From an uncultured Syntrophobacterales bacterium (GTDB lineage: Bacteria > Desulfobacterota > Syntrophia > Syntrophales > UBA5619), in NCBI GenBank assembly GCA_903928915.1, contig CAIYSL010000087.1, positions 1 to 64,000 on the forward strand: 64,000 nt of DNA. The letters run 5' to 3'. Shown piece after piece: positions 1-64,000 of the stretch. The position numbers and the translations under genes were made by a program. Position 1 is the stretch's first letter, and each line of letters opens with the position of its first letter. The notes under the pieces are model-generated. The model saw only the letters and a list, made by a program, of their open reading frames with translations. It was not told the DNA's origin and ran no database searches.

Positions 1-378
1 ATGCCGCGTTCGCACCGGTCGGACTTCATCTCGATCCATTCGCTCAAGGCGGCGGACAACCCGCAGAACTGCTACCGGTGCCACGAGACGCGGTTCTGCA
101 ACGACTGCCACGCGAAGACGAAGAAGGGGGGCCTGAGCATCAAGTCTCACCGGAAGGCGGGCAACTCGCAGATCTACGACTGGAACTCCGACCACGCGGC
201 GGAGGCGCGGCGGAACCTGCAGTCCTGCGAGTCCTGCCACCCCGAGGCGGATGTGTGCATCAAGTGCCACAGCACCGGGAAGGTGAGCCCGCATCCCCGC
301 ACGTGGAAGAACATCCAGAAGCGGTACCGGGATACCAATAACGCACGGACGTGTAAGAAGTGTCATATAACATTTTAA
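1..378 (+). CDS. Multiheme c-type cytochrome, C-terminal part (OmaB-like)
   Basis: The reading frame is open from the first base of the window, so this is most likely the 3' end of a longer gene; the ATG at base 1 is probably an internal Met. The visible 125 residues hold five CXXCH heme motifs (CYRCH, CNDCH, CESCH, CIKCH, CKKCH), the last only a few residues from the stop. There is no signal peptide in the visible part, consistent with truncation. The gene ends 21 bases before the OmcB-like cytochrome start and is probably co-transcribed with it. In Geobacter porin-cytochrome conduits the order is porin (OmbB), periplasmic octaheme cytochrome (OmaB), outer-surface 12-heme cytochrome (OmcB), so an OmaB-like role passing electrons from periplasm to the outer membrane porin is inferred from position and heme content. 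Confidence 0.8.
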   Translation: MPRSHRSDFISIHSLKAADNPQNCYRCHETRFCNDCHAKTKKGGLSIKSHRKAGNSQIYDWNSDHAAEARRNLQSCESCHPEADVCIKCHSTGKVSPHPRTWKNIQKRYRDTNNARTCKKCHITF

Positions 379-399
379 AATTCGTGAGGAGGAATGGGC

Positions 400-2781
400 A
401 TGAACAAAAAGTATGTTAGCTTAGCTTCGATCATGACGCTCTGCTTGTTGCTGCTCCTGATGAGCGGATGCGGCTCATCCAGCAACAAGGAAGGCGGAAC
501 GACCGCGGTGGCTGTGGGCGACAGACTCTGCGTCCAGTGTCACAGCGCGGTTACCGAATCCCTGACGGGTCAGACGCTGATGGCGCAGTACGAAAACAGC
601 TCGCCCCACCGCGACTCCGAGCATGCCAACAGCGGCAACGGCTGCGAGGCCTGTCACGGGAACGCCTCCCAGCACCAGGGCATCGGGCCGATCGTCTACC
701 CCAACCCCTATGCCAACAGCGGCGCCCGGTGCGCGGACTGCCACAAGGGCAACTACGCCGGGAACTTTAGCACTAAGTTTGCCAGCTCCAATCATGCCAA
801 CGTGACGATCGAGGAAAGCGCGAATTGCGTACGCTGCCACACCCACGAAGGTGCGCTGGGTGCCAATGTCGCGGGTATCACGGGTGACTATGATGTGATA
901 ACGAACAAGGCGTATCAGACATTGCCCATCCCCGCCAAGGGTTGGTCGCAGTTCAAGTGCCAGACCTGCCACGAGCATGGCGGCGGCCTGCGGACCGTCA
1001 TGGCGCGGTACAATAACCCCTTTAAGGCAGATACGGCCAACGGCACGATCATGGCGTGGGATCCGAACAACAACCGCGAGCATGACCAGTATGACCTCTG
1101 TACCAGTTGCCATACCATGACGACCAATACGTACGGCACGGGTGTCATTGGCAGCAACGGGCGAGAAACAACCGGGTCCCTCTACATGGCGTCTGGTACC
1201 CCTGCTCATGCTGCAACAGGAAAGCCGAAAACGGCGAAGGGCGGCTACCATGAAACGAGCTGGTACCGACTCATTACCACCACCCATTATGATAACCCGG
1301 CGACCGGCCTGGATGCAAACGGCGTAGCCCTTGCCACGGGCAACGTGATCGAGGGGTACGTGATCCGGCAGAACAAGGAGACCCCCTGCTTCGATTGCCA
1401 CGCCCACGAGGCGAATACGGGCACCCGGTACGGCCAGACTACCACCCCGACGATCTACACCGATTGGGGTCAGTCCGCCCACGCGGGCAGGCTGCTGCGG
1501 GCGAAATATGCCGCCGCCGTCGGGAAATCAGGGGCCGCCGCGGTCGATTCCGTTATGATATCAGGCGCCTCTTCCGCAGAGACGAGCACCGATTACCCCT
1601 CCGTGGATGCCTCCGGGGCCGCGATTACCATTACGCGGAAGACCTCCTTCGGCGATGCTTGGGCCCACTATCAGTGGGAGAAGACCTTGAACGCCACCGG
1701 CGGCGCTGACCGGGGTGCCTGCCAGCAGTGTCACACGTCGACGGGGCTCGCTAACTTCCTGACCAACCCGGCGGCCTATGACTACAAGACCAATGACTTC
1801 TCCCATCTGTCCGGGTGGGCGGCTTACAGACCCCCGACCACTGCAGGCGGAACCGGGACGGCCACCGTGCCTTCGCCGCAGCAGGAAGTCCTGTACTGCT
1901 GGGGCTGCCACAGCAACGCCGGCACGGGTGCGCTCCGCAACCCCGGCGCCCTCAGCTTTACCTACACCAATAACGCGACGGTATCCTATCCGGATATCTC
2001 CGGTTCGAACGTCTGTATGGCCTGCCATACCGGGCGCGAGACCGGCGACAGCATCAAGAACGATCCCGATGCCGACGGCGTGCGGAGCTTCCTGAATTCG
2101 CACTACCTGGCCGCCGGCGGGCAGCTCTTCGGGACCACCGGGTACGAGTACGCGGGGCTGAATTACGCCAACCCCTCGTTCTTCGCCCACGATAAGATCG
2201 GTCTGCCCGCTGCCGCGGGGACCGGGTCGAACGGCCCCTGCGCGGGCTGCCATATGTCAACGCCGTCTCGCTCGCATACCTTCACCAATGTGACCAAGGA
2301 CAGTCACGGCGCCGTCACGGCCATTAACAGCACGGTCTGCGCCTCCTGCCATACCGGTAATTTCGCTCTCACCCCGGCCAGCCTGACCGAGGAGGAGGAG
2401 GAGTACCTTGCCGCTCTGGAGGCGGCAAAGGCAGTCACGGCCAGCAAGGGGCTGTACTTCATCCCGGCGCACCCCTACTGGTACAAGGACCCTGCCGGCG
2501 GTTCGGCGAACGCCTTCACCAACTGGGCGGGTATGTACGGATTGGCGAAGTGGAAGGACGTGATGGGAGCGGCCTTCAACATCAATCTGCTGATTCACGA
2601 TCCGGGCGGATACGTGCACAACCGGTACTACGTGAAGCGGCTGCTCTGGGATTCGATCGATTTCATCACCGACGGAACCCTCGGCAACCTCAACATGGCC
2701 GCCACGATCGACGGGCTGGCCGGGCTTACCGCCGCCCAGAAAGAGGCAGCCAAGAAGTACCTGGGCACGGCACGTCTGTAG
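400..2781 (+). CDS. omcB: Outer-membrane 12-heme c-type cytochrome lipoprotein, OmcB-like
   Basis: A 793-residue lipoprotein cytochrome. The N-terminus is a basic/hydrophobic signal ending in a lipobox (LMSGC), and I count twelve CXXCH motifs: CVQCH, CEACH, CADCH, CVRCH, CQTCH, CTSCH, CFDCH, CQQCH, CWGCH, CMACH, CAGCH and CASCH. Twelve hemes plus a lipid anchor matches Geobacter OmcB/OmcC, and stretches such as NSHYLAAGGQLFG and LLIHDPGGY resemble OmcB as I remember it. The family forms the surface-exposed end of the porin-cytochrome conduit that delivers electrons to Fe(III) oxides and other extracellular acceptors. I chose ATG 400 because the GAGGAGGA ribosome site at 386-393 is six bases upstream; the ATG at 394 directly abuts it. 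A strong hairpin follows the gene. Confidence 0.9.
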   Translation: MNKKYVSLASIMTLCLLLLLMSGCGSSSNKEGGTTAVAVGDRLCVQCHSAVTESLTGQTLMAQYENSSPHRDSEHANSGNGCEACHGNASQHQGIGPIVYPNPYANSGARCADCHKGNYAGNFSTKFASSNHANVTIEESANCVRCHTHEGALGANVAGITGDYDVITNKAYQTLPIPAKGWSQFKCQTCHEHGGGLRTVMARYNNPFKADTANGTIMAWDPNNNREHDQYDLCTSCHTMTTNTYGTGVIGSNGRETTGSLYMASGTPAHAATGKPKTAKGGYHETSWYRLITTTHYDNPATGLDANGVALATGNVIEGYVIRQNKETPCFDCHAHEANTGTRYGQTTTPTIYTDWGQSAHAGRLLRAKYAAAVGKSGAAAVDSVMISGASSAETSTDYPSVDASGAAITITRKTSFGDAWAHYQWEKTLNATGGADRGACQQCHTSTGLANFLTNPAAYDYKTNDFSHLSGWAAYRPPTTAGGTGTATVPSPQQEVLYCWGCHSNAGTGALRNPGALSFTYTNNATVSYPDISGSNVCMACHTGRETGDSIKNDPDADGVRSFLNSHYLAAGGQLFGTTGYEYAGLNYANPSFFAHDKIGLPAAAGTGSNGPCAGCHMSTPSRSHTFTNVTKDSHGAVTAINSTVCASCHTGNFALTPASLTEEEEEYLAALEAAKAVTASKGLYFIPAHPYWYKDPAGGSANAFTNWAGMYGLAKWKDVMGAAFNINLLIHDPGGYVHNRYYVKRLLWDSIDFITDGTLGNLNMAATIDGLAGLTAAQKEAAKKYLGTARL

Positions 2782-2825
2782 GAGCATCACTCATAACGGC
2801 ACGCATCAATTCTGATGCATAGACT

Positions 2826-2857
2826 AAGGCCGGTCACCCGAGCGGGTGACCGGCCTT
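2826..2857 (+). terminator. Strong hairpin after omcB-like gene
   Basis: A perfect 14-bp inverted repeat (arms 2826-2839 and 2844-2857) closes on a GAGC tetraloop 45 bases after the cytochrome stop codon. No clear T-run follows on the + strand, so it may act as an mRNA 3' stabiliser or weak terminator. Its symmetry means it could also serve the minus-strand lipoprotein gene converging from the right. Confidence 0.75.
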
Positions 2858-3010
2858 ATGATTTCCACGTATCATCTCTTCGAATCACACGGGTACGTGG
2901 TGTCCCTCCTCGGACCGATCGAGCAGCGGCAGCGCCGCAAACTTTCCGCAGGGGGCGACTCCCCCGCGTCTCTTATTGGCTGCTTATCCGGGAGATCGAC
3001 CGCGGATGGG

Positions 3011-3496
3011 TTATTTCACGACCCGGACACCCTCGGCAAAGAACACCTTGTCGAAGGTCTTGTTGAGGGCCTTGCTCGGGAAATTTTCCATCGGTTTGGA
3101 GTCGGGAAACTCCACCGTGTCGCCCTTCGCTGCCTTGACCTTGAGGCTGGCGACCCACACTTTTTTCCCTTTTTCCTCGACTTCCAGGTAGGTGTAACCT
3201 CCCGCGTCCAGCACCTGCAGGACCTTGCCCCGGTGTCCCGCGCCGGCGGGGATCTCCTTCATCTGCATGCCCGCATGCGGATCGCCGCCGGGGGCGGCAC
3301 CGATCGGGGGATGCGGAGTCGCCGCTGGCGCCGCCGCCGGCGAAGCCGCTTGAGGAGCCGGGGATGCCGGGGTCTGCTGTGCCACGGCCGGCGCCGCAGC
3401 GGAGGGGGCGGCCGCCTTCGGGGTCTCTCCGCCCTGCTGACATCCGACAGCGGCGATGAGCACGCCTGCAATGAAAAGGGTAATCGTTTTCTTCAC
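3011..3496 (-). CDS. NrfJ-like small lipoprotein with OB/SH3-like C-terminal domain
   Basis: A 161-residue protein with a hydrophobic N-terminal signal and a lipobox-like AVGC around residue 19. An Ala/Pro-rich linker of about 60 residues follows, then a compact C-terminal domain (about residues 80-161) starting at GKVLQVLDAGGYTYLEV, which resembles NrfJ-related proteins found beside multiheme cytochrome genes. A short His/Met stretch (DPHAGMQM) precedes the domain and could bind metal. The biochemical role of NrfJ-like proteins is not settled; a part in cytochrome or metal handling in the periplasm is inferred only from company. It faces the OmcB-like gene, with AGGAGGT upstream of the start. 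Confidence 0.7.
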   Translation of the reverse strand: MKKTITLFIAGVLIAAVGCQQGGETPKAAAPSAAAPAVAQQTPASPAPQAASPAAAPAATPHPPIGAAPGGDPHAGMQMKEIPAGAGHRGKVLQVLDAGGYTYLEVEEKGKKVWVASLKVKAAKGDTVEFPDSKPMENFPSKALNKTFDKVFFAEGVRVVK

Positions 3497-3632
3497 ACTG
3501 ACCTCCTGTTGACTGTTTTAGGGGCGGACCCTATCACGAGAATCGAACCCAATTCAACAGGTAAATATGCGGCGTCGTCCGCCGCCGTCCGCCTCCGGCG
3601 CATCTGATCGCCCCGCAGTCGGGTTTATTGTC

Positions 3633-3661
3633 TTGACAGTCCTGCGCCCCGTTCCTATACT
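3633..3661 (+). promoter_or_regulatory. Sigma70-type promoter for the heme-sensor pair
   Basis: TTGACA (3633-3638), a 17-base spacer and TATACT (3656-3661) form a near-consensus promoter in the 325-base gap 3497-3821. Transcription would start near 3668, giving a leader of about 150 bases. That leader contains a 7-bp hairpin (AGTGCAA at 3778-3784 with TTGCACT at 3791-3797) shortly before the ribosome binding site. No known riboswitch is recognised in it. Confidence 0.7.
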
Positions 3662-3821
3662 CGCCCTGTACCCGTGCCGACAGGACCGGTCCCATAAAAG
3701 CACATGAATCCTACGCGTTGCGAATCAAATCCGCACATCACGCCAGGTGTCGGCGGGATGGAGAATGGACAAGGGACAGTGCAACCGACCTTGCACTCCG
3801 GAGCTTACGGGGAGGACCGAT

Positions 3822-4643
3822 ATGTTTAGATCATTGACCGCCCGGGCCATCATCCCGGTTACCGTTTCCGTCACCGGGTTCGTCATCGTCTGCTGTATCC
3901 TCCTGTACGCGATCATGAAGACCGATATGACAAACGATGTGATCCGGTACGAGACCGGCCAGGCAGGGATCATCGTGAAGGCGACCCGGTATGCGATGCT
4001 CCACGACGACAGGGAGTCCCTGGCCAACACCATCGCCAACATCGGCACCCAGGAGGGGGTGGAGCACGCGCGCATCTTCAACAAGAAGGGGCTGATCATG
4101 TTTTCCAGCACCGGCGCCGAGATCGGACGGCTCCTGGACAAGAACGCCGCGGGGTGCGTCGAGTGCCACAGCGGTCCTGTTCCCACCGCCACGCTGGGAG
4201 ACATGAAACAGGCGCGCCGGTTTGTCAACAGCAGGGGGAAGGATGTCATCGCCATCACCGCCCCCATTTACAACGAACCGAGCTGTTACCAGGCCGCCTG
4301 CCACGTGCACACGGCGGAGCAGAAGATTCTGGGCACCCTGGACATCGGGCTCTCCGCCGCACCGCTGGTGCACAATCTGGCGGTGATGCAGGGCCGGATG
4401 ATCGTGTTCAGCCTCATGGTCCTGCTGGTTACGATCGGCGGCGTGGCGGCCCTGCTGAGGAGGTATGTCTTCCTGCCGCTGAAGCTGCTCGTCGATTACA
4501 CCGACAAGGCCATTCAGGGGATCGATCAGGAACTGCCCCCCTGCGGAACGGAGATCGACCGGCTGGGCGGCAACATCAGGCGGATAGTCGGGGAGCTGAA
4601 GGCCAGCCGGCAGGAACGGACGTCATGGAACAAGGAGGAGTGA
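3822..4643 (+). CDS. Membrane sensor with periplasmic diheme domain and HAMP, no output domain
   Basis: 273 residues: a transmembrane helix near residues 12-34, a periplasmic domain, a second helix near residues 195-217, then a HAMP-like segment starting RRYVFLPLKLL. The periplasmic part holds a canonical heme motif CVECH and a second CYQAACH, which has four rather than two intervening residues (CX4CH). Related sensor domains precede histidine kinases or chemoreceptors, but this protein stops soon after the HAMP with no kinase, GGDEF or methyl-accepting region. I chose ATG 3822 because GGAGG at 3811-3815 is six bases upstream. The next gene overlaps its 3' end, so the pair is probably co-translated and the partner may carry or connect the output. 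Sensing of redox or gas ligands is inferred. Confidence 0.75.
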   Translation: MFRSLTARAIIPVTVSVTGFVIVCCILLYAIMKTDMTNDVIRYETGQAGIIVKATRYAMLHDDRESLANTIANIGTQEGVEHARIFNKKGLIMFSSTGAEIGRLLDKNAAGCVECHSGPVPTATLGDMKQARRFVNSRGKDVIAITAPIYNEPSCYQAACHVHTAEQKILGTLDIGLSAAPLVHNLAVMQGRMIVFSLMVLLVTIGGVAALLRRYVFLPLKLLVDYTDKAIQGIDQELPPCGTEIDRLGGNIRRIVGELKASRQERTSWNKEE

Positions 4644-5167
4644 CACTCCCGGGGGGGCAGCGGCAGACGCCGGACTGCGGAGAGAATCACGACCGGCTGC
4701 GGCGGGAGGCACTCGACACCATCCGTACCCTGCACCGGAAGTTTACGGCCGAGCTCCTCAGCGTCGCCCTTTTTCTGCTGGTGAGCCTGGCGGCGCTGGG
4801 CGACTTCTCCTTTTTCCCTTCGCTTCCCCCCCAAGTCAGGACGGCGCTGGGCAGACCGCCGTCCGTCAATATGATCAGCGCCCTGCTTTTGGTGTACATC
4901 TTTTCCGCCATCATCCTCACCTTGTCACGGATGATGAGCGGATCAGGCAGCTCCGGGGGGGTGAGCCACGCGGGGTATCTCGCCGGTTTCTATGGGTTCT
5001 ACCATTTTTCCGGCAAGCTCCCGGAGAACTTCTGGGCCGTGTTCGCGGCAGGTGTCACGATCCTGGGACTGGAGAGCTACCACCTGTGGATCTACTGTTC
5101 GGAGGGGATCGAACGGGAACGGGATCTCTTGGCCCATCTCGACAGTACGGAGCAGCGGGGACGCTGA
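4625..5167 (+). CDS. Unrecognised inner-membrane protein paired with heme sensor
   Basis: About 180 residues beginning at ATG 4625, inside the last 19 bases of the heme-sensor gene; a GTG at 4640 is an alternative start. The first 40 residues are polar, with an amphipathic Arg-rich stretch (DRLRREALDTIRTLHRKF). At least three hydrophobic segments follow, near residues 45-65, 80-100 and 138-158. The C-terminus is charged (EGIERERDLL) and could form a short cytoplasmic helix. I recognise no catalytic motif and no named family. The overlap suggests translational coupling with the heme sensor and a joint function, possibly as the missing transmission partner. Confidence 0.65.
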   Translation: MEQGGVTLPGGQRQTPDCGENHDRLRREALDTIRTLHRKFTAELLSVALFLLVSLAALGDFSFFPSLPPQVRTALGRPPSVNMISALLLVYIFSAIILTLSRMMSGSGSSGGVSHAGYLAGFYGFYHFSGKLPENFWAVFAAGVTILGLESYHLWIYCSEGIERERDLLAHLDSTEQRGR

Positions 5168-5223
5168 AGCCACCGGTAAGCGTCGCTCAGCCCCCCGTGC
5201 AATCCCCCCTGTCCGTTCCGGTA

Positions 5224-5916
5224 CTATTTCGTCAATACCTCGACCTTGGCCCGGGCGTTGAGCTCCTTCAGGAAATCCTCCTTGCTCATCCCCTTCTCTT
5301 TCGTCCCCTTGTCGATCAGCTTGGCGATCATGAACTCCCGTTCAATCCGTTTTTCAAAGTTCGCTAAGCTCATGGCGTGGTTTTTCAGGAAGGCCTCGAA
5401 ATCCTGGTCGGAAAGATTCAACCCCTTCTTGACGGCGGCGATTCGCTCGGCGATCTCCTGGGGGGTTACGGTGATGTTGGCCTTGATCGCCTCGGTCAAC
5501 AGCACCTTTTCCTGAATCATCGACTCCAGGACCTGCATCCGCAGCCCCGCCAGCATCTTCTTTCCCTCAGGGCCGGCGGTGTCCATCTGGCCGCTCTTGC
5601 CGGCCATTTTCTTGAACACCTCAAGCTTCTGGTCCACCTCCTCGGTGCTGATCTTCTCTCCGTTGACGATTGCCGCTACGGAGCCGCTCTTGACCGGGTT
5701 GGGCAGAATGCCGGTGAACATCAACAGCGCCGCCCCTCCTACCACGACCAGAAAAACGGCGAGGATCGCGTAGACGTTTCGCCCGCGCTGCCGCACCTCC
5801 GGCGGGGGGGAATCGGTGTTGATTTCCTGATCCGGTAGCTCCTTACCGCACTCCCCGCAGAGAGCCACCCCTTTTGCCAGGGGGCTGCCGCAGTGGGGAC
5901 ATTCCAAGTTTTCCAT
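5224..5916 (-). CDS. Zinc-ribbon, single-pass SurA_N-type foldase
   Basis: 230 residues. Residues 5-26 form a zinc ribbon (CPHCGSPL ... CGECGKEL), a transmembrane helix spans about residues 49-70, and the remainder is a SurA N-terminal-like chaperone region opening with VAAIVNGEKISTEEVDQKL and ending VEVLTK. The PPIase (parvulin) domain of full SurA is absent. The predicted layout is a cytoplasmic zinc ribbon with a periplasmic foldase arm, likely helping periplasmic or outer-membrane proteins fold; the cytochrome-rich surroundings suggest multiheme cytochromes or porins as clients, which is inference. It lies between the heme-sensor pair and a triheme cytochrome, with a terminator separating it from the latter. 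Confidence 0.75.
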   Translation of the reverse strand: MENLECPHCGSPLAKGVALCGECGKELPDQEINTDSPPPEVRQRGRNVYAILAVFLVVVGGAALLMFTGILPNPVKSGSVAAIVNGEKISTEEVDQKLEVFKKMAGKSGQMDTAGPEGKKMLAGLRMQVLESMIQEKVLLTEAIKANITVTPQEIAERIAAVKKGLNLSDQDFEAFLKNHAMSLANFEKRIEREFMIAKLIDKGTKEKGMSKEDFLKELNARAKVEVLTK

Positions 5917-5990
5917 AGTTTTCCCTCGTAATTTCGTTGGGTGACCTGTTTGCGCTGTATGCCTCGCCCGCAGGGCGATGTAAAGGTAAT

Positions 5991-6023
5991 AAAACTGGCG
6001 TTGGGACTTCGCCCAACGCCAGT
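5991..6023 (-). terminator. Intrinsic terminator of the triheme cytochrome gene
   Basis: On the minus strand a perfect 12-bp stem (arms 5994-6005 and 6012-6023, six-base loop) is followed by TTTT. It lies 25 bases beyond the stop of the triheme cytochrome gene. Confidence 0.9.
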
Positions 6024-6048
6024 CGATAGTGTGAAACCGCTGTGGAAA

Positions 6049-6384
6049 TTACTTCTTGTGGCACTTGGCGCAGTCAGCTTCGGCGGTCAGGCCAAAGGCC
6101 TTTTTCCCGTCGTGGCAGGTCGCGCAATATTTCGGCTGGCTGTGATCCGCCTTGCTCAACTTCATTTCCTTCTTCGTCTTGAAGACCTTCGGATGGCACT
6201 CCGCACACTTTGCCTTATGCGTATTCACGTGCGTCTCATGGCTGAACAGAACCGCTCCCTGGGTCTTGCCTTCATACTTGACGTCCCCTCCGCCCACTTT
6301 CTTTTGTGCGAAGGCGGCGCCCACGGCCGCAAAGCAGATAATGCAGACAGCGACGATAAGAATCTTCCCGAACCTGTTGCCCAT
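6049..6384 (-). CDS. Triheme c7-type periplasmic cytochrome
   Basis: 111 residues with a cleavable signal peptide (cut likely after AAFA) and three CXXCH motifs: CAECH, CATCH and CAKCH, the last four residues from the end. Distal His candidates occur in SHETHVNTH and DHSQPKY. Size and spacing match the c(7)-type triheme family, periplasmic electron shuttles such as Geobacter PpcA relatives, although the spacing here is nearer to the 'cytochrome c3 family, triheme' proteins than to PpcA itself. AAGGAGAGG precedes ATG 6384. A 7-1-7 inverted repeat (TCTGCCA/TGGCAGA, 6420-6434) sits in the upstream region. The gene is monocistronic, ended by the hairpin at 5991-6023. Confidence 0.9.
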   Translation of the reverse strand: MGNRFGKILIVAVCIICFAAVGAAFAQKKVGGGDVKYEGKTQGAVLFSHETHVNTHKAKCAECHPKVFKTKKEMKLSKADHSQPKYCATCHDGKKAFGLTAEADCAKCHKK

Positions 6385-6504
6385 TTCCCCTCTCCTTTCC
6401 GTTAAAAGTTCTCTGTGTCTCTGCCATTGGCAGACCGAACAATGTACAGAAGTCTATTTCAAAAAAAGTTTATTTTCAAGGGAAAGATTCGTCGCTATTT
6501 GCCG

Positions 6505-6534
6505 TTGACAAGGAACGGAGGTTTTCTCTAAACT
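6505..6534 (+). promoter_or_regulatory. Putative promoter for the PaaI thioesterase
   Basis: TTGACA (6505-6510), 18-base spacer, TAAACT (6529-6534). The start codon lies about 60 bases further on. Confidence 0.55.
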
Positions 6535-6597
6535 TGCTTGCGGCGGGCTGGCCATTCGCCGGGCCGGGGAGCGACCCACGAGGAGGGAGGCTACGGT

Positions 6598-7014
6598 GTG
6601 AACGAAGACATGAGTCCGGAGGCGGTGAAGGCCTTTTTCCGGCAGGACCTGTTTGCGGGGTTTGTGGGTATCGAACTTATCGAGGCGGGTTCGGGCCGGG
6701 CGACGGCGAGGCTCGCATTGCAGGAACGCCACCGAAATGGCCTCGGCGTTGTCCACGGCGGCGCCATTTTCACCCTCGCGGACCTCGCCTTTGCCGCGGC
6801 GGTGAATTCCCGGGGGAGGGCCGCTGTGGCTATCCACTGTTCCATCTCCTACCTCAAGGCTGCCGAGGGGGGGCATCTGATTGCCCAGGCCGAGGAGGTT
6901 TCCTGCGGACCGAAGATCGCCGCCTACACCATCCGGATAACCGACGCCGCGGACGAACTGATCGCCCGCTTCGAAGGGCTTGCCTACCGGAAGCGGGAGC
7001 GCTGGAGCCCCTGA
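6598..7014 (+). CDS. PaaI-type hotdog-fold thioesterase
   Basis: 138 residues. The core reads NGLGVVHGGAIFTLADLAFA, the conserved hotdog helix of the PaaI family (acyl-CoA or phenylacetyl-CoA-type thioesterases, with a catalytic Asp/Glu next to the HGG motif), and the full strand-helix pattern is present to the C-terminus. The preferred start is GTG 6598, seven bases after a strong GGAGG (6586-6590); ATG 6610 is possible. The substrate cannot be deduced. It converges on the selenium/sulfur-module genes with a 40-base gap and has its own putative promoter, so it is probably a single-gene unit. Confidence 0.85.
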   Translation: MNEDMSPEAVKAFFRQDLFAGFVGIELIEAGSGRATARLALQERHRNGLGVVHGGAIFTLADLAFAAAVNSRGRAAVAIHCSISYLKAAEGGHLIAQAEEVSCGPKIAAYTIRITDAADELIARFEGLAYRKRERWSP

Positions 7015-7054
7015 GCGGATTCACGGCCCAGGCGAAGGCGGAGCAGAGGGCTCT

Positions 7055-7282
7055 TCACAGCGGATGGACGGCGCCGAGCCCGACGCGGCCCGCCAGCGCC
7101 GTAACGATCCGCTGCCGGAGAACGGGTGCGAACCGGAGGCAGACCCCGCAATCCGTGCCGAGGTGCCGGGGTACGGGGATCAGCTTGCAGGGGATATCCT
7201 CGCCCCGCAGGAGCTTTTCCGCGCGCAGCGCATGCTGTACGGAGGGGAACAGCACGACCTCCCAAGGGCCGCCCTCGTTCAT
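7055..7282 (-). CDS. DUF3343 putative Se/S carrier protein
   Basis: 75 residues starting with ATG 7282, which overlaps the yedF stop by four bases (ATGA), so the two are translationally coupled. The body matches the DUF3343 family: a VVLFPSVQHALRAEKLL opening and a paired-cysteine motif DCGVCLRF. Members are small proteins found with yedF and a SelD-type selenium system, and are thought to carry selenium or sulfur on the conserved cysteines; the exact reaction is unproven. It is last in the operon cysteine desulfurase, yedF, DUF3343. Confidence 0.8.
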   Translation of the reverse strand: MNEGGPWEVVLFPSVQHALRAEKLLRGEDIPCKLIPVPRHLGTDCGVCLRFAPVLRQRIVTALAGRVGLGAVHPL

Positions 7283-7887
7283 GGGACGACCAGCCTTCCC
7301 GCGCCGGCCATCGCGGCGGCGATGTCGTACATGTTGGAGATGACTCCCGCGCCGAGTTTGCCCTTGAGGGCGAAGTAATTCACGCAGGTCCCGCAGACGG
7401 AGATCTGCACTCCCGCCGCTTCCAGCTGCCGCAGATCGTCGCTGACGGCCGATTCGTGCACTGCGAGGCGAACCCCCGTGTTGTAGAGGATGATCTTTGC
7501 GGGCCGCGGTTCCAGGGAAAGGAGGGTATGGACGAAGCTCCGCATCAGGACCTCCCCTAGTTCGTCGTTCCCCCTCCCCATCCGGTCCGCGGAGAGGACC
7601 ACGACCAGGGGGGCGCCATCCGGACCCGGCGCGCAGACGATCCCGGGGCCGTCTTCCGCTGAGGGCGGAGCTTCTGTGCCGCGCACCAGACGGATGCGCG
7701 CCACTCCCCCTTGCTCCCGCGTCACGGTGACGGCGCACCCCATGTTTTCCGCCAGCCGGCGGATGTTTTCCACCGCCTCGTCGTTGTCGGCTAGCACGAG
7801 GACCTCTTTTGCCGCTTCCAGCGCCCTTTTCGTCCGGATGACCGGCTCGGGACAGGCAAGCCCCCGGGTGTCGACCATAGTCTCCAT
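7279..7887 (-). CDS. yedF: YedF, TusA-DsrE fusion of selenium metabolism
   Basis: 202 residues. Residues 1-70 are a TusA-like sulfurtransferase domain with the CPxP motif (DTRGLACPEPVI). The C-terminal half is DsrE-like and carries the CGTCVNYFALKGKLG motif with two cysteines. This arrangement is the family described as sulfurtransferase-like selenium metabolism protein YedF, which co-occurs with SelD. It probably relays sulfur or selenium between the upstream desulfurase and a downstream acceptor. I chose ATG 7887 because AGGAGG lies six bases upstream. It sits between the desulfurase and DUF3343 in one operon. Confidence 0.88.
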   Translation of the reverse strand: METMVDTRGLACPEPVIRTKRALEAAKEVLVLADNDEAVENIRRLAENMGCAVTVTREQGGVARIRLVRGTEAPPSAEDGPGIVCAPGPDGAPLVVVLSADRMGRGNDELGEVLMRSFVHTLLSLEPRPAKIILYNTGVRLAVHESAVSDDLRQLEAAGVQISVCGTCVNYFALKGKLGAGVISNMYDIAAAMAGAGRLVVP

Positions 7888-7988
7888 GCGTGCCTCCTGT
7901 TCACGGTCCGGGGATCCGTCCTCCCTGGTATCCCTGCGTACCGTGCCTCTGTCCTGTTGCCCCGGGAATCGCACTGTCGGATTGGCGC

Positions 7989-9143
7989 CTATCTCCCTTC
8001 GGCCAGGGTTCGGAGCGCCTCCAAGGCGGTGTCGATCTCCGGCTCCCGGGTGAAGGGGCCGAACCCGAACCGTACGGTCCCCTGCGGAAAGGTGCCGATC
8101 GCCCGGTGGGCGGCGGGTGCGCAGTGGAGCCCGGGCCGCGACAGGATGTCGAACTTCTCGTCCAGCCCCTGCGCCACCTCCGCCGGTGTCAGGCCGGAGA
8201 TGGTGAAGGAGACGACGGCGATCCGCTGCGACGGCTCTGTCGGGCCGTACAGCTCGATCCGGGGGATTTCCCGCAGCCCGCAGAGGAATCGTCCCGCGAG
8301 GGCCTCCTCGCGGGCGCGTATCGCCTCGACGCCCCTGGCCAGGACCCAGGTGACGCCGGCGGCCAGACCGGCGAGACCGACGGTGTTGGGCGTCCCGGCC
8401 TCGAACTTGTCGGGGAGGAAGAGGGGGTGCTCCTCGAATTCGGAGCGGCTCCCCGTCCCCCCCCTGGTGAGCGGGCGGATCCGCTCTTCCAGCCCGGCGC
8501 GGATGTACAGCCCCCCCGTACCCGGGGGGCCGAACAGCGATTTATGGCCGGTGAAGGCGAGCAGATCGATGCCCATCTCCTCGACGGCGATCGGCACCGC
8601 CCCCGCCGTCTGTGCCGCATCGACGATCAGGACGAGCCCTTGTTCGCGGGCAATCCGCCCCGCCGCGGCGATGGGGAGGATTGCCCCTGTCACGTTCGAG
8701 GCATGGGTCAGGACGATCGCCCTGGTGTTCGGACGGATGGCCGGCCGGATCTCCCCCGGGTCGAGCCCGCCCCGGTCGGAGAAGGGGAGGACCGACAGGG
8801 AAACCCCTTCCGCCTCCAGGGCGCGCAGTGGCCGCATCACCGAGTTGTGCTCCAGCGCGGAGGTGATGACGTGATCGCCCGGGTTCAGCAGCCCCTGCAG
8901 GGCGATGTTGAGCGCCTCGGTGGCGTTCTTGGTGAACACGATCCGCAGGGGATCGTCCGCTCCCAGGAGGCAGGCCATTGCCTCGCGCGCCTCGAGGATG
9001 ACCCGGCCCGCGTCGAGGGAAAGCCGGTGCCCGGAGCGGCCCGGAGAGGCGCCGATCCGGCTGAGGTACCGTTCCATGGCGGCTGGCACCTCTGCCGGCT
9101 TCGGCCAGGAGGTCGCGGCGTTGTCGAAATACAGGGTTTCCAT
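7989..9143 (-). CDS. Class V aminotransferase-fold cysteine desulfurase / selenocysteine lyase-like
   Basis: 384 residues, PLP-dependent. It opens METLYFDNAATSWPKP, as in cysteine desulfurase family proteins. The PLP lysine sits in FTGHKSLFGPPG, the cofactor-binding Asp/Gln in IVDAAQTAG, and the loop cysteine expected to carry persulfide or perselenide is in SRPGLHCAP. It would release sulfur (or selenium) from cysteine (or selenocysteine) and hand it to YedF/DUF3343. An ATG at 9158 is in frame, but it falls inside the likely -10 box (9157-9162), so ATG 9143 is preferred. Confidence 0.85.
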   Translation of the reverse strand: METLYFDNAATSWPKPAEVPAAMERYLSRIGASPGRSGHRLSLDAGRVILEAREAMACLLGADDPLRIVFTKNATEALNIALQGLLNPGDHVITSALEHNSVMRPLRALEAEGVSLSVLPFSDRGGLDPGEIRPAIRPNTRAIVLTHASNVTGAILPIAAAGRIAREQGLVLIVDAAQTAGAVPIAVEEMGIDLLAFTGHKSLFGPPGTGGLYIRAGLEERIRPLTRGGTGSRSEFEEHPLFLPDKFEAGTPNTVGLAGLAAGVTWVLARGVEAIRAREEALAGRFLCGLREIPRIELYGPTEPSQRIAVVSFTISGLTPAEVAQGLDEKFDILSRPGLHCAPAAHRAIGTFPQGTVRFGFGPFTREPEIDTALEALRTLAEGR

Positions 9144-9156
9144 CACTGCGCTATTC

Positions 9157-9183
9157 ATTATCCAGGCAGCGGGGAGATGTCAA
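9157..9183 (-). promoter_or_regulatory. Putative promoter of the desulfurase-yedF-DUF3343 operon
   Basis: On the minus strand TTGACA (9178-9183) is followed by GATAAT (9157-9162) with a short 15-base spacer. Transcription would begin near 9150, only a few bases before ATG 9143, so the message would be essentially leaderless. Confidence 0.5.
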
Positions 9184-9258
9184 ATAGCCTGTTTCTATTG
9201 CGTTCCCCGGCGTATGCAGACAAGGCATGCCGGTCACGAGGCCATGAAAACAGGGTTC

Positions 9259-9969
9259 TTATATCGGCGGCCGGCCGGGAGGGCTCCCGAGCAGCCGTTC
9301 CCAATCCCCGCGGAGGGTTTCGTGGCGGAGGGACTTCCGCAGACAGGCTCCGAATTCCCGCCGTGGGATGGGGCGCGCGCCGAGGCTGGCGAGGTGGGCG
9401 GTCTCGACCTGGCAGTCGATCAGAGCGAACCCCCGCTCCCGGAGGCGTTCGACGAGCGTGATCAGGGCTGCCTTGGAGGCGTTCGGCAGCGACGAGAACA
9501 TCGATTCGCCGAAAAAAATGCGGCCGAGCGAGACGCCGTACAGCCCGCCGACGAGCGCGTCACCGTGCCAGACCTCCACCGAGTGGGCATACCCATACTC
9601 GTGGAGGGCGCAGTAGGCCTCCTGCATTTCCGGGGTGATCCACGTGCCCTCCTGGTCCGGGCGCGGCCTCCGGCAGGCGGCGATCACCTCCCGGAAAGCC
9701 CGATCGAAGGTGATTCGCACTGCCCCCTTCTTCAGGAATTGGCGCATGCTCCGCGACACCCTGAGCTCGCCGGGGAACAGGACGAACCGGGGATCGGGGG
9801 ACCACCAGAGGATCGGTTCCCCCTCGCTGAACCAGGGGAAGATCCCCTCCCGGTAGGCAGCCAGGAGCCGGCCGGGCGAAAGATCGCCGCCCACGGCCAG
9901 CAGACCGCTTCTTGCGGCGCGATCGGTGGGGGGGAACAGGGGGGCCTCAGGGAGTCGATGCACCGGCAT
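9259..9969 (-). CDS. aat: Leucyl/phenylalanyl-tRNA--protein transferase
   Basis: 236 residues, the usual length for Aat. Diagnostic motifs are visible: FPPTDRA near the N-terminus, [39 protein letters not shown], and later [19 protein letters not shown] and LIDCQ. The enzyme moves Leu or Phe from charged tRNA to proteins beginning with Lys or Arg, creating N-degrons that ClpS delivers to ClpAP. The start codon lies 23 bases inside the 3' end of clpA, so the genes are translationally coupled and enzyme and degradation machinery share one operon. Confidence 0.95.
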
Positions 9970-12220
9970 GGGCGACCCGGATGACGATGTCGTCGTTTTC
10001 GATCTCGGCCACGGCGTCGCCTCCGCCCCGGAGGCTTCCGAAGAGGACCTCGTCCACGAAGAACCGCTTGATCTTGTCCTGGATCAGCCGGCCGATCTCA
10101 CGCGCCCCGAACTCGGGGGAGTAGCCTTTTCGGGCGAGCCACTCGGCGCACTCTTCGCTGATCGTGAGGCGGACCCGCTTTTCGGCGAGCTGCGCGGCGA
10201 ACTCGGCGACGGCTTTCTTCACGATCCTGAGGATCACGGGGCCGGTGAGGCCGCGGAAGTTCACGACGCCGTCGAGACGGTTCCTGAACTCGGGGGAGAA
10301 GGTCTTCTCCACCGCTTTGAACACGGCGTCGCGATTGACGGGCTGCCCTTCAAATCCGATGGTCTGCCTGCCGATATCCCGGGCGCCCGCGTTCGAGGTC
10401 ATGATCAGGATCACGTTACGAAAATCCGCTTTCTTGCCGCTGTTGTCGGTCAGAGTCGCGTAATCCATCACTTGCAGGAGCGTATTGAAGATGTCGGCAT
10501 GGGCCTTTTCGATCTCGTCCAGCAGCAGAACCGCGTGGGGGGTCTTCCGGACGGCCTCGGTGAGGAGACCGCCCTCTTCGTAGCCGATGTAGCCGGGAGG
10601 GGCGCCGACGAACTTGGCCACGGTATGCTTTTCCTGGTATTCGCTCATGTCGTAGCGCAGCAGGGGCACCCCCAGCGTCGCGGCGAGTTGGCGGGCGAGT
10701 TCGGTCTTTCCCACCCCCGTCGGTCCCACGAACAGGATCGATGCCACTGGCTTTTCCGCTTCGCGGAACCCGGCGCGCGACCGTTTGACCGCCTCGACGA
10801 TCCGCTCCACCGCCTCGTCCTGACCGAAGATCCGCGTCTTCAGCTCCGCCTCCAGGTCCTTGAGCTTTTCGATCTCGGACGAGGAGACGCTCTTCTCCGG
10901 GATCCGGGCGATCCGGGCGACGATCGTCTCGACCTGGTGCGGGCCGATCTCCACCTGCTCCCGGGTGTCGTCGCAGCGTTTCATCGAGACAAAGGCGCCG
11001 GCCTCGTCAAGGACGTCGATCGCCTTGTCCGGGAGGCGACGGTCGTTTACGTACCGGTGGGAGAGGTCGGCAGCGGCGCGAAGCGCCTCTTCGGTGTAGG
11101 TGACGTGGTGGTACGCCTCATACCGTGCGCTGATCCCCTGGAGGATTTTCACGGTGTCCTCGACGGACGGCTCGGGGACCTCGATCTTCTGAAAACGCCG
11201 GGAAAAGGCGCCGTCCTTTTCGAAATACTTCCGGTATTCATCGTAGGTCGTCGATCCGATGCAGCGGAGCTTCCCGGAAACGAGGGCCGGCTTCAGGATG
11301 TTGCCGGCGTCCATCGACCCGCCCGAGACCGCCCCGGCGCCGACCACGTTGTGGATCTCGTCGATGAACAGGATCACGTTGTGCTGCTTCTGAAGCTCGG
11401 TGACGATCCGTTTCAGCCGCTCCTCGAAATCGCCGCGGTACCGGGTTCCGGCCAGTACCGCTCCCATGTCCAGGGAGAAGATCCGCGCCCCCCGTAGCAG
11501 CCGCGGGACCTTGCCGCTGACGATGAGCTGGGCGAGCCCCTCGGTGATCGCGGTCTTCCCCACGCCGGGTTCGCCCACGTGAACGGGGTTGTTCTTGAAG
11601 CGGCGGCAGAGGACCTGGATCGTCCGTTCGAGGATCTCCTCACGGCCGATCAGAGGGTCCATCTCGCCGGTCCGCGCCCGGGAGGTCAGTTCCGTCGTGA
11701 AGCTCCGGAGAAACTTGTTCTGTTCCTCTTTGCTCTCCTTGCCCGTCTCGCCTTCCGCTTCTCGGGGTTCCGGGTTACGCTGCCCCTCGCTGGTGAGCAC
11801 CGAAACGCCGTGGGAGATGTAGTTGAGCAGTGCCAGTCGGCTGATCCCCTCCCGCTGGAGGTAGAAGGAGGCGTAGGATTCCTTCTCGTCGAGGATCGAA
11901 ACGATGACATCCCCCAAATCCAGGGTCTCTTTCTGAGCGGTAGAGGTATGCCAGGCGGCCCGTTCGAGGATGCTCTGAAAACCGAGCGATTGGAGAGCCC
12001 GCGTCGTCGTTGCCACCGTATCGGTTTCGTCGAGGTGCTTTTCGAGGGTCTTCTTCAGCCGCCCCGGGTCGCCGCCGCAGTTGACGATGAGCTCCTTCCC
12101 CTCGTCGAAGAAGAGGCAGGCGTACAGCAGGTGCTCCGGCGTGATGAACTCATGCCGTCGAACGTTCGCTTCGGCGTATGCCGCCATGATGATCCGATTG
12201 AGATTTTCGCTGATTTTCAT
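9947..12220 (-). CDS. clpA: ATP-dependent Clp protease ATP-binding subunit ClpA
   Basis: 757 residues, matching Escherichia coli ClpA (758). The N-terminal repeat domain (1-140) binds ClpS. The first AAA+ module has Walker A GEPGVGKT near residue 216 and Walker [14 protein letters not shown]. The second has Walker A GPTGVGKT and Walker [11 protein letters not shown], and ends in the D2-small domain. No long middle coiled coil is present, which separates it from ClpB. It unfolds substrates for ClpP, which is not encoded in this window. It follows clpS by 24 bases and overlaps aat. Confidence 0.96.
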
Positions 12221-12244
12221 AGCCCTTCTTCCCCGTACTGACCT

Positions 12245-12556
12245 TCATGCCTCTTCCACGGAGCATCGGAGCGGGAATTCGCGCTTTTTCGCCATCCGGT
12301 GGACCAGGGCGGCCTTCGTGGCCGCGATGTCGTAGCTGTACACGCCGCAGATCCCTTTTCCCTTCTTGTGGACGTCCAGCATGATCCGCGTCGCCTCCGC
12401 GGTAGGCTTGTGGAAAACACTCACGAGAACCGCCACCACGAAATCCATCGTTGTGTAATCGTCGTTGTGCAGGAGGACCCGGTATTGTTTCGGTTCCCGG
12501 ATCTCTTCATCACTGCGTACATCGCCTTCCGGCAGGTTGCCCCGCGCATGTGCCAT
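12245..12556 (-). CDS. clpS: ATP-dependent Clp protease adaptor ClpS
   Basis: 103 residues. The core LLHNDDYTTMDFVVAVL holds the NDD..T..FV signature that lines the N-degron pocket, followed by IMLDVHKKGKGICGVYSYDIA, the surface that docks on the ClpA N-domain. ATG 12556 is preferred because AAGAGG lies six bases upstream; ATG 12562 is also in frame. It heads the clpS-clpA-aat operon, which covers N-degron creation, recognition and unfolding. Confidence 0.94.
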   Translation of the reverse strand: MAHARGNLPEGDVRSDEEIREPKQYRVLLHNDDYTTMDFVVAVLVSVFHKPTAEATRIMLDVHKKGKGICGVYSYDIAATKAALVHRMAKKREFPLRCSVEEA

Positions 12557-12610
12557 GGACATCCTCTTCTTCAGGGCACCCTCGTTGCTCTGCGGAAAAA
12601 AGTTGATTTT

Positions 12611-12639
12611 AATATAAACAATGCGGCAGAGCGTGTCAA
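12611..12639 (-). promoter_or_regulatory. Sigma70-type promoter of clpS-clpA-aat
   Basis: On the minus strand TTGACA (12634-12639), a 17-base spacer and TATATT (12611-12616). Transcription should start near 12604, about 48 bases before the clpS start. Confidence 0.8.
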
Positions 12640-12665
12640 TGAGAAGCGAAACACCTGAAATTGCC

Positions 12666-12694
12666 TTGACAAACAGAAATCGGCACTCTACGAT
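12666..12694 (+). promoter_or_regulatory. Sigma70-type promoter of the Ldh-family gene
   Basis: TTGACA (12666-12671), 17-base spacer, TACGAT (12689-12694), back to back with the clpS promoter. The leader to ATG 12813 is about 110 bases. Confidence 0.65.
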
Positions 12695-12812
12695 CCCCCC
12701 CGTTCGGGCCGTATCGGCAGGTTCTCACTTTTTGCGATCAGGCGCTCATCCTGGGCAACACGGTAGCCGTCCTGATGCGGATGGCGCTATAACGCGGGCA
12801 AGGAGAGGTAGT

Positions 12813-13880
12813 ATGGCAGCAGGGGCAGAGCTACAGGTTTTCCCGGCGGAGCGGTTGCAGGCTTTCGGCGCGGCCGCCCTGGCGACGCTCGGGCTTCCCG
12901 AAAGCGATGCGGCGCTCTGCGCCGCCCGGATGATCGATGCAGACCTCCGCGGTGTCGACACCCACGGCATCTTCCGGATCAACCACTACAGCCAGCGGAT
13001 CCGGGCGAAGGGGATCAACCTGCGTCCGCAGGTGCGTGCCGTCCGCGAGAACGCGGTGACGGCGCTCGTGGACGGGGACAATGCCATGGGCCACGTGGTG
13101 ATGGACTTCGCGACGGAGCTCGCCATCCGGAAGGCAAAGGATGCGGGGCTTGCCTGGGTCGGCACCTTCAACGGCAATCATGCCGGTGCCGGCGCCGTCT
13201 ACTCGTCGATGCCGCTGGCCCATGACATGATCGGAATGTACATGACCGTGGCCAATGCGAACCACATGGCCGCCTGGGGCGGGGTCGAGTTGATCCTCGG
13301 CACCAATCCCCTCTCCGTGGCCATACCTGCCGGCGAGGAGCCGCCGGTCGTCCTCGATATCGCAACGACGATGGCCTCCTACGGCAAGATCAAGCTGGCC
13401 GCACAGAAGGGGGAGTCGATTCCCGTCGGGTGGATGATCGACCGGAACGGGCAGCCGCTCACCGATCCGAAACGGTCGTCGGAAGGAATCCTGCTGCCGA
13501 TCGGGGGGTACAAGGGCTACGGGCTCAACGTGATCATCGGCATGCTCGCCGGCGTGCTCAACGGGGCGGCCTTCGGCAGGAACGTCGTGGACTTCAACAA
13601 GGACGTGGCGACGCGCAACAACAGCGGCCACATGATCATGGCGATGCGGGTCGACAACTTCCAGCCCGTCGAGGAGTTCAAGCGCGAGATGGACCGGGTG
13701 ATCCGTGAGATCCGGGGATCCCAGCGCATCGAGGGGGTCGACCGCATCTGGCTGCCGGGCGAGATGGAGTACGAGCTGGTGCGCGAACGGCGGGCGCACG
13801 GCATCCCCCTTGCGCCGATCGTTGTCGCGAACCTCAGACAGCTTGCCGGGGAACTGAACCTGCAGGACCGCCTGGAGTAA
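12813..13880 (+). CDS. Ldh-family (malate/L-lactate dehydrogenase, type 2) NAD(P)-dependent oxidoreductase
   Basis: 355 residues, matching the Ldh_2/YlbC/ComC family rather than the Rossmann-fold malate and lactate dehydrogenases. Family marks include DADLRGVDTHGIFR near residue 50 (with the catalytic-region His), FNGNHAGAGAVYSSMPL, GTNPLSVAIP and LPIGGYKGYGLN. Known members reduce malate, lactate, ureidoglycolate, sulfolactate or related 2-hydroxy acids; the substrate cannot be assigned here. ATG 12813 is chosen because AAGGAGAGG lies just upstream; in-frame sequence further upstream has no protein-like character and contains the promoter. Confidence 0.88.
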   Translation: MAAGAELQVFPAERLQAFGAAALATLGLPESDAALCAARMIDADLRGVDTHGIFRINHYSQRIRAKGINLRPQVRAVRENAVTALVDGDNAMGHVVMDFATELAIRKAKDAGLAWVGTFNGNHAGAGAVYSSMPLAHDMIGMYMTVANANHMAAWGGVELILGTNPLSVAIPAGEEPPVVLDIATTMASYGKIKLAAQKGESIPVGWMIDRNGQPLTDPKRSSEGILLPIGGYKGYGLNVIIGMLAGVLNGAAFGRNVVDFNKDVATRNNSGHMIMAMRVDNFQPVEEFKREMDRVIREIRGSQRIEGVDRIWLPGEMEYELVRERRAHGIPLAPIVVANLRQLAGELNLQDRLE

Positions 13881-14159
13881 ACGCATCCGCAGGGTATCTG
13901 CGCAACCGCCGTGACCGGACGTGTGATCCGCTGCCCCCGCCCCGCCAGGGCCGGCGGGACAGCCGGGGGAGCGCGAAGCAGCGAGGGCAAGGCGGTAGGT
14001 ATCATGGAGCGGGGTGCCGGAAATTCATCGATAAACCCTTCGCTCTGCGGCTGCTGTCCAGGAAGATTGGGGATGTACTGGAGGGGACTGCGACCGGCTT
14101 CCTGAGCATCCGCCTCCGGCCGGGCGGGGACGGGGCCCGGGGCGTCGGGGTGCGCACTG

Positions 14160-15119
14160 TTACTGCGGCCGATCGGGGCGGGTCCGGCTCCGGAGTTTCT
14201 CCGCGACGGCAAGGACGGTATCCGCGTAGACCGTACTGTGGTTGTAGGCGAAGATGACGCGGAGCTGTCCTTCGCGGTCCATCCCTTCGCGCCAGCCGTG
14301 GCCGCGCAGGTAGTTGGCGATGCTGTGGAGGGCGTCGGGCGTGGCGAAGGGGTCCGTGCGGCCGTCCCGGTCGGCGTCGATGCCATAGGACAGGACGTTG
14401 GAAGGCATGAACTGGCAGATGCCGATCGCCCCGTATATCGACCCCCGGATCGTGAGCGGATCGCCCCGGTCCCGTTCGGCGAGCATCAGCAGCGCCTTGA
14501 GCTCTCCGTAGGCCCAGTCGGCTTTTTCCCGCAAGCGGCGGCGGGCATACTCCTCGTTGTCGGGGGTGATCAGCGAGGCATCCAGGAAGGGGCGGAGGGT
14601 CTCCAGGTCGGCCGAGCGGGCCATGCTGGCCAGCCGATTGAACACGCACTTATCGCCGGTGTTTCTGCCCAGGCGCGTTTCGACCAGGAGGATCGCGACG
14701 ACGACCTCCCGGGGGACGCCGTATTTCGCCGAGACTCCGTCGAGGAGCGTCCTATGTTCCTCCAGGTAGGCATGCGCCCGGGAGATGGCCACGTGGGTGA
14801 GGTAGTTCCGGTAGAATGACTGCCGCAACGCTGCGGTCAGGGAGGCGGCTTCGGCCGTCCTGCTGAGCAGCAGCCCCTTCAGCTTGCCGGACATCGCTTC
14901 CGGCTCGAACAGGACCTCCGGCCGGGCAAACAGCGCCACCATCGCTTCGCGATCGAATCCGTCGGCAGCCAGCCGCTCGGTGAGCGGCGACCAGTCGGCG
15001 GCGTGGGCCGGGCCGAGCGCGGCCGCCAGGAAAAGGACCGTGATCCAGAGCAGCGCGCCGACGCGCCGCCGGGACCGATGCTTCTCTCCCCTGGGCAGAG
15101 GCGGTGTTCGGGGGGACAT
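14160..15119 (-). CDS. Lytic murein transglycosylase, MltB (SLT_2) family
   Basis: 319 residues with a signal peptide (hydrophobic stretch about residues 20-38, cleavage near AHA). The catalytic Glu is in ILLVETRLGRNTG, and other family marks are GAIGICQFMPSNVLSYGID, DADRDGRTDPF and ANYLRGHGW. These enzymes cleave peptidoglycan glycan strands, leaving 1,6-anhydro-muramic ends. No lipobox cysteine is seen, so it is probably a periplasmic or soluble form. It lies in tandem with an L,D-transpeptidase gene on the same strand, 110 bases downstream. The 280 bases between its stop and the Ldh gene hold nothing I can identify. Confidence 0.9.
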   Translation of the reverse strand: MSPRTPPLPRGEKHRSRRRVGALLWITVLFLAAALGPAHAADWSPLTERLAADGFDREAMVALFARPEVLFEPEAMSGKLKGLLLSRTAEAASLTAALRQSFYRNYLTHVAISRAHAYLEEHRTLLDGVSAKYGVPREVVVAILLVETRLGRNTGDKCVFNRLASMARSADLETLRPFLDASLITPDNEEYARRRLREKADWAYGELKALLMLAERDRGDPLTIRGSIYGAIGICQFMPSNVLSYGIDADRDGRTDPFATPDALHSIANYLRGHGWREGMDREGQLRVIFAYNHSTVYADTVLAVAEKLRSRTRPDRPQ

Positions 15120-15229
15120 GGTGCTCCTCGTTACCGTGGATGTTCCGGGGGTCGTGTACCGCTCGACTGAATCGTTAGCACAGTTTAGGGGGAAAATCCC
15201 CGTGTTTTTTGCCCGGGTCCGTCGGAGGG

Positions 15230-16087
15230 TTACCGCGGTGACTGTGCCAGATAGGTCGGGAGTTCCCCGGTTATTTCGATGGGCGGGCCGTCGAGGAGCT
15301 GCCGCAGGCTGCCGTCGTCTTCGCGAAAGAGTTCCTCGCCGATGGTCCAGGCGTACAACTTCTTCGCATCTTCGAGAACCGGCCTGTCGGGAACGCCGTA
15401 CACCCGATTCTGCATGGCCTCATCGAAAACGCCGATGCAGCCGTGGGATGCCGGCCGCCCCGGCAGGTCCCGGGCATGGATCCAGTAGGAGGCCCCCTGC
15501 CGGTCGAAGTGGAAGCGGATTGCGTAGTCCATCGGGTACTGGGCATCCCCCCGGGCGGTCTTGTACAGCGATGAGGTGTGCCGCCGGTGGTAGGCCTCTG
15601 CCCGGAACATCCCGAGAGGGGCGAGATGTCCTTCCTTCCCGGTCGCCGCCGGCATGGAAAAGACGAGCCTGCCGAATTCGTAAGCCCCGATCCATTGCTC
15701 CGTGACGTTCAGAAAGATGTACTTTGCGTGGTTCTTCGCCCGCTCGTAGAAGATCGGGAGCGGTGTATAGCCCCGGATATCATCAATTTTTCTCGGGACC
15801 TTGATGGTCATGCCGGGGTAGACGTGGCGGCGGTCGATCCGGTTGAACCGGGCGACGAAGACCCAGTCTTCCCCGAAGAGCCGCTCCAGGCTGTCCTGCG
15901 GCCGCACGAAGTGCGCGTTCCATTGGATAGCGGCCTGACTGGGGTATGCGAAGCGGCTCAAGTCTTCCCGCGCTCGGTCCTGGGGCGATGCCGCCGGCTC
16001 GGCGGTCGATTTCGGGTCGTACACCGCGGCGGCGACGATGATCCCGATGCCGACTATGACAGAGATGATCCTGTGCAGCATAATCAC
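15230..16087 (-). CDS. L,D-transpeptidase (YkuD domain)
   Basis: 285 residues: an N-terminal membrane/signal helix, a LysM-like segment (DSLERLFGEDWVFVARFN ... VYPGMTIKVP, about residues 65-98) and a YkuD catalytic domain from about residue 120. The active-site motif is seen as IHARDLPG followed by SHGCIGVFD, holding the catalytic His and Cys (family consensus HXX14-17[S/T]HGChN). It would make 3-3 peptidoglycan cross-links or attach proteins to the wall. It lies upstream of the MltB-like gene on the same strand. ATG 16081 (two codons in) is an alternative start. Confidence 0.88.
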   Translation of the reverse strand: MIMLHRIISVIVGIGIIVAAAVYDPKSTAEPAASPQDRAREDLSRFAYPSQAAIQWNAHFVRPQDSLERLFGEDWVFVARFNRIDRRHVYPGMTIKVPRKIDDIRGYTPLPIFYERAKNHAKYIFLNVTEQWIGAYEFGRLVFSMPAATGKEGHLAPLGMFRAEAYHRRHTSSLYKTARGDAQYPMDYAIRFHFDRQGASYWIHARDLPGRPASHGCIGVFDEAMQNRVYGVPDRPVLEDAKKLYAWTIGEELFREDDGSLRQLLDGPPIEITGELPTYLAQSPR

Positions 16088-16257
16088 CGATTTTACGGAC
16101 GGACGATCCCGTCTCCTGGCTCAAGCCGCTTTCACTAACATGTTCGGGGTGCCTCTTCAAGAGGAATAAATCGGCTGAACAGGCCAGCTGATCCTTTACA
16201 TGCCGGCCGCGACATATTATGATTCTTCGCGCCGGACGCTGGCCGGCGGTTTGTCCC

Positions 16258-16276
16258 CCACCCCGGTACGGGGTGG
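16258..16276. repeat. 8-bp hairpin in the leader of the glycosyltransferase gene
   Basis: CCACCCCG (16258-16265) and CGGGGTGG (16269-16276) pair across a 3-base loop. The 10-base palindrome GGCGTACGCC (16275-16284) follows directly. They lie 75-95 bases before the glycosyltransferase start; no T-run follows, so a terminator is unlikely. Confidence 0.4.
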
Positions 16277-16352
16277 CGTACGCCGACGGAGGAGCAGCCC
16301 CCTGCTTCCGATCTCTGCCGGTGATTTTTGTCCCCCGAGGGAGCGCCATCGG

Positions 16353-17819
16353 ATGATCACCGCCATCGTTCACATGAGCACCGATCCCCTGCTTGAACAG
16401 CTTCTGGGGGAACTGCGCCGGAATCCGCTGATCCGGAAGATCCTCCTTCTCTGTGCGGAAGACCCCGGCTGCCTGCCGCCGCGGTGCGAGGGGGTGGCCG
16501 TCGCCGGGCCTGCCTCCGGCGGGACCTGGAATGCGCTGAGCGCCGGCGCGACGACGCCCTATCTCCTGTACTGCCCCGCTGCGGCCGGCCTCCGGATCGA
16601 TCCGCGCGCCCCGGATCGTTTGCTCGCTGCCATGCAGGCCGGCGCCGGGATCGCCTATGCGGACTATGCGGAGGTCCTCGGGGAGCGCGCCCGGGAGCGT
16701 CCCCTCAACGACTACCAGACCGGGAGCCTCCGCGACGACTTCAACTTCGGTCCGCTGATCCTGCTGTCGCGGGCCGCCGCCCGCCGGGCGATCCGGAAAT
16801 ATGGCGCGATCCCGGGGTACCGGTGGGCAGGCTGGTACGACCTCCGCCTGAAGATTTCCGCCGATTGCGATCTCTTCCATCTTCCGGAGCGGCTCTCCCG
16901 GGTCGATCTTGCCCCTGCGGGGGGGGCGGCGGCCGGGCAGTCCCACTTCGCCTACGTGGATCCCCGTAACCGGCCCTTCCAGGAGGAGATGGAGGCCGCG
17001 GCAACGGCCCATCTCAAACGGATCGGCGCCTGGCTCGCGCCGGAATTCCGGGATGTGACGTCTCCCGGCGAAGGCTTTCCGCTCGAGGCGAGCGTCATCA
17101 TACCCGTCCGGAACCGGGTTGGGACCGTGGGCGATGCGGTGGCCAGCGCGCTTTCCCAGCGGACCGATTTTTCGTTCAACGTGATCGTCGTGGACAACCA
17201 TTCCACCGACGGCACAACGGCGCTGCTGGCGGGGCTGGCCAGCCGTAACCCCGGTCTGATCCACCGCATCCCCGTGCGGCGCGACCTGTCGATCGGCGGC
17301 TGCTGGAACGAGGCGATCTATTCCGAGTGTTGCGGCCGGTACGCGGTCCAGCTCGATTCGGACGATCTTTACCGGGGAGACGACGTCCTCCAGCGCCTGG
17401 TCGACCTCCTCCGCCACGGGAATTATGCCCTGGCAATCGGCGCCTATACGCTCGTCGACGGGCAGCTGCGGGAGGTTCCGCCGGGGCTGATCGACCATCG
17501 CGAGTGGAGCGACGCGAACGGCCGCAACAATGCCCTGCGCATCAACGGGCTCGGGGCACCCCGGGCCTTCGCCACGGAGCCGCTCCGCCGGGTTGGGTTC
17601 CCGAACGTGGGATACGGCGAGGATTATGCGGTCTGTCTGCGCCTCTCGCGGGAGTACCGGGTCGGTCGGATCTACGACAGCCTCTACCTCTGCCGCCGGT
17701 GGGAGGGGAACACCGACGCCGCCCCCTCGGTCGACGAGACGAACCGCCGCGACCACTACAAGGACCGGCTCCGGACGCTCGAGATCCGGGCCCGCCGGAT
17801 GATGAACGGAGCGGCGTGA
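16353..17819 (+). CDS. Family 2 glycosyltransferase with degenerate N-terminal half
   Basis: 488 residues. The C-terminal half (from about residue 245) is a clear GT-A family 2 domain: EASVIIPVRNRVGTVGDAV, VIVVDNHSTDGTTALL and the metal/nucleotide site VQLDSDDLY (the DXD equivalent is DSDD), with GYGEDYAVCLRLS as the acceptor-region ED motif. The N-terminal half (1-240) follows a similar plan (ITAIVHMSTDPLLEQLL, then WNALSAGATTPYLLYCPAA) but lacks a DXD, so it looks like a second, degenerate GT2-like fold. ATG 16353 follows AGGGAG. The stop overlaps the start of the GNAT-DUF4922 gene (TGATG), which implies a functional pair. Donor and acceptor are unknown. Confidence 0.82.
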   Translation: MITAIVHMSTDPLLEQLLGELRRNPLIRKILLLCAEDPGCLPPRCEGVAVAGPASGGTWNALSAGATTPYLLYCPAAAGLRIDPRAPDRLLAAMQAGAGIAYADYAEVLGERARERPLNDYQTGSLRDDFNFGPLILLSRAAARRAIRKYGAIPGYRWAGWYDLRLKISADCDLFHLPERLSRVDLAPAGGAAAGQSHFAYVDPRNRPFQEEMEAAATAHLKRIGAWLAPEFRDVTSPGEGFPLEASVIIPVRNRVGTVGDAVASALSQRTDFSFNVIVVDNHSTDGTTALLAGLASRNPGLIHRIPVRRDLSIGGCWNEAIYSECCGRYAVQLDSDDLYRGDDVLQRLVDLLRHGNYALAIGAYTLVDGQLREVPPGLIDHREWSDANGRNNALRINGLGAPRAFATEPLRRVGFPNVGYGEDYAVCLRLSREYRVGRIYDSLYLCRRWEGNTDAAPSVDETNRRDHYKDRLRTLEIRARRMMNGAA

Positions 17820-19315
17820 TGGAGACCCTGATCCGGCCATGGCGGAGGGGAGATTTTCCGGCAGTGCGGAGGATTCTCTGGGAGTCATGGGTCGCCGCGT
17901 ACCAGCCCTTCATTCCCGCAGAGGACCTGCGCGCCTACTTCGCGGCAACGTACAATCTCGACGCCCTCGCCCGCCTGTATGACAATCCGCGCGTCCACGG
18001 GTTCATCGCCGAAGCGGACGGCGAGGCCGTGGGGTTTGGCCGGACGCAGTTTCACCTGAATGAAAACCGCTTGTACCTCGCCTCGCTGTACCTCCTGCCC
18101 TCCTTCCAGGGAAAGGGGATCGGCGGAGACCTGCTCAGGGCGGCGGAGGAGAATGCTCGGGCGTACGGTTTGGGCGAGCTCTGGGTCGGGGTGATGGTCA
18201 AGAACGAGGCGGCAGGCCGCTGGTACGCCAGGCGGGGCTTCCGCTTCATCCGGGAGGAGCCCTTCCGGATGGGACGGACGACCGTGGTCCACGTGATCGG
18301 CTCCAAGGCGGTCGTGGCGGCCGGAGAGGCCGACCTCCGGCAGCGGCTCACGGCAGTCTATCCCCGGGAGGGCGATGCCCCGCCGTTGGCAGCGGCGGCT
18401 GCCGCGCTTCTCCAGCGGCAGAAGGGGGAGTGGCCCGGGCTCGCCGACGGGTACACCGCCCTGGAGGCGGTTCGGTCGCGGGAGGTCCGGGGCGGGAGCT
18501 GGGCGGTGCAGGTTCAGTTCAACCCCCGGCGAAGCGTCAGCAGCGGCGCACGGCTCGACCCGGAATCGATTCGGAGCCGCCCCTGCTTTCTCTGCCGCGG
18601 GAATCTTCCTGCCCCGCAGAGGGCGATCCTGTACCGGGAGACGTACCTCATCCTGTGCAACCCGGTACCGGTGTTCCCGGGGCACCTCACTGTCGCCCAC
18701 CTCTGCCATCTTCCCCAGTCGCTTGCGGATCACCGGGAGATGTTCCTGCGGCTTGCAGCGGATTTCGGCCCGGGGCTGGTCTTACTGTACAACGGCCCGC
18801 GGTGCGGGGCTTCGGCGCCGGACCATCTCCACTTCCAGGCAGTCCCCGCGGGCCTGCTGCCGGCGGAGAGGGAGCTCCGGAATGCCGCCGGCGGAGCGGA
18901 GGTGAAGCGGTACGGCACGGCCGTCATCGGGGTTGCGGGGGGGATCGGCCGGGGGGCCGTCGTGGTCGAGGGAACGGCGGCAGCAGACACGGCCGCGGCG
19001 CTCGGCGAGGTGATCGCAGCGCTCGGCCGGACCGCGGCGCCGGATACGGAGCCGATGATGAACGTCCTGGCCACCCATTCCGGGGACGGCTGGCGGCTGA
19101 TGATCTTTCCGCGCCTGAAGCACCGCCCCGACGCCTACTTCCGTGAGGATGAAGGGAAGCTCTGCGTCAGCCCCGGGGCGGTGGAGATGGGCGGGGTGTT
19201 CGTCACCCACCGCGAGCAGGATTTTCAGGTCCTCGACGCGGCGCTGATCGGGGAGATCTACCGCGAGGTGGCCTTCGACGATGCGGCGGTCAAGGTCCTG
19301 GTCGCCTCGCTCTGA
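17819..19315 (+). CDS. GNAT acetyltransferase fused to DUF4922 (HIT-like phosphorylase-type) domain
   Basis: 498 residues. The N-terminal 155 residues are a GNAT N-acetyltransferase with the acetyl-CoA loop seen as LLPSFQGKGIGGDLL. After a linker with a short Arg-rich region, residues about 240-498 match DUF4922, a HIT-superfamily relative of GDP-galactose/nucleotide phosphorylases. It shows a CFLCRGN zinc-like motif, NPVPVFPGHLTVAH and the HIT triad APDHLHFQA. The family is uncharacterised; nucleotide-sugar phosphorolysis or nucleotidyl transfer is inferred from the fold. It overlaps the glycosyltransferase stop by one base, so both are likely made in fixed ratio for one glycan or glycolipid pathway. 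Confidence 0.8.
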   Translation: METLIRPWRRGDFPAVRRILWESWVAAYQPFIPAEDLRAYFAATYNLDALARLYDNPRVHGFIAEADGEAVGFGRTQFHLNENRLYLASLYLLPSFQGKGIGGDLLRAAEENARAYGLGELWVGVMVKNEAAGRWYARRGFRFIREEPFRMGRTTVVHVIGSKAVVAAGEADLRQRLTAVYPREGDAPPLAAAAAALLQRQKGEWPGLADGYTALEAVRSREVRGGSWAVQVQFNPRRSVSSGARLDPESIRSRPCFLCRGNLPAPQRAILYRETYLILCNPVPVFPGHLTVAHLCHLPQSLADHREMFLRLAADFGPGLVLLYNGPRCGASAPDHLHFQAVPAGLLPAERELRNAAGGAEVKRYGTAVIGVAGGIGRGAVVVEGTAAADTAAALGEVIAALGRTAAPDTEPMMNVLATHSGDGWRLMIFPRLKHRPDAYFREDEGKLCVSPGAVEMGGVFVTHREQDFQVLDAALIGEIYREVAFDDAAVKVLVASL

Positions 19316-19345
19316 TTGCCGGAGGCGAGGCGGCCATCCGCAGGA

Positions 19346-19498
19346 TCAGGGCCAGTTCTTGACCACGTCGATGATGCCGAAATACTCGACGAAGAACAGG
19401 GCCACTGCGCTGATCATCGTGCCCAAGGCAAGGGCGATTACGAACTGGGCATATCCCTCGGGCCGCTGATCGTGATTGCCGGGTGTCTCTCCGGTCAT
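19346..19498 (-). CDS. Unrecognised 50-residue single-pass membrane protein
   Basis: A short reading frame from ATG 19498 with a very strong ribosome site (GGGGAGGAG about seven bases upstream). The product begins MTGETPGNHDQRPEGYAQ, then has one hydrophobic helix of about 25 residues (FVIALALGTMISAVALFFVE) and ends IDVVKNWP. The polar N-terminus and short tail suggest a small inner-membrane protein. It is in tandem with the DUF1460 gene (174 bases upstream on the same strand) and converges on the GNAT-DUF4922 gene. Function is unknown; the case rests on the ribosome site, clean helix and codon pattern. Confidence 0.6.
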   Translation of the reverse strand: MTGETPGNHDQRPEGYAQFVIALALGTMISAVALFFVEYFGIIDVVKNWP

Positions 19499-19671
19499 CT
19501 GTTGCTCCTCCCCTCTGCACGACATAGTCGATCATTCGCTCGTCGACCAACTCCCCCTGTCAGGGCCGGTGCCATAATGCGATGGCTAACGCCGGTTTTC
19601 CTCCGCCGCGCCGAGGCCGGGTCTCGCCCGATTCCTGCTCGCCACTCCGCCCGAAGCAGGCATCGGACGGT

Positions 19672-20466
19672 TCAATCCCCGTTCGTGACCACCCGGCCAA
19701 CGACAATCCCCCGCCGGGATTCACGCTCCGCGAGGTACTCCGCGAGGGTGGCTTCCGAAAGCAGGACCCGTCCCGCCGCGCTCGACGCGTGGAGGAGGCG
19801 GACCCGCTCGCCCCGGCGGACGGCAAACCCTGCATGGCACACGTCGATCCCCTCATCGTCCGTGGCGATCGCGACGATGTCTCCGTCGGCGATCCGGCTC
19901 TGGTGCGCGGGGAGAGAGGCCTCCGGGATGAAGAAAAGCGGGCGGCGCGAGCAGGTCCACTCGGCACAGCGCAGCCGGTGGAAGACAGCGCGGTCGGCCA
20001 GCGCGGGGTTCGCCGCGCGGCGGTCGGTGAGCGCATGGAACCGCTTGGGGAAGGGTATGCCGCCGATCGCCGCGGTGACGTCCCGGACGATCCCCTTGCG
20101 AGCACCATCGTACAGCCAGTCGGTGAAGTAGTGGAGCCGCGAGGCATAGCCGTCCAGCCGGCCGCGGCGGTATCGGATCCGTTTCAGTGCGACGAGATAG
20201 TCGGCGAAGTTCCGCTTGCCGGCGCGGATGAGGCTGGCCAGGACGATCGCGTTTTCCACGAAGGTCACGCAGTCGAAGCTGCGCAGGTTGACGACGAGTT
20301 GCTCCGGCCCCTCCTGCTCCAGCGTCGCCGCTTCGTAGGGGGCGCCGAGGAAGCGCTCCCCGACCTCGACGATGAGCGCGGGAATGGGCTTTGCACGGTC
20401 TCCCCGGTCCCGGGCCGAACGGAGCAGCTCCTCGCAGATTGCGCGGTCTTCAGGCAGATGGATCAC
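19672..20466 (-). CDS. DUF1460 amidase/peptidase-like protein (NlpC/P60-related fold)
   Basis: 264 residues. The DUF1460 signature is clear: LRSFDCVTFVENAIVLA (candidate catalytic Cys), NFADYLVALKRIRYRRG, YASRLHYFTDWLYD and a late DVCHAGFAV (candidate catalytic His). DUF1460 proteins share the NlpC/P60 papain-like fold and at least one structurally studied member resembles cell-wall amidases; N-acetylmuramoyl-L-alanine amidase activity is the usual annotation. No signal peptide is obvious from the chosen GTG start (20466, preceded by GGAGG), which is odd for a wall enzyme and could mean recycling of muropeptides in the cytoplasm. Confidence 0.8.
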   Translation of the reverse strand: MIHLPEDRAICEELLRSARDRGDRAKPIPALIVEVGERFLGAPYEAATLEQEGPEQLVVNLRSFDCVTFVENAIVLASLIRAGKRNFADYLVALKRIRYRRGRLDGYASRLHYFTDWLYDGARKGIVRDVTAAIGGIPFPKRFHALTDRRAANPALADRAVFHRLRCAEWTCSRRPLFFIPEASLPAHQSRIADGDIVAIATDDEGIDVCHAGFAVRRGERVRLLHASSAAGRVLLSEATLAEYLAERESRRGIVVGRVVTNGD

Positions 20467-20520
20467 TCGGCCTCCGGGAATCGTCGGGGCTGCTCGTGCA
20501 CCCCTGAAATCGATAGTTGC

Positions 20521-20570
20521 CTCCGCGGGGAGGGTTTACCATAAACCATACCACAAAGTGCCCCGCGGAG
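20521..20570. repeat. Nested inverted repeat between divergent genes
   Basis: A perfect 10-bp GC-rich arm (20521-20530) pairs with 20561-20570. Inside the 30-base loop is a second dyad, GGTTTA-CCA-TAAACC (20533-20547). It lies in the divergent region between the DUF1460 gene and the MoxR operon, which also has a GTGGAA-ATG-TTCCAC dyad at 20633-20647. There is no T-run, so I read it as a possible operator or structured leader, not a terminator. Confidence 0.5.
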
Positions 20571-20682
20571 ACAAAGGGCGAGGAAAGCGAATCGGCTGAA
20601 TGGCTTCGCTGCCGGGGGTGGCGCAAATTGCAGTGGAAATGTTCCACAGGATTCGGTAAAACACAAGCCAGGGGAGGTGCCG

Positions 20683-21534
20683 ATGGGGATTTTGGATGAA
20701 TCGTGCCGGTTTCGGGGCGGGGCGAAGTACGTCCTCGATGACGAGCTGGCGAAGATCGTGGACGTGTCGATGGCCCTGGAGATGCCGCTCCTGCTCAAGG
20801 GCGAGCCCGGCACGGGCAAGACGATGCTCGCCCATGCGATCGCCGAGAGCCTTGCCATGCCGCTGATCGTCCTGAACGTCAAGTCGAGCATGAAGCTCCT
20901 GGACGCCCTCTATCAATACGACACACTGACCCGCCTGAACGACAGCCGCTTCGGCGATTCAAAGCGCGACGTGAGCAACATCGAGGAGTACATCCGGATG
21001 GGGAAGATCGGCCAGGCCTTCGTTGCCGAGACCCGGACGGTGCTCCTGATCGACGAGATCGACAAGGCCGACGCGGACTTCCAGGACGACATGCTCGACG
21101 TCCTCGACCAGATGCAGTTCGACATCATCGAGATCGACAAGACCGTCTGCGCCCGCCACCGGCCCGTGATCATCATCACCTCCAACGCCAAGAAAGACCT
21201 CTCCGACCCCTTCCTCGGCCGCTGCAACTTCCACCACATCGCCTTCCCCGACCCGGAGATGATGCGGATGATCCTCGCCGTCCATTTCCCCGACCTCCCC
21301 GAACGGCTGGCCAGGGCCTCGCTTGCCGCCTTCTACCGCCTGCGCGAGTTTCGGGGGGTCGAGAAGAAGCCGGCCACGCGGGAGTTGATCAACTGGGTCC
21401 GGGCCCTCCGATGCGATCCCGACTTCGACGTCTCTTCACTCGACGGCGGCGAGCTCCCGTACCTCGGGGTGCTGTTCAAGAAGAGCCTGGATATGAACCT
21501 GGCGCTCCAGCAGGCGGGCCGCGTCCGGAAGTAG
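20683..21534 (+). CDS. MoxR-family AAA+ ATPase
   Basis: 283 residues. Walker A GEPGTGKT (about 40-47), Walker B VLLIDEIDKAD, sensor 1 IIITSNAKKDLSD and arginine-finger region FLGRCNFHHI place it in the MoxR branch of AAA+ ATPases. These act with vWA-domain partners as chaperones that activate or insert cofactors into enzyme complexes. ATG 20683 is preceded by AGGGGAGG. The vWA gene follows 145 bases downstream on the same strand, making the usual MoxR-vWA couple. The client is unknown; the genes next to it are a nickel regulon and cell-wall enzymes. Confidence 0.88.
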   Translation: MGILDESCRFRGGAKYVLDDELAKIVDVSMALEMPLLLKGEPGTGKTMLAHAIAESLAMPLIVLNVKSSMKLLDALYQYDTLTRLNDSRFGDSKRDVSNIEEYIRMGKIGQAFVAETRTVLLIDEIDKADADFQDDMLDVLDQMQFDIIEIDKTVCARHRPVIIITSNAKKDLSDPFLGRCNFHHIAFPDPEMMRMILAVHFPDLPERLARASLAAFYRLREFRGVEKKPATRELINWVRALRCDPDFDVSSLDGGELPYLGVLFKKSLDMNLALQQAGRVRK

Positions 21535-21679
21535 CGGAGGCCGTCCCGCCGCCGCCCGATCCATCGTTCGGGGCAGGCCACTCCGGTATCCGGCCTGAAC
21601 CGCTCTGGACGCCGGCTTTCGCCGCGTGACGGCGGAGAAGACTTCCCGCTCATTGCCGAACCGATAAAGGCACAACACC

Positions 21680-22873
21680 GTGTTTGTCCGCTTCTTCTAC
21701 CTGCTCCGCGAGCAGGGGGTCCCCGTCACCCCCACCTCATTCCTCCGCCTGCAGAAGGCCCTCTCCCTGGGGCTGATCGGGTCGGTAGACGACTTCTACA
21801 CGGCGGCACGTTCGATCCTCGTGAAGAGCGAACGGTACTTCGACACCTACGACCAGCTCTTCGCGCAGTATTTCCGCGGCGCGCAGTCAAACACTTTGGA
21901 GGGCTTCGAGCTCGACGCGATCGCCCGGGCGCTCCTCGAAGAGTGGCTGAAGAATCCGCAGGAGCTCGCCGACGCGTTCGGCCTCGACGAAACACAGCTT
22001 GCGCAGTTCACGCCCGAGGAGCTGATCGAGTACTTTCTCGCCCGGCTCAAGGATCAGGACGGCGAGCACCACGGCGGTAACCGCTGGATCGGAACCGGAG
22101 GGACCTCTCCGGTCGGCCATTCCGGATACCACCCCGGCGGGTTGCGCGTGGGCGGTTCCTCCCGCAACAAGTCAGCGGTGAAGGTGGCGCTGGAGCGGCG
22201 TTACCGCGACTATAGCCAGCAGGGGCCCCTGACCGAGCTCCAGCTGGGGGAGGCGCTCAAGCGGCTCAGGCGGATGGTCCCCCACGGCCCGCAGGACGTG
22301 GTCAACATCGACCGGACGATCGCCGAGACGATGCGAAACGGCGGGGAGATCTCGATCGTCTTCGACCGCAGGCTCAGCGACCGCCTGAAGGTCGTCTTGA
22401 TGATCGACAACGGCGGCTGGTCGATGGACCCCTACGTGGAGGTCGTCCAGACCCTGTTCAACTACACCCGCTCCCAGTTCAAGGACCTCAAAATCTACTA
22501 TTTCCACAACACCATCTACCACCGCGTCTGGGCGGACCCCCAGCGCCACCTGAAGCCGACGACGCTCGAGGAGCTCAGCCGGCGCGACCCGGAGACCCGC
22601 CTGATCATCGTGGGCGACGCGGCGATGGCCCCCTACGAGCTTCGGGGGGCGGACGGCTCCCTGTACCTGGGCCAGCGCGACAGCGTCAGCAGCGAGGAGC
22701 GACTGAGGTCCCTCGCCCGGACCTTTCGCCACGCCATCTGGCTGAACCCCCAGACGGAGCAAGCCTGGGGCTCGGCCTGGACGATCGGGGCGATCGGGCA
22801 GATCTTCCCGATGTTCGAGCTCAGCCTCGACGGCCTGGAAAAGGCGGTCCGGCAGTTGATGCGGCGGCACTGA
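21680..22873 (+). CDS. CoxE-like vWA-domain protein, MoxR partner
   Basis: 397 residues starting at GTG 21680 (weak ribosome site). The N-terminal 140 residues are helical (FLRLQKALSLGLIGSVDDFY and similar to CoxE-type proteins), a Gly-rich linker follows (GNRWIGTGGTSPVGHSGYHP), and the vWA domain runs from about residue 235. Its metal-site motif reads MIDNGGWSM where the canonical MIDAS is DXSXS, so the first Ser is replaced by Gly and divalent-metal binding may be altered. It likely recruits substrates to the neighbouring MoxR ATPase, as shown for RavA-ViaA and CbbQ-CbbO type pairs. Confidence 0.85.
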   Translation: MFVRFFYLLREQGVPVTPTSFLRLQKALSLGLIGSVDDFYTAARSILVKSERYFDTYDQLFAQYFRGAQSNTLEGFELDAIARALLEEWLKNPQELADAFGLDETQLAQFTPEELIEYFLARLKDQDGEHHGGNRWIGTGGTSPVGHSGYHPGGLRVGGSSRNKSAVKVALERRYRDYSQQGPLTELQLGEALKRLRRMVPHGPQDVVNIDRTIAETMRNGGEISIVFDRRLSDRLKVVLMIDNGGWSMDPYVEVVQTLFNYTRSQFKDLKIYYFHNTIYHRVWADPQRHLKPTTLEELSRRDPETRLIIVGDAAMAPYELRGADGSLYLGQRDSVSSEERLRSLARTFRHAIWLNPQTEQAWGSAWTIGAIGQIFPMFELSLDGLEKAVRQLMRRH

Positions 22874-22888
22874 GAGGGAAAAAATGAC

Positions 22889-22916
22889 TTGACAGAATAT
22901 CCGGCTGTGCTACAAA
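22889..22916 (+). promoter_or_regulatory. Putative promoter of the nikR operon
   Basis: TTGACA (22889-22894), 16-base spacer, TACAAA (22911-22916), 30 bases before the nikR start. I could not find a convincing NikR-type dyad here. Confidence 0.6.
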
Positions 22917-22945
22917 CAAAAAAAACGTGATACGGCGGTCTGAAG

Positions 22946-23362
22946 ATGTCGGAGCTGGCTCGTTTCGGGGTTTCGCTGGAAAAGACGCTCCTGGACAGGT
23001 TCGATCAACTGATCGGGAAGCAGCAGTACACCAACCGCTCGGAGGCCCTGCGGGACCTGATCCGGCGGGAGCTGGTCCAGCGGCAGTGGCAGGAGGGGAG
23101 CGACGTGGCGGGCGCGATCACCCTGATCTACGACCACCACAGGCGGGATGTGATCAGCAGGGTGACCGACACCCAGCACGACTTCCAGGAGGTGATCATC
23201 TCGACCCAGCACATCCACCTGGACCACCATAACTGCCTGGAGATCGTGGCTGCCCGGGGGAAAGCGGAAAAGGTCCAGCGGCTTGCCGACGCGCTCCGGG
23301 CGATCAAGGGGGTGCGCCACACGACCCTCAGCATGTCCAGCACGGGGCGGGAGATCGAGTAG
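22946..23362 (+). CDS. nikR: Nickel-responsive transcriptional regulator NikR
   Basis: 138 residues, normal NikR length. The N-terminal ribbon-helix-helix DNA-binding region reads MSELARFGVSLEKTLLDRFD with NRSEALRDLIRRE. The C-terminal ACT-like metal domain carries the nickel ligands in ISTQHIHLDHHNCLEI (His-X-His and Cys) plus an upstream His (TQHDF). It represses nickel uptake when nickel is replete. It is first in a run of same-strand genes leading to a nickel-type ECF transporter, so autoregulation of the locus is likely. Confidence 0.95.
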   Translation: MSELARFGVSLEKTLLDRFDQLIGKQQYTNRSEALRDLIRRELVQRQWQEGSDVAGAITLIYDHHRRDVISRVTDTQHDFQEVIISTQHIHLDHHNCLEIVAARGKAEKVQRLADALRAIKGVRHTTLSMSSTGREIE

Positions 23363-23440
23363 GCGGTATTATTTTTTTGTTAATGGGTGCTACGAAATGT
23401 TAATTCATGGCATTGATGCCGACGGGGAAGGAGCGGTAAG

Positions 23441-24232
23441 ATGGGGCAGCGTGCAGTCAGACGGGCAGTAGCAGGTGCGGTTTTCGGGGTGGCTCTTCTC
23501 CTTTCGGCGGTTGCCTGGGGATCCCACCCGCTGATCACCGACGATGCGGAAACCCAGGGAAAAGGGAAGTTCCAGGTGGAGGTCAACGGCCAGTACGACT
23601 CCGACCGGGAGACGGTTGACGGCGTCTCTGTCAATGAGCGGGGCACGCAGATCGCGACGATCCTCTCCTACGGCCTGACCGATACCGTCGATTTGGTCCT
23701 CGGCCTTCCCTACCAGTGGCGCAAGATCACGGAGGACGATGTCACCGTCTCCGACGAACGGGGGATAGGCGACGCGACCTTCGAGGTCAAGTGGCGGTTC
23801 TTCGAGAAGGACGGGCTGATGCTGGCGCTCAAGCCGGGGGTGATCCTGCCGACCGGCAGCGAATCGCGGGGTCTCGGCGCGGGCAGGGTCGGATACCAGG
23901 CCTTCCTGATCGGCACGAAGATAGCCGACCCCTGGGAGTTCCATGCGAACCTGGGCTACATCGGAAACGCCAACAAGGTGGATGAGCGCCGGGACATCTG
24001 GCACGCGTCCCTTGCCGCGGAGTACGAGCTCATCGAGAATCTGGAGTTGGTGGGGAACATCGGGATCGAACGGAACCGGGACAAGGCGGGAAGCGGGCAT
24101 CCCGCCTTCCTCCTGGGCGGTTTCGAATACGAAGTCGCGGAGAGCGTCTCGCTGAGCCTCGGCGTGAAGTACGGGCTGACCGCCGCCGAAACGGACTGGT
24201 CGCTCCTGGCCGGGGTGGCGTTCCGGTTTTAG
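23441..24232 (+). CDS. Outer-membrane beta-barrel protein of the nickel operon
   Basis: 263 residues with a signal peptide (cleavage near AWGSHP). The mature part has alternating hydrophobic/polar strands ending in a C-terminal aromatic residue (VAFRF), typical of outer-membrane barrels. It resembles the 'transporter/phenol MetA-like' barrel proteins. It begins HPLITDDAETQGKGKFQVEV. Position between nikR and nikMN suggests passage of nickel or a nickel chelate across the outer membrane; this is inferred from location only. The 78-base gap before it contains two TGTTAAT copies 20 bases apart (23378 and 23398). Confidence 0.7.
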   Translation: MGQRAVRRAVAGAVFGVALLLSAVAWGSHPLITDDAETQGKGKFQVEVNGQYDSDRETVDGVSVNERGTQIATILSYGLTDTVDLVLGLPYQWRKITEDDVTVSDERGIGDATFEVKWRFFEKDGLMLALKPGVILPTGSESRGLGAGRVGYQAFLIGTKIADPWEFHANLGYIGNANKVDERRDIWHASLAAEYELIENLELVGNIGIERNRDKAGSGHPAFLLGGFEYEVAESVSLSLGVKYGLTAAETDWSLLAGVAFRF

Positions 24233-24250
24233 CGAAAAGGAAAAACGAGC

Positions 24251-25291
24251 ATGCATATGGCCGATGCCCTGCTCTCCCCTGCCGTGGGGACGACGTTGTG
24301 GGCCGGGACCGCAGCGATCACCGGGTTCGCGTCCCACAGGCTGAAGAAACAGATCGACGACAGGACGATCCCCCTGATGGGGGTTCTGGGCGCCTTCATC
24401 TTCGCCAGCCAGATGATCAATTTCACGATCCCGGGGACGGGGTCGAGCGGGCATCTGGGCGGCGGGATGATCCTGGCCGTGCTTCTGGGCCCGCATGCCG
24501 CCTTTCTCGTGATGGCCTCGGTGCTGACGGTCCAGGCGCTCTTCTTCGCCGACGGCGGGCTCCTCGCCCTGGGATGCAACGTCTGGAACCTGGGGGTCTA
24601 CCCCTGCTATCTCGTCTACCCCTTCCTCTACAAGCCCCTGGCCGGCGGCGGAAAGAGCCCGGGACGCGTCCTTACGGCATCCGTCGTGAGTGCTGCCGTG
24701 GCTCTCCAGCTCGGGGCATTCTCGGTGGTCCTGGAGACGCTCCTGTCCGGGAAGAGCGAACTGCCCTTCGAAGCCTTCCTCCTGCTGATGCAGCCGATTC
24801 ATCTGGTGATCGGGATCGTCGAGGGGTTCGTCACCGCGGGCGTGATCAATTATGTGCGGACCGCCCGGCCCGAGATCCTCGCAAGCATGGCGGCGTCGCG
24901 CCCCCTCGGCCGGGATGTCCAGCTGCGCAAGGTGTTGGCGACCTTCGCGGTCCTGGCCGTGGTCACCGGCGGGGTTCTCTCCTGGTTTGCCTCGACCCAT
25001 CCCGACGGCCTCGAATGGTCGATCCAACGGGTGACCGGCAGCGACTCTCTGCCCGAGGCGGGGCAGGGGATCGTGTCGGTGCTCAAGCGGTTCCAGGAGA
25101 AGACGGCCGTTCTCCCCGATTACAGCTTCGCCCCGGCAGGGAATGAAGCGCAGAAGGCGGAAGAGTCTCCGGCCTGGCCGATGGTCGACGGCGGGACTTC
25201 CGCGGCCGGGATCGTCGGCGCGGCGGTCGTCCTGGGGATGGTGCTGCTCGTCGGCCTCGGAATCCGGTCCTTCCGGGGAAGAAATTCCTGA
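24251..25291 (+). CDS. nikM: Nickel ECF transporter substrate-binding fusion NikMN
   Basis: 346 residues. It begins MHMADALLSP, whose N-terminal Met-His-Met forms the metal site in CbiM/NikM proteins, followed by the six- to seven-helix CbiM core (NQMINFTIPGTGSSGHLGG-type loop seen as INFTIPGTGSSGHLGGG). From about residue 225 a fused CbiN/NikN-like part has two further helices and the periplasmic loop STHPDGLEWS. It selects Ni(II) (or Co(II)) for import. NikR control and the larBCE genes elsewhere in the window favour nickel over cobalt. Confidence 0.92.
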   Translation: MHMADALLSPAVGTTLWAGTAAITGFASHRLKKQIDDRTIPLMGVLGAFIFASQMINFTIPGTGSSGHLGGGMILAVLLGPHAAFLVMASVLTVQALFFADGGLLALGCNVWNLGVYPCYLVYPFLYKPLAGGGKSPGRVLTASVVSAAVALQLGAFSVVLETLLSGKSELPFEAFLLLMQPIHLVIGIVEGFVTAGVINYVRTARPEILASMAASRPLGRDVQLRKVLATFAVLAVVTGGVLSWFASTHPDGLEWSIQRVTGSDSLPEAGQGIVSVLKRFQEKTAVLPDYSFAPAGNEAQKAEESPAWPMVDGGTSAAGIVGAAVVLGMVLLVGLGIRSFRGRNS

Positions 25292-25332
25292 AGGGATGAT
25301 GATGTGCAAGGATCCCGGAGGCGGTTGACGAG

Positions 25333-26142
25333 ATGACGTTCAACCGGAACTATTTCGACATCGGCCGGCTCGACCGGCTTGCCTACGGACGGACCTGGGT
25401 GCACCGCCTCGACCCGCGGTCCAAGGTGGTTGCCACGCTGCTGTACCTGCTCACCGTGGTATCGCTGCCGAAGTACGAGGTCGCGGCGCTTACTCCATTT
25501 TTCCTGTTTCCGGTGCTGCTGGCGGCGCTGGCCGGGATACCGGCCCGGTTCATCCTCAGGAAGATGCTGATCGTCTCGCCGTTCGCGATCGTGATCGGGA
25601 TTGCGAACCCCCTGCTGGACACCCGGACCGCCGTCGTGATCGCCGGGACGCCCCTGTCGGGCGGGCTCCTCTCCTTCTTCTCGATCCTGCTGAAGTTCGC
25701 CCTTACGGTCGGCACGACGCTCCTGCTGATCGCCACCACCTCCTTTCCCGGTGTCTGCCATGCCTTCCGCCGGCTCGGTGTTCCGTCGCTGTTTGTGTCG
25801 CAGCTTATGTTTCTGTACCGCTACCTCTTCGTGCTGATGGAGGAGGCGATGCGGATCGTCCGCGCCCGGGAGATGCGGTCGTTCGGGGCGCGGGGCGCCG
25901 AGATCCGGGTGTACGTGCGGCTCGTCGGGACCCTGTTCCTTCGGACGGTTGATCGGGCGGAGCGGATCTACGACGCCATGCTCTCGCGGGGATTCCAGGG
26001 AGACATCCCGACGCTCGGACGCTCCCGCATGGCGGCGGCCGATCTGCTCTTCGTGGCGACGACGGTCGGCTTCCTCGGGCTGTTCCGCTTTGTTCCCGTG
26101 ACCGAGGGCATCGGCCGCCTTGCCCAAGGGGTGTTGGGATGA
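25333..26142 (+). CDS. nikQ: Nickel ECF transporter T component (CbiQ/NikQ)
   Basis: 269 residues, integral membrane. The opening WVHRLDPRSKVVATLLYLL and the two coupling-helix motifs AREMRSFGARG and DAMLSRGFQGD match the ECF transmembrane T component, which links the substrate unit to the ATPases. It lies 42 bases after nikMN and overlaps nikO by four bases (ATGA). GGAGG precedes ATG 25333. Confidence 0.93.
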   Translation: MTFNRNYFDIGRLDRLAYGRTWVHRLDPRSKVVATLLYLLTVVSLPKYEVAALTPFFLFPVLLAALAGIPARFILRKMLIVSPFAIVIGIANPLLDTRTAVVIAGTPLSGGLLSFFSILLKFALTVGTTLLLIATTSFPGVCHAFRRLGVPSLFVSQLMFLYRYLFVLMEEAMRIVRAREMRSFGARGAEIRVYVRLVGTLFLRTVDRAERIYDAMLSRGFQGDIPTLGRSRMAAADLLFVATTVGFLGLFRFVPVTEGIGRLAQGVLG

Positions 26143-26876
26143 GCCATCACATCGTCGAGTTCAAGGACGTGCACTTCCGCTACCCCGACGGCACCGAGGC
26201 GCTCCGGGGGGTCAATTTCCGGATCACCCACGGCGAGTCGGTGGGCATCGTCGGCGCCAACGGAGCGGGAAAATCCACGCTCCTGATGCACATAAACGGC
26301 TGCCTGCTGCCCACCGCCGGGACGGTGACCATCGGCGATTTCGCGCTTACCGCCAAGACGCGGCGGGAGGTCCGGAAGAAGGTGGGGGTGGTGTTTCAGA
26401 ACCCCGACGACCAGCTATTCATGCCCACGGTATTCGACGATGTGGCCTTCGGCCCCCTCAACCTCGGTATGGACGATGCGGCTGTGCGCGAACGGGTCGA
26501 CCAGGCCCTCGCCCTGGTCAATGGCCGCCAACTCAAGGACAAACCGCCGCACCACCTCTCGGCCGGGCAGAAGAGCTCGATCGCCATCGCCGCGGTGATG
26601 GCCATGGGACCCGACATCCTTGCCATGGATGAGCCCGCCGCGAGCCTCGACCCCCGGTCGCGGCGATTGCTGATCGCGCTTCTCAACACATTCAACCACT
26701 CCAAGATCGTCGCTTCCCACGACCTGGACCTGATCTTGGACGTCTGCCAGCGGTGCATCGTGATCGGAGGCGGAACCGTGGTCGCGGACGGACCCGCCCG
26801 TGAGATCCTCACGAACGCGGCGCTTCTGGAGGCGAACAACCTGGAGCTGCCGCTCACGCTCCAGGGGCGGAGCTAA
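26139..26876 (+). CDS. nikO: Nickel ECF transporter ATPase (CbiO/NikO)
   Basis: 245 residues. Walker A GANGAGKST, Q-loop VVFQNPDDQLF, signature HLSAGQKSS (LSGGQ variant), Walker B ILAMDEPAASLD and switch His in IVASHDLDL. It is the energising ATPase of the NikMNQO importer; ECF group I metal transporters of this kind need only one ATPase gene. Its stop overlaps by four bases with the converging MFS gene. No terminator hairpin separates the two. Confidence 0.94.
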   Translation: MSHHIVEFKDVHFRYPDGTEALRGVNFRITHGESVGIVGANGAGKSTLLMHINGCLLPTAGTVTIGDFALTAKTRREVRKKVGVVFQNPDDQLFMPTVFDDVAFGPLNLGMDDAAVRERVDQALALVNGRQLKDKPPHHLSAGQKSSIAIAAVMAMGPDILAMDEPAASLDPRSRRLLIALLNTFNHSKIVASHDLDLILDVCQRCIVIGGGTVVADGPAREILTNAALLEANNLELPLTLQGRS

Positions 26877-28180
26877 ATCCGGCGCCGGGGTTTTTTCAGC
26901 ACGAGGATCAGGGAGGTCACAACTGCCAGAAGGGCCAGGTTGAGGAGCCAGGCGCTCCGGTACGAACCGGTGAGGTCGTAGAGGTACCCGGCGATCATCG
27001 GTCCGGTGGAGCCGCCGATCGCCATCACGAAAAACACCTGGATGCCGTAGGTAGCCCCCAGGATGTGGCGTCCGAAACGGTCGGCCAGCAGGAAGGGGGA
27101 AAGGGCGGTGATCGACCCGTACCCGAACCCGAACAGGAGGGCGTGAGCGAACAGGACCGCGGCGGTGGTGGTGTTGAGCAGAATGAGCATCCCCGCCGCC
27201 ATGATAAGGAACCCGAGCGCAGCCGCGTACTTGGCATCTCTGATCCGGTCGCACAGCCAACCGAAGAAGAACCTGCCCAGAATGCTTGCCGTACCGATGG
27301 CGCCCAGCGAAGAGGCCGCGGCGACCCGATCGATCTGCCGGTCCAGGGCGTAGGGCACCAAGTGGACCATAACCGACATCTCGGCCAGGACGGCCAGGCT
27401 GTAGCTGGCCACGATGATCCAGAATTGGGGGTCGGCGAGGACGGGTCTGAGCGAGAGGTCCGGGCCAGGGGCGGAGGTGGGTGCGGGTGCGGATGCGGGG
27501 TTGCCCCCGGCTGTCTCCTTGCCGTCGGGCAGGAGGCCGTAGTCCTCTGGTTTCGTTCTCCCCATCAGCCACTGCGAGAGCCCCACGCCGATAATCAGCA
27601 CGAACGCCCCGATGGCGGCGAACCCCCACTGCCAGCCGTGTACCTTGACCACGTACCCGGCCAGGGGGACCGTGACCATCGTCCCGGCGCCCACGCCGAT
27701 CGAGGCGAGGCCGATGGCGAGCCCCCGCCTCCGGGCGAACCACTTCCCCACCGAGGAGTTGCACACTACCACGCCCAGGCAGGCTGCGCCGACCCCGCCG
27801 AGGACGCCGTAGGTCACGTACAGGTGCCAGGGCTCGCGGATCAGGGCAGTCAGAAACAGGCCTGCCGCCATTACCACGGCGCCGGCGGTGATGATCCAGC
27901 GGGGGGCGATCCGGTCGGCCAGCCTGCCGGTGAATACCCCGGCGATCCCGTAGGCCAGGACCATGACGGACATGCCTGCAGAGATCACCGACCGCGACCA
28001 GCCGTACTCCTCGGCCATCGGTTTGACGAACACGCCGAAGCTGTACCGCGCCCCGTAGTTGATTGCCTGGATCAGGAACGCCCCCAGCACCACGTACCAG
28101 CCCCAGAAGAGCCCCGTCCCGCTGCCCGTTCGTCTTTCCTCGTCTGCCATAGTCTGATCCGCAACCCCTCGTTTCTCCAT
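26873..28180 (-). CDS. MFS transporter, OFA (oxalate/formate antiporter-like) family
   Basis: 435 residues with about twelve hydrophobic helices. The WGWYVVLGAFLIQAINYGA opening, YGWSRSVISAG, the loop motif GRLADRIAPRW and the mid-protein GKWFARRRGLAIG are typical of OFA-family monocarboxylate transporters. Oxalate, formate, lactate or pyruvate are the usual substrates; none can be chosen here. ATG 28150 is an alternative start. Upstream, a 10-base palindrome (TGCAATTGCA, 28212-28221) lies 32 bases from the start and could be an operator. Confidence 0.85.
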   Translation of the reverse strand: MEKRGVADQTMADEERRTGSGTGLFWGWYVVLGAFLIQAINYGARYSFGVFVKPMAEEYGWSRSVISAGMSVMVLAYGIAGVFTGRLADRIAPRWIITAGAVVMAAGLFLTALIREPWHLYVTYGVLGGVGAACLGVVVCNSSVGKWFARRRGLAIGLASIGVGAGTMVTVPLAGYVVKVHGWQWGFAAIGAFVLIIGVGLSQWLMGRTKPEDYGLLPDGKETAGGNPASAPAPTSAPGPDLSLRPVLADPQFWIIVASYSLAVLAEMSVMVHLVPYALDRQIDRVAAASSLGAIGTASILGRFFFGWLCDRIRDAKYAAALGFLIMAAGMLILLNTTTAAVLFAHALLFGFGYGSITALSPFLLADRFGRHILGATYGIQVFFVMAIGGSTGPMIAGYLYDLTGSYRSAWLLNLALLAVVTSLILVLKKPRRRI

Positions 28181-28392
28181 TCCGGGGAGATTCTATCAAA
28201 AGCGGAAGAAATGCAATTGCAATTTGCGGGCTCCGCCGAATCTGCGGGGAGAAAGAGAATGAGGGAAGCGGTCGTTCGGGTGGCCTGCGCCTGCGAACAG
28301 AGGTCAGTACCGAGTTCTTCCGCGGGAGATGGGGCGCCGGATGGGTGCCGCGGGAACGCCCGGATGCCGCGGTGCGCGGCGGGGAGCGGAAG

Positions 28393-29865
28393 TCAGGCGC
28401 CCAGCGGCAGGAAGAGCGTGAAGGTCGAGCCGGCTCCTTCGGTGCTGGAGACTTCCACCCGGCCGGAGGCGCGTTCCACCAGCCGTCTGACGATGGCGAG
28501 GCCCAGGCCGTTTCCTTCGATCTCCCGGGTTTCCGGGCGCTTCTCCCGGAAGAACTCGTCGAAGACATGCGGGAGATTCTGCGCCCTGATCCCGAGGCCC
28601 GTATCGGACACGTCGATTCGCGCCTCGCCGCCCGCACGGGAAACGCGGACCCCCAGCTCACCTCCTTCACGGTTGTACTTGACCGCATTGCCGATCAGGT
28701 TCGTCAGCATGATCCGGAGATCCTCGGCGCCGACGCAGACCCCGGGGAGGTCGGGTTCTACTGTCGCAGCGAACGTGAGGCTGCGTGCCTGCACCCGTTC
28801 GCGGTAGAGCTCTCCGACCTCGTTCAGGACGGGAGTCGGATCGATCGGTCTTGTGGACGCGCCGCCGCGCTTCTCCATCTCGATCCGGGAAAGGGAGAGC
28901 AGGTTTCCGATCAGTTCCACCATGCCGTCCAGCCGTTTCTCCGCCCGATCCAGGAGGGGGAGGTATGCGTCGAGGCTGCCCCCCAGACTCCTGTCAAGGG
29001 CCACTTCCAGGATCCCCTTGATGGCTCCCAGGGGGGAGCGGAATTCGTGGATCATGGTGCGGATGAAGCGCGACTTTTCCAGGGCCAGCCGCCGGATCTC
29101 GGAGATGTCCGAGATGGTGAGGATATGACCCAGAAGATCGCGCTTTGCCGAGTGGAAGGGCGAGAGGCTGACCATGTACTGGCGCTCCCCGATTTCCATG
29201 TCGAACAGGGTCCGACCCGGCGCAGGCGTGGCAAGCGCGTCGCGTACCGGGGTAAAGCGCTCGCCGCTCAGGATCGCCTCGGCCGGCTGTCTGAGGAGCC
29301 GGCCCTCTTCGCTGTCGAGCAGGGAGGCCATGGCCCGGTTGACCAGCGCGACCTCTCCGGACCGGTTGACGACGAGGACCGCGTCCCGGAGGTTCTCCAC
29401 GAGCGAATGGGTCTGGCTCTTCTCCGAGGCGAGCTCCAGGAGGCTCGCCTCGTGGGCGAGCTTCAGCTCTTCGGCCTCCTGTCTGACCGCCTTGTGGCGC
29501 AGCAGCGTTTCGACGACCCCGATGAGGTCCTCCGGAGAGAAGGGCTTGGGGAGGAAGAAATCGACCCCTTGCCGCGTCGCGGAGATGGCAGTCTCGATGT
29601 TGGCATAGGCCGTGATCATGCAGGTCATCACGTCGAACTCGCGCGACCGGATCGCCTGCAGGAGTGTGAGGCCGTCGATGTCGGGGAGCCGGTAATCGAT
29701 CAGGACGAGATCGAAGGGGCGCCGTTCCAGCGCGGCCAGGGCATCCCGCCCCGTTTGCGCCTCCTCCACGGCGTATCCTTCGAGCTCGAGGAGCTGGTGG
29801 ACTCCGGTTCGTATCCCGTATTCATCGTCAACGACGAGAATCCTGCCCTTCTTGCCTACGCTCAT
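28393..29865 (-). CDS. REC-PAS-histidine kinase
   Basis: 490 residues: receiver domain (about 8-122; phospho-acceptor Asp in VLIDYRLPDIDG, Lys in FFLPKPFSP), a coiled linker, a PAS domain (about 150-265), a HisKA region with the H-box FIRTMIHEFRSPLGAIKG, and a HATPase with N-box IMLTNLIGNAVKYNREG and G-boxes DVSDTGLGIR and GNGLGLAIV. It is soluble, so input comes through the receiver or PAS. As last gene in the hydrogenase operon, 12 bases after a stand-alone receiver, it probably relays phosphate from the hydrogenase-like kinase. Its own target is not in the cluster. Confidence 0.88.
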   Translation of the reverse strand: MSVGKKGRILVVDDEYGIRTGVHQLLELEGYAVEEAQTGRDALAALERRPFDLVLIDYRLPDIDGLTLLQAIRSREFDVMTCMITAYANIETAISATRQGVDFFLPKPFSPEDLIGVVETLLRHKAVRQEAEELKLAHEASLLELASEKSQTHSLVENLRDAVLVVNRSGEVALVNRAMASLLDSEEGRLLRQPAEAILSGERFTPVRDALATPAPGRTLFDMEIGERQYMVSLSPFHSAKRDLLGHILTISDISEIRRLALEKSRFIRTMIHEFRSPLGAIKGILEVALDRSLGGSLDAYLPLLDRAEKRLDGMVELIGNLLSLSRIEMEKRGGASTRPIDPTPVLNEVGELYRERVQARSLTFAATVEPDLPGVCVGAEDLRIMLTNLIGNAVKYNREGGELGVRVSRAGGEARIDVSDTGLGIRAQNLPHVFDEFFREKRPETREIEGNGLGLAIVRRLVERASGRVEVSSTEGAGSTFTLFLPLGA

Positions 29866-29877
29866 TGCTGCATCCTG

Positions 29878-30282
29878 CTACCTTGCGGCGCCCGTCTTCT
29901 CTTCGATCACTTTGAGGAGCTGCCTTCCGGTGATCGGCTTGTCCAGAAAGGCATCGAGCTGGGACCATCGCCTGAGCCCCTCCGCCTCACCGTCGAATCG
30001 TTGCCCCGTGGCCGTTGCGACCCCGGAAAGCATCACCAGCGGGACCTCCTTCAGCCGTTCGTTTTTCCGGATCTGATGGCTCAGCCGGAATCCGGAGTCG
30101 AAGTGCTCCATCATCAGGTCGAGGATCATGATGTCGGGTACCTCCTGCTCCAGCAGCCGCAATGCCTCCTCCCCGCTCGCAGCGGTCAGGACATCGTATC
30201 CGCGGCTCCGGAAATAGATCGACTGGCTTGCGAGAAAATCCCTGTCATCATCCACGAACAGAATCCTTTTTTGCGCGTTCAT
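29878..30282 (-). CDS. Stand-alone response regulator (receiver only)
   Basis: 134 residues: ILFVDDDRDF acidic pocket, phosphorylation Asp in IMILDLMMEHFDSG, Thr/Ser switch in VMLSGVAT and Lys in FLDKPI. No output domain. Residues FDSGFRL and GQRFDGEAEGLRRWSQLDAF form an insert also seen in the receiver at the head of this operon. Start ATG 30282 overlaps the stop of the hydrogenase-like kinase by four bases (ATGA), so it is most likely the direct partner of that kinase. Confidence 0.85.
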   Translation of the reverse strand: MNAQKRILFVDDDRDFLASQSIYFRSRGYDVLTAASGEEALRLLEQEVPDIMILDLMMEHFDSGFRLSHQIRKNERLKEVPLVMLSGVATATGQRFDGEAEGLRRWSQLDAFLDKPITGRQLLKVIEEKTGAAR

Positions 30283-32309
30283 GAAAACATGCTCCTTCCT
30301 GCCATCGCCTGGGTCTTGGGCAGTTCGATATGGAATGTGGTCCCCGATCCGACGATTGAGTCGAACCAGATCGATCCGCGGTGCATCTTCACGATGCCGT
30401 AGCAGATGGGGAGGCCCAGGCCGACCCCTTTCCCGATGCTCTTGGTGGTGAAAAACGGCTGGAAGACCCGTTCCCGGTCCTCCACCGGAATCCCGCACCC
30501 CTGGTCCGCGACCGAGATATGAACCCGGCCGTTGTCTGCAAGCTCCTCGGCCTTTACCCGGACCTGGCCGCCCGTACCTTCCATGGCCTCGACGGCGTTC
30601 TTGACCAGGTTCACCAGCACCTGCGTCATCTGATCGCGGTCGATGTCGGCCGCGGCATCCGGTGTCTGATCCTCGCAGAGCAGCACGACACCCTTTTCCT
30701 CAAGCCGGGAGGCCTGGAAGGAGGTTGCCAGGATGTGGCGCAGCAGCTCGCCCACGTTCACCGGCTCCATCCGGACCCGGTTCTGGCGGGCAAAGTCGAG
30801 GAGTCCGCCGACGATCTTCTTACACCGCTTCGCCTCCTCCACCAGCAGGTTCAGGTCGTGGCTCAGGTCGGTCCGGTCCGTGATCTTGCGCTGCAGCAGA
30901 TTGGTGTACAGGAGGATCGTTCCCAGCGGGTTGTTCAGTTCGTGGGCGACACCCGCCGCGAGCTGCCCCATGGAAGCGAGTTTCTCGGTATTGATCAAGT
31001 GGCGGTGCACCTGCCGTATCTCCTGCCAGGGGATCTGCAACTCGTTGCAGACCCGTTCGGCCTGGTCGATCATGAAGGGCAGGCACATGGCCTCTTCCGC
31101 TAGTCCGTGGTGGACCGCGACCGCCTTGGTCCGGCACGTGTCATAGCCGCAGGCTTTGCAGTTCAGCTCGTCTCCGGGAAGGAATTTGTTGGTCCGGGCA
31201 AGGATCGCCCGGATCTCCTGTTCGGTCGGCTCCTGCAGGCGATGATCGTCGGGGATGAACTCCCGGTTCAGATTGTACCGGGAATGAGGCGGCTCAACCA
31301 GCGGTTCCGAACCTTCCCGGCCTGTCGCGGCGGGGTGCCGCCGGCGATCATTCACGTACGTGCGGACGAAGTCCTTCCGGTTGTGACGATCGCCCCGCTT
31401 GCTCATTCCCGGCCCGTCGTGGCATCCCTGGCACATCAGGGGGTCGATCAGGAACGGTTCGATCTCCCCGCGCGCGGCGGCGCCGAGGACATCGGTCACC
31501 TCCTGCTGCCCGCTGATGGTCACGACGGTCGGGTCCAGCAGGTCCCCCTCCAGCCGGGCGCTCTTGAGAAGCCCGCCGCTCAACGGGAAGGCCCGGCCCA
31601 TGCCCGCCATGGGCGGGTCGAAGGGACGCGGTTCGGCCTGTAAAACGGCGATGTTCTTCTGGCTGAGGAGCGCCTTCATCTCCTTGAAGGTGATGACCTC
31701 GTCGATTACGGTCGGGCAGGAGTGATCCCGGGCCTCCAGCTTCTTGGCGATGCAGGGGCCGATGAACACGCAGTTCATCTCGCCGGGGTACGCCGCCCGG
31801 ACGGCCAGTGCCGTCGCGATCATCGGCGATACGACCGGGATCAGTCGCTCGGTAAGGCCCGGCTGGTACTTGCGGACGTATTCGATGACGGCAGGGCAGG
31901 ATGAGGCGATCCAGGGCCCTGCCCGGTGTGACGCCAGGAACTCCCGATAGGCCTCGCTGACCAGATCGGCGCCGGCGGCGACCTCCACCACGTACCGAAA
32001 CCCGGCGTATTTCAGCGCCCCGGCGATCCGCTCTGGCTCCAGGTCGGGAAACTCCGCCGGAAACGAAGGGGCCAGGAGCGCTGCCGCCGGTTTATTCGCT
32101 CCCAGGATCTCCTCGGTGCGCTCCAGGCCGCTCGCGTAGGTCTTGGCGTTCTGCGAACAGACCATCGTGCAGTTGCCGCAGGCGATGCAGCGGTCCGAAA
32201 CGACCGAGGCCTGCCCGTCGACGATTTTCACCGCCTTGACCGGACAGTCTCGGACGCAGGTGAAGCAGCGCCGGCAGTTTTGCCTGATGGTCTGAATCGC
32301 TTCGAACAT
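30279..32309 (-). CDS. Sensory [FeFe]-hydrogenase-like domain fused to histidine kinase
   Basis: 676 residues. Residues 1-60 hold two [4Fe-4S] ferredoxin motifs (Cys 12, 15, 18, 22 and 41, 44, 47, 51). Residues about 75-330 are an iron-hydrogenase large-subunit-like domain whose three cluster motifs read [24 protein letters not shown] and [10 protein letters not shown]. The Cys used for proton transfer in catalytic enzymes is Ser here (SSCP), while the cluster ligands appear kept. A further four-Cys element ([12 protein letters not shown] ... MCLPF) precedes a HisKA/HATPase kinase with H-box [11 protein letters not shown] and G-box KGVGLGLPI. There are no membrane segments. It lies directly downstream of the hydrogenase genes. 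A redox or H2 sensor is inferred from relatives of the HydS/HfsB type. Confidence 0.88.
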
Positions 32310-32365
32310 ACGTTCCTCTTCCGCGTTTTTTCCACGGGGGTCTTACCACACGCCGCGGAACACTC

Positions 32366-34066
32366 CTATCCCTTTCTCCGATCCAGGTAGCTTCGGTGGA
32401 GGAGATGGTGGCTCATTGCTCCCAAGGGTTGATCCAGAAGGTTCTTGTACAGGCTCTTGACCTGCTCATTGTCGTGGGAGAGGCGGCTCGCGGATTTCCG
32501 GTCCACCTCATAGAGCCTGTGGAGTCGCTTCTTTATGGCCTCTCTGTCCGTATCGTAGGGCTGACCGCCGCCGCCCACGCATCCTCCCGGGCAGGTCATC
32601 ACCTCGACGAAATGGAGGGGGGAGGTCTTCTGGGCAACCGAATGGAGGATGCTCTTAACCTCCCCGAGGCCGTTGACGACGGCGAAGTTCAGCTGCGTTC
32701 CGGCGACGTCCAGGGAAAACACCTTGACCTGGTCCAGCCCTCGCGCATCGCTTACCTTGGGGCCGCCCTTGAGTTCTTCACCGGTGATCAGCCTGTGTGC
32801 GGTCCGGATGGCCGCCTCCATGACGCCGCCGGTGCCGCCGAAAATCCGGCCGGCGCCGGTCGCCTCGGCAAAGGGTACATCCAGAGGGGCCCGTGGGCCC
32901 TTGGGGGTGAACTGCATGCCGAAACGGCGCAGGAGCTGATCCACCTCGCGGGTGGTCAGGACGGCATCGATGTCCCCCAAGTCCTGGGCCTCGTATTTCT
33001 TGGCTGTGCAGGGCATGATCGAGACGGAGTAGATACGCCGCCCCTTGGTGTCAAACTGCTTCGGATAGCACTCCTTGATCAGGGCGCCCATCATCTGCTG
33101 GGGCGACTTGCAGGTGGACAGATAGGGGATCATCTCCGGCCTGTGCACCTCGACGTATCTGACCCAGCCCGGCGAGCAACTGGTGAACATGGGGAGCGCT
33201 CCTCCGTTCTTCACGCGATGAAGGAGTTCCGAGACCTCTTCCATGATGGTAAGGTCCGCCGTGAACGAGGTGTCGAAGACGGCCTCGAATCCGATCTGTC
33301 TGAGCGCCCCGGAAAGGGTTTCGAGCATTTCGGTTATGGAGGAGATCTCGGCCGCATCCATCAGTGTCGCCGGCACGGCGGGTGCCACCTGCGCGACAAC
33401 CATGACGTCGGGGTCTGCCAGGGCCCGGATGACATCCTCTCCCTGGCTCTTCTCCGTGAGAGCGCCCGTGGGGCATGCCCGGATGCACTGGCCGCAGAAG
33501 ATACAGCCGGAAACGTTGAGGCCCGTGTAGAAGGCCGGACTGATCCGGGTTTCGAAACCCCGGCCGGTAAAATCAATGGCCCCGACCCCCTGGACGCTGT
33601 GGCATACCGCAACGCAGCGTCCGCATAGGATGCACTTGTTCGGTTCCCGGATGACGGACGGCGAAGAGACGTCGAGGGGGTGCGATTTTTTCAGGCCCGC
33701 GTATCTCCTGCCCCGGATACCCAGGTCCGCGGCAAGCCGCGCGAGTTCGCAGTCGCCGCTGCGCGGACAGAAGAGACAGTCATCGGGGTGGCTGGCCAGG
33801 AGGAGCTCCACGATCGTGCGCCGCGCCCGCTGGATGCGGGGGGTGTGCGTCCGCACCACCATGCCGTCCCGCGCCGGGAGGGTGCAGCTGGTCTGGAGCC
33901 GTGGTGTGCCCTCCACTTCAACCATGCAGATACGGCAGGCGGCCTGGGGGGAGGGGGAGCCTGCAAAGGCACAGAGGTGCGGTATCGCGATGCCGGCCCG
34001 CAGAGCGGCCTGCAGGACCGTCTCGTCCGGTACCCATTCGATCTCTCTTTCATTGATGGTAATCAT
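32366..34066 (-). CDS. hndD: NAD-linked [FeFe] hydrogenase catalytic subunit (HydA/HndD type, group A)
   Basis: 566 residues. N-terminal [2Fe-2S] domain (CAFAGSP ... CRICMVEV), His-Cys [4Fe-4S] motif (HPDDCLFCPRSGDC), two [4Fe-4S] motifs (CILCGRCVAVC; CIFCGQCIRACP), then the H-cluster domain. Its motifs are FTSCSPGW, MPCTAKKYE and EVMTCPGGCVGGGGQP, and a C-terminal small-subunit-like extension follows. TSCSP in place of TSCCP is, as I recall, usual for HndD-type enzymes, which are active. It makes or consumes H2, probably by electron bifurcation with NADH and ferredoxin. ATG 34066 is chosen because GGAAGAA lies six bases upstream; longer in-frame sequence overlaps the previous gene. No maturases (HydEFG) are in the window. 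Confidence 0.93.
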   Translation of the reverse strand: MITINEREIEWVPDETVLQAALRAGIAIPHLCAFAGSPSPQAACRICMVEVEGTPRLQTSCTLPARDGMVVRTHTPRIQRARRTIVELLLASHPDDCLFCPRSGDCELARLAADLGIRGRRYAGLKKSHPLDVSSPSVIREPNKCILCGRCVAVCHSVQGVGAIDFTGRGFETRISPAFYTGLNVSGCIFCGQCIRACPTGALTEKSQGEDVIRALADPDVMVVAQVAPAVPATLMDAAEISSITEMLETLSGALRQIGFEAVFDTSFTADLTIMEEVSELLHRVKNGGALPMFTSCSPGWVRYVEVHRPEMIPYLSTCKSPQQMMGALIKECYPKQFDTKGRRIYSVSIMPCTAKKYEAQDLGDIDAVLTTREVDQLLRRFGMQFTPKGPRAPLDVPFAEATGAGRIFGGTGGVMEAAIRTAHRLITGEELKGGPKVSDARGLDQVKVFSLDVAGTQLNFAVVNGLGEVKSILHSVAQKTSPLHFVEVMTCPGGCVGGGGQPYDTDREAIKKRLHRLYEVDRKSASRLSHDNEQVKSLYKNLLDQPLGAMSHHLLHRSYLDRRKG

Positions 34067-34115
34067 CGGGTTCTTCCTTTTCTCTGATGGTGTGGTCCAA
34101 CCGGACGCATCCGGA

Positions 34116-36152
34116 CTATGCCGACTCGGCGCAACCGAGGCCCTGCGCAGGCGCCTCCGGAACGGCCTCGAAGATCGCCTTGCTCGGGCATGCTTCGGCG
34201 CAGGCGCCGCAGCCGATGCAGCGATCCTCAAGGATGTAGTGGGCCTGTTTTCGCTCGCCGATGATAGCGTTGCCCGGGCACTTCTTCTTGCAGACCGTAC
34301 AGCCGATGCAGAGCGTCGTGTCGACGGAAAAGGTCTTGAGGCCCCGGCAGGCGCCCGCCGGGCAGCGGTTTTCCAGGATGTGGGCTTCGTACTCATCCCG
34401 GAAAAACCTGAGGGTGCTCAGCACCGGGTTGGCCGCGGTCTGGCCGAGGCCGCACAGGGAGGTTTCCCTGACCGTCTGGGCAAGCTCCTCGAGGTGGAGT
34501 ATCCCCCGGAACCGCTCCAGCCGACGCAGTTCGTCTCCGACAGGCTTCTCGGTGAAACTGGCGAGGATCTCATGCATCCGGATGGTCCCTTCCCGGCAGG
34601 GGGTACATTTGCCGCAGGATTCGTTCCGGATGAACTCCATGAAGAATTTGGCCACGTCGACCATGCAGGATCGCTCGTCCATGACCACCATGCCACCGGA
34701 CCCCATGATCGCTCCGAGCTGCTGAAGTGACAGGTAGTCCACGGCTACGTCCAGTCTTTCCTCGGGGATGCAGCCGCCGCTCGGTCCGCCGATCTGGACG
34801 GCTTTGATCCGGTGTCCCGGAAGCGCCCCGCCGCCGATATCGTCGATGATCTCCCGAAGCGGGATGCCGATCGGCACCTCCACCAGGCCGGTGTTCCGGA
34901 TCGCTCCGCTCAGGGCGAACACCTTAGTCCCCGCGCTCGACCCGGCCGAGAGCCCCTTGAACCAGTCCGCCCCGCCGGCCAGGATCAAGGGAACGTTGGC
35001 CAGGGTCTCCACGTTGTTGAGGACCGTGGGCTTCCCGTGCAGCCCGCTGACTGCGGGGTAGGGCGGCCGGGGCCGGGGCATCCCCCTGCCGCCCTCGATG
35101 CTGGCGAGGATCGCCGTCTCTTCCCCGCAGACGAAGGCCCCGGCACCCTGCTTGATGGTCACGTCGAAGGAAAAGAGGCTGTCGAGGATGTTGTGTCCCA
35201 GAAGGCCCGCGTGCCGGCACTGGTCTATCGCGTCCCGCAACCGGTCGAGGGCCAGTGGATACTCGGCCCGGCAGTAGATGTACCCTTTGGAGGCCCCGAC
35301 GGCGTAAGCGGCGATCAGGAGCCCTTCGAGTACGCGGAAGGGGTCCCCCTCCAGGACCGCCCGGTCCATGAAGGCCCCGGGGTCGCCCTCATCGGCGTTG
35401 CAGATCACGTACTTCTCGGCGCTGGCCGTGTCGAGGGCGACCCGCCACTTCTGGCCGGTCATAAAACCGGCGCCGCCCCTGCCGCGCAGGCCCGATGCCT
35501 GGACCACGTCGCAGACTTCGGCCGGCGTCATGGTGTGCAGCGCCCGGCTGGCGGCCCGAAAGGCCCCGGTTGCGAGCGCTGCGTCGAGCGAAGACGGATC
35601 GATGCGGCCGCAGTTTTCGAGGACCACCTTGTTCTGGCGCTTGAAAAACGGGATATCCGCCAGCAGCGGGACCTCGGCGAAGGTACCGTCGCCATCGTCC
35701 CACCGTCCCAGGAGGAAACGGTTTTTCAGGTTTTCCCGGAGAAAGACCTCCGCGAGAAGTTCGTCCACATTGTCGGGCGTCACATCGCAGTAGGACAGGC
35801 GGGGAGAAGTGCCGGTCAGGAGGTCGATGAACACCTCCCGCTGACAGTATCCCGCACAGCCGACTTCGATCAGGCCGGCGTCGATACGGTTGGTCCCGAA
35901 AAACGAGCGGATATGGTCCTTGATCCGAGACGCCCCGTTGGCCATCCCGCAAGTCCCGGCGCCGATGAACAGAACCGTCCCCTCTCCCCCCCGGCGGGCG
36001 ACGGCAAGCCGACCGGCCCGCACTGTCCGGCACCTATCGTCGTCGTGGCAGAGGGGGCCTCGCGTCAGGCATTCGATGAGCTTGCGGCAGGGATTGGCCG
36101 CCGTATGCCAGCAGTGGCCGCAGCAGGGCGCTGCTAATTGTACCGGTTTCAT
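34116..36152 (-). CDS. hndC: NuoF-like hydrogenase subunit with FMN/NADH site (HydB/HndC type)
   Basis: 678 residues. An unusual Cys-rich head (residues 1-45, eight Cys including PCCGHCWH and PLCHDDDRC) is followed by a thioredoxin-like [2Fe-2S] domain (GTCGMANGA ... VGCAGYCQREV). The NuoF core comes next: SGLRGRGGAGFMTGQKW (NADH/FMN), CNADEGDPGAFMDR and ESCGKCTPCREG (N3-type [4Fe-4S]). Two C-terminal [4Fe-4S] motifs close the protein (CIGCTVCKKKCP; CIGCGACAEACP). It is the NAD(P)-reactive subunit and presumed bifurcation site of HydABC-type enzymes. It overlaps the NuoE-like gene by four bases and precedes the catalytic subunit by 49 bases. Confidence 0.93.
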   Translation of the reverse strand: MKPVQLAAPCCGHCWHTAANPCRKLIECLTRGPLCHDDDRCRTVRAGRLAVARRGGEGTVLFIGAGTCGMANGASRIKDHIRSFFGTNRIDAGLIEVGCAGYCQREVFIDLLTGTSPRLSYCDVTPDNVDELLAEVFLRENLKNRFLLGRWDDGDGTFAEVPLLADIPFFKRQNKVVLENCGRIDPSSLDAALATGAFRAASRALHTMTPAEVCDVVQASGLRGRGGAGFMTGQKWRVALDTASAEKYVICNADEGDPGAFMDRAVLEGDPFRVLEGLLIAAYAVGASKGYIYCRAEYPLALDRLRDAIDQCRHAGLLGHNILDSLFSFDVTIKQGAGAFVCGEETAILASIEGGRGMPRPRPPYPAVSGLHGKPTVLNNVETLANVPLILAGGADWFKGLSAGSSAGTKVFALSGAIRNTGLVEVPIGIPLREIIDDIGGGALPGHRIKAVQIGGPSGGCIPEERLDVAVDYLSLQQLGAIMGSGGMVVMDERSCMVDVAKFFMEFIRNESCGKCTPCREGTIRMHEILASFTEKPVGDELRRLERFRGILHLEELAQTVRETSLCGLGQTAANPVLSTLRFFRDEYEAHILENRCPAGACRGLKTFSVDTTLCIGCTVCKKKCPGNAIIGERKQAHYILEDRCIGCGACAEACPSKAIFEAVPEAPAQGLGCAESA

Positions 36153-36607
36153 TCGTCACCCCCGATTTCATCGATCAGCGCGTCCAGTTTCTGGATGGTC
36201 AGGTGTCCGTGGAACTCCCCGTCCAGCTTGACGACCGGGGCGATGGAGCAGGCCCCCAGGCAGGCAACCGTAACGACGGTGAACTTCCCGTCGGGCGAGT
36301 TCCCGTCGCTTGTCAGCTTGAGGCGGCGCTTGAGGTGATCGGCGATGGAGAGGCTGCCCTTCACATGGCACGCCGTACCGCGGCAGACCTGAATGACGTG
36401 CTCGCCGAGCGGGGCGAACCGAAACTGCCGGTAAAAGGTCGCCACACCGTACACCCGGCTCACCGGGACGCCGATCGCGGCCGATATCTCTTCCATCGAT
36501 CCGTCGGAGAGGTAGCCGCTTTCGGCCTGTACCTCCTGGAGGACCGGGATGAGGCTGTCCATGGTGAGCGGTCCGTGGCCGGTGACGACTTCTGCAACGC
36601 TGCGCAT
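36149..36607 (-). CDS. hndA: NuoE-like [2Fe-2S] hydrogenase subunit (HydC/HndA type)
   Basis: 152 residues. The four-Cys [2Fe-2S] site is visible as VCRGTACHVKG and ACLGACSIAPVV, and the helical N-terminus (DSLIPVLQEVQAESGYLS, VYGVATFYRQF) is standard NuoE. It transfers electrons between the NuoF-like subunit and the rest of the trimeric hydrogenase. It is second in the operon, 22 bases after the leading response regulator, with its stop overlapping the NuoF-like start (ATGA). Confidence 0.93.
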   Translation of the reverse strand: MRSVAEVVTGHGPLTMDSLIPVLQEVQAESGYLSDGSMEEISAAIGVPVSRVYGVATFYRQFRFAPLGEHVIQVCRGTACHVKGSLSIADHLKRRLKLTSDGNSPDGKFTVVTVACLGACSIAPVVKLDGEFHGHLTIQKLDALIDEIGGDE

Positions 36608-36629
36608 AGCGATTCCCCCCTCTCCGGTG

Positions 36630-37052
36630 TCAGTTCGCTGCTGCCGCTGCGGCCCCGCCGAGGATCCGGTCGATGGTCTTGGCCAGCTCCTTGAGGTCGA
36701 TCGGCTTCTCGAGGTACACGTCGGCAGGCCACTCCTGCCCCATGATGAATTGGAAATTTTCCATCTTCTCGCTGAGGTGTTGGGTGAAACCCGATACGAT
36801 GACGATCGGGACCCTCAGCCCGGCAGTATCCTGACGCAGCTCATAGGCGAGGTTGAACCCCTCGGCGTCGGTATCCATCATGACGTCGAGGACGATGAGG
36901 TCCGGTTTGCCCGCGCGGATCTTCCCCAGCCCCTCCGATCCATTGAAGGCCGTGTCCACCCTATATCCGCGTCCCTCCAGGAATGTCTTGGTGGAGTGAA
37001 CGAAGTCCCTGTCGTCGTCGATGAGCAGAATGTTCCTGTGTTCCATAGCCAT
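36630..37052 (-). CDS. Stand-alone response regulator heading the hydrogenase operon
   Basis: 140 residues: acidic pocket ILLIDDDRDF, phospho-Asp in LIVLDVMMDTDAEG, switch residue in VIVSGFTQ and Lys in YLEKPI. No output domain; the tail is Ala-rich. It resembles the receiver at 29878-30282 (both have a DRDF opening, a MM-x(2,3)-D/E-x-GF stretch after the phospho-Asp and an insert before the conserved Lys), so one is probably a duplicate of the other. It is first in the operon behind a Rex operator, which makes a regulator the first protein made when Rex releases DNA. Confidence 0.85.
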   Translation of the reverse strand: MAMEHRNILLIDDDRDFVHSTKTFLEGRGYRVDTAFNGSEGLGKIRAGKPDLIVLDVMMDTDAEGFNLAYELRQDTAGLRVPIVIVSGFTQHLSEKMENFQFIMGQEWPADVYLEKPIDLKELAKTIDRILGGAAAAAAN

Positions 37053-37109
37053 TGTCTCCTCTCTGGATTGTGATGTCGAGCCTCACTCCTCGTTTTGTTC
37101 ATTTATATA

Positions 37110-37127
37110 CAGTGAAATAATTCACAA
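37110..37127 (-). promoter_or_regulatory. Rex operator in front of the hydrogenase operon
   Basis: Read on the minus strand, TTGTGAATTATTTCACTG matches the Rex consensus TTGTGAA-W4-TTCACAA with only the last bases differing. It is followed at once by a TATATAAAT box, so bound Rex would cover the promoter. The operon's first start codon lies 58 bases away. Confidence 0.8.
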
Positions 37128-37147
37128 TTGCCGGCAAAAAAATTTGC

Positions 37148-37807
37148 TCAGATCTCGAACTCCAGCGCCGTCCCATACCTGTTTAAAAAGGAGAGCTTTT
37201 CCATCTTTGCGGAGAAATCCACGTTTTCCACGTTCATCCCTGCGACGGCGTGGATTTGCCGGGGGACGAAGTTAAGAATCGACCGGATGCCGGCCCTCCC
37301 GAGCCGGTCGACCAGGCTCTGGAGATTCTGCGCTCCGCAGGCAAGGATCGCCATGGCGACACCGAAGTCCGGCAGGACCGCCTCCAGGTCCTGGATGTGA
37401 TGGCAGCGCCGGCCGGCAAAGACCCTCCCGATCTTTTCGGCATCGATGTCGAAAACCACCGCGATATGAAATCCCCGCTCCTCGAATCCCCGATAGAACA
37501 GCAGCGCACGGCCGAGATTCCCGGCCCCGATCAGGGCCACGTTCTGGAGGGTATCGGTGCCGAAGAGGCGGCTTATCGTGAGGATCAGCTGGTAAACGGG
37601 GTATCCCTTGGAGATGTTGCCGAAGGAGCCGAAGGAGGCAAGGTCCCTTCTCAGCTGGGCCGGGCTGACGCGGACCAGCTCGGCGAGCTGGTGGGAGTAG
37701 ACGTTTGCCACCCCGTCCCGATGCAGGTCTTCGAGGACCTTTCGGTAGAGGCTCATCCGTTCAACGGTCTGCAGCGATATCTTTTTCCCCGATTTTTCCC
37801 GTGCCAT
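37148..37807 (-). CDS. rex: Redox-sensing transcriptional repressor Rex
   Basis: 219 residues. N-terminal winged helix (SLQTVERMSLYRKVLEDL, VYSHQLAELVRVSPAQLRRDLASFGSFG) and a Rossmann NAD(H) domain with ALIGAGNLGRALL; the C-terminal helix used for domain swapping is present. Rex leaves DNA when NADH/NAD+ rises. ATG 37807 (MAREKSGKK) is preferred over ATG 37828 because AAAGAG sits just upstream. Operators lie both before rex (37853-37870) and between rex and the hydrogenase operon (37110-37127), so Rex should control itself and the hydrogenase. Confidence 0.95.
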   Translation of the reverse strand: MAREKSGKKISLQTVERMSLYRKVLEDLHRDGVANVYSHQLAELVRVSPAQLRRDLASFGSFGNISKGYPVYQLILTISRLFGTDTLQNVALIGAGNLGRALLFYRGFEERGFHIAVVFDIDAEKIGRVFAGRRCHHIQDLEAVLPDFGVAMAILACGAQNLQSLVDRLGRAGIRSILNFVPRQIHAVAGMNVENVDFSAKMEKLSFLNRYGTALEFEI

Positions 37808-37852
37808 CTCTTTCCCGCGTTCCTGCAAGGGGTAACGGATGCCGTCGATGCG

Positions 37853-37870
37853 CTGTGATTATATTCACAG
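37853..37870 (-). promoter_or_regulatory. Rex operator of the rex promoter
   Basis: CTGTGATTATATTCACAG is an 18-base near-perfect dyad close to the Rex consensus. It covers the -10 box of the rex promoter (37858-37863), the expected place for autorepression. Confidence 0.8.
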
Positions 37871-37886
37871 TAACTCTGTATGTCAA
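37858..37886 (-). promoter_or_regulatory. Consensus sigma70 promoter of rex
   Basis: Minus-strand TTGACA (37881-37886), 17-base spacer and TATAAT (37858-37863): a full consensus match, consistent with a strong promoter held down by Rex. The start lies about 45 bases before the rex ATG. Confidence 0.88.
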
Positions 37887-37949
37887 GAAAAAAATGACGG
37901 GGTGGGTTCGCTGCCTCGGGGGGGCAGACAACCTGGGGGGCGGGACGGT

Positions 37950-39137
37950 TTATCCCCGCCGCGATAGGCCGGTCCGGTAGGTCGCGGCGGCGCTCTCGTA
38001 GACCTGCCGGAGAGGCACGCCGTGCGCGGCGGCGGCGCGTTTGCAGTCCTCGTACTCGGGGGAGGCCGTGATCGCCCTGCCCGCCCGCTCGCCGATCTTG
38101 ATCCGGACCTTCCCGAATTCCGTGACGACCTCCTCCCAGCGCCGCTCCAGGCAGATGCGCTCCCGGCGCGAGACCCGGACTCCCAGGGTGGACGTCTCGG
38201 CCAGGATCACGCCGGCGATCTGCTCCGTGGCCGCCGGGTCGCAGAGCACCGACAGGAGGGTACCGGGTCTGCTCTTCTTCATCTGGATCGGGGTCAGGAA
38301 TACGTCGAGGGCGCCGGCGGCGAACAGTTTCTCCATCGCGGTCTCGTAGAACTGGGGGTTGAGGTCGTCGATGTTGGTCTCGACGACGGTAACGGCAGCG
38401 GCGCTCTGCGGGGCGTCGGTCTCCTGGCCGATCATGACCCGCAGCGCGTTCGGGATCGTAAAGGCGCTCTTCCCGGCGCCGTAGCCGATCCTCTCGACGC
38501 GCATGGCGGGCAGGGGGCCGAACTCCGCGGCGATCTCACGGATGATCGCCGCGCCGGTCGGTGTTACCAGTTCTCCCTCCACGTCGAGCTTCCGCCAGGG
38601 GACGCCGCGGAGGAGCTCGGCGGTGGCCGGGGCGGGGAGCGGAAAGAGGCCGTGACTGCCTCGGGTGTACCCGTGGAAGGTCGGCAGCGGGCTGGCGACG
38701 ACTTTCGGCCAGCCGAGCATTTCCAGGCAGAGGGCCGTACCGACGATGTCCACGATGGCATCGACGGCGCCCACCTCGTGGAAATGGACCTCTTCCGGAG
38801 TATGGCCGTGCACCCTGCCCTCTGCCTCGGCGAGTCTCCGGAAGATTCCCCCGGCCGTCCGCTTCACCGCTGCGGAGAGGTCAGTGCTGCAGATGATCTC
38901 CAGGATGTCCGCCAGACCGCGGTGGTGCGGGTGGTGCGCCGCGTCGACGATCACGCGGACATCCGTGGCCTCGATGTACCCGGCCTTCCTGCTGCCCACC
39001 TCGATCCGGTACCCGGCAACCCCGAGGCTGGCGAGCCCGTCCCGAAGCCGGTCCGGGTCCGCCCCGGCGCCGATCAGCGCCCCGAGCGTCATGTCGCCGC
39101 TGATCCCGGCGAAGCAGTCGAAGTACGCGATGGTCAT
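37950..39137 (-). CDS. larC: Nickel insertion protein LarC of nickel-pincer cofactor synthesis
   Basis: 395 residues in one frame (some LarC proteins are made by programmed frameshifting; this one is not split). Family marks: MTIAYFDCFAGISGDMTLGAL at the start, HFHEVGAVDAIVDIVG, a His-rich AHHPHHRG stretch, ELVTPTGAAIIREIA and ETNIDDLNPQFYE. LarC is a CTP-dependent cyclometallase that puts nickel into the pyridinium bis-thiocarboxylate ligand. ATG 39137 overlaps the larB stop by four bases. It is last in larE-larB-larC. Confidence 0.94.
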   Translation of the reverse strand: MTIAYFDCFAGISGDMTLGALIGAGADPDRLRDGLASLGVAGYRIEVGSRKAGYIEATDVRVIVDAAHHPHHRGLADILEIICSTDLSAAVKRTAGGIFRRLAEAEGRVHGHTPEEVHFHEVGAVDAIVDIVGTALCLEMLGWPKVVASPLPTFHGYTRGSHGLFPLPAPATAELLRGVPWRKLDVEGELVTPTGAAIIREIAAEFGPLPAMRVERIGYGAGKSAFTIPNALRVMIGQETDAPQSAAAVTVVETNIDDLNPQFYETAMEKLFAAGALDVFLTPIQMKKSRPGTLLSVLCDPAATEQIAGVILAETSTLGVRVSRRERICLERRWEEVVTEFGKVRIKIGERAGRAITASPEYEDCKRAAAAHGVPLRQVYESAAATYRTGLSRRG

Positions 39138-39898
39138 CGATTCACCAGGTGGGCGAAGTACCCCGCCCCGAAGCCGTTGTCGATGTTCATCACGGCGACG
39201 CCCGCGGCGCAGGAGTTGAGCATCGCCAGCAGCGCCGCCAGCCCGCCGAAGCTGGCGCCGTAGCCGACGCTGGTCGGCACGGCGATCACCGGACAGGAGA
39301 CCATCCCCCCGACGACGCTCGGCAGCGCCCCCTCCATCCCCGCCACGACGACCAGGACGTTCGCCCCCATGATCCGCGCCTTCTGGTCGAGGAGGCGGTG
39401 CAAGCCGGCGACCCCGACGTCGTAGGCGCGCTCGACACGGCTTCCCATCGACTCCGCCGTGACCGCGGCCTCCTCGGCCACCGGGAGGTCTGCCGTCCCC
39501 GCGCAGAGGACCAGCACATACTTGCCCTTCCGGCCGGCCGCCCTGCGTGCGCGCTTCGCCGTCCGCTCGACGATCAGGATCCGGGCGGCGGCATGGTAGG
39601 TACAGCCGGCGACTGCGGCGGCGATGCGCTCCGCCACCTCGGGTGCGACCCGGGTTGCCAGGACCGTGGCGTGGTGCCCGGCAAGCCTCTTGACGATCTC
39701 GACGGACTGCTCGCAGGTCTTCCCCTGGCAGAAGACCACCTCGGGGAACCCGGTGCGGATGCCGCGGTGCAGGTCCAGTTTTGCAAAGCCGCAATCGTCG
39801 TAGGGGAGGCTCCGCAGCGCCAGGAGCGCTTCGTCCACCGACATCTCGCCCCCCTTCACCCGGGCGAGGAGCTTCTGTATCGCGCGGGAATCCATCAT
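39134..39898 (-). CDS. larB: Nickel-pincer cofactor biosynthesis protein LarB
   Basis: 254 residues. The C-terminal half is PurE-like (VLCAGTADLPVAEEA, VVAGMEGALPSVVGG, VIAVPTSVGYGA, MNIDNGFGAG), and an N-terminal region includes EVVFCQGKTCEQSVEIV. LarB carboxylates and hydrolyses nicotinic acid adenine dinucleotide to give pyridinium-3,5-biscarboxylate mononucleotide. It overlaps larE by four bases and larC by four bases, a tight translationally coupled operon. Confidence 0.94.
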   Translation of the reverse strand: MMDSRAIQKLLARVKGGEMSVDEALLALRSLPYDDCGFAKLDLHRGIRTGFPEVVFCQGKTCEQSVEIVKRLAGHHATVLATRVAPEVAERIAAAVAGCTYHAAARILIVERTAKRARRAAGRKGKYVLVLCAGTADLPVAEEAAVTAESMGSRVERAYDVGVAGLHRLLDQKARIMGANVLVVVAGMEGALPSVVGGMVSCPVIAVPTSVGYGASFGGLAALLAMLNSCAAGVAVMNIDNGFGAGYFAHLVNR

Positions 39899-40719
39899 CC
39901 CCCCTTCTTCAGGTCGAGCACGGCGTTCATGCTCCCCGTCCGGTATCCGCTGAGGTCTGCCGTGACGTACAGGTAGCCGAGCTGCTTGAATTTTTCCGTC
40001 ACCTGCCGCCGGATCTCAGGGGCGGTGAGACGCGGGATATCCGCCGGCTCCACCTCGATCCGTGCGATGTCGCCGTGGTGGCGGACCCGCACCTGCCGGA
40101 ACCCCCGTTCCTTCAGGAAGCCCTCCGCCTCGTCGAGGCGGCGGAGGATGGCGGGGACGATCCGCGTGCCGTAGGGGATCCGCGAGGCGAGGCAGGCGTA
40201 GGAGGGTTTGTCCCAGGTGGGGAGCCCCAGCCGGCGCGAGGCCTCCCGGATCTCGGCCTTGGTGTATCCGACTTCCCGAAGCGGGCTTCGCACCCCGAGC
40301 GCCGCTGCCGCCCGACTACCCGGCCGGTAGTCCTCCAAGTCGTCGACGTTGGCGCCGTCGGCGACCCAGCGGAAGCCCCGTTCAGCGCCGATCGCGCTCA
40401 GCTTGCCGAACAGCTCCTTCTTGCAGAAGAAGCAGCGCTCCGGGGTGTTGACCGCGAAGGCTTCGTCCCTGAGTTCGTCGGTATCGATGCGGGTCACGGC
40501 GATCTTCAGCCGGCCCGCCGTTGCGAGCGCCTCGGCGACCTCTGCGTGCGGGTAGGTCTCCGAAGAGGCCAGGACGCAGAGCGCGCGTCCCGCCAGGACT
40601 TCCGCGGCGACGGCAGCGAGAAAGGTGCTGTCTACGCCCCCGGAATAGCCGATGACTATGCTCCCCATCTCCCTGAGGAGGAGGCGCAGCCGTGCGAGTT
40701 TTTCGTCGCCCTGTTCCAT
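39895..40719 (-). CDS. larE: ATP-dependent sulfur transferase LarE, three-cysteine type
   Basis: 274 residues. PP-loop SGGVDST near residue 25 for ATP; DGANVDDLEDYRPG and RSPLREVGYTKAEIR are LarE marks. It has a CFFC pair plus the PSYACLASRIPYGT cysteine. LarE with a single Cys gives up its own sulfur, while three-Cys forms use a [4Fe-4S] cluster to hold a free sulfur; the visible residues put this one in the second group. It converts the two carboxylates of the LarB product to thiocarboxylates. It heads larE-larB-larC behind its own promoter. Confidence 0.93.
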   Translation of the reverse strand: MEQGDEKLARLRLLLREMGSIVIGYSGGVDSTFLAAVAAEVLAGRALCVLASSETYPHAEVAEALATAGRLKIAVTRIDTDELRDEAFAVNTPERCFFCKKELFGKLSAIGAERGFRWVADGANVDDLEDYRPGSRAAAALGVRSPLREVGYTKAEIREASRRLGLPTWDKPSYACLASRIPYGTRIVPAILRRLDEAEGFLKERGFRQVRVRHHGDIARIEVEPADIPRLTAPEIRRQVTEKFKQLGYLYVTADLSGYRTGSMNAVLDLKKGG

Positions 40720-40751
40720 ACCGTCCCGTTCTGTGCGGTTTTCGACGGGGA

Positions 40752-40780
40752 AGTATGGGATAAACGGCGGCGCCTGTCAA
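40752..40780 (-). promoter_or_regulatory. Sigma70-type promoter of larE-larB-larC
   Basis: Minus-strand TTGACA (40775-40780), 17-base spacer, CATACT (40752-40757); the leader to ATG 40719 is about 25 bases. Confidence 0.75.
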
Positions 40781-40798
40781 ACTGTTTCCGCTGGTGTC

Positions 40799-41185
40799 TC
40801 AGTCCAGAACGGCGACGGCCTCCACCTCCACCAGCCAGTCGGGGTGGACCAGCCGGGGGACCTGGACGGTGGTGCTGGCCACGGGCTCCCGAAAATACTC
40901 CCTGCGCAGCCGGCTGATGACCTCCCGATGGGCGTCGAGGTCGGTGGAGTAGATGTTCAGCTTCACGACGTGGTCGAAATCGGCGCCCGCGGCCTCCAGG
41001 CACTTCTTCAGGTTGCGGAAGACTTGTCGGGCCTGGACCTCGATATCCCCGCCTCCCACCAGGTTCCCGTCCTCGTCCGCCGCTGTCTGGCCGGCAATGT
41101 ACACCACATTCCCGGTCCGGACGACCTGCGCAAAGCGGGGGCGGGGGTCCCACACCCCCTTGGGTTGGATGATTTCCCGCGGCAT
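40799..41185 (-). CDS. RidA family (YjgF/YER057c/UK114) protein
   Basis: 128 residues. The RidA plan is clear: VVYIAGQTAADEDGNLVGG, QARQVFRNLKKCLEAAGADFDHVVKLNIY and, near the end, LVHPDWLVEVEAVAVLD (with the conserved Glu). The usual Arg of RidA deaminases (in the segment ending IEAVA... with an R shortly before) is not obvious; VPRLVHPDWLVEVE supplies a candidate. It may deaminate reactive enamine intermediates or belong to a non-deaminating subgroup. AGGAGGAG precedes ATG 41185. It sits between the diguanylate cyclase and larE on the same strand. Confidence 0.85.
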   Translation of the reverse strand: MPREIIQPKGVWDPRPRFAQVVRTGNVVYIAGQTAADEDGNLVGGGDIEVQARQVFRNLKKCLEAAGADFDHVVKLNIYSTDLDAHREVISRLRREYFREPVASTTVQVPRLVHPDWLVEVEAVAVLD

Positions 41186-41337
41186 GCTTCTCCTCCTCTC
41201 GCTGTGCTGTTCAGCCGGCGCCGGTACGCTGGGGCGGCCGCATTCCCGGGGGTACGGGTGCGTCGTTCCTCCGCCCGCGGGCCAGGGCGGCGCGATCCGG
41301 ACCAACGCCGGGCGCTGCCGCAGTCCCGGGTTTTCAC

Positions 41338-42543
41338 CTAGGCCGGCGCCGAGACCTTCGTCGGTTCTGCAACCGCCGCTCTGTTCAGCGGGCGCCGGAC
41401 GACGCGGTTGCGTCCGGCTGCTTTGGCGGCAATAAGCGCCTCGTCGGCAACCCGGAGTATTGCGTCCAGGTCGGCTTCGTCGGCGAGGTTCAGGCCGGTG
41501 ATGCCGATGCTGACCGTGCAGCTGATCGAAGCAGCCCCGACCGTGACGCAGACCTCGGCGACCCTGGCGCGGAGACGGTCGGCGAAGATGGCTGCCCCCT
41601 CTGTGTCCGTCTCGGGCAGCAGGATCGTGAACTCCTCGCCGCCGTACCGGCCGAAGAGGTCGTTCTCCCGCAGGCAGGTCAGGGTCGTCGCGGTGAAGGA
41701 TTTCAGGACTGCGTCGCCGGTCAGGTGGCCATAGGTATCGTTGACCCGTTTGAAATGGTCGAAGTCCACCATCAGCAGGGCCAGGGGGCTCCGGGTCCGG
41801 CGATGACGGGCAATCTCCTTCTTGGCCAGTTCCAGGAAGGTGCGACGGTTGAAGATCTCGGTCAGCGAATCGAGCGTGGCCAGCCGCTCGTTCTCGCGGT
41901 CGGCCCGTTCCCGCGTCATGAGCAGAAAACCGAAGCTGCTCATGATGATGACAACGAAACCGGCGAGAAGGCTGACGGTCTGAAGCGGTGACACGTTCAG
42001 GAGAGAAACCTGTTTCGCAGGGTCGACGAGGACCTCCAGGACACGACCGAACACCAGCAGGGCGGCGACGGCAAAGGCGGACCCCGTCAGCCAGCGGGAT
42101 CGCCATTCATGGGTGGGGGCCTGCCGGAAGAGGATCAGGGCGATGGCGCCGAGCTGGAGGCAGAACACACTCCCGCTGAACACAACCCGTTGGACCGGGG
42201 TTGCGAGAGCGGTCAGGATGAGGAAGAAACAGACAACGGCCGTCGCGATGAGCGGGGTCCACCGGCGCAATTTCCCCTGAAACTCCTGCACCGCCGCGTA
42301 CAGCAGCCAGAAGCCGGTCGACAGAAGCGTGTTGGCCAGGACGATCGAGAAGAAATCGGGGAAGACTCCCCGGGTGGCGAAGAGGGATGCACCGAAAAAC
42401 TGGATGGCGCCCCCCGCTGTCCAGAGGCGCATGCCGTCGCGACGAAAACGTCCGACGTGTGTGACGAACAGCGCCGTCGACACGATCAGGCAACTGATCG
42501 CCATGATGACAACGATCGTCCGGGTATCCAAGAGAGTCTCCAC
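41338..42543 (-). CDS. Membrane-anchored diguanylate cyclase
   Basis: 401 residues. Six to seven hydrophobic segments fill residues 10-215, with no recognised periplasmic sensor fold, followed by a GGDEF domain (about 235-385). The active site is GRYGGEEF, and an RXXD inhibitory site lies five residues before it (RENDLFGRYGGEEF), so product feedback is expected. It makes c-di-GMP from two GTP. It has its own promoter at 42652-42680 and no clear operon partner; RidA follows 152 bases later. Confidence 0.9.
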   Translation of the reverse strand: METLLDTRTIVVIMAISCLIVSTALFVTHVGRFRRDGMRLWTAGGAIQFFGASLFATRGVFPDFFSIVLANTLLSTGFWLLYAAVQEFQGKLRRWTPLIATAVVCFFLILTALATPVQRVVFSGSVFCLQLGAIALILFRQAPTHEWRSRWLTGSAFAVAALLVFGRVLEVLVDPAKQVSLLNVSPLQTVSLLAGFVVIIMSSFGFLLMTRERADRENERLATLDSLTEIFNRRTFLELAKKEIARHRRTRSPLALLMVDFDHFKRVNDTYGHLTGDAVLKSFTATTLTCLRENDLFGRYGGEEFTILLPETDTEGAAIFADRLRARVAEVCVTVGAASISCTVSIGITGLNLADEADLDAILRVADEALIAAKAAGRNRVVRRPLNRAAVAEPTKVSAPA

Positions 42544-42651
42544 CGGCTTCCGTCCGTATCGGGTTCAGCCGAGGTACCCCGGAGGGAAGCGTCAAGAGGA
42601 GCCGCCGGGGACCTGATGATTGCCGCTCCGGAGACCCCTTTCGCGAACCGG

Positions 42652-42680
42652 AGTATAGGCGGACTTGTTCCGCCTGTCAA
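42652..42680 (-). promoter_or_regulatory. Sigma70-type promoter of the diguanylate cyclase
   Basis: Minus-strand TTGACA (42675-42680), 17-base spacer, TATACT (42652-42657); about 100 bases before ATG 42543. The spacer contains a GGCGGA/TCCGCC dyad that could be an operator. Confidence 0.75.
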
Positions 42681-42800
42681 GGATAACCACGATGGTGTAA
42701 CCACGGTGGCGTGGTGGCCATCGGCCGATTGGGCGGCACGAGGTGAGCCCCGTGAGGAGCGGACCTAAGGATGCACGGTTCGAACTGTCACGATTCGCGC

Positions 42801-42828
42801 TTGACAACGCGGGTCGGAACGGTATACT
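42801..42828 (+). promoter_or_regulatory. Promoter of the thiamine operon
   Basis: TTGACA (42801-42806), 16-base spacer, TATACT (42823-42828). Transcription should start about 20 bases before the TPP aptamer, at about 42835. Confidence 0.8.
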
Positions 42829-42853
42829 GAGCCATCGCCGCGATTGCGGCAAT

Positions 42854-42930
42854 CGTTAGGGGTGCTCGAACAGTCGGGCTGAGAAGACACCCTAATTACC
42901 TGATCTGGTTAATGCCAGCGTAGGGAAACG
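42854..42930 (+). ncRNA. TPP (THI-element) riboswitch aptamer
   Basis: The conserved blocks are all present in order: AGGGGTGC, GGCTGAGA, ACACCCT, ACCTGATCTGG, TAATGCCAGCGTAGGGAAA. The closing P1 stem pairs CGTT (42854-42857) with AACG (42927-42930). It senses thiamine pyrophosphate and controls the thi operon that follows. A terminator hairpin at 42974-43005 is the likely expression platform. Confidence 0.95.
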
Positions 42931-42973
42931 GTAAGAACAACCACTGCTGCTTCTGTGTTCGCCTCTGTTCGCT

Positions 42974-43005
42974 GACCGTTTTCCCTTTCGGGAGACGGTT
43001 TTTTT
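42974..43005 (+). terminator. Riboswitch-controlled terminator abutting the thiF start codon
   Basis: A hairpin with arms ACCGTTTTCCC and GGGAGACGGT (TTTC loop) runs straight into seven T residues, and the thiF ATG is the next base (43006). The 3' arm also contains GGGAG, the only ribosome-site-like sequence before thiF, so the same hairpin could stop transcription and hide the ribosome site. Confidence 0.85.
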
Positions 43006-43821
43006 ATGACGGCGATCCGCGGAGGTCTTGACCGCCTCGAACAGGAGCTGTACCAGCGCAACGTCCGCATCCCCGAGGTGGGGGAAGAGGGCCAGCGGAA
43101 GCTGCTGGCAAGCCGCGTCCTGATCGTGGGACTGGGCGGCCTCGGGAGCCCCGCCCTGTTCTACTTGGCCGCCTGCGGCATCGGCGAGATCGGGATCGCC
43201 GACGGCGACCGGGTCGAACTCTCCAACCTCCAGCGCCAGATCCTGCACGGCCGGGAAGATGTGGGGATACCGAAAACGGCCTCCGCCGCCCGCAGCGCAC
43301 TCCGCCTCAGGCCGGACCTCCTCCTGACCGCCTATCCCTGCCGGATCACCGCGGCCAATGCCGCCGAAGTCATCGCGCCGTACGATTTCGTGATCGAGGC
43401 GACGGACAACTTCACCGCGAAATTCCTGATCAACGATGCCTGCGTCCGGCTCGGCAAGGCCTTTTCCCACGCCGGGATCCTCGGGATGTACGGTCAGACC
43501 ATGACGGTGGTCCCCGGCAAGGGGCCCTGCTACCGCTGCGTGTTCGGCGAACCGCCCCTGCCCGGTGCGGTTCCCACCACGGCCGAGGCGGGCGTCCTCG
43601 GGACCGTCCCCGGGGTGCTGGGCGCCATCCAGGCCACCGAGGCGATCAAGTACCTGTTGAACCGCGGCCGCCTTCTGGTGGGGAGCCTGCTCACCTGGGA
43701 TGCCCTGTCGATGAGATTCCGCGAGATCCCCCTGCCGCCGGAGGCGCGGTGCGGGGTGTGTACCGGGCCCGGACAGCCGGGGCGGACGGGAATGGACGAG
43801 GGAGAAAGGAAGGGAACATGA
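43006..43821 (+). CDS. thiF: ThiF/MoeB/HesA family sulfur-carrier adenylyltransferase
   Basis: 271 residues. ATP-binding [30 protein letters not shown], and two CXXC pairs for zinc (CYRC, CGVC) are standard for E1-like ThiF/MoeB enzymes. In this operon it should adenylate the C-terminal Gly of ThiS before sulfur loading. It follows the TPP riboswitch terminator directly and overlaps thiG by four bases (ATGA). ThiF rather than MoeB is chosen by context. Confidence 0.92.
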
Positions 43822-44519
43822 CAACCACAGGAAAAGCGGATGTCCCGCTCACGATCGCGGGGCGGGCCTTCGGTTCACGTCTCCTGGTGGGGACGGGGAA
43901 GTTTCCGTCCAGCCGGGCGATGCAAGGCGCGCTTCAGGCCTCGGGGACGGAGATCGTCACGGTGGCCCTCCGCAGGGTCGACCTGGAAGACAGCCAGGAC
44001 AGCATCCTGGGGGCAGTGGACACGGGCCGGTACCTCCTGCTGCCCAATACCTCCGGGGCCAGGACCGCCGAGGAGGCGGTGCGGCTGGCGCGGCTGGCCA
44101 GGGCCGCCGGGTGTGAACCCTGGGTCAAGCTGGAGATCACCCCCGACCCCCACTACCTCCTGCCCGACCCGGTCGAGACCCTCAAGGCTGCCGAGATCCT
44201 GGTCAGGGAAGGGTTTGTCGTCCTTCCTTACATCAACGCCGATCCGGTCCTGGCGCGGCGGCTGGAGGATATCGGTACGGCCACGGTCATGCCGCTGGGG
44301 GCGCCGATCGGGTCGAACCGGGGGGTGAAGACGCGGGAGCTGATCGAGATCATCATCGAAAAGGCGAATGTCCCCGTCGTGGTGGATGCGGGCCTCGGCG
44401 CACCGTCCCATGCGGCGGAGGCGATGGAGATGGGGGCCGACGCGGTCCTGGTCAACACGGCGATCGCCGTTGCCGGGGACCCTAGAGCAATGGCCCGGGC
44501 CTTCAAGAAAGGGGTGTAG
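43818..44519 (+). CDS. thiG: Thiazole synthase ThiG, truncated by an in-frame TAG
   Basis: 233 residues to the first stop. The TIM-barrel is complete in its main parts: [40 protein letters not shown] (Schiff-base Lys), [29 protein letters not shown] and [20 protein letters not shown]. It makes the thiazole phosphate from deoxyxylulose phosphate, dehydroglycine and ThiS thiocarboxylate. It ends at TAG 44517, but the frame continues with clear ThiG coding sequence for 28 more codons (see 44520-44606). So this is either a nonsense mutation, a sequence error for GAG, or a read-through site. Confidence 0.9.
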
Positions 44520-44606
44520 GCGGGGCGCGAGGCCTTCCTGGCCGGGCTCGGCCGCCAGCAGAAGCGGGCGGAAGCCTCCAGCCCGCTCACGGGGTTCTTG
44601 AGGTAG
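44520..44606 (+). other. Conserved thiG C-terminus stranded beyond an amber codon
   Basis: In the thiG frame these 28 codons read AGREAFLAGLGRQQKRAE followed by ASSPLTGFLR and a TAG stop (44604-44606). That is the normal end of ThiG, including the conserved SPLTGF. A single change, GAG to TAG at 44517, would explain the break. The thiH start follows four bases later, as expected if thiG really ended here. Confidence 0.8.
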
Positions 44607-44610
44607 CGCC

Positions 44611-45726
44611 ATGAGCTTCGCCGATGTGATCCGCACCTATCGCGGAAAGGACGTTGCGGCGGAGATCGGGCACCGCTCCCGCGCGGACGTGGAACGGGCC
44701 CTCGCGGCCCCCGCCCCCGGGCTCGACGATCTGCTGAGCCTGCTTTCGCCTGCCGCCGGGGCGTTCCTCGAGGAGATGGCCCAGCGGGCCCACCGCCTGA
44801 CGGTGCAGCGGTTCGGCCGGGTGATGGGGATGTTCGCCCCGCTGTACCTGTCGAACGTCTGCACCAACCGCTGCGTCTACTGCGGGTTCAACGCCGCGTA
44901 CACCTCCCTGGCGCGCGTCACGCTGACCCCGGAAAAGGCCGCACGGGAAGGGGCCGCACTCCGCGCGCTGGGGTTCAGGAGCGTCCTGCTGTTGACCGGC
45001 GAGGCGCCCCACATCGTCACCGATCGGTACCTGAAGCAGGTCCTGGAACTGCTCCGCCCCCGGTTCACCTCGATCGGGATCGAGATGTTTCCGATGACGG
45101 TCCAGCGGTACCGGGAGCTGATCGGCCAGGGGGTGGACAGCCTGACCGTGTTCCAGGAGACCTACGACGAGGCCCGCTACGGCCGATTCCACCCCGCAGG
45201 CCGGAAGGGCGATTACCGGTGGCGGCTGGAGACTCCGGAGCGGGGCGGCGCGGCGGGATTCAGACGCGTGGGGATCGGTCCCCTGCTGGGGTTGAGCGAC
45301 TGGCGGGTCGAGGGATTCTTCGTTGCCCTGCATGCATCCTACCTGCTGAAGAACTACTGGCAATCGCAGATCACGGTTTCATTCCCCCGCCTCTGTTCCG
45401 CGGCGGGGGGATTCGCCCCCCCGGCGCCGGTCGGCGACCGGGACCTGGTCCAGCTGATCTGCGGCCTGAGGCTTGTCCTGCCCGACGTGGGGTTTACGCT
45501 TTCCACGCGGGAATCGCCGCTCCTGCGCGATCACCTCATCCCGCTGGGGATCACCGTGATGAGCGCCGGCTCCCGCACCGAGCCGGGGGGGTACGCCCAT
45601 GCGAGCGGGGGCGGGGCGCAGTTCACCGTGGCCGACGGGAGGTCGCCCGGTGCGGTGGCGGAGGTGCTGCGCCGCCGGGGGTACGAACCGGTCTGGAAAG
45701 AGTGGGACGCCGCGCTCGCCTCGTGA
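44611..45726 (+). CDS. thiH: 2-iminoacetate synthase ThiH (radical SAM)
   Basis: 371 residues. The radical-SAM cluster motif CTNRCVYC lies in LSNVCTNRCVYCGFN near residue 88; other marks are LTGEAPHIV, VFQETYDEARYGRFHPAG and SRESPLLRD-like STRESPLLRDHLIPLGIT. It cleaves tyrosine to dehydroglycine (2-iminoacetate) for ThiG; this anaerobic-type route replaces ThiO. GAGG about eight bases upstream, inside the old thiG coding end, is its ribosome site. Confidence 0.94.
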   Translation: MSFADVIRTYRGKDVAAEIGHRSRADVERALAAPAPGLDDLLSLLSPAAGAFLEEMAQRAHRLTVQRFGRVMGMFAPLYLSNVCTNRCVYCGFNAAYTSLARVTLTPEKAAREGAALRALGFRSVLLLTGEAPHIVTDRYLKQVLELLRPRFTSIGIEMFPMTVQRYRELIGQGVDSLTVFQETYDEARYGRFHPAGRKGDYRWRLETPERGGAAGFRRVGIGPLLGLSDWRVEGFFVALHASYLLKNYWQSQITVSFPRLCSAAGGFAPPAPVGDRDLVQLICGLRLVLPDVGFTLSTRESPLLRDHLIPLGITVMSAGSRTEPGGYAHASGGGAQFTVADGRSPGAVAEVLRRRGYEPVWKEWDAALAS

Positions 45727-45820
45727 GGAGGAGCGGGCCGGGCGGTGCGGGAGGTGAGCAACGGTCGCGCCTGCGCCCGGGCCCCGGGAGCACGGGCGCG
45801 CTTCGGCGCACGGGGGAGCG

Positions 45821-46021
45821 ATGGAGATTCGGGTGAATGGAGAAATCAGACACTGGGAGCGGTCCGTCACGGTCCGCGAACTGCTGGAGGGGCTGGGTAT
45901 CCGTCCGGAAACGGTCGTGGTGGAGCTGAACCTCCGGATCGTGGCCCGCGAGCGGGTGGATGAAGAGATGATCGCGGAAGGGGACTCCCTCGAGATCATC
46001 CGGCTGGTGGGAGGCGGGTAG
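45821..46021 (+). CDS. thiS: Sulfur carrier protein ThiS
   Basis: 66 residues, beta-grasp fold, beginning MEIRVNGEIRHW and ending LVGGG, with the C-terminal Gly pair that is adenylated and thiocarboxylated. GGGGGAG precedes the ATG. Its stop touches the thiE start. The 94 bases between thiH and thiS have no gene. Confidence 0.93.
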   Translation: MEIRVNGEIRHWERSVTVRELLEGLGIRPETVVVELNLRIVARERVDEEMIAEGDSLEIIRLVGGG

Positions 46022-46678
46022 ATGAACAGGGAACAGCGGCGGGAGAAGTTCCTGCGGGTCGACCTCTATCCGGTGACCTGCGAGCGGCTCTCCGCGGGGA
46101 GGTCGAACCTCGATGTCCTGGAGGCGGCGATCCGCGGCGGGGCGAAGGTCATCCAGCTCAGGGAGAAGGAGCTTCCCGGGCGGGATCTCTACCGGCTGGC
46201 CTGCGCCTTCCGGAAGATCACTGCCGAGGCCGGGGTGCTGCTGATCATCAACGACCGCGTCGATATCGCGCTCGCCGCGGATGCCGACGGGGTCCACCTG
46301 GGGCAGGATGACCTCCCGCTGGCAGCGGCCAGGCGGATCGCGCCCGAGCTGCTGATCGGGATTTCCACCCACTCCCGCGCGGAGGCCCTGCAAGCCGAGA
46401 GCGAGGGGGCGGATTACGTCAACATCGGTCCGATCTTTCCCACCGCCACCAAGGAAGGGGTGAGCCGGTTCCTGGGGCCGGAGGCGATCCCCGGGATCGC
46501 CGCGGGGCTTGCGATCCCCTTCACCGTGATGGGGGGGATCGGCGCGGCCAACATCGGACGGGTGGTCAGCCAGGGGGCGCATCGGGTGGCCGTGGTGACG
46601 GCCGTCACCCTTGCCACCGATATCGCTTCTGCGGTGGACGAGCTCCGCGGGAAGATCAAAAGCTCCACAGCAGCTTGA
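46022..46678 (+). CDS. thiE: Thiamine-phosphate synthase ThiE
   Basis: 218 residues. VIQLREKELPGRDLYRLA, LLIINDRVDIALAADADGVHLGQDD, IGISTHSRAEA, ADYVNIGPIFPTATKEG and VMGGIG are the ThiE motifs. It joins the thiazole and pyrimidine halves into thiamine phosphate. It is last in the operon. No thiC or thiD is in the window, so pyrimidine synthesis must be elsewhere. The last 23 bases overlap the converging TauE/SafE gene. Confidence 0.94.
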   Translation: MNREQRREKFLRVDLYPVTCERLSAGRSNLDVLEAAIRGGAKVIQLREKELPGRDLYRLACAFRKITAEAGVLLIINDRVDIALAADADGVHLGQDDLPLAAARRIAPELLIGISTHSRAEALQAESEGADYVNIGPIFPTATKEGVSRFLGPEAIPGIAAGLAIPFTVMGGIGAANIGRVVSQGAHRVAVVTAVTLATDIASAVDELRGKIKSSTAA

Positions 46679-47405
46679 TCGCCATGATGAGCATGGCGAT
46701 GACCAGCACGATCTTGATCGCCTTTTCCCCCCGCCGGACCGATATCTTGGCCGCCCACCATCCGCCGGTGGCATTGCCCGTGGCCAGGACGATCCCCAGC
46801 GGCCAGTCGATATTCCCTGTCCATGCGAATACGGCCATCGCGGGGATGGTGTAGATGAAGAACACGGCCGCCTTGTGCATGTTGATCCGCACGAGGTCCA
46901 TGTTCATCAGGTGCCTCAGCGCCGCGATCATGAAAAACCCGATGCCCACCTGGTGCAGCCCGCCGATGAACCCGATCCCCAGCATGACGGGGTAGATCAG
47001 CCAACCGCCCGATGACTCCCCGGCCTGCCGCCCGTTCTTGCCGAAGGCAGGGACGAGGACCGTGGCGACCATGACGAGGATGAAGATGCCGAGTACCTTC
47101 TGGAACAGGAGGCTGTCCATCTTGACGGCGGCGATGGCCCCGAGGACCGCCCCCGGAAGGGCGCAGGCGGCCAGCCGCATGCTCGTCTTCAGGTCCGAAT
47201 AGTTCTCCCTGCGGTAGGAGATGACGGTGGCGATGCACTGAATGAACACGGCCAACCGGTTGGTGCCGTTGGCCAGCGGGGCGTCGAGACCGAGGAAGAT
47301 GAGCATCGGCAGGGTGATCGCCGAGCCGCCGCCGGCCATGACGTTCAGGACCCCGGCGACGATTCCCACGCCGAACAACAGCGGGAGCAACAGGATCTGG
47401 TCCAT
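46656..47405 (-). CDS. TauE/SafE family membrane permease
   Basis: 249 residues, about eight hydrophobic helices. GIVAGVLNVMAGGGSAITLPMLIFLG near the start and GGLHQVGIGFFMIAALRHL in the middle are family marks. Proteins of this type export sulfite or sulfonate-linked anions, or move other organic anions; the substrate here is unknown. It has its own promoter (47495-47523) and converges on thiE. Confidence 0.88.
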   Translation of the reverse strand: MDQILLLPLLFGVGIVAGVLNVMAGGGSAITLPMLIFLGLDAPLANGTNRLAVFIQCIATVISYRRENYSDLKTSMRLAACALPGAVLGAIAAVKMDSLLFQKVLGIFILVMVATVLVPAFGKNGRQAGESSGGWLIYPVMLGIGFIGGLHQVGIGFFMIAALRHLMNMDLVRINMHKAAVFFIYTIPAMAVFAWTGNIDWPLGIVLATGNATGGWWAAKISVRRGEKAIKIVLVIAMLIMAIKLLWSF

Positions 47406-47494
47406 CTCCTCCTTCTCCGGGACGACCGATCCGTGCGGCTACGTGGCCGGCGGACACGCAACGGTCGCCCCTCAACCCATGGTTTCGCTGCGTG

Positions 47495-47523
47495 AGGATA
47501 GGAGAAGCGACCCCGCCTGTCAA
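47495..47523 (-). promoter_or_regulatory. Sigma70-type promoter of the TauE/SafE gene
   Basis: Minus-strand TTGACA (47518-47523), 17-base spacer, TATCCT (47495-47500). Confidence 0.7.
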
Positions 47524-47560
47524 GGAGATGTTCGCGCGGGGCGGCAGGGGAAAGACCCCC

Positions 47561-49081
47561 CTATGCACCTTCTTCGCCGAACACCTCCGCCTGGAAGGTG
47601 GAGAAGCGCGCCCCCTCGCGCCAGGCCGCGGGGGAAAGGCCGGCCTTGCAGCTGAGGTTGTCGAGCATCTCCTCTAGCCCCCATCCCTGTTCCGGCGCCA
47701 CCTGGGGGAGGAAGACCGCCGAACAGCCGCCCTTCTGGAGAAGGACGCCGTCCCTGCCGACGACGATCGCCTCGGGACCGGAGACCTGCCGCATCGGGGT
47801 GAGGACCGATATCTCGATCTTCAGTTCCGCCACCTCCCGAAGGGTGAGCCGGGAAAACCGCGGGTCCTCGAAGGCGGCCTGGAGCGCCATCATCCCGACG
47901 AGCGGGGCGAGGGGCCTGTCCGGCAGCATGTGGCCGATGCAACCGCGCAGGCAGCCCCGTTTCTTCAGGGTGACGAAGACCCCGCGCTCCTCCAGCGCGG
48001 CCGGGGAAAAACCCCGGGGGAGGGGGACCATCTGCGTGGTCAGGAAGCGGGAGATCGTCTCCCGGGCGAGGTTGAGGAGCCCCTGCTTGTCCTTCTCGGT
48101 GAGCGATGCGGAAGCGGTTCCGGCAGCGGGATCGGCGGCCTGGGCGGGTTTCAGCCCGGAACCCAGAACGACCGCACCGTAGCCGACGACGCGGTCCCGC
48201 TCGCCGATCGGGAGGTCGCCGGAATTGGCGTAGCTCACTACCCGCCCGCCCGTGGCGCCCATGGCCTTTGCGGCAGCCATCGCCACCATGATCGGGGTCT
48301 CACCGCAGGCGCTGGTGTCCAGCCCCCGGATCCGGCGGGCCGTCTGGGTCCGGATGACGGCCTGGAGGCGCTCGGTGTCGAGGGAGGGGATCGCCGCGAG
48401 CGTTGCCCGGTCGATGCGCTCGGCATCCTCTGCGGAGGGGTAATGGGAGAGATCGGAACTCGCCACGACGAGAACCCGGCGCCCCTGCATCGCCTTCGCC
48501 AGGGCGGTGCCGAACCGTTCGCAGCCGGCCGCGTCCGCGTTCCCGACGACCGCCGGGAGGATCATCGCCTGCGGGAAGAGGACCTGGATGAACGGGACCT
48601 GCACCTCGACCGAATGCTCGCGCACGTGGGGGGCGTCGTCCGCGGTGTAGTCGGGGCCGGCGGCGATCAGCGCGGCAACGGCAGCTTCGTCCACCGGCGC
48701 GACCCCGAGGGGGGTCTTGAAGCCCGCGCCGGAGTACAGGGCGATTGTTTTCAGCCCCGGCGCCGTGTGGTTTGTCCCCAGGATGACGACGGTGTCATAC
48801 TCCCGGCCCCGGACCTGGCTGTAGCCGTCCGCACAGATCTGCCCCGAGAAGATGTAGCCGGCGTGGGGGACGACGATCGCCAGGGGCTGGTCTGCCTGCG
48901 GCGGCAGGGCGTCTTGCATGAATTGCTCGACGGAAAGCTTGAGGACGGACGCAGATTCCGGGTAGAACTTTCCGGCGACCACGGCGGGACGGATGCGGCC
49001 TGCGCCGGTGTTGGCCCGGCCGGGGAGGGCGATCCCCGCGCCGAGGAGGGTGAAGGGTATGCCGATACGGGTAGAATCCAT
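47561..49081 (-). CDS. Memo-AMMECR1 fusion (AmmeMemoRadiSam proteins B and A)
   Basis: 506 residues. Residues about 28-310 are a Memo domain (VVPHAGYIFSGQICADGY, ILGTNHTAPG, VASSDLSHYPSAEDAERID), related to class III extradiol dioxygenases and retaining several His that could bind metal. Residues about 330-506 are an AMMECR1 domain (GVFVTLKKRGCLRGCIGHMLP, FSRLTLREVAELKIEISVL). The two usually occur with a radical SAM protein in the AmmeMemoRadiSam system; no such gene is next to it here. The Memo end starts with a Gly-rich hydrophobic stretch that is not a convincing signal peptide. Function is unknown. Confidence 0.88.
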   Translation of the reverse strand: MDSTRIGIPFTLLGAGIALPGRANTGAGRIRPAVVAGKFYPESASVLKLSVEQFMQDALPPQADQPLAIVVPHAGYIFSGQICADGYSQVRGREYDTVVILGTNHTAPGLKTIALYSGAGFKTPLGVAPVDEAAVAALIAAGPDYTADDAPHVREHSVEVQVPFIQVLFPQAMILPAVVGNADAAGCERFGTALAKAMQGRRVLVVASSDLSHYPSAEDAERIDRATLAAIPSLDTERLQAVIRTQTARRIRGLDTSACGETPIMVAMAAAKAMGATGGRVVSYANSGDLPIGERDRVVGYGAVVLGSGLKPAQAADPAAGTASASLTEKDKQGLLNLARETISRFLTTQMVPLPRGFSPAALEERGVFVTLKKRGCLRGCIGHMLPDRPLAPLVGMMALQAAFEDPRFSRLTLREVAELKIEISVLTPMRQVSGPEAIVVGRDGVLLQKGGCSAVFLPQVAPEQGWGLEEMLDNLSCKAGLSPAAWREGARFSTFQAEVFGEEGA

Positions 49082-49239
49082 CGTTGATCTCCTTTCGGTT
49101 CTGGGGGCCGGCGGGAATCATCCGCCGGTACGGCGGTCGGGTAGAATGGGTGGGGGAGTAAACGGGCTGCCGGCGCCTCCCGCCCCGGTCGCGGCAGGAT
49201 AGGCAGGCCTCACGCAGCCGGGACCCGGCAGGCGCGGTC

Positions 49240-49653
49240 TCAGTTCTTCATGCTGCCGGACAGCAGGCGCTTTACCGTCGGCGCCAGCCGGTCGAGGCGG
49301 TTTTTGAAGATGCAATCGCTGGCCCCCAGGGCGAGCAGTTCGTCCATTTTGTTTCCGTCGCTGTCGAAGGCGCCGGTCACCACGACGAACGGCACCTCGG
49401 GATACAGCTTCTTTGCCTCGAGCAAGGCCAACGTGCCGTTGTACTGGGGGAGGTCGTAGTCGGAGAGGATCACGTCAGGGGGAAACTCCCGCAGCGCCTG
49501 GACGTATTCCCGCTCATTTCTGGCCCAGCGGGAGACGAAGGAAACCCCCCCCTCCTGCAGTTCGAACTCCATCAGATCATCATCGCTTGCCCTGTCTTCC
49601 AGAATCAAGATTCGCACCGTCTTCTCCATGACCGCACACCCAACGGTTTTCAT
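49240..49653 (-). CDS. Single-domain response regulator
   Basis: 137 residues: acidic pocket ILILEDRASDDDLMEFEL, phospho-Asp in VILSDYDLPQYNG, switch Thr in VVVTGAF and Lys in CIFKNRLDRL. The DYDLPQ and late-Lys pattern match the receiver type fused to PAS/GGDEF proteins, as in the two genes at the right of the window (DYRL, DYYLP). It has no output domain and no kinase neighbour. ATG 49629 (eight codons in) is an alternative start. It is followed by a 240-base gap that holds only two small hairpins (about 49731-49748 and 49754-49773). Confidence 0.82.
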   Translation of the reverse strand: MKTVGCAVMEKTVRILILEDRASDDDLMEFELQEGGVSFVSRWARNEREYVQALREFPPDVILSDYDLPQYNGTLALLEAKKLYPEVPFVVVTGAFDSDGNKMDELLALGASDCIFKNRLDRLAPTVKRLLSGSMKN

Positions 49654-49895
49654 TCTTCCTTGCGTCCCATAGGCGAGTCCACGGTAGAAGATTCAGCGGT
49701 GAAAAGCTATGGGGTTTCAATGGAGGCACATTGGTAGGGATAACCTACATGGTGGCACGCTAAGGGGCGTGCCTGCGATTCCGGCACACAGAAGCCGCCT
49801 TTTCAAAGAGCTCGACCGCCCGGCGCGAACGGGTGTGGCGGGCAACCGCGCCCCCCGGGGCCGCGGGCTTCAACAGCGGCGGGAATCGCGGTATC

Positions 49896-51362
49896 TCAGG
49901 CGCCCGGCGGCGTGCAGGCCCGCCCTTTCAGGTCGAAGAGGAAGCGGAGCACGCCGCGGGTGGTCTCGCTGAAGAGCTTCGCCGCGAAGGGCTGCTGCGC
50001 GGCCCGCTTCGAGATCTCCGCCAGCGTGGGGTAGATGTGCACCGCACCGGCCAGGGTGGAAAGACGGACCCCGGCGTTCAGGGCGAGCACCCATTCATGG
50101 ATCAATTCCCCGGCGTGCGGCCCGATGATCTGACAGCCGAGAAGTTTTCCCTGCGGGCTCGCCAGCAGCTTGATCTTCCCGGCGGTCTCGCCTTCGGCCA
50201 GCGCCCGATCGTTCCCCCCGAAGGGCTCCGCGAAGATGCGATACGCGATTCCCTCCTTTGTGGCCCGTTTTTCGTTCAGGCCGATGCTCGCCACCTCCGG
50301 GTCCGTGTAGGTGCACCAGCCGATCTTTTGGTAGTCCGCCTTCCGCGGGAGGCGCAGGATCGCGTTGGTGACTGCAATCCCCCCCTCGTAGCCGGCCACA
50401 TGGGTGAAGGGGAGCTGGCCGTTCACGTCGCCGCAGGCGTAAATGTGGGAGATGTTGGTCCTCAGCCGGCTGTCCGTGGGAATCCCCTGGCTGGTGAACG
50501 CCACGCCGGCCTCGGCCAGGCCGAGGCCCTCGACATTCGGTGTGCGTCCCGCCGCCACGAGGATCGCGTCGCCCCGCAGGATTGTCTCCTCCCCGGGGCC
50601 CGTTGCCGGGGCAACGGCGAGCGTGAGGTCCCTGCCGTCCCGCCCGGCGCGGAGGGCTCTTGTGCCGGTGAGAAACAGGATCCCCTCCGCTTCGAGGCGT
50701 TCCCGCAGGATCAGGGCGATATCGCCATCCTCGGGGCCGAGGATCTGTCCCAGGAATTCCACGACCGTGACCCGGGAGCCCAGGCGTGCGAAGGCCTGGG
50801 CTAGCTCCAGGCCGATCGGGCCGCCCCCGAGGACCAGGAGCCGCTCGGGAAGCTGTCGTTGCCGGAAGACGGTTTCGTTCGTCCACACCGGGAGGTCCGC
50901 CAGCCCCGCGACGGGGGGAATGGCGGGGCTCGACCCTGTGGCGATGATCCAGGCCTTCGCCGAGACGCGGCGGCCGTCGATGAGGACTGTGTGGTTGTCC
51001 ACAAAGGCCGGCGACCCGAAGCGGACCTCCGCCCCCAGACCGCAGAACCGCTCCGGCGAGTCGTGCTTCTGGATACGGTCGATAACGGACCGGACGCGGT
51101 CCATCACCGCCCCGAGGTCCACGGCTGGCCGGACCACCTCCGGCAGGCCGAATTCCTTCAGCCGGCCCGTCTGCGCCCAGACCCCTGCCGTCCTGATCAG
51201 GGTCTTCGAGGGGACGCACCCCACGTGGAGGCAATCCCCGCCCAGCCGGGCCGATTTTTCGATCAGGATCGTCCGGGCGCCGAACTGCGCCGCCCCTGCC
51301 GCTGCCGTCAATCCCGCCGCCCCTCCCCCGATCACCCCGAGGTCATACTCATAGTTCGCCAT
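49896..51362 (-). CDS. Dihydrolipoamide dehydrogenase/mercuric reductase-like flavoprotein
   Basis: 488 residues. FAD site GVIGGGAAGLTAAAGAAQFG, redox-active disulfide GGDCLHVGCVPSKTL, NAD(P) site VLGGGPIGLELAQAFARLG and the second FAD motif IYACGDVNG. At the C-terminus the usual catalytic HPT of lipoamide dehydrogenases is YPT (VHIYPTLAEIS), so it is not a classical E3 enzyme; MerA-like and other disulfide reductases of unknown substrate share this. It starts two bases before the stop of the old-yellow-enzyme gene, so the two are one operon. Confidence 0.88.
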   Translation of the reverse strand: MANYEYDLGVIGGGAAGLTAAAGAAQFGARTILIEKSARLGGDCLHVGCVPSKTLIRTAGVWAQTGRLKEFGLPEVVRPAVDLGAVMDRVRSVIDRIQKHDSPERFCGLGAEVRFGSPAFVDNHTVLIDGRRVSAKAWIIATGSSPAIPPVAGLADLPVWTNETVFRQRQLPERLLVLGGGPIGLELAQAFARLGSRVTVVEFLGQILGPEDGDIALILRERLEAEGILFLTGTRALRAGRDGRDLTLAVAPATGPGEETILRGDAILVAAGRTPNVEGLGLAEAGVAFTSQGIPTDSRLRTNISHIYACGDVNGQLPFTHVAGYEGGIAVTNAILRLPRKADYQKIGWCTYTDPEVASIGLNEKRATKEGIAYRIFAEPFGGNDRALAEGETAGKIKLLASPQGKLLGCQIIGPHAGELIHEWVLALNAGVRLSTLAGAVHIYPTLAEISKRAAQQPFAAKLFSETTRGVLRFLFDLKGRACTPPGA

Positions 51363-51363
51363 T

Positions 51364-53442
51364 CTAAATCTCCCGTCCTGCCCTGTCCCCCTCGTGGATC
51401 GCCTCGAGCAGGCGTCGGGGACTCTGGGCATCGCCGACGATCCGGTAGGGGATGGCGAGTTCCTTGAGCGCCCCCTCCAGGGCGTTCTCAGCCCTTGCCC
51501 CCATGGCCGTCACCACCAGGCCGACGGGTATCCGTTTTTCCTCACCCTGCTGCCGGTACACGACGGCGTCTTCTTCGACGCGGGTGACCGTTGCCCCGAG
51601 GATGATCTCCGCGCCCGCAGCCTTGAGCCGTCGGTGGAGCCAGTAGCCGTGCGCCGTGTGCTTTCCCACGGGCGGGGCGGGAAGCATCTCGACGAGAACG
51701 ACCCCGATGCCGCGGGCGATCAGGAAATCCGCCGTTTCGATCCCCACGTAGCCGGCGCCCAGGACGACGGCGGGGGCGGCTGGCTCGACCTTGCCGACGA
51801 GGAGGTCGCGGGCGTCGACCACCCCGGGGCCGTCGATACCGGAGATAGTCGGCGTCACGGGCGAGGACCCGGCAGCAAGGATCACCGCGTCCGGTTTCAG
51901 CTCGCTCAGCATCGCCGCGGTCACTTCACGGTCGAAATGGACCTGCACCCACCGTTTCTCCATCGTGCGGACCGACCAGTCCTCCCATTCCAGGTACCCC
52001 TTTTTCTGGGGCGGCCTCCGGTCCCGGAGGACGACGGCGTCTGGTCTTTTCCCCTGCAGCATCCCTACGGTCACCGCCTGGTCGAAGTGGGCCTTGACCG
52101 GATATTGTTCCATCTGGCGGAGCGCCCATCCGACCCAGTCGAGATAGGGTTGCTTGTGGGGCGGCTGGCTGGCGGACCGGAGCTGGCCGCCCGGAAGGGG
52201 CTCCCGCTCGAACAGCTCGACTTCGTACCCCCGGCCCGCCGCGGCCAGGGCGGCGGAAAGCCCGGCCGGTCCCGCGCCGATCACCCAGAGCCGTTTCACC
52301 CCCTCCACCGGGTCGGGCGCCCCCCTGTATTCCCTGCCGCAGGCGGGGTTGAATGTGCAGGTGGCCGATTTCATCTCGAAGGACAGCCGTTCGATGCAGC
52401 CCTGGTTGCAGGCGACGCACCAGCGGATCTCTTCGAACCGGCCCGCCCGGGCCTTGCGGACGAAATCGGGGTCCGTCAGGTGCTGGCGGCCGAAGCTGAT
52501 CAGGTCCGCGTCTCCCGCAGCGATCGCCCGGTCGGCCAGCCGCGGATCGTTGATCCGGCCGACGCCGATCACCGGGACGCTGACCGCTTCCTTGATCGCC
52601 CGGGCGCGGAAAAGATTGAACCCGGCCTCCGTGTCCAGCGAGGCAATGGACAGGTTCCCCGGCGTCGAATAGACCCCCACTGAGGCGTGGATGGCGTCGA
52701 CACCGGCGGCGACCAGCTGCGGTGCGAGACCCTGCATGAACCCCAGGCCGTAGCCACCGCGGATCATCTCATCGGTGGAGACGCGGATGATGACGGGAAA
52801 CGCGGGACCGACCGCCTTTCGGACGGCCGCCACGATCTCCAGGACGAAGCGCGACCGGTTCTCCTCGGAGCCGCCGAACTCGTCGCTCCGCTGGTTGGAA
52901 AAGGGCGAGAGAAACTGGTTCAGCAGGTAACCGTGGGCACCATGGATCTCGACGGCGTCGAACCCCGCCTGTTTCGCCCGCCCCGCTGCCCGGGCAAAGG
53001 CCTCGACCATCTCAGCAATCCGCTCCCGGCTCATCTCCTGACAGGGCTGCCCCAGAACGACGCTCGGGATCGGGGAAGGTGCCTCCGGCATCCCCCCTGC
53101 GGCTGCGGGGAAGGTTTCCCGGCCCGCATGGTGCAGCTGAAGGGCGATCTTCCCGCCCTCCCCGTGGATTGCCCGGGTCAGCGAGGCCAGACCGGGGATG
53201 AACTCGTCACTCCAGACCCCGATCTCGGTGGGAAATCCCTTTCCGCGGGGATCGACGGCGCAGACCTCCGTGATGATCAGCCCCGTGCCGCCCCTGGCCC
53301 GCCGGGCGAGATAACGGATCAGCCGTTCACCAACCGTAGCATCGGCATTGCCGTACCCGGTCCCCATCGGTGGCATGACCGCCCTGTTGTTCAGGGTCAT
53401 GCCGTTGATCGCAATCGGTGAGAAAAGGTGCTCCAGCATCAT
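51364..53442 (-). CDS. Old-yellow-enzyme/2,4-dienoyl-CoA reductase-type iron-sulfur flavoprotein
   Basis: 692 residues. FMN barrel 1-330 (RAVMPPMGTGYGNADATVG, IHGAHGYLLNQFLSPFSNQR), a [4Fe-4S] site (CVACNQGCIERL ... C ... C), then FAD/NAD(P) domains (VIGAGPAGLSAALAAAGRG; VVLGAGYVGIETADFLIARG). It would reduce activated C=C bonds of enoyl-CoA, enoates or amines with NAD(P)H. A segment of about 47 residues between the FAD and NAD parts is present twice in tandem (51882-52165), which I do not expect in this family. ATG 53442 follows AGGAGG by six bases. Confidence 0.86.
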   Translation of the reverse strand: MMLEHLFSPIAINGMTLNNRAVMPPMGTGYGNADATVGERLIRYLARRARGGTGLIITEVCAVDPRGKGFPTEIGVWSDEFIPGLASLTRAIHGEGGKIALQLHHAGRETFPAAAGGMPEAPSPIPSVVLGQPCQEMSRERIAEMVEAFARAAGRAKQAGFDAVEIHGAHGYLLNQFLSPFSNQRSDEFGGSEENRSRFVLEIVAAVRKAVGPAFPVIIRVSTDEMIRGGYGLGFMQGLAPQLVAAGVDAIHASVGVYSTPGNLSIASLDTEAGFNLFRARAIKEAVSVPVIGVGRINDPRLADRAIAAGDADLISFGRQHLTDPDFVRKARAGRFEEIRWCVACNQGCIERLSFEMKSATCTFNPACGREYRGAPDPVEGVKRLWVIGAGPAGLSAALAAAGRGYEVELFEREPLPGGQLRSASQPPHKQPYLDWVGWALRQMEQYPVKAHFDQAVTVGMLQGKRPDAVVLRDRRPPQKKGYLEWEDWSVRTMEKRWVQVHFDREVTAAMLSELKPDAVILAAGSSPVTPTISGIDGPGVVDARDLLVGKVEPAAPAVVLGAGYVGIETADFLIARGIGVVLVEMLPAPPVGKHTAHGYWLHRRLKAAGAEIILGATVTRVEEDAVVYRQQGEEKRIPVGLVVTAMGARAENALEGALKELAIPYRIVGDAQSPRRLLEAIHEGDRAGREI
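51882..52165 (-). repeat. Diverged tandem duplication inside the flavoprotein gene
   Basis: The upstream copy runs PPHKQPYLDWVGWALRQMEQ to about KRPDAVVL, and the downstream copy PPQKKGYLEWEDWSVRTMEK to LKPDAVIL. Both share PYL/GYL-W-W-R-ME-HFD-VT-ML-PDAV positions at about 145-base spacing. The DNA has diverged clearly, so the duplication is old. Confidence 0.75.
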
Positions 53443-53533
53443 CGGTCTCCTCCTCTGCGGGGTACGGAACGGCGCTCTTCCCTTTCCGCGGCGGATAGAA
53501 CTGGTGTTCGAATTGGAGCGTGGATAGAGATAC

Positions 53534-53562
53534 GAGATAAACGGATTTTCCCCCGTTGTCAA
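53534..53562 (-). promoter_or_regulatory. Promoter of the two-flavoprotein operon
   Basis: Minus-strand TTGACA (53557-53562), 17-base spacer, TATCTC (53534-53539), 92 bases before ATG 53442. No other feature is seen in 53443-53680. Confidence 0.55.
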
Positions 53563-53680
53563 GGACAAGAGGCGGGGAAATATCAGGGAAACAACGGAGA
53601 CCCCACCGGCCGGGCGAGGCGGCTGTTGACCGGCGGACGGGGACGATGGCCGCTGCCGGAAGGAGGGATACGGAAAAGGG

Positions 53681-53872
53681 CTATTGGTTTTCCGCAGGCG
53701 CCGGGGGATCGGCAAACCTGTCGTCGGCATCGGAACCGTCCTCCGGAACGGCCGGGAGGGGTCTGTCCTTCGACTGTTTTGCTTCCGCCCGGCGGGCCGC
53801 CTTGTCCTTCTGCTTCTGCTGCCGGGCGAGTTCCCGCTGTCGCTTCTCAAAGGTGAATTTTGTTCTTGCCAT
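53681..53872 (-). CDS. Small highly charged protein of unknown function
   Basis: 63 residues starting MARTKFTFEKRQRELARQQK and continuing as a Lys/Arg/Ala/Gln-rich helix, then an acidic Pro-rich tail (VPEDGSDADDRFADPPAPAE). Similar short MARTKFTFEKR-type proteins occur near cold-shock genes in other bacteria; their role is unknown, and nucleic-acid binding is a guess from charge. ATG 53872 follows GGAG. It lies downstream of the cold-shock gene's terminator, so it may depend on read-through or its own promoter. Confidence 0.6.
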   Translation of the reverse strand: MARTKFTFEKRQRELARQQKQKDKAARRAEAKQSKDRPLPAVPEDGSDADDRFADPPAPAENQ

Positions 53873-53917
53873 GGTCTCCGCGTGCCTTTCTCCCCCTGCG
53901 GGGGTCATGTGCGGACG

Positions 53918-53962
53918 AAAAAAGGGCGTCCCGGTGCGTCTCTTTCGCGCCGGAACGCCCCT
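53918..53962 (-). terminator. Intrinsic terminator of the cold-shock gene
   Basis: On the minus strand a GC-rich stem of about 11 bp with one G-T pair (GGGCGTTCCGG with CCGGGACGCCC) is followed by six T residues, about 20 bases past the csp stop. Confidence 0.88.
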
Positions 53963-53980
53963 TGGGTCATGCCGCTCTCA

Positions 53981-54181
53981 TTAAACGGGCTTTACGTTTT
54001 CGGCCGCCGGCCCTTTCTGGCCCTGCGCTACGTCGAAACTTACCCGCTGGCCCTCGGCTAAGGTCTTGAACCCGCCCGCCTGAATGGCGCTGTAATGGAC
54101 AAACAGGTCCCCGCCGCCGTCCTTGGCGATAAACCCGAAGCCCTTCTGCTCATTGAACCACTTCACGGTACCTTCTGACAT
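53981..54181 (-). CDS. Cold-shock protein, CspA family
   Basis: 66 residues: [20 protein letters not shown] and DLFVHYSAI hold RNP1 and RNP2, the RNA-binding motifs of the cold-shock domain. It binds single-stranded RNA and melts structure. ATG 54181 is chosen because GGAGG lies nine bases upstream; the ATG at 54190 overlaps the ribosome site edge. Its leader of about 165 bases contains a hairpin with a T-run, giving scope for attenuation or temperature control. Confidence 0.93.
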
Positions 54182-54239
54182 CGGTTGCATCCTCCTTTCA
54201 TAAATTTTGACTCAGTCGGATGAACACGATGACAGAAAG

Positions 54240-54272
54240 AAAAAAACCGCCGGACTCTTTCCGAGCATGGCG
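54240..54272 (-). promoter_or_regulatory. Terminator-like hairpin in the csp leader
   Basis: On the minus strand CCGCC ... GGCGG with an inner CTC/GAG stem is followed by seven T residues, about 60 bases before the csp start codon and downstream of its promoter. It could be a leader attenuator that cold or protein binding relieves. Confidence 0.55.
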
Positions 54273-54351
54273 GCCGCCTTTGCACTTCAAAATGTCTTTA
54301 TCCAACCTAATCTGTACCTTAACCGAAACTGCCGGAAAAGGTGTGGGGTCG

Positions 54352-54381
54352 CTTATACAGGGAATGGCGCGGAAAAGTCAA
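54352..54381 (-). promoter_or_regulatory. Putative csp promoter
   Basis: Minus-strand TTGACT (54376-54381), 18-base spacer, TATAAG (54352-54357). Transcription from about 54345 gives a leader of about 165 bases, close to the long leaders of cspA-type genes. Confidence 0.6.
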
Positions 54382-54780
54382 GGGGTATTTTAAAGATAGT
54401 TTTTCACCCCTGGGCCTCCTACCCCGCGACGGATCACGGGAACGATAATTTCGCCTTCCTTTTCCCGCTCCTTTCGTGATAATGAAAACCCTATTCTTGC
54501 GGTTGAGATCCCGGATACTATTTACCCAGATGGATACGGGGAAATGGATAATAACTATCCACAATCCCTCCGGATACGGCAGCACGTACTAAGAATATTT
54601 AATTATTTTAGTCAGTATTAAACGTTAGCGCAAAGGATGGGGCTGGCATGCAGGTTGCTCTTTCTCCAGGCGGGGGAGCGGTATTCGCCGGGGCGGTGAA
54701 GCCATCGGCAGGGTCCCCGGGGGGGACGGCAGAAGGGGCGGTGGGAAGCCGTGCCCAAGGCAGGAAGGACCAGGAGTGAT
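54382..54780. other. Intergenic stretch without a gene
   Basis: The AT-rich part (54480-54630) lies between the csp promoter and the efflux operon. I see one dyad, TGGATA-N5-TATCCA (54545-54561), and no convincing protein or RNA gene. The efflux operon's promoter is probably in here, but no box pair stands out. Confidence 0.5.
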
Positions 54781-56067
54781 ATGCGGAGATACGTCTTTTT
54801 CATCGCCTGCATAGTGCTTATCGCGCCGCTGGCGGCTGCGGCTCAGGGGCCGATCGGGAGGGGCGAGACGCTCGACCTTGGCCGGTGCCTGGCGATCGCC
54901 CTGGAGCAGCATCCGAGCATCCTGGCCGCTGCGGGCGCCCTGCGCGCCGGCGACAGCAGAATCGGCCAGGCCAGGGCGGGGCATTACCCGCAGATCAGCG
55001 GGTCAGCGGGCTACAATCGTTCGGACCCGATCTCCTCAACCACGGCATTCGGGTCGGGCGTCGCCGACAGCTACTCTTCCACCGTTCTCTTAAGCCAGAA
55101 CCTCTACGACTTCGGCCGAACTGCTACCCAGGTGCGGATCCAGGAGTTGAGCAGGGATTCCTTCCGTTCGGACCTGGATGACGTTCGCACCCGGGTGATC
55201 TTCGGCGTCAAGCAGGCCTACTACGGCCTGCTGCGGGCGAAGAGCAACCGGGAGGTCAGCCGGGAGGTGGTGGGACAGTTTCAGCAGCATCTCGAACGGG
55301 CCCAGGCCTTCTTCGTGATCGGGACGAAACCGAAGTTTGATGTGACCAAGGCCGAGGTCGACCTCTCGGGCGCCCGGCTGAACCTCCTGAGGGCTGAAAA
55401 CGCCCTGCGGCTCGCCCGGGTTGCGCTGAGCAACGCCATCGGCCTTCCCGAAGCCGAGCAGTACGATATCGCCGAGCAGCTCGCCTTTCGGCGCCTGGAC
55501 GTGGACCTGGACGAGGCATTGCGAAAGGCCGCTGAACGGCGGCCCGATCTCCAGTCCATTCTCATTCGGAAGTCGGCTCAGCAGCAGAGCATCGAGCTTG
55601 CCCGGAAGGGGTATTATCCGTCCCTGTCGGGCAGCGCCAGTTACGGGTGGGGGGGGAGCGGAGGCCATTTCCCGCTGGATCAGGGGTGGAGTTTCGGCGC
55701 CCAGCTGGCGATCCCCCTGTTTACCGGGTATTCGACGAAATACCAGATCGATGAGGCCATGGCCAACCTGGAGGTCCTGGCGGCGAATGAGGCGCTTCTG
55801 CGCCAGGCCATCGATCAGGAGGTCAGGCAGGCCTGGCTGAACATGCAGGAGGCTGCGGACCGGGTGGGGGTTGCGGAGCTGTCGGTCCGGCAGGCCGCGG
55901 AGAACCTGGATCTGGCCAACGGCAGGTATGCCTCGGGGGTGGGGAGCCCGATCGAGGTGACTGATGCCCTGGCTGCGGCGAGCAACGCAAAAACGGCGCA
56001 TATTGCGGCCCTCTCCGATTACAACGTGGCCCATGCGGCGCTGGAGAAGGCGGTGGGGGAACGATGA
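54781..56067 (+). CDS. TolC-family outer-membrane efflux protein
   Basis: 428 residues with a signal peptide (cleavage near AAAAQG). The two outer-membrane efflux repeats are visible (LDLGRCLAIALEQHPSILAA in the first, LDVDLDEALRKAAERRPDLQ in the second), with long Ala/Gln/Arg-rich helices typical of the TolC tunnel. It forms the outer exit channel for the downstream MacA/MacB-type pump. ATG 54781 follows AGGAG by five bases. It overlaps the adaptor gene by four bases. Confidence 0.9.
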   Translation: MRRYVFFIACIVLIAPLAAAAQGPIGRGETLDLGRCLAIALEQHPSILAAAGALRAGDSRIGQARAGHYPQISGSAGYNRSDPISSTTAFGSGVADSYSSTVLLSQNLYDFGRTATQVRIQELSRDSFRSDLDDVRTRVIFGVKQAYYGLLRAKSNREVSREVVGQFQQHLERAQAFFVIGTKPKFDVTKAEVDLSGARLNLLRAENALRLARVALSNAIGLPEAEQYDIAEQLAFRRLDVDLDEALRKAAERRPDLQSILIRKSAQQQSIELARKGYYPSLSGSASYGWGGSGGHFPLDQGWSFGAQLAIPLFTGYSTKYQIDEAMANLEVLAANEALLRQAIDQEVRQAWLNMQEAADRVGVAELSVRQAAENLDLANGRYASGVGSPIEVTDALAAASNAKTAHIAALSDYNVAHAALEKAVGER

Positions 56068-57323
56068 TAAAGAAGATCATCGGTGCGATTGTGGTGATCG
56101 GCCTGCTGGCGGCCGGTGGTTTCCTCCTCACGAAGAACAAGGGGAACAGCTTCCAGTTCCGGACGGAACCGGTGACCCGGGGCGACCTGCGCGCCGCGGT
56201 CACCGCGACCGGGACGGTGAGCGCAGTGACCACCGTCTTGGTGGGGACCCAGGTCTCCGGGACGATCAAAGAGATCTTCGTGGATTTCAATTCTCCGGTG
56301 AAGAAGGGGCAGCTGTTGGCCCAGATCGATCCGGCGCTTCCCGAGGCGCGGGTGGCTCAGGCAAAGGCGAACCTGCAGGCCGCGGCGGCGAACGTCAATA
56401 AAGCGGAGGTCGCCCTGCAGGACGCCGCGCGAACGCTGGACCGGAATCGGTCTCTCTTTGCCAAGAACTACATCGCCCGGAGCGACCTGGATGCGGCGGA
56501 GACGAGCCAGCAGTCGGGCCAGGCCCAGCTGAGCGCCGCCCAGGCCCAGGTCGAGCAGACCCGGGCGGCGCTCCAGCAGGAAGAGACCAACCTTCGCTAC
56601 ACCCGTATCCTTTCCCCGGTGGACGGCGTCGTCATCTCCCGGAACGTGGATATCGGGCAGACCGTGGCCGCGAGCTTCCAGACCCCCACCCTGTTCAGCA
56701 TCGCCCAGGACCTGACGCGGATGCAGATCGACACGAACGTGGACGAGGCCGATATCGGCCGGATCAAGGTCGGCCAGCAGGTCCAATTCACCGTCGATGC
56801 GTATCCGGACAGCCAGTTCCCCGGCAAGGTGTCGGAAGTTCGGAATGCGCCGATCACGGTCCAGAACGTCGTCACCTACATCGTGGTCGTCAAGGTGGCC
56901 AATCCGGAGCTCAAACTGAAACCGGGCATGACGGCGAACGTGTCGATCATCACCGCCGAGACCCGGGACGTCCTGAAGATCCCGAACGCCTCGCTGAGGT
57001 TCAAGTGGACGCCCGATAAGACCGCCGCCCGGGGGAAGGGCTCAGCGCCGGCCGATTCCGCTTCTGCCGGGGGGAAAACTCCCGCCCCGGAAGCACCGGC
57101 TGGGGCGGGAGCGGCCGCCCGGCAGCACGACGGACAGAAGCGGCAGGGGGTCTGGGTCCTGGAGGGCCAGAAGCCCCGTCGCATCCCCCTCGCGACCGGG
57201 ATCAGCGACGGAAACTATACAGCCGTTCTCTCCGGGGAGCTGAGGGAGGGCGATGCGGTGATCGTCGATTCGGTGGGAGCGGCCAAAAAAGCGGAGCCGC
57301 GATTCGGAAGGGGATTCTTCTAA
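56064..57323 (+). CDS. MacA-type periplasmic adaptor (HlyD/RND membrane-fusion family)
   Basis: 419 residues. N-terminal membrane anchor (residues 5-24), a lipoyl half (VGTQVSGTIKEIFVDFNSPVKK), a helical hairpin (about 95-180), the second lipoyl half (RILSPVDGVVISRNVDIGQT), a beta-barrel and a membrane-proximal domain. A Pro/Ala/Gly-rich insert (KGSAPADSASAGGKTPAPEA) of about 50 residues interrupts the C-terminal part and is not usual for MacA. It bridges the ABC pump to the TolC-like channel. Confidence 0.9.
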   Translation: MIKKIIGAIVVIGLLAAGGFLLTKNKGNSFQFRTEPVTRGDLRAAVTATGTVSAVTTVLVGTQVSGTIKEIFVDFNSPVKKGQLLAQIDPALPEARVAQAKANLQAAAANVNKAEVALQDAARTLDRNRSLFAKNYIARSDLDAAETSQQSGQAQLSAAQAQVEQTRAALQQEETNLRYTRILSPVDGVVISRNVDIGQTVAASFQTPTLFSIAQDLTRMQIDTNVDEADIGRIKVGQQVQFTVDAYPDSQFPGKVSEVRNAPITVQNVVTYIVVVKVANPELKLKPGMTANVSIITAETRDVLKIPNASLRFKWTPDKTAARGKGSAPADSASAGGKTPAPEAPAGAGAAARQHDGQKRQGVWVLEGQKPRRIPLATGISDGNYTAVLSGELREGDAVIVDSVGAAKKAEPRFGRGFF

Positions 57324-57383
57324 ACCGTCGTGGCGGGGGAGGCCTCCGGTCCGGTCCGGCGGGTTTGCGGGGGGAACGGCACC

Positions 57384-58150
<767 letters not shown>

Positions 58151-58154
<4 letters not shown>

Positions 58155-59380
58155 TCGGGATCCCGTCAACCTTCCGCATTTCGCTGCGGGCCCTCCGGGT
58201 GAACAAGATGCGTTCCGCCCTGACGATGCTGGGGATTATCATCGGCGTGGGCGCCGTGATCACCATGCTCGCCGTCGGGACCGGCGCGAGCGAGCGGATT
58301 GCGCAGCAGATGTCCAGCATGGGGAGCAACCTCCTGATCGTCGTGCCGGGGAGCAGCACCTCCGGCGGGCTCCGGATGGGGAGCGGGACGCAGTCCACGC
58401 TCACCATGGACGACGCCGAGGCGATCGCCCGGGAGTGCCCGGCCGTAGCCGACGTGGCGCCCGCGCACTACGGCGCCGCCCAGGTGGTGTACGGCAACCA
58501 GAACTGGTCGACGGTGGTCTGGGGGACCACCCCCGGGATCCTGCCCGTCCGGGACTGGACGATCGCCTCCGGGAGGGCCTTTACCGATCAGGACGTGCGC
58601 AATGCCACCAAAGTCTGCCTCCTGGGGCAGACCGTGGTGGACAGCCTCTTCGGGAACGCGGACCCCCTGGGCCACATCATCCGCATCAAGAAGGTCCCCT
58701 TCACCGTGATCGGCATCCTGGCACCGAAGGGGCAGTCGGTCATGGGACAGGACCAGGACGACATCATCTTCATCCCCCTCGCGACGGCCCAGAAGAAGAT
58801 CTTCGGAACGCCGTTCGCCGGGATGGTCCGCTCCATCTCGGTGAAGGCGAAGAGCGCAGCCGATCTGGCGGCGGCGGAGCGGCAGATCGGGGAGCTCCTC
58901 CGCCAGCGGCATCGGATCGGCCCCCGCCAGGAGGCGGACTTCACGATCCGGAACCTCACCCAGCTGATGCAGGCGGCCGAGCAGAACACCCAGGTGATGG
59001 CGCTGCTCCTGGCGGCGATCGCTTCGGTTTCCCTCCTCGTGGGAGGGATCGGCATCATGAACATCATGCTCGTCTCGGTGACGGAGCGGACCCGTGAGAT
59101 CGGTATCCGCATGTCCGTGGGGGCCAAGACCTGGGACATCCGGCTGCAGTTCCTGATCGAGGCGCTGACCCTCTCGCTGATCGGCGGGGTGGCCGGGATC
59201 GTCCTGGGGGTGTCGGGATCGAAGGTCCTTTCGGCGTTGGCAGGCTGGTCTACCGTCGTCTCCCCGCTGTCGATTCTGCTGGCCTTCGGGTTTTCCGGCA
59301 TGGTCGGCCTCTTCTTCGGGTTCTATCCCGCCTACAAGGCCTCGTTGCTCAATCCCATCGATGCGCTGCACTACGAGTGA
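58151..59380 (+). CDS. MacB-type ABC transporter permease
   Basis: 409 residues with the four-helix MacB/FtsX plan: helix 1 at about residues 20-42 after RALRVNKMRSALTMLGIIIG, a large periplasmic MacB_PCD region (50-265), then three C-terminal helices starting near ALLLAAIASVSLLVGGIGI. The TERTREIGIRMSVGA coupling motif follows helix 2. With the TolC-like, MacA-like and ATPase genes it makes a complete tripartite mechanotransmission pump. Macrolide, peptide or lipid export cannot be told apart. Confidence 0.92.
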
Positions 59381-59713
59381 CGGCAAGTCGCCGGGGAGGG
59401 ACCGCTGCTGCCCGCGGGCCGTGCGGCGCGTTGCCCGGACCGCTTTGCCGCGCATCCGCGGGTACAGTCCGGCAGCCAGGATGCCGATATACAGAGATGG
59501 ACGGAGAAGCAATCCGGGCTTCAATTCGGTTGCAATATGGCCGTCTCGCCGGTATCATGTCGCCGGGTCGCCCGTTTTCTTTCCCGAACCGAGTGAATCC
59601 GCGGACAGATACGAGGTCGCCGGTCCTCACCAGGAGCCCGGATCCCCCGCGGCGGGGAGGTGCAGTGCGGAAAAGAACAACGCCGCGAGTGAAACCCCGG
59701 AGGAGTCAAGCGG
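59381..59713. other. Intergenic stretch with one putative promoter
   Basis: No gene or RNA is recognised in these 333 bases. The one element I support is the TTGCAA/TATCAT promoter (59530-59558). Confidence 0.5.
59530..59558 (+). promoter_or_regulatory. Putative promoter of the c-di-GMP signalling genes
   Basis: TTGCAA (59530-59535), 17-base spacer, TATCAT (59553-59558); leader of about 150 bases to ATG 59714, ending in GGAGGAG. Confidence 0.5.
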
Positions 59714-61099
59714 ATGGGAAGTCCCCTGCGCGTGCTGATTGTTGCTGATTCGGAAGACGATGCCCTGCTGCTCGTGCGGGAGCTGAAACAGGGAGGATAC
59801 GACCCCGTCCACGAGCGGGTCGGGAGCGCGGAGGCGCTCGCCGCCAGCCTGCGGGCGCAACCCTGGGATATCGTCCTGTGCGACTACCGTCTCCGGGGAG
59901 GTGATGGTCTTGAAGCGGTCGGCATCCTGAAGGAAGCGGGGATCGACGTCCCCGTGATCGTCGTTTCGCGGGTGATGGGCGAGGAGATGGCCGTCGCGGC
60001 GATGAAGAGCGGCGCCCACGACTACATCGGGAAGGACTCCCGGCACCGGCTGATTCCCGCCATCGAGCGGGAACTGCGCGAAGCGGCGCTGCGGCAGGAA
60101 CGCAGACGCACCGAAGAGCGGTACCGCCAGAGTGAGGAAAAATTCCGTCTCCTGGTCGAGAGCGCCCCTGATGCCATCTTCGTTCAGATCGGAGGCTGTT
60201 TTGCCTACGTGAACCCGTCGGCCGTGCGGCTGTTCGGCGGGGAATCGGCCGAGCAGCTCCTGGGGAGACCGCTTATGGAGAGAATCTCGCCCGATCATCG
60301 GGAGATCTTCCGCGAGCGAAGGCGCCTGCTCACCGAAGAGCGGCAAAAGGTTCCCCCGATGGTACAGAAATACCTGAAGCTCGACGGGTCCGTCATCCAC
60401 GTGGAGGCGTCCGCCGTTCCCTTTTCGTACAACAATGAAAGCGGTTCCCTCGCCTACCTCCGCGACATCACCGAGCGGATGCTGGTGGAAGAAAAATTGA
60501 CGGAGAGCCGCGAGAGCCTGCGCAAGGCCCTGGGGGCGACCGTCGAGGCCATCGCCCTGATGGTGGAGACGCGGGATCCCTACACCGCCGGCCATCAGCG
60601 GCGCGTTTCCGACCTCGCCGGGGCGATTGCCGAGCAGACGGGCATCGACGCGGACGGGCTCGAAAGCATCCGGATGGCCGGCATGATTCACGACATCGGG
60701 AAGATCTCCGTCCCCGCGGAGATCCTCAGCAAGCCGGTCAGGCTGTCGGAGATCGAGATCAGCCTCATCAGGGTGCATCCGCAGGCCGGGTACGAGATCC
60801 TGAAGGACATCGAATTTCCCTGGGCGATCGCTCAGATCATCCGGCAGCACCACGAGCGGATGGACGGTTCCGGGTACCCCCAGGGGCTGCGGGGGGATCA
60901 GGTCTGTTTCGAGGCCAGGATCCTGGCGGTGGCCGACGTGGTGGAGGCCATGGCCTCCCATCGTCCGTACCGGCCGGGGCTCGGCCTGGAGTCGGCCCTC
61001 AAGGAGATATCGGCAAACAAGGGGAGCATGTACGACGAACGGGTCGTGAACGCCTGCCTGGAGGTCTTCGCGGCCGGGTACGATTTGCCGATCATGTGA
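59714..61099 (+). CDS. REC-PAS-HD-GYP c-di-GMP phosphodiesterase
   Basis: 461 residues. Receiver (5-120; phospho-Asp in IVLCDYRLRGGDG, Lys in YIGKDSRH), where one residue of the acidic pair is Ala (VADSEDD). PAS (about 145-255) comes next, then an HD-GYP domain (275-455) with GHQRRVSDLA, MIHDIGKISVP and HHERMDGSGYPQGL. The full HD and GYP residues are present, so c-di-GMP hydrolysis is expected. Its first 260 residues are clearly paralogous to the next gene, whose output is the opposite enzyme. Confidence 0.9.
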   Translation: MGSPLRVLIVADSEDDALLLVRELKQGGYDPVHERVGSAEALAASLRAQPWDIVLCDYRLRGGDGLEAVGILKEAGIDVPVIVVSRVMGEEMAVAAMKSGAHDYIGKDSRHRLIPAIERELREAALRQERRRTEERYRQSEEKFRLLVESAPDAIFVQIGGCFAYVNPSAVRLFGGESAEQLLGRPLMERISPDHREIFRERRRLLTEERQKVPPMVQKYLKLDGSVIHVEASAVPFSYNNESGSLAYLRDITERMLVEEKLTESRESLRKALGATVEAIALMVETRDPYTAGHQRRVSDLAGAIAEQTGIDADGLESIRMAGMIHDIGKISVPAEILSKPVRLSEIEISLIRVHPQAGYEILKDIEFPWAIAQIIRQHHERMDGSGYPQGLRGDQVCFEARILAVADVVEAMASHRPYRPGLGLESALKEISANKGSMYDERVVNACLEVFAAGYDLPIM

Positions 61100-61144
61100 G
61101 GCTCGTCCGCTGCCCCGTCCCAGGGTGCTGTTCGGAGTAGGAGC

Positions 61145-62257
61145 ATGGGCGTACCGCTGCGCGCATTGATCATCGAAGATTCGGAGATCGACTCCCTGCT
61201 GCTGACCCTCGAGCTGAAGCAGGCAGGCTTCGAACCGCTCCATGAGCGGGTGGAGACCGCCGATGCCGTTCGTGCGGCCCTCCGGCGCACCCCCTGGGAC
61301 ATCATCCTGTGCGACTACTACCTTCCCCATCTCACCGGCCTCCAGGCCCTGGTGATCGTGCAGGAGACGGGGAACGATATCCCCTTCATCCTCATCTCCG
61401 GCGCGATCGGCGAGGAGGCGGCCGTCGAGGCGATGAAGGCGGGAGCCCACGACTACATCATGAAGGACCGGCGGCAGCGGCTGATACCCGCCGTGAAACG
61501 GGAGCTGCGGGAAGCGGCGCTGCGGCGGGAGCATCGCCATGTCGAAGCGGCGCTCAAAGAGAGCGAAGGGAAATTCCGCCTGCTCGTGGAGAATGCGCCC
61601 GACGCCGTGTTCGTTCAGGCGGCGGAACGCCTCGTCTACGTGAACCCGGCGGCCGTCCGTCTGTTCGGCGCCCCATCGGCCCAGTCACTACTCGGCACTG
61701 CGCTGATCGACCATATCCACCCCGCTACCTGCCCGATCGCCCGGGAGCGGATGCGACTGCTCAACGAGGAGCGTACGGCGGTCGACATCCTCGCACAGCA
61801 GTACCTGCGCAGGGACGGTTCGACGATCGACGTCGAGGTCTCCGCCGTCCCGATTACCTATGAAGGCCACCAGGGCGCCCTCGTGTTTGTCCGCGACGTC
61901 ACCGGGCGCACGCGCGCGGAGGAACAGCAACGGAAAAGCAGGGAGATCGCCGAGCGGCTGGCCGGTGAATTGGCCGTCATCGCCGAGATCGGACGGCTGA
62001 TCGGCTCCACCCTTGCCATCGGCGAGGTGTACGAGCGGGTAGCCTTCGAAACCCGCAAGCTGATCCCCTTCGATCGGCTCAGCGTGAGTCTCAACAACCC
62101 CCGGGACGACACCCAGACGGTGGTCCACGCGGCCGGCAAAGAGGTCCCGGGCCGGAGACAGGGGGTCTCCTTCCCGCTGCGGGGGACGGTAAACGAGCTC
62201 CTGATGCGGTCGCGCAGCGGCCTGCTCATCCCCTCGGGGACATCCCCGCTCTGGTGA
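61145..62257 (+). CDS. REC-PAS-GAF N-terminal part of a frameshifted diguanylate cyclase
   Basis: 370 residues: receiver (phospho-Asp in IILCDYYLPHLTG, Lys in YIMKDRRQ), PAS (about 150-260) and the first two thirds of a GAF domain, which stops abruptly at IPSGTSPLW. The GAF continues in the -1 frame in the next reading frame, so this and 62254-63972 were one protein. The break is at a run of four G near 62238-62241; one more G would restore the frame. Whether it is a mutation, sequence error or programmed -1 shift cannot be told. Confidence 0.82.
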   Translation: MGVPLRALIIEDSEIDSLLLTLELKQAGFEPLHERVETADAVRAALRRTPWDIILCDYYLPHLTGLQALVIVQETGNDIPFILISGAIGEEAAVEAMKAGAHDYIMKDRRQRLIPAVKRELREAALRREHRHVEAALKESEGKFRLLVENAPDAVFVQAAERLVYVNPAAVRLFGAPSAQSLLGTALIDHIHPATCPIARERMRLLNEERTAVDILAQQYLRRDGSTIDVEVSAVPITYEGHQGALVFVRDVTGRTRAEEQQRKSREIAERLAGELAVIAEIGRLIGSTLAIGEVYERVAFETRKLIPFDRLSVSLNNPRDDTQTVVHAAGKEVPGRRQGVSFPLRGTVNELLMRSRSGLLIPSGTSPLW

Positions 62258-63972
62258 AGAGCCTCCCCGGCCTCAGCTCCGTCGTGAATCACGAGCTGCG
62301 ATCGGTGATGAGCGTCCCGCTGATCGTCCGCGACGAGGTGATCGGCGCGCTGCACTTTCGTTCGCAGAAGCCGGACGAATACCATCCCGAGGACCTCCGT
62401 CTGGCGGAGCGGATCGGCGAGCAGATCTCCGGGGCGATCGCCAACGCGCGGCTGTACGCCGAACTCAAAGAGACGGAACATTCGCTCCGGGAAAGCGAGA
62501 AGCGGTTCCGCGCACTCGTCGACCAGGCGGCGGTGGGCGTGGCCGAGATCGAGATGGGGACGGGCCGCTTTCTGACGGTCAACCGGCGCCTCTGCGAACT
62601 CGTCGGCAGGACGGAAGCGGAGATGCTGGCCACCACCTTTACGGCAATCACGCACCCGCAGGACCTGACCCTGCATAAGGAGAATACGGCGCTCCTCATC
62701 GCCGGGAAAATCGCGCACTACCGGCTGGAGAAACGGTACCTCCGGAAGGACGGAGAGATCGTCTGGGTCGACATCACCGTGTCGCCGCTCTGGAGACCGG
62801 GGGAAGCTGCCGGGCGGAATATTGCCGTGGTCCAGGACATCACGGACCGCATCCGGATGCAGGAGGAAAACGAGCGTCGCGCCCGTCAGCTGGCCATCCT
62901 GCACGAAATAGGCATCGAACTCACCGCCGAGTTGAACCTGAAGGAGCTGCTCCACTCGATCGCCCGTCGCGCGCTGGAGCTGATCGGCGGCATCTATTGC
63001 AACTGTTACCTCTACCGGCCGAACGAAGACCGGATGGAGCGGGCGGCCACGGCCGGTCAGGAATTGTTTCCCTCCGCGGGGAGCCACAGACGGGGCGAAG
63101 GCTTTGCCGGGTACGTCTGGGCAACGCGGGCACCGCTGGTGGTCGAGGACTACCATTCCTGGCCGGCGCGGAAAAGGGAGTACGACTCCTTCCCCTCCCG
63201 GTCGCTGGTGGGGACGCCCATCCATTGGGGGGAGGAACTGCTCGGGATCATCGACATCATGTCCTGGGCCCCGCACCGGTACACGCAGCCGGACATGGAC
63301 ATGCTCGGCCTGTTTGCCACGCAGGCGGCCATCGCCATCCGCAACGCTCGGCTGTACAACCAGGTCGAGCAGATGGCCGTCACCGACGAGCTGACCGGCC
63401 TGTTCAACCGCCGCGGGTTCCTCCAGCTCGGCGAACGCGAGTTCGAACGGGCGGTCCGGTTCAACCGGCCCCTCGCGGCGCTGATGTTCGACCTGGACCA
63501 TTTCAAGCGGGTCAACGACACCTACGGCCATCCTGCCGGCGATCAGGTCCTCAGGGCGCTGACCGCCTGCTTCCGCCAGAACACGCGGGGGATCGACGTG
63601 GTGGGGCGCTACGGCGGCGAGGAGTTCGTCCTGCTGCTGCCGGAAACGCCGCTTCCGGAGGCCATCCAGATCGCCGAACGGCTCCGCGAGTCGATTGCCT
63701 CCCTTTCCGTGTCGGTTTCTCCGGCCAGCGGCGGTTCCGCAGCGGCGGGCGTACGCATCACCGTAAGCATCGGCGTTGCTGCCGTGACGCCGGCGGTCGG
63801 AAAACTGGAGCTTCTGATCGAGCTGTCGGACCAGGCCATGTATCTATCGGGCGAAGGCGGCGGGGCGCGATTGTATCGCCGTCTGGCAGGAGCCGGACAG
63901 GTAATCCGTTCTCCCCGGCAGCCTCTCAGAGTTCCTGCCGGAGAGAGACGAAGACCTTGTACAGCAGCGTGA
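62254..63972 (+). CDS. GAF-PAS-GAF-GGDEF C-terminal part of the frameshifted diguanylate cyclase
   Basis: 572 residues from an internal ATG. It starts with the end of the GAF domain of the previous gene (VMSVPLIVRDEVIGALHF), then PAS (about 75-195), a second GAF (about 215-370) and a GGDEF domain (about 385-545). The active site GRYGGEEF and the RXXD inhibitory site (RGIDVVGRYGGEEF) are intact. Only a weak ribosome site precedes ATG 62254. The joined protein would be REC-PAS-GAF-PAS-GAF-GGDEF. The C-terminal 25 residues beyond the domain look unstructured and overlap an opposite-strand frame. Confidence 0.85.
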   Translation: MKSLPGLSSVVNHELRSVMSVPLIVRDEVIGALHFRSQKPDEYHPEDLRLAERIGEQISGAIANARLYAELKETEHSLRESEKRFRALVDQAAVGVAEIEMGTGRFLTVNRRLCELVGRTEAEMLATTFTAITHPQDLTLHKENTALLIAGKIAHYRLEKRYLRKDGEIVWVDITVSPLWRPGEAAGRNIAVVQDITDRIRMQEENERRARQLAILHEIGIELTAELNLKELLHSIARRALELIGGIYCNCYLYRPNEDRMERAATAGQELFPSAGSHRRGEGFAGYVWATRAPLVVEDYHSWPARKREYDSFPSRSLVGTPIHWGEELLGIIDIMSWAPHRYTQPDMDMLGLFATQAAIAIRNARLYNQVEQMAVTDELTGLFNRRGFLQLGEREFERAVRFNRPLAALMFDLDHFKRVNDTYGHPAGDQVLRALTACFRQNTRGIDVVGRYGGEEFVLLLPETPLPEAIQIAERLRESIASLSVSVSPASGGSAAAGVRITVSIGVAAVTPAVGKLELLIELSDQAMYLSGEGGGARLYRRLAGAGQVIRSPRQPLRVPAGERRRPCTAA

Positions 63973-64000
63973 CGATCAGCAGTCCCAGGGCCCAGATCCC
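63926..64000 (-). CDS. Partial membrane protein, C-terminal end only
   Basis: The minus strand is open from the window edge to TGA at 63926-63928 and reads GIWALGLLIVTLLYKVFVSL then RQEL: a hydrophobic helix with a basic tail, as at the end of an inner-membrane protein. It overlaps the 3' end of the GGDEF gene by 47 bases. Too short to name; support is only the amino-acid pattern. Confidence 0.35.
   Translation of the reverse strand, partial: GIWALGLLIVTLLYKVFVSLRQEL

Follow-up and report, generated by a model that had tools for sequence, protein, structure and literature searches.

The bifurcating [FeFe]-hydrogenase operon in the window, i.e. the whole stretch of 64,000 nucleotides analysed here, encodes a histidine kinase whose input is itself of the [FeFe]-hydrogenase type, raising the question if this kinase senses H2 via an H-cluster of its own. 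H2 sensing by group C and D [FeFe]-hydrogenases is still termed putative, and a kinase in one polypeptide offers a direct assay, namely autophosphorylation under H2. With slightly more confidence than doubt, and judging from sequence, we take the protein to be a cytosolic HisKA-type kinase with a retired [FeFe]-hydrogenase input that would harbour a modified H-cluster and report H2 by conformational coupling. Its sensing of H2 (or redox) may be direct, though with altered chemistry.

Domain organization and conservation of the kinase

The ORF (30279-32309 including the stop codon, minus strand; coding part 30282-32309) has an ATG start and encodes 676 residues, which Pfam and comparison with orthologs identify as a histidine kinase with [FeFe]-hydrogenase-type, BfuT/HydS-like input. 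ORF reading and Pfam recovered all modules named in a preliminary description of this DNA (ferredoxin, H-domain, four-Cys and kinase), and hydropathy analysis revealed no transmembrane segment in the 676 residues, confirming a soluble kinase. The N-terminal 2x[4Fe-4S] ferredoxin module (Pfam Fer4_10; residues 9-51; 32157-32285, minus strand) contains C12, C15, C18, C22 and C41, C44, C47, C51, all eight being invariant in an alignment of 118 relatives. The H-domain (PF02906, Fe_hyd_lg_C; residues 75-300; 31410-32087, minus strand) is supported by Pfam (E 5e-43), alignments and an AF2 model, and carries the motifs A80-P81-S82, L1 ASSCP with C138 and L2 GPCIAKKLE with C186, as well as L3, C293-Q-G-C296 (31422-31433, minus strand), where sequence and alignments reveal CxxC in place of CxxxC. 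A PF04060 FeS domain (residues 381-411; 31077-31169, minus strand) has the motif Cx2Cx4Cx16C, formed by C384, C387, C392 and C409, which are invariant in the alignment. Output is provided by HisKA (residues 447-509) and HATPase_c (557-666), together spanning residues 447-666 (30312-30971, minus strand; Pfam), with H-box, N-box and G-boxes all present and invariant among relatives (H456, N567, N571, D602-x-G604-x-G606). Pfam found no PAS domain of the M2f type in the ORF.

The AF2 model of the 430-residue input has a mean pLDDT of 90, and its best PDB matches in Foldseek are catalytic [FeFe]-hydrogenases. In the full-length model a helix of the FeS domain (410-423) has the last Cys ligand at its start, and the kinase dimerisation helix (431-475) comes after a short gap, the confidence being low at 427-457. 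Several features are those of group C HydS: an H-domain with N-terminal 2x[4Fe-4S] (Pfam, AF2/Foldseek), the Cx2Cx4Cx16C motif, and replacement of both the catalytic proton-transfer Cys (position 299) by Ser137 and M353 by Gly184. The four H-cluster ligand Cys are kept as well, yet L3, CQGC, departs from the CxxxC of group C HydS. Thus, 'ligand cysteines kept', as stated before, holds for their number (C138, C186, C293, C296), but not for their spacing. Likewise, the four-Cys motif described as an additional CXXC-type cluster does exist, but corresponds to the Cx2Cx4Cx16C domain usual in group C/D sensors (PMC8163306) and is not an extra one.

Two orthologs from the same genus are 78-79% identical to the kinase over its full length, and about 95 relatives have the whole kinase architecture, which excludes a chance arrangement. 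An alignment-based genome-wide search yielded 80 loci, nearly all kinase-fused, from ~18 phyla according to record titles, and a phylum survey enlarged the set of relatives beyond these 80. Searching plasmids gave mostly unrelated kinases plus R. albus HydS, and searching viruses three distant matches.

Ser137 had been regarded as a sign that turnover was traded for sensing. Such a trade is probable, but we rejected the Cys-to-Ser exchange as its mark: in 87 kinase members the position is occupied by T, S, P or A, and the same-genus ortholog L042 (79% identical) has Ala. TmHydS, for which an H-cluster was shown, is active with Ala at this site (PMC10055695). With a site this variable, and an active enzyme that has Ala there, Ser137 is not diagnostic.

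Operon and genome context

The operon is transcribed leftwards in the order rex, REC, hydC, hydB, hydA, kinase, REC, REC-PAS-HisKA hybrid, all genes being on the minus strand and assigned by Pfam. Rex, an NADH-responsive repressor (37148-37828), is followed by the REC-only regulator RR2 (36630-37052), NuoE-like HydC (36149-36607), NuoF-like (FMN/NADH) HydB (34116-36152) and HydA (32366-34066; also by sequence comparison), the catalytic subunit of a bifurcating group A3-type [FeFe]-hydrogenase. A spacer of 56 nt separates the end of hydA from the kinase start. Downstream, the ATG of the REC-only response regulator RR1 (29878-30282) overlaps the kinase stop codon (ATGA), and RR1 is likely the partner of the kinase; then comes the REC-PAS-HisKA-HATPase hybrid regulator/kinase (28393-29865), whose position is conserved in relatives. 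A perfect σ70 promoter (12/12; 37886-37858) lies upstream of rex, and a motif scan located Rex-like palindromes in both intergenic gaps flanking rex, one overlapping the -10 element (37853-37870), the other between rex and the hydrogenase genes (37110-37127). These two palindromes in the window compare with 0.52 expected, at least two occurring in 7 of 100 shuffles. L1 of HydA, TSCSPGW, was considered as an abnormality and dismissed, the solved HydA 7q4v having TSCSPGW too; Ser at this site is common in group A3 (PMC11406978).

The order NuoE-NuoF-HydA-kinase-REC-hybrid recurs among relatives, often with Rex, indicating an old functional unit and not a chance fusion. HydA lies upstream of the kinase in 55 of the 70 loci with room for it, at a distance of at most 300 bp in 43 of them (median gap of these 15 bp), and of 72 relatives with enough downstream sequence, 49 have a REC gene within the next 700 bp. 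This tight coupling to hydA across phyla is what one would expect of a partner blind to H2 that would bind to HydABC and, through protein contacts, monitor electron flow or the assembly of the complex instead of a gas. We hold such a role to be improbable, as the kept ligands and the [2Fe] pocket described below would be unnecessary and some kinase members are situated away from hydA.

H-clusters bind CO, and a kinase sensing CO through its H-cluster is therefore conceivable. We rate this as very improbable because those group C/D sensors that have been characterised tolerate CO comparatively well (PMC8163306) and Pfam detected no CO-related gene among the operon neighbours scanned. Nothing in the analysis singles out CO, and the CO-responsive part of the preliminary description finds no support.

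The genome that contains the window (4.3 Mb, 141 contigs) encodes four H-domain proteins and, as genome searches revealed, HydE, HydF and HydG. One further sensor of this genome, L008:15414-16751 on contig C28, is a separate group D-like protein of 446 residues (SACP, APCPAK, CVCGC, i.e. CxxxC) located near a second bifurcating hydrogenase.

The L3 motif is contracted in the kinase lineage

In catalytic enzymes and PAS-type HydS L3 reads CxxxC, the first Cys ligating the cubane and the second bridging to the [2Fe] unit. By contrast, 95 of 118 sensor-type relatives in the alignment have CxGC, shorter by one residue, among them all members of the kinase lineage. A simple sequence pattern called 92 of these 95 proteins kinases; the three left over include L100, which Pfam identifies as a kinase, and one protein truncated at a contig end. 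In 42 of the 95 the motif is CCxGC, which formally fits both spacings, an option that the window protein and its orthologs lack. The remaining 23 relatives have CxxxC, with PAS or σ54 output in those scanned; L3 of R. albus HydS, CNGSC, is also of this type. A survey of Bacillota found CxGC or CCxGC in 57 of 58 sensors not of the short PAS type (L229 has neither), fused to σ54, kinase or GGDEF-HD outputs, and CxxxC in the PAS-type ones. Hence, a restriction of CxGC to kinases was rejected: σ54 and GGDEF fusions from Clostridia carry it too, so that the contrast is with PAS-type HydS. When the L3 columns are left out of tree building, a single gain of CxGC and a single reversal, the latter in deltaproteobacterial σ54 proteins, account for its distribution; a second tree agrees, both being quick trees with some long branches. 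We found no mention of the contraction in the searchable literature, which takes in few subscription papers.

The contraction could keep the bridging Cys out of place, and we know of no CxGC protein in which a [2Fe] subsite has been demonstrated. If the kinase does contain an H-cluster, one held by CxxC would reveal unexpected plasticity at the bridging ligand. Bacteroidales have second copies near the kinase locus in which the first L3 Cys is lost (e.g. FYHGGC), leaving a three-Cys H-domain (L082:3-1250, L086, L109, L059, L079, L074 and L069; minus strand).

The [2Fe] pocket and maturases differ between lineages

We next compared the surroundings of the [2Fe] unit, to which P231/S232, K358 and E361 of CpI are close. 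These residues align with P81/S82, K189 and E192 of the window kinase. Across 87 kinase members, conservation is 100% for A80-P81-S82, K189 and E192 as well as for the four H-domain Cys. For S232, proximity to the [2Fe] unit in CpI is documented (PMC12138974). Consequently, the contraction of L3 by itself was rejected as a sign of H-cluster loss, the [2Fe] pocket being invariant in those CxGC proteins.

Two sister lineages lack the A-P-S/K358 signature. One comprises eight kinases (L141, L145, L147, L151, L152, L154, L156, L157) with D-P-A and either H or Q for K358 that retain all Cys and CxGC, the other eleven one-component σ54 activators (L135-L138, L142, L144, L146, L148-L150, L155) with G-C/S-S, A or G for K358, and H at position 299. 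Neither HydF nor HydG was detected above the cut-off in 15 near-complete genomes of these lineages (11 of 11 for the σ54 activators, four for the kinases: G210, G183, G155, G279), and in each of them the sensor is the sole H-domain protein, indicating that these sensors cannot carry an H-cluster made in the usual way. Judged by their residues and genomes, the σ54 activators with degenerate H-domain are FeS-only sensors made from a hydrogenase. The kinases devoid of K358 keep CxGC, which by itself is therefore no indicator of an H-cluster. The searchable literature, mostly without subscription papers, contained no mention of maturase-free sister sensors.

Among 50 genomes of pocket-keeping kinase members, for which completeness was not given, HydG exceeded the cut-off in 38, the other 12 MAGs having no such match. 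HydG presence differs between pocket-keeping and pocket-less genomes with a Fisher p of 2e-5. The co-occurrence is support and not proof, as relatedness keeps these genomes from counting as independent and as HydG is also required by the neighbouring HydA, which partly explains it. G116 has an intact pocket without HydF or HydG, its locus being at a contig edge. G110 (L134) combines an intact pocket, four H-domain proteins and HydF with no HydG match, due to either an assembly gap or a divergent HydG.

These data bear on the rival that the kinase is an FeS-only redox sensor in which C138, C186, C293 and C296 bind a [4Fe-4S] cluster without [2Fe] and which reads the redox state of ferredoxin or the cell via its ferredoxin module. 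The L3 spacing is unlike that of the H-cluster proteins compared, the sister lineages of the same fold live in genomes without HydF/HydG, so that the scaffold can persist as sensor without H-cluster, and the presence of Rex in the operon attests to the relevance of redox as a signal. Nevertheless, we regard this rival as rather unlikely, for the pocket residues lost in maturase-free lineages are invariant in the lineage of the window kinase and its own genome encodes HydE, HydF and HydG.

For the family as a whole we propose tentatively, with somewhat less than even confidence, that a CxGC contraction that evolved once defines widespread fused-output sensors (kinases, σ54 activators, diguanylate cyclases) which would use a non-canonical H-cluster for signalling and were converted to H-cluster-free FeS sensors where maturases were lost. 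The CxGC rule and the pocket-less, maturase-free sister lineages provide natural comparison proteins.

Proposed signalling mechanism

If the window kinase does sense H2 via a modified H-cluster, its H-domain would acquire, by maturation, an H-cluster whose L3 geometry is altered, and H2 binding or redox poise would shift the state of this cluster, which, in turn, may alter the way the H-domain contacts the FeS domain. This change might be passed mechanically through the FeS domain and the helix preceding the dimerisation helix to H456, from where the phosphate would be transferred to the translationally coupled REC protein as likeliest acceptor, perhaps also to the hybrid kinase. Both this signalling and Rex would tune the neighbouring bifurcating hydrogenase, with Rex placing the operon under NADH control as well. 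H2 changes the secondary structure of TamHydS without reducing its C-terminal cluster (PMC13104023). By analogy, a mechanical link appears favoured over an electrical one, so that of the two options suggested originally for the four-Cys motif the structural link is the likelier.

Comparison with known sensors

Earlier work has already described group C proteins that are fused to kinases and encoded beside A3 hydrogenases (BfuT, PMC11406978), a corresponding HydDB class (PMC5037454) and a σ54 version (PMC6615313). BfuT sub-type V (PMC11406978) is a group C3 [FeFe]-hydrogenase with His-kinase domain from Hydrogenedentota, Calditrichota and Bacteroidota; like the window kinase, it fuses the H-domain to a histidine kinase and is encoded beside a group A3 bifurcating hydrogenase, and Hydrogenedentota and Bacteroidales occur among the relatives of the window kinase, too. 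Unlike those proteins, the window member is deltaproteobacterial and its operon also contains rex and REC genes; the accessible text of PMC11406978 does not mention L3 spacing. Members of HydDB group C1, 'histidine kinase-linked (putative)', are described as possible H2 sensors that act through histidine kinases (PMC5037454), which matches the role proposed for the window kinase. In the C1 sequences of PMC11406978 H-cluster motifs are hardly found, and the best HydDB C1 match is reported there to lack a HATPase domain.

The PAS-type group C proteins TmHydS and RaHydS share 2x[4Fe-4S], L2 GPC, Cx2Cx4Cx16C and a variable position 299 with the window kinase (PMC10055695, PMC6776011), but have a PAS output, a separate SpoIIE phosphatase being located beside RaHydS, and L3 of RaHydS is CNGSC instead of CQGC. 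TamHydS (group D) has the C-terminal FeS domain in common with the kinase (PMC8163306, PMC13104023); its gene precedes those of a bifurcating hydrogenase and has a kinase-like neighbour, but the protein lacks a fused output. The Clostridial σ54 activators (Fer4/Fe_hyd_lg_C/FeS; PMC6615313, fig. 2 legend) have a CxGC input like the window kinase and differ in their σ54 AAA+/HTH output. In two further proteins, L215:202-2586 and L221:163-2592, a CxGC/CCxGC H-domain input is fused to GGDEF-HD, i.e. to c-di-GMP turnover.
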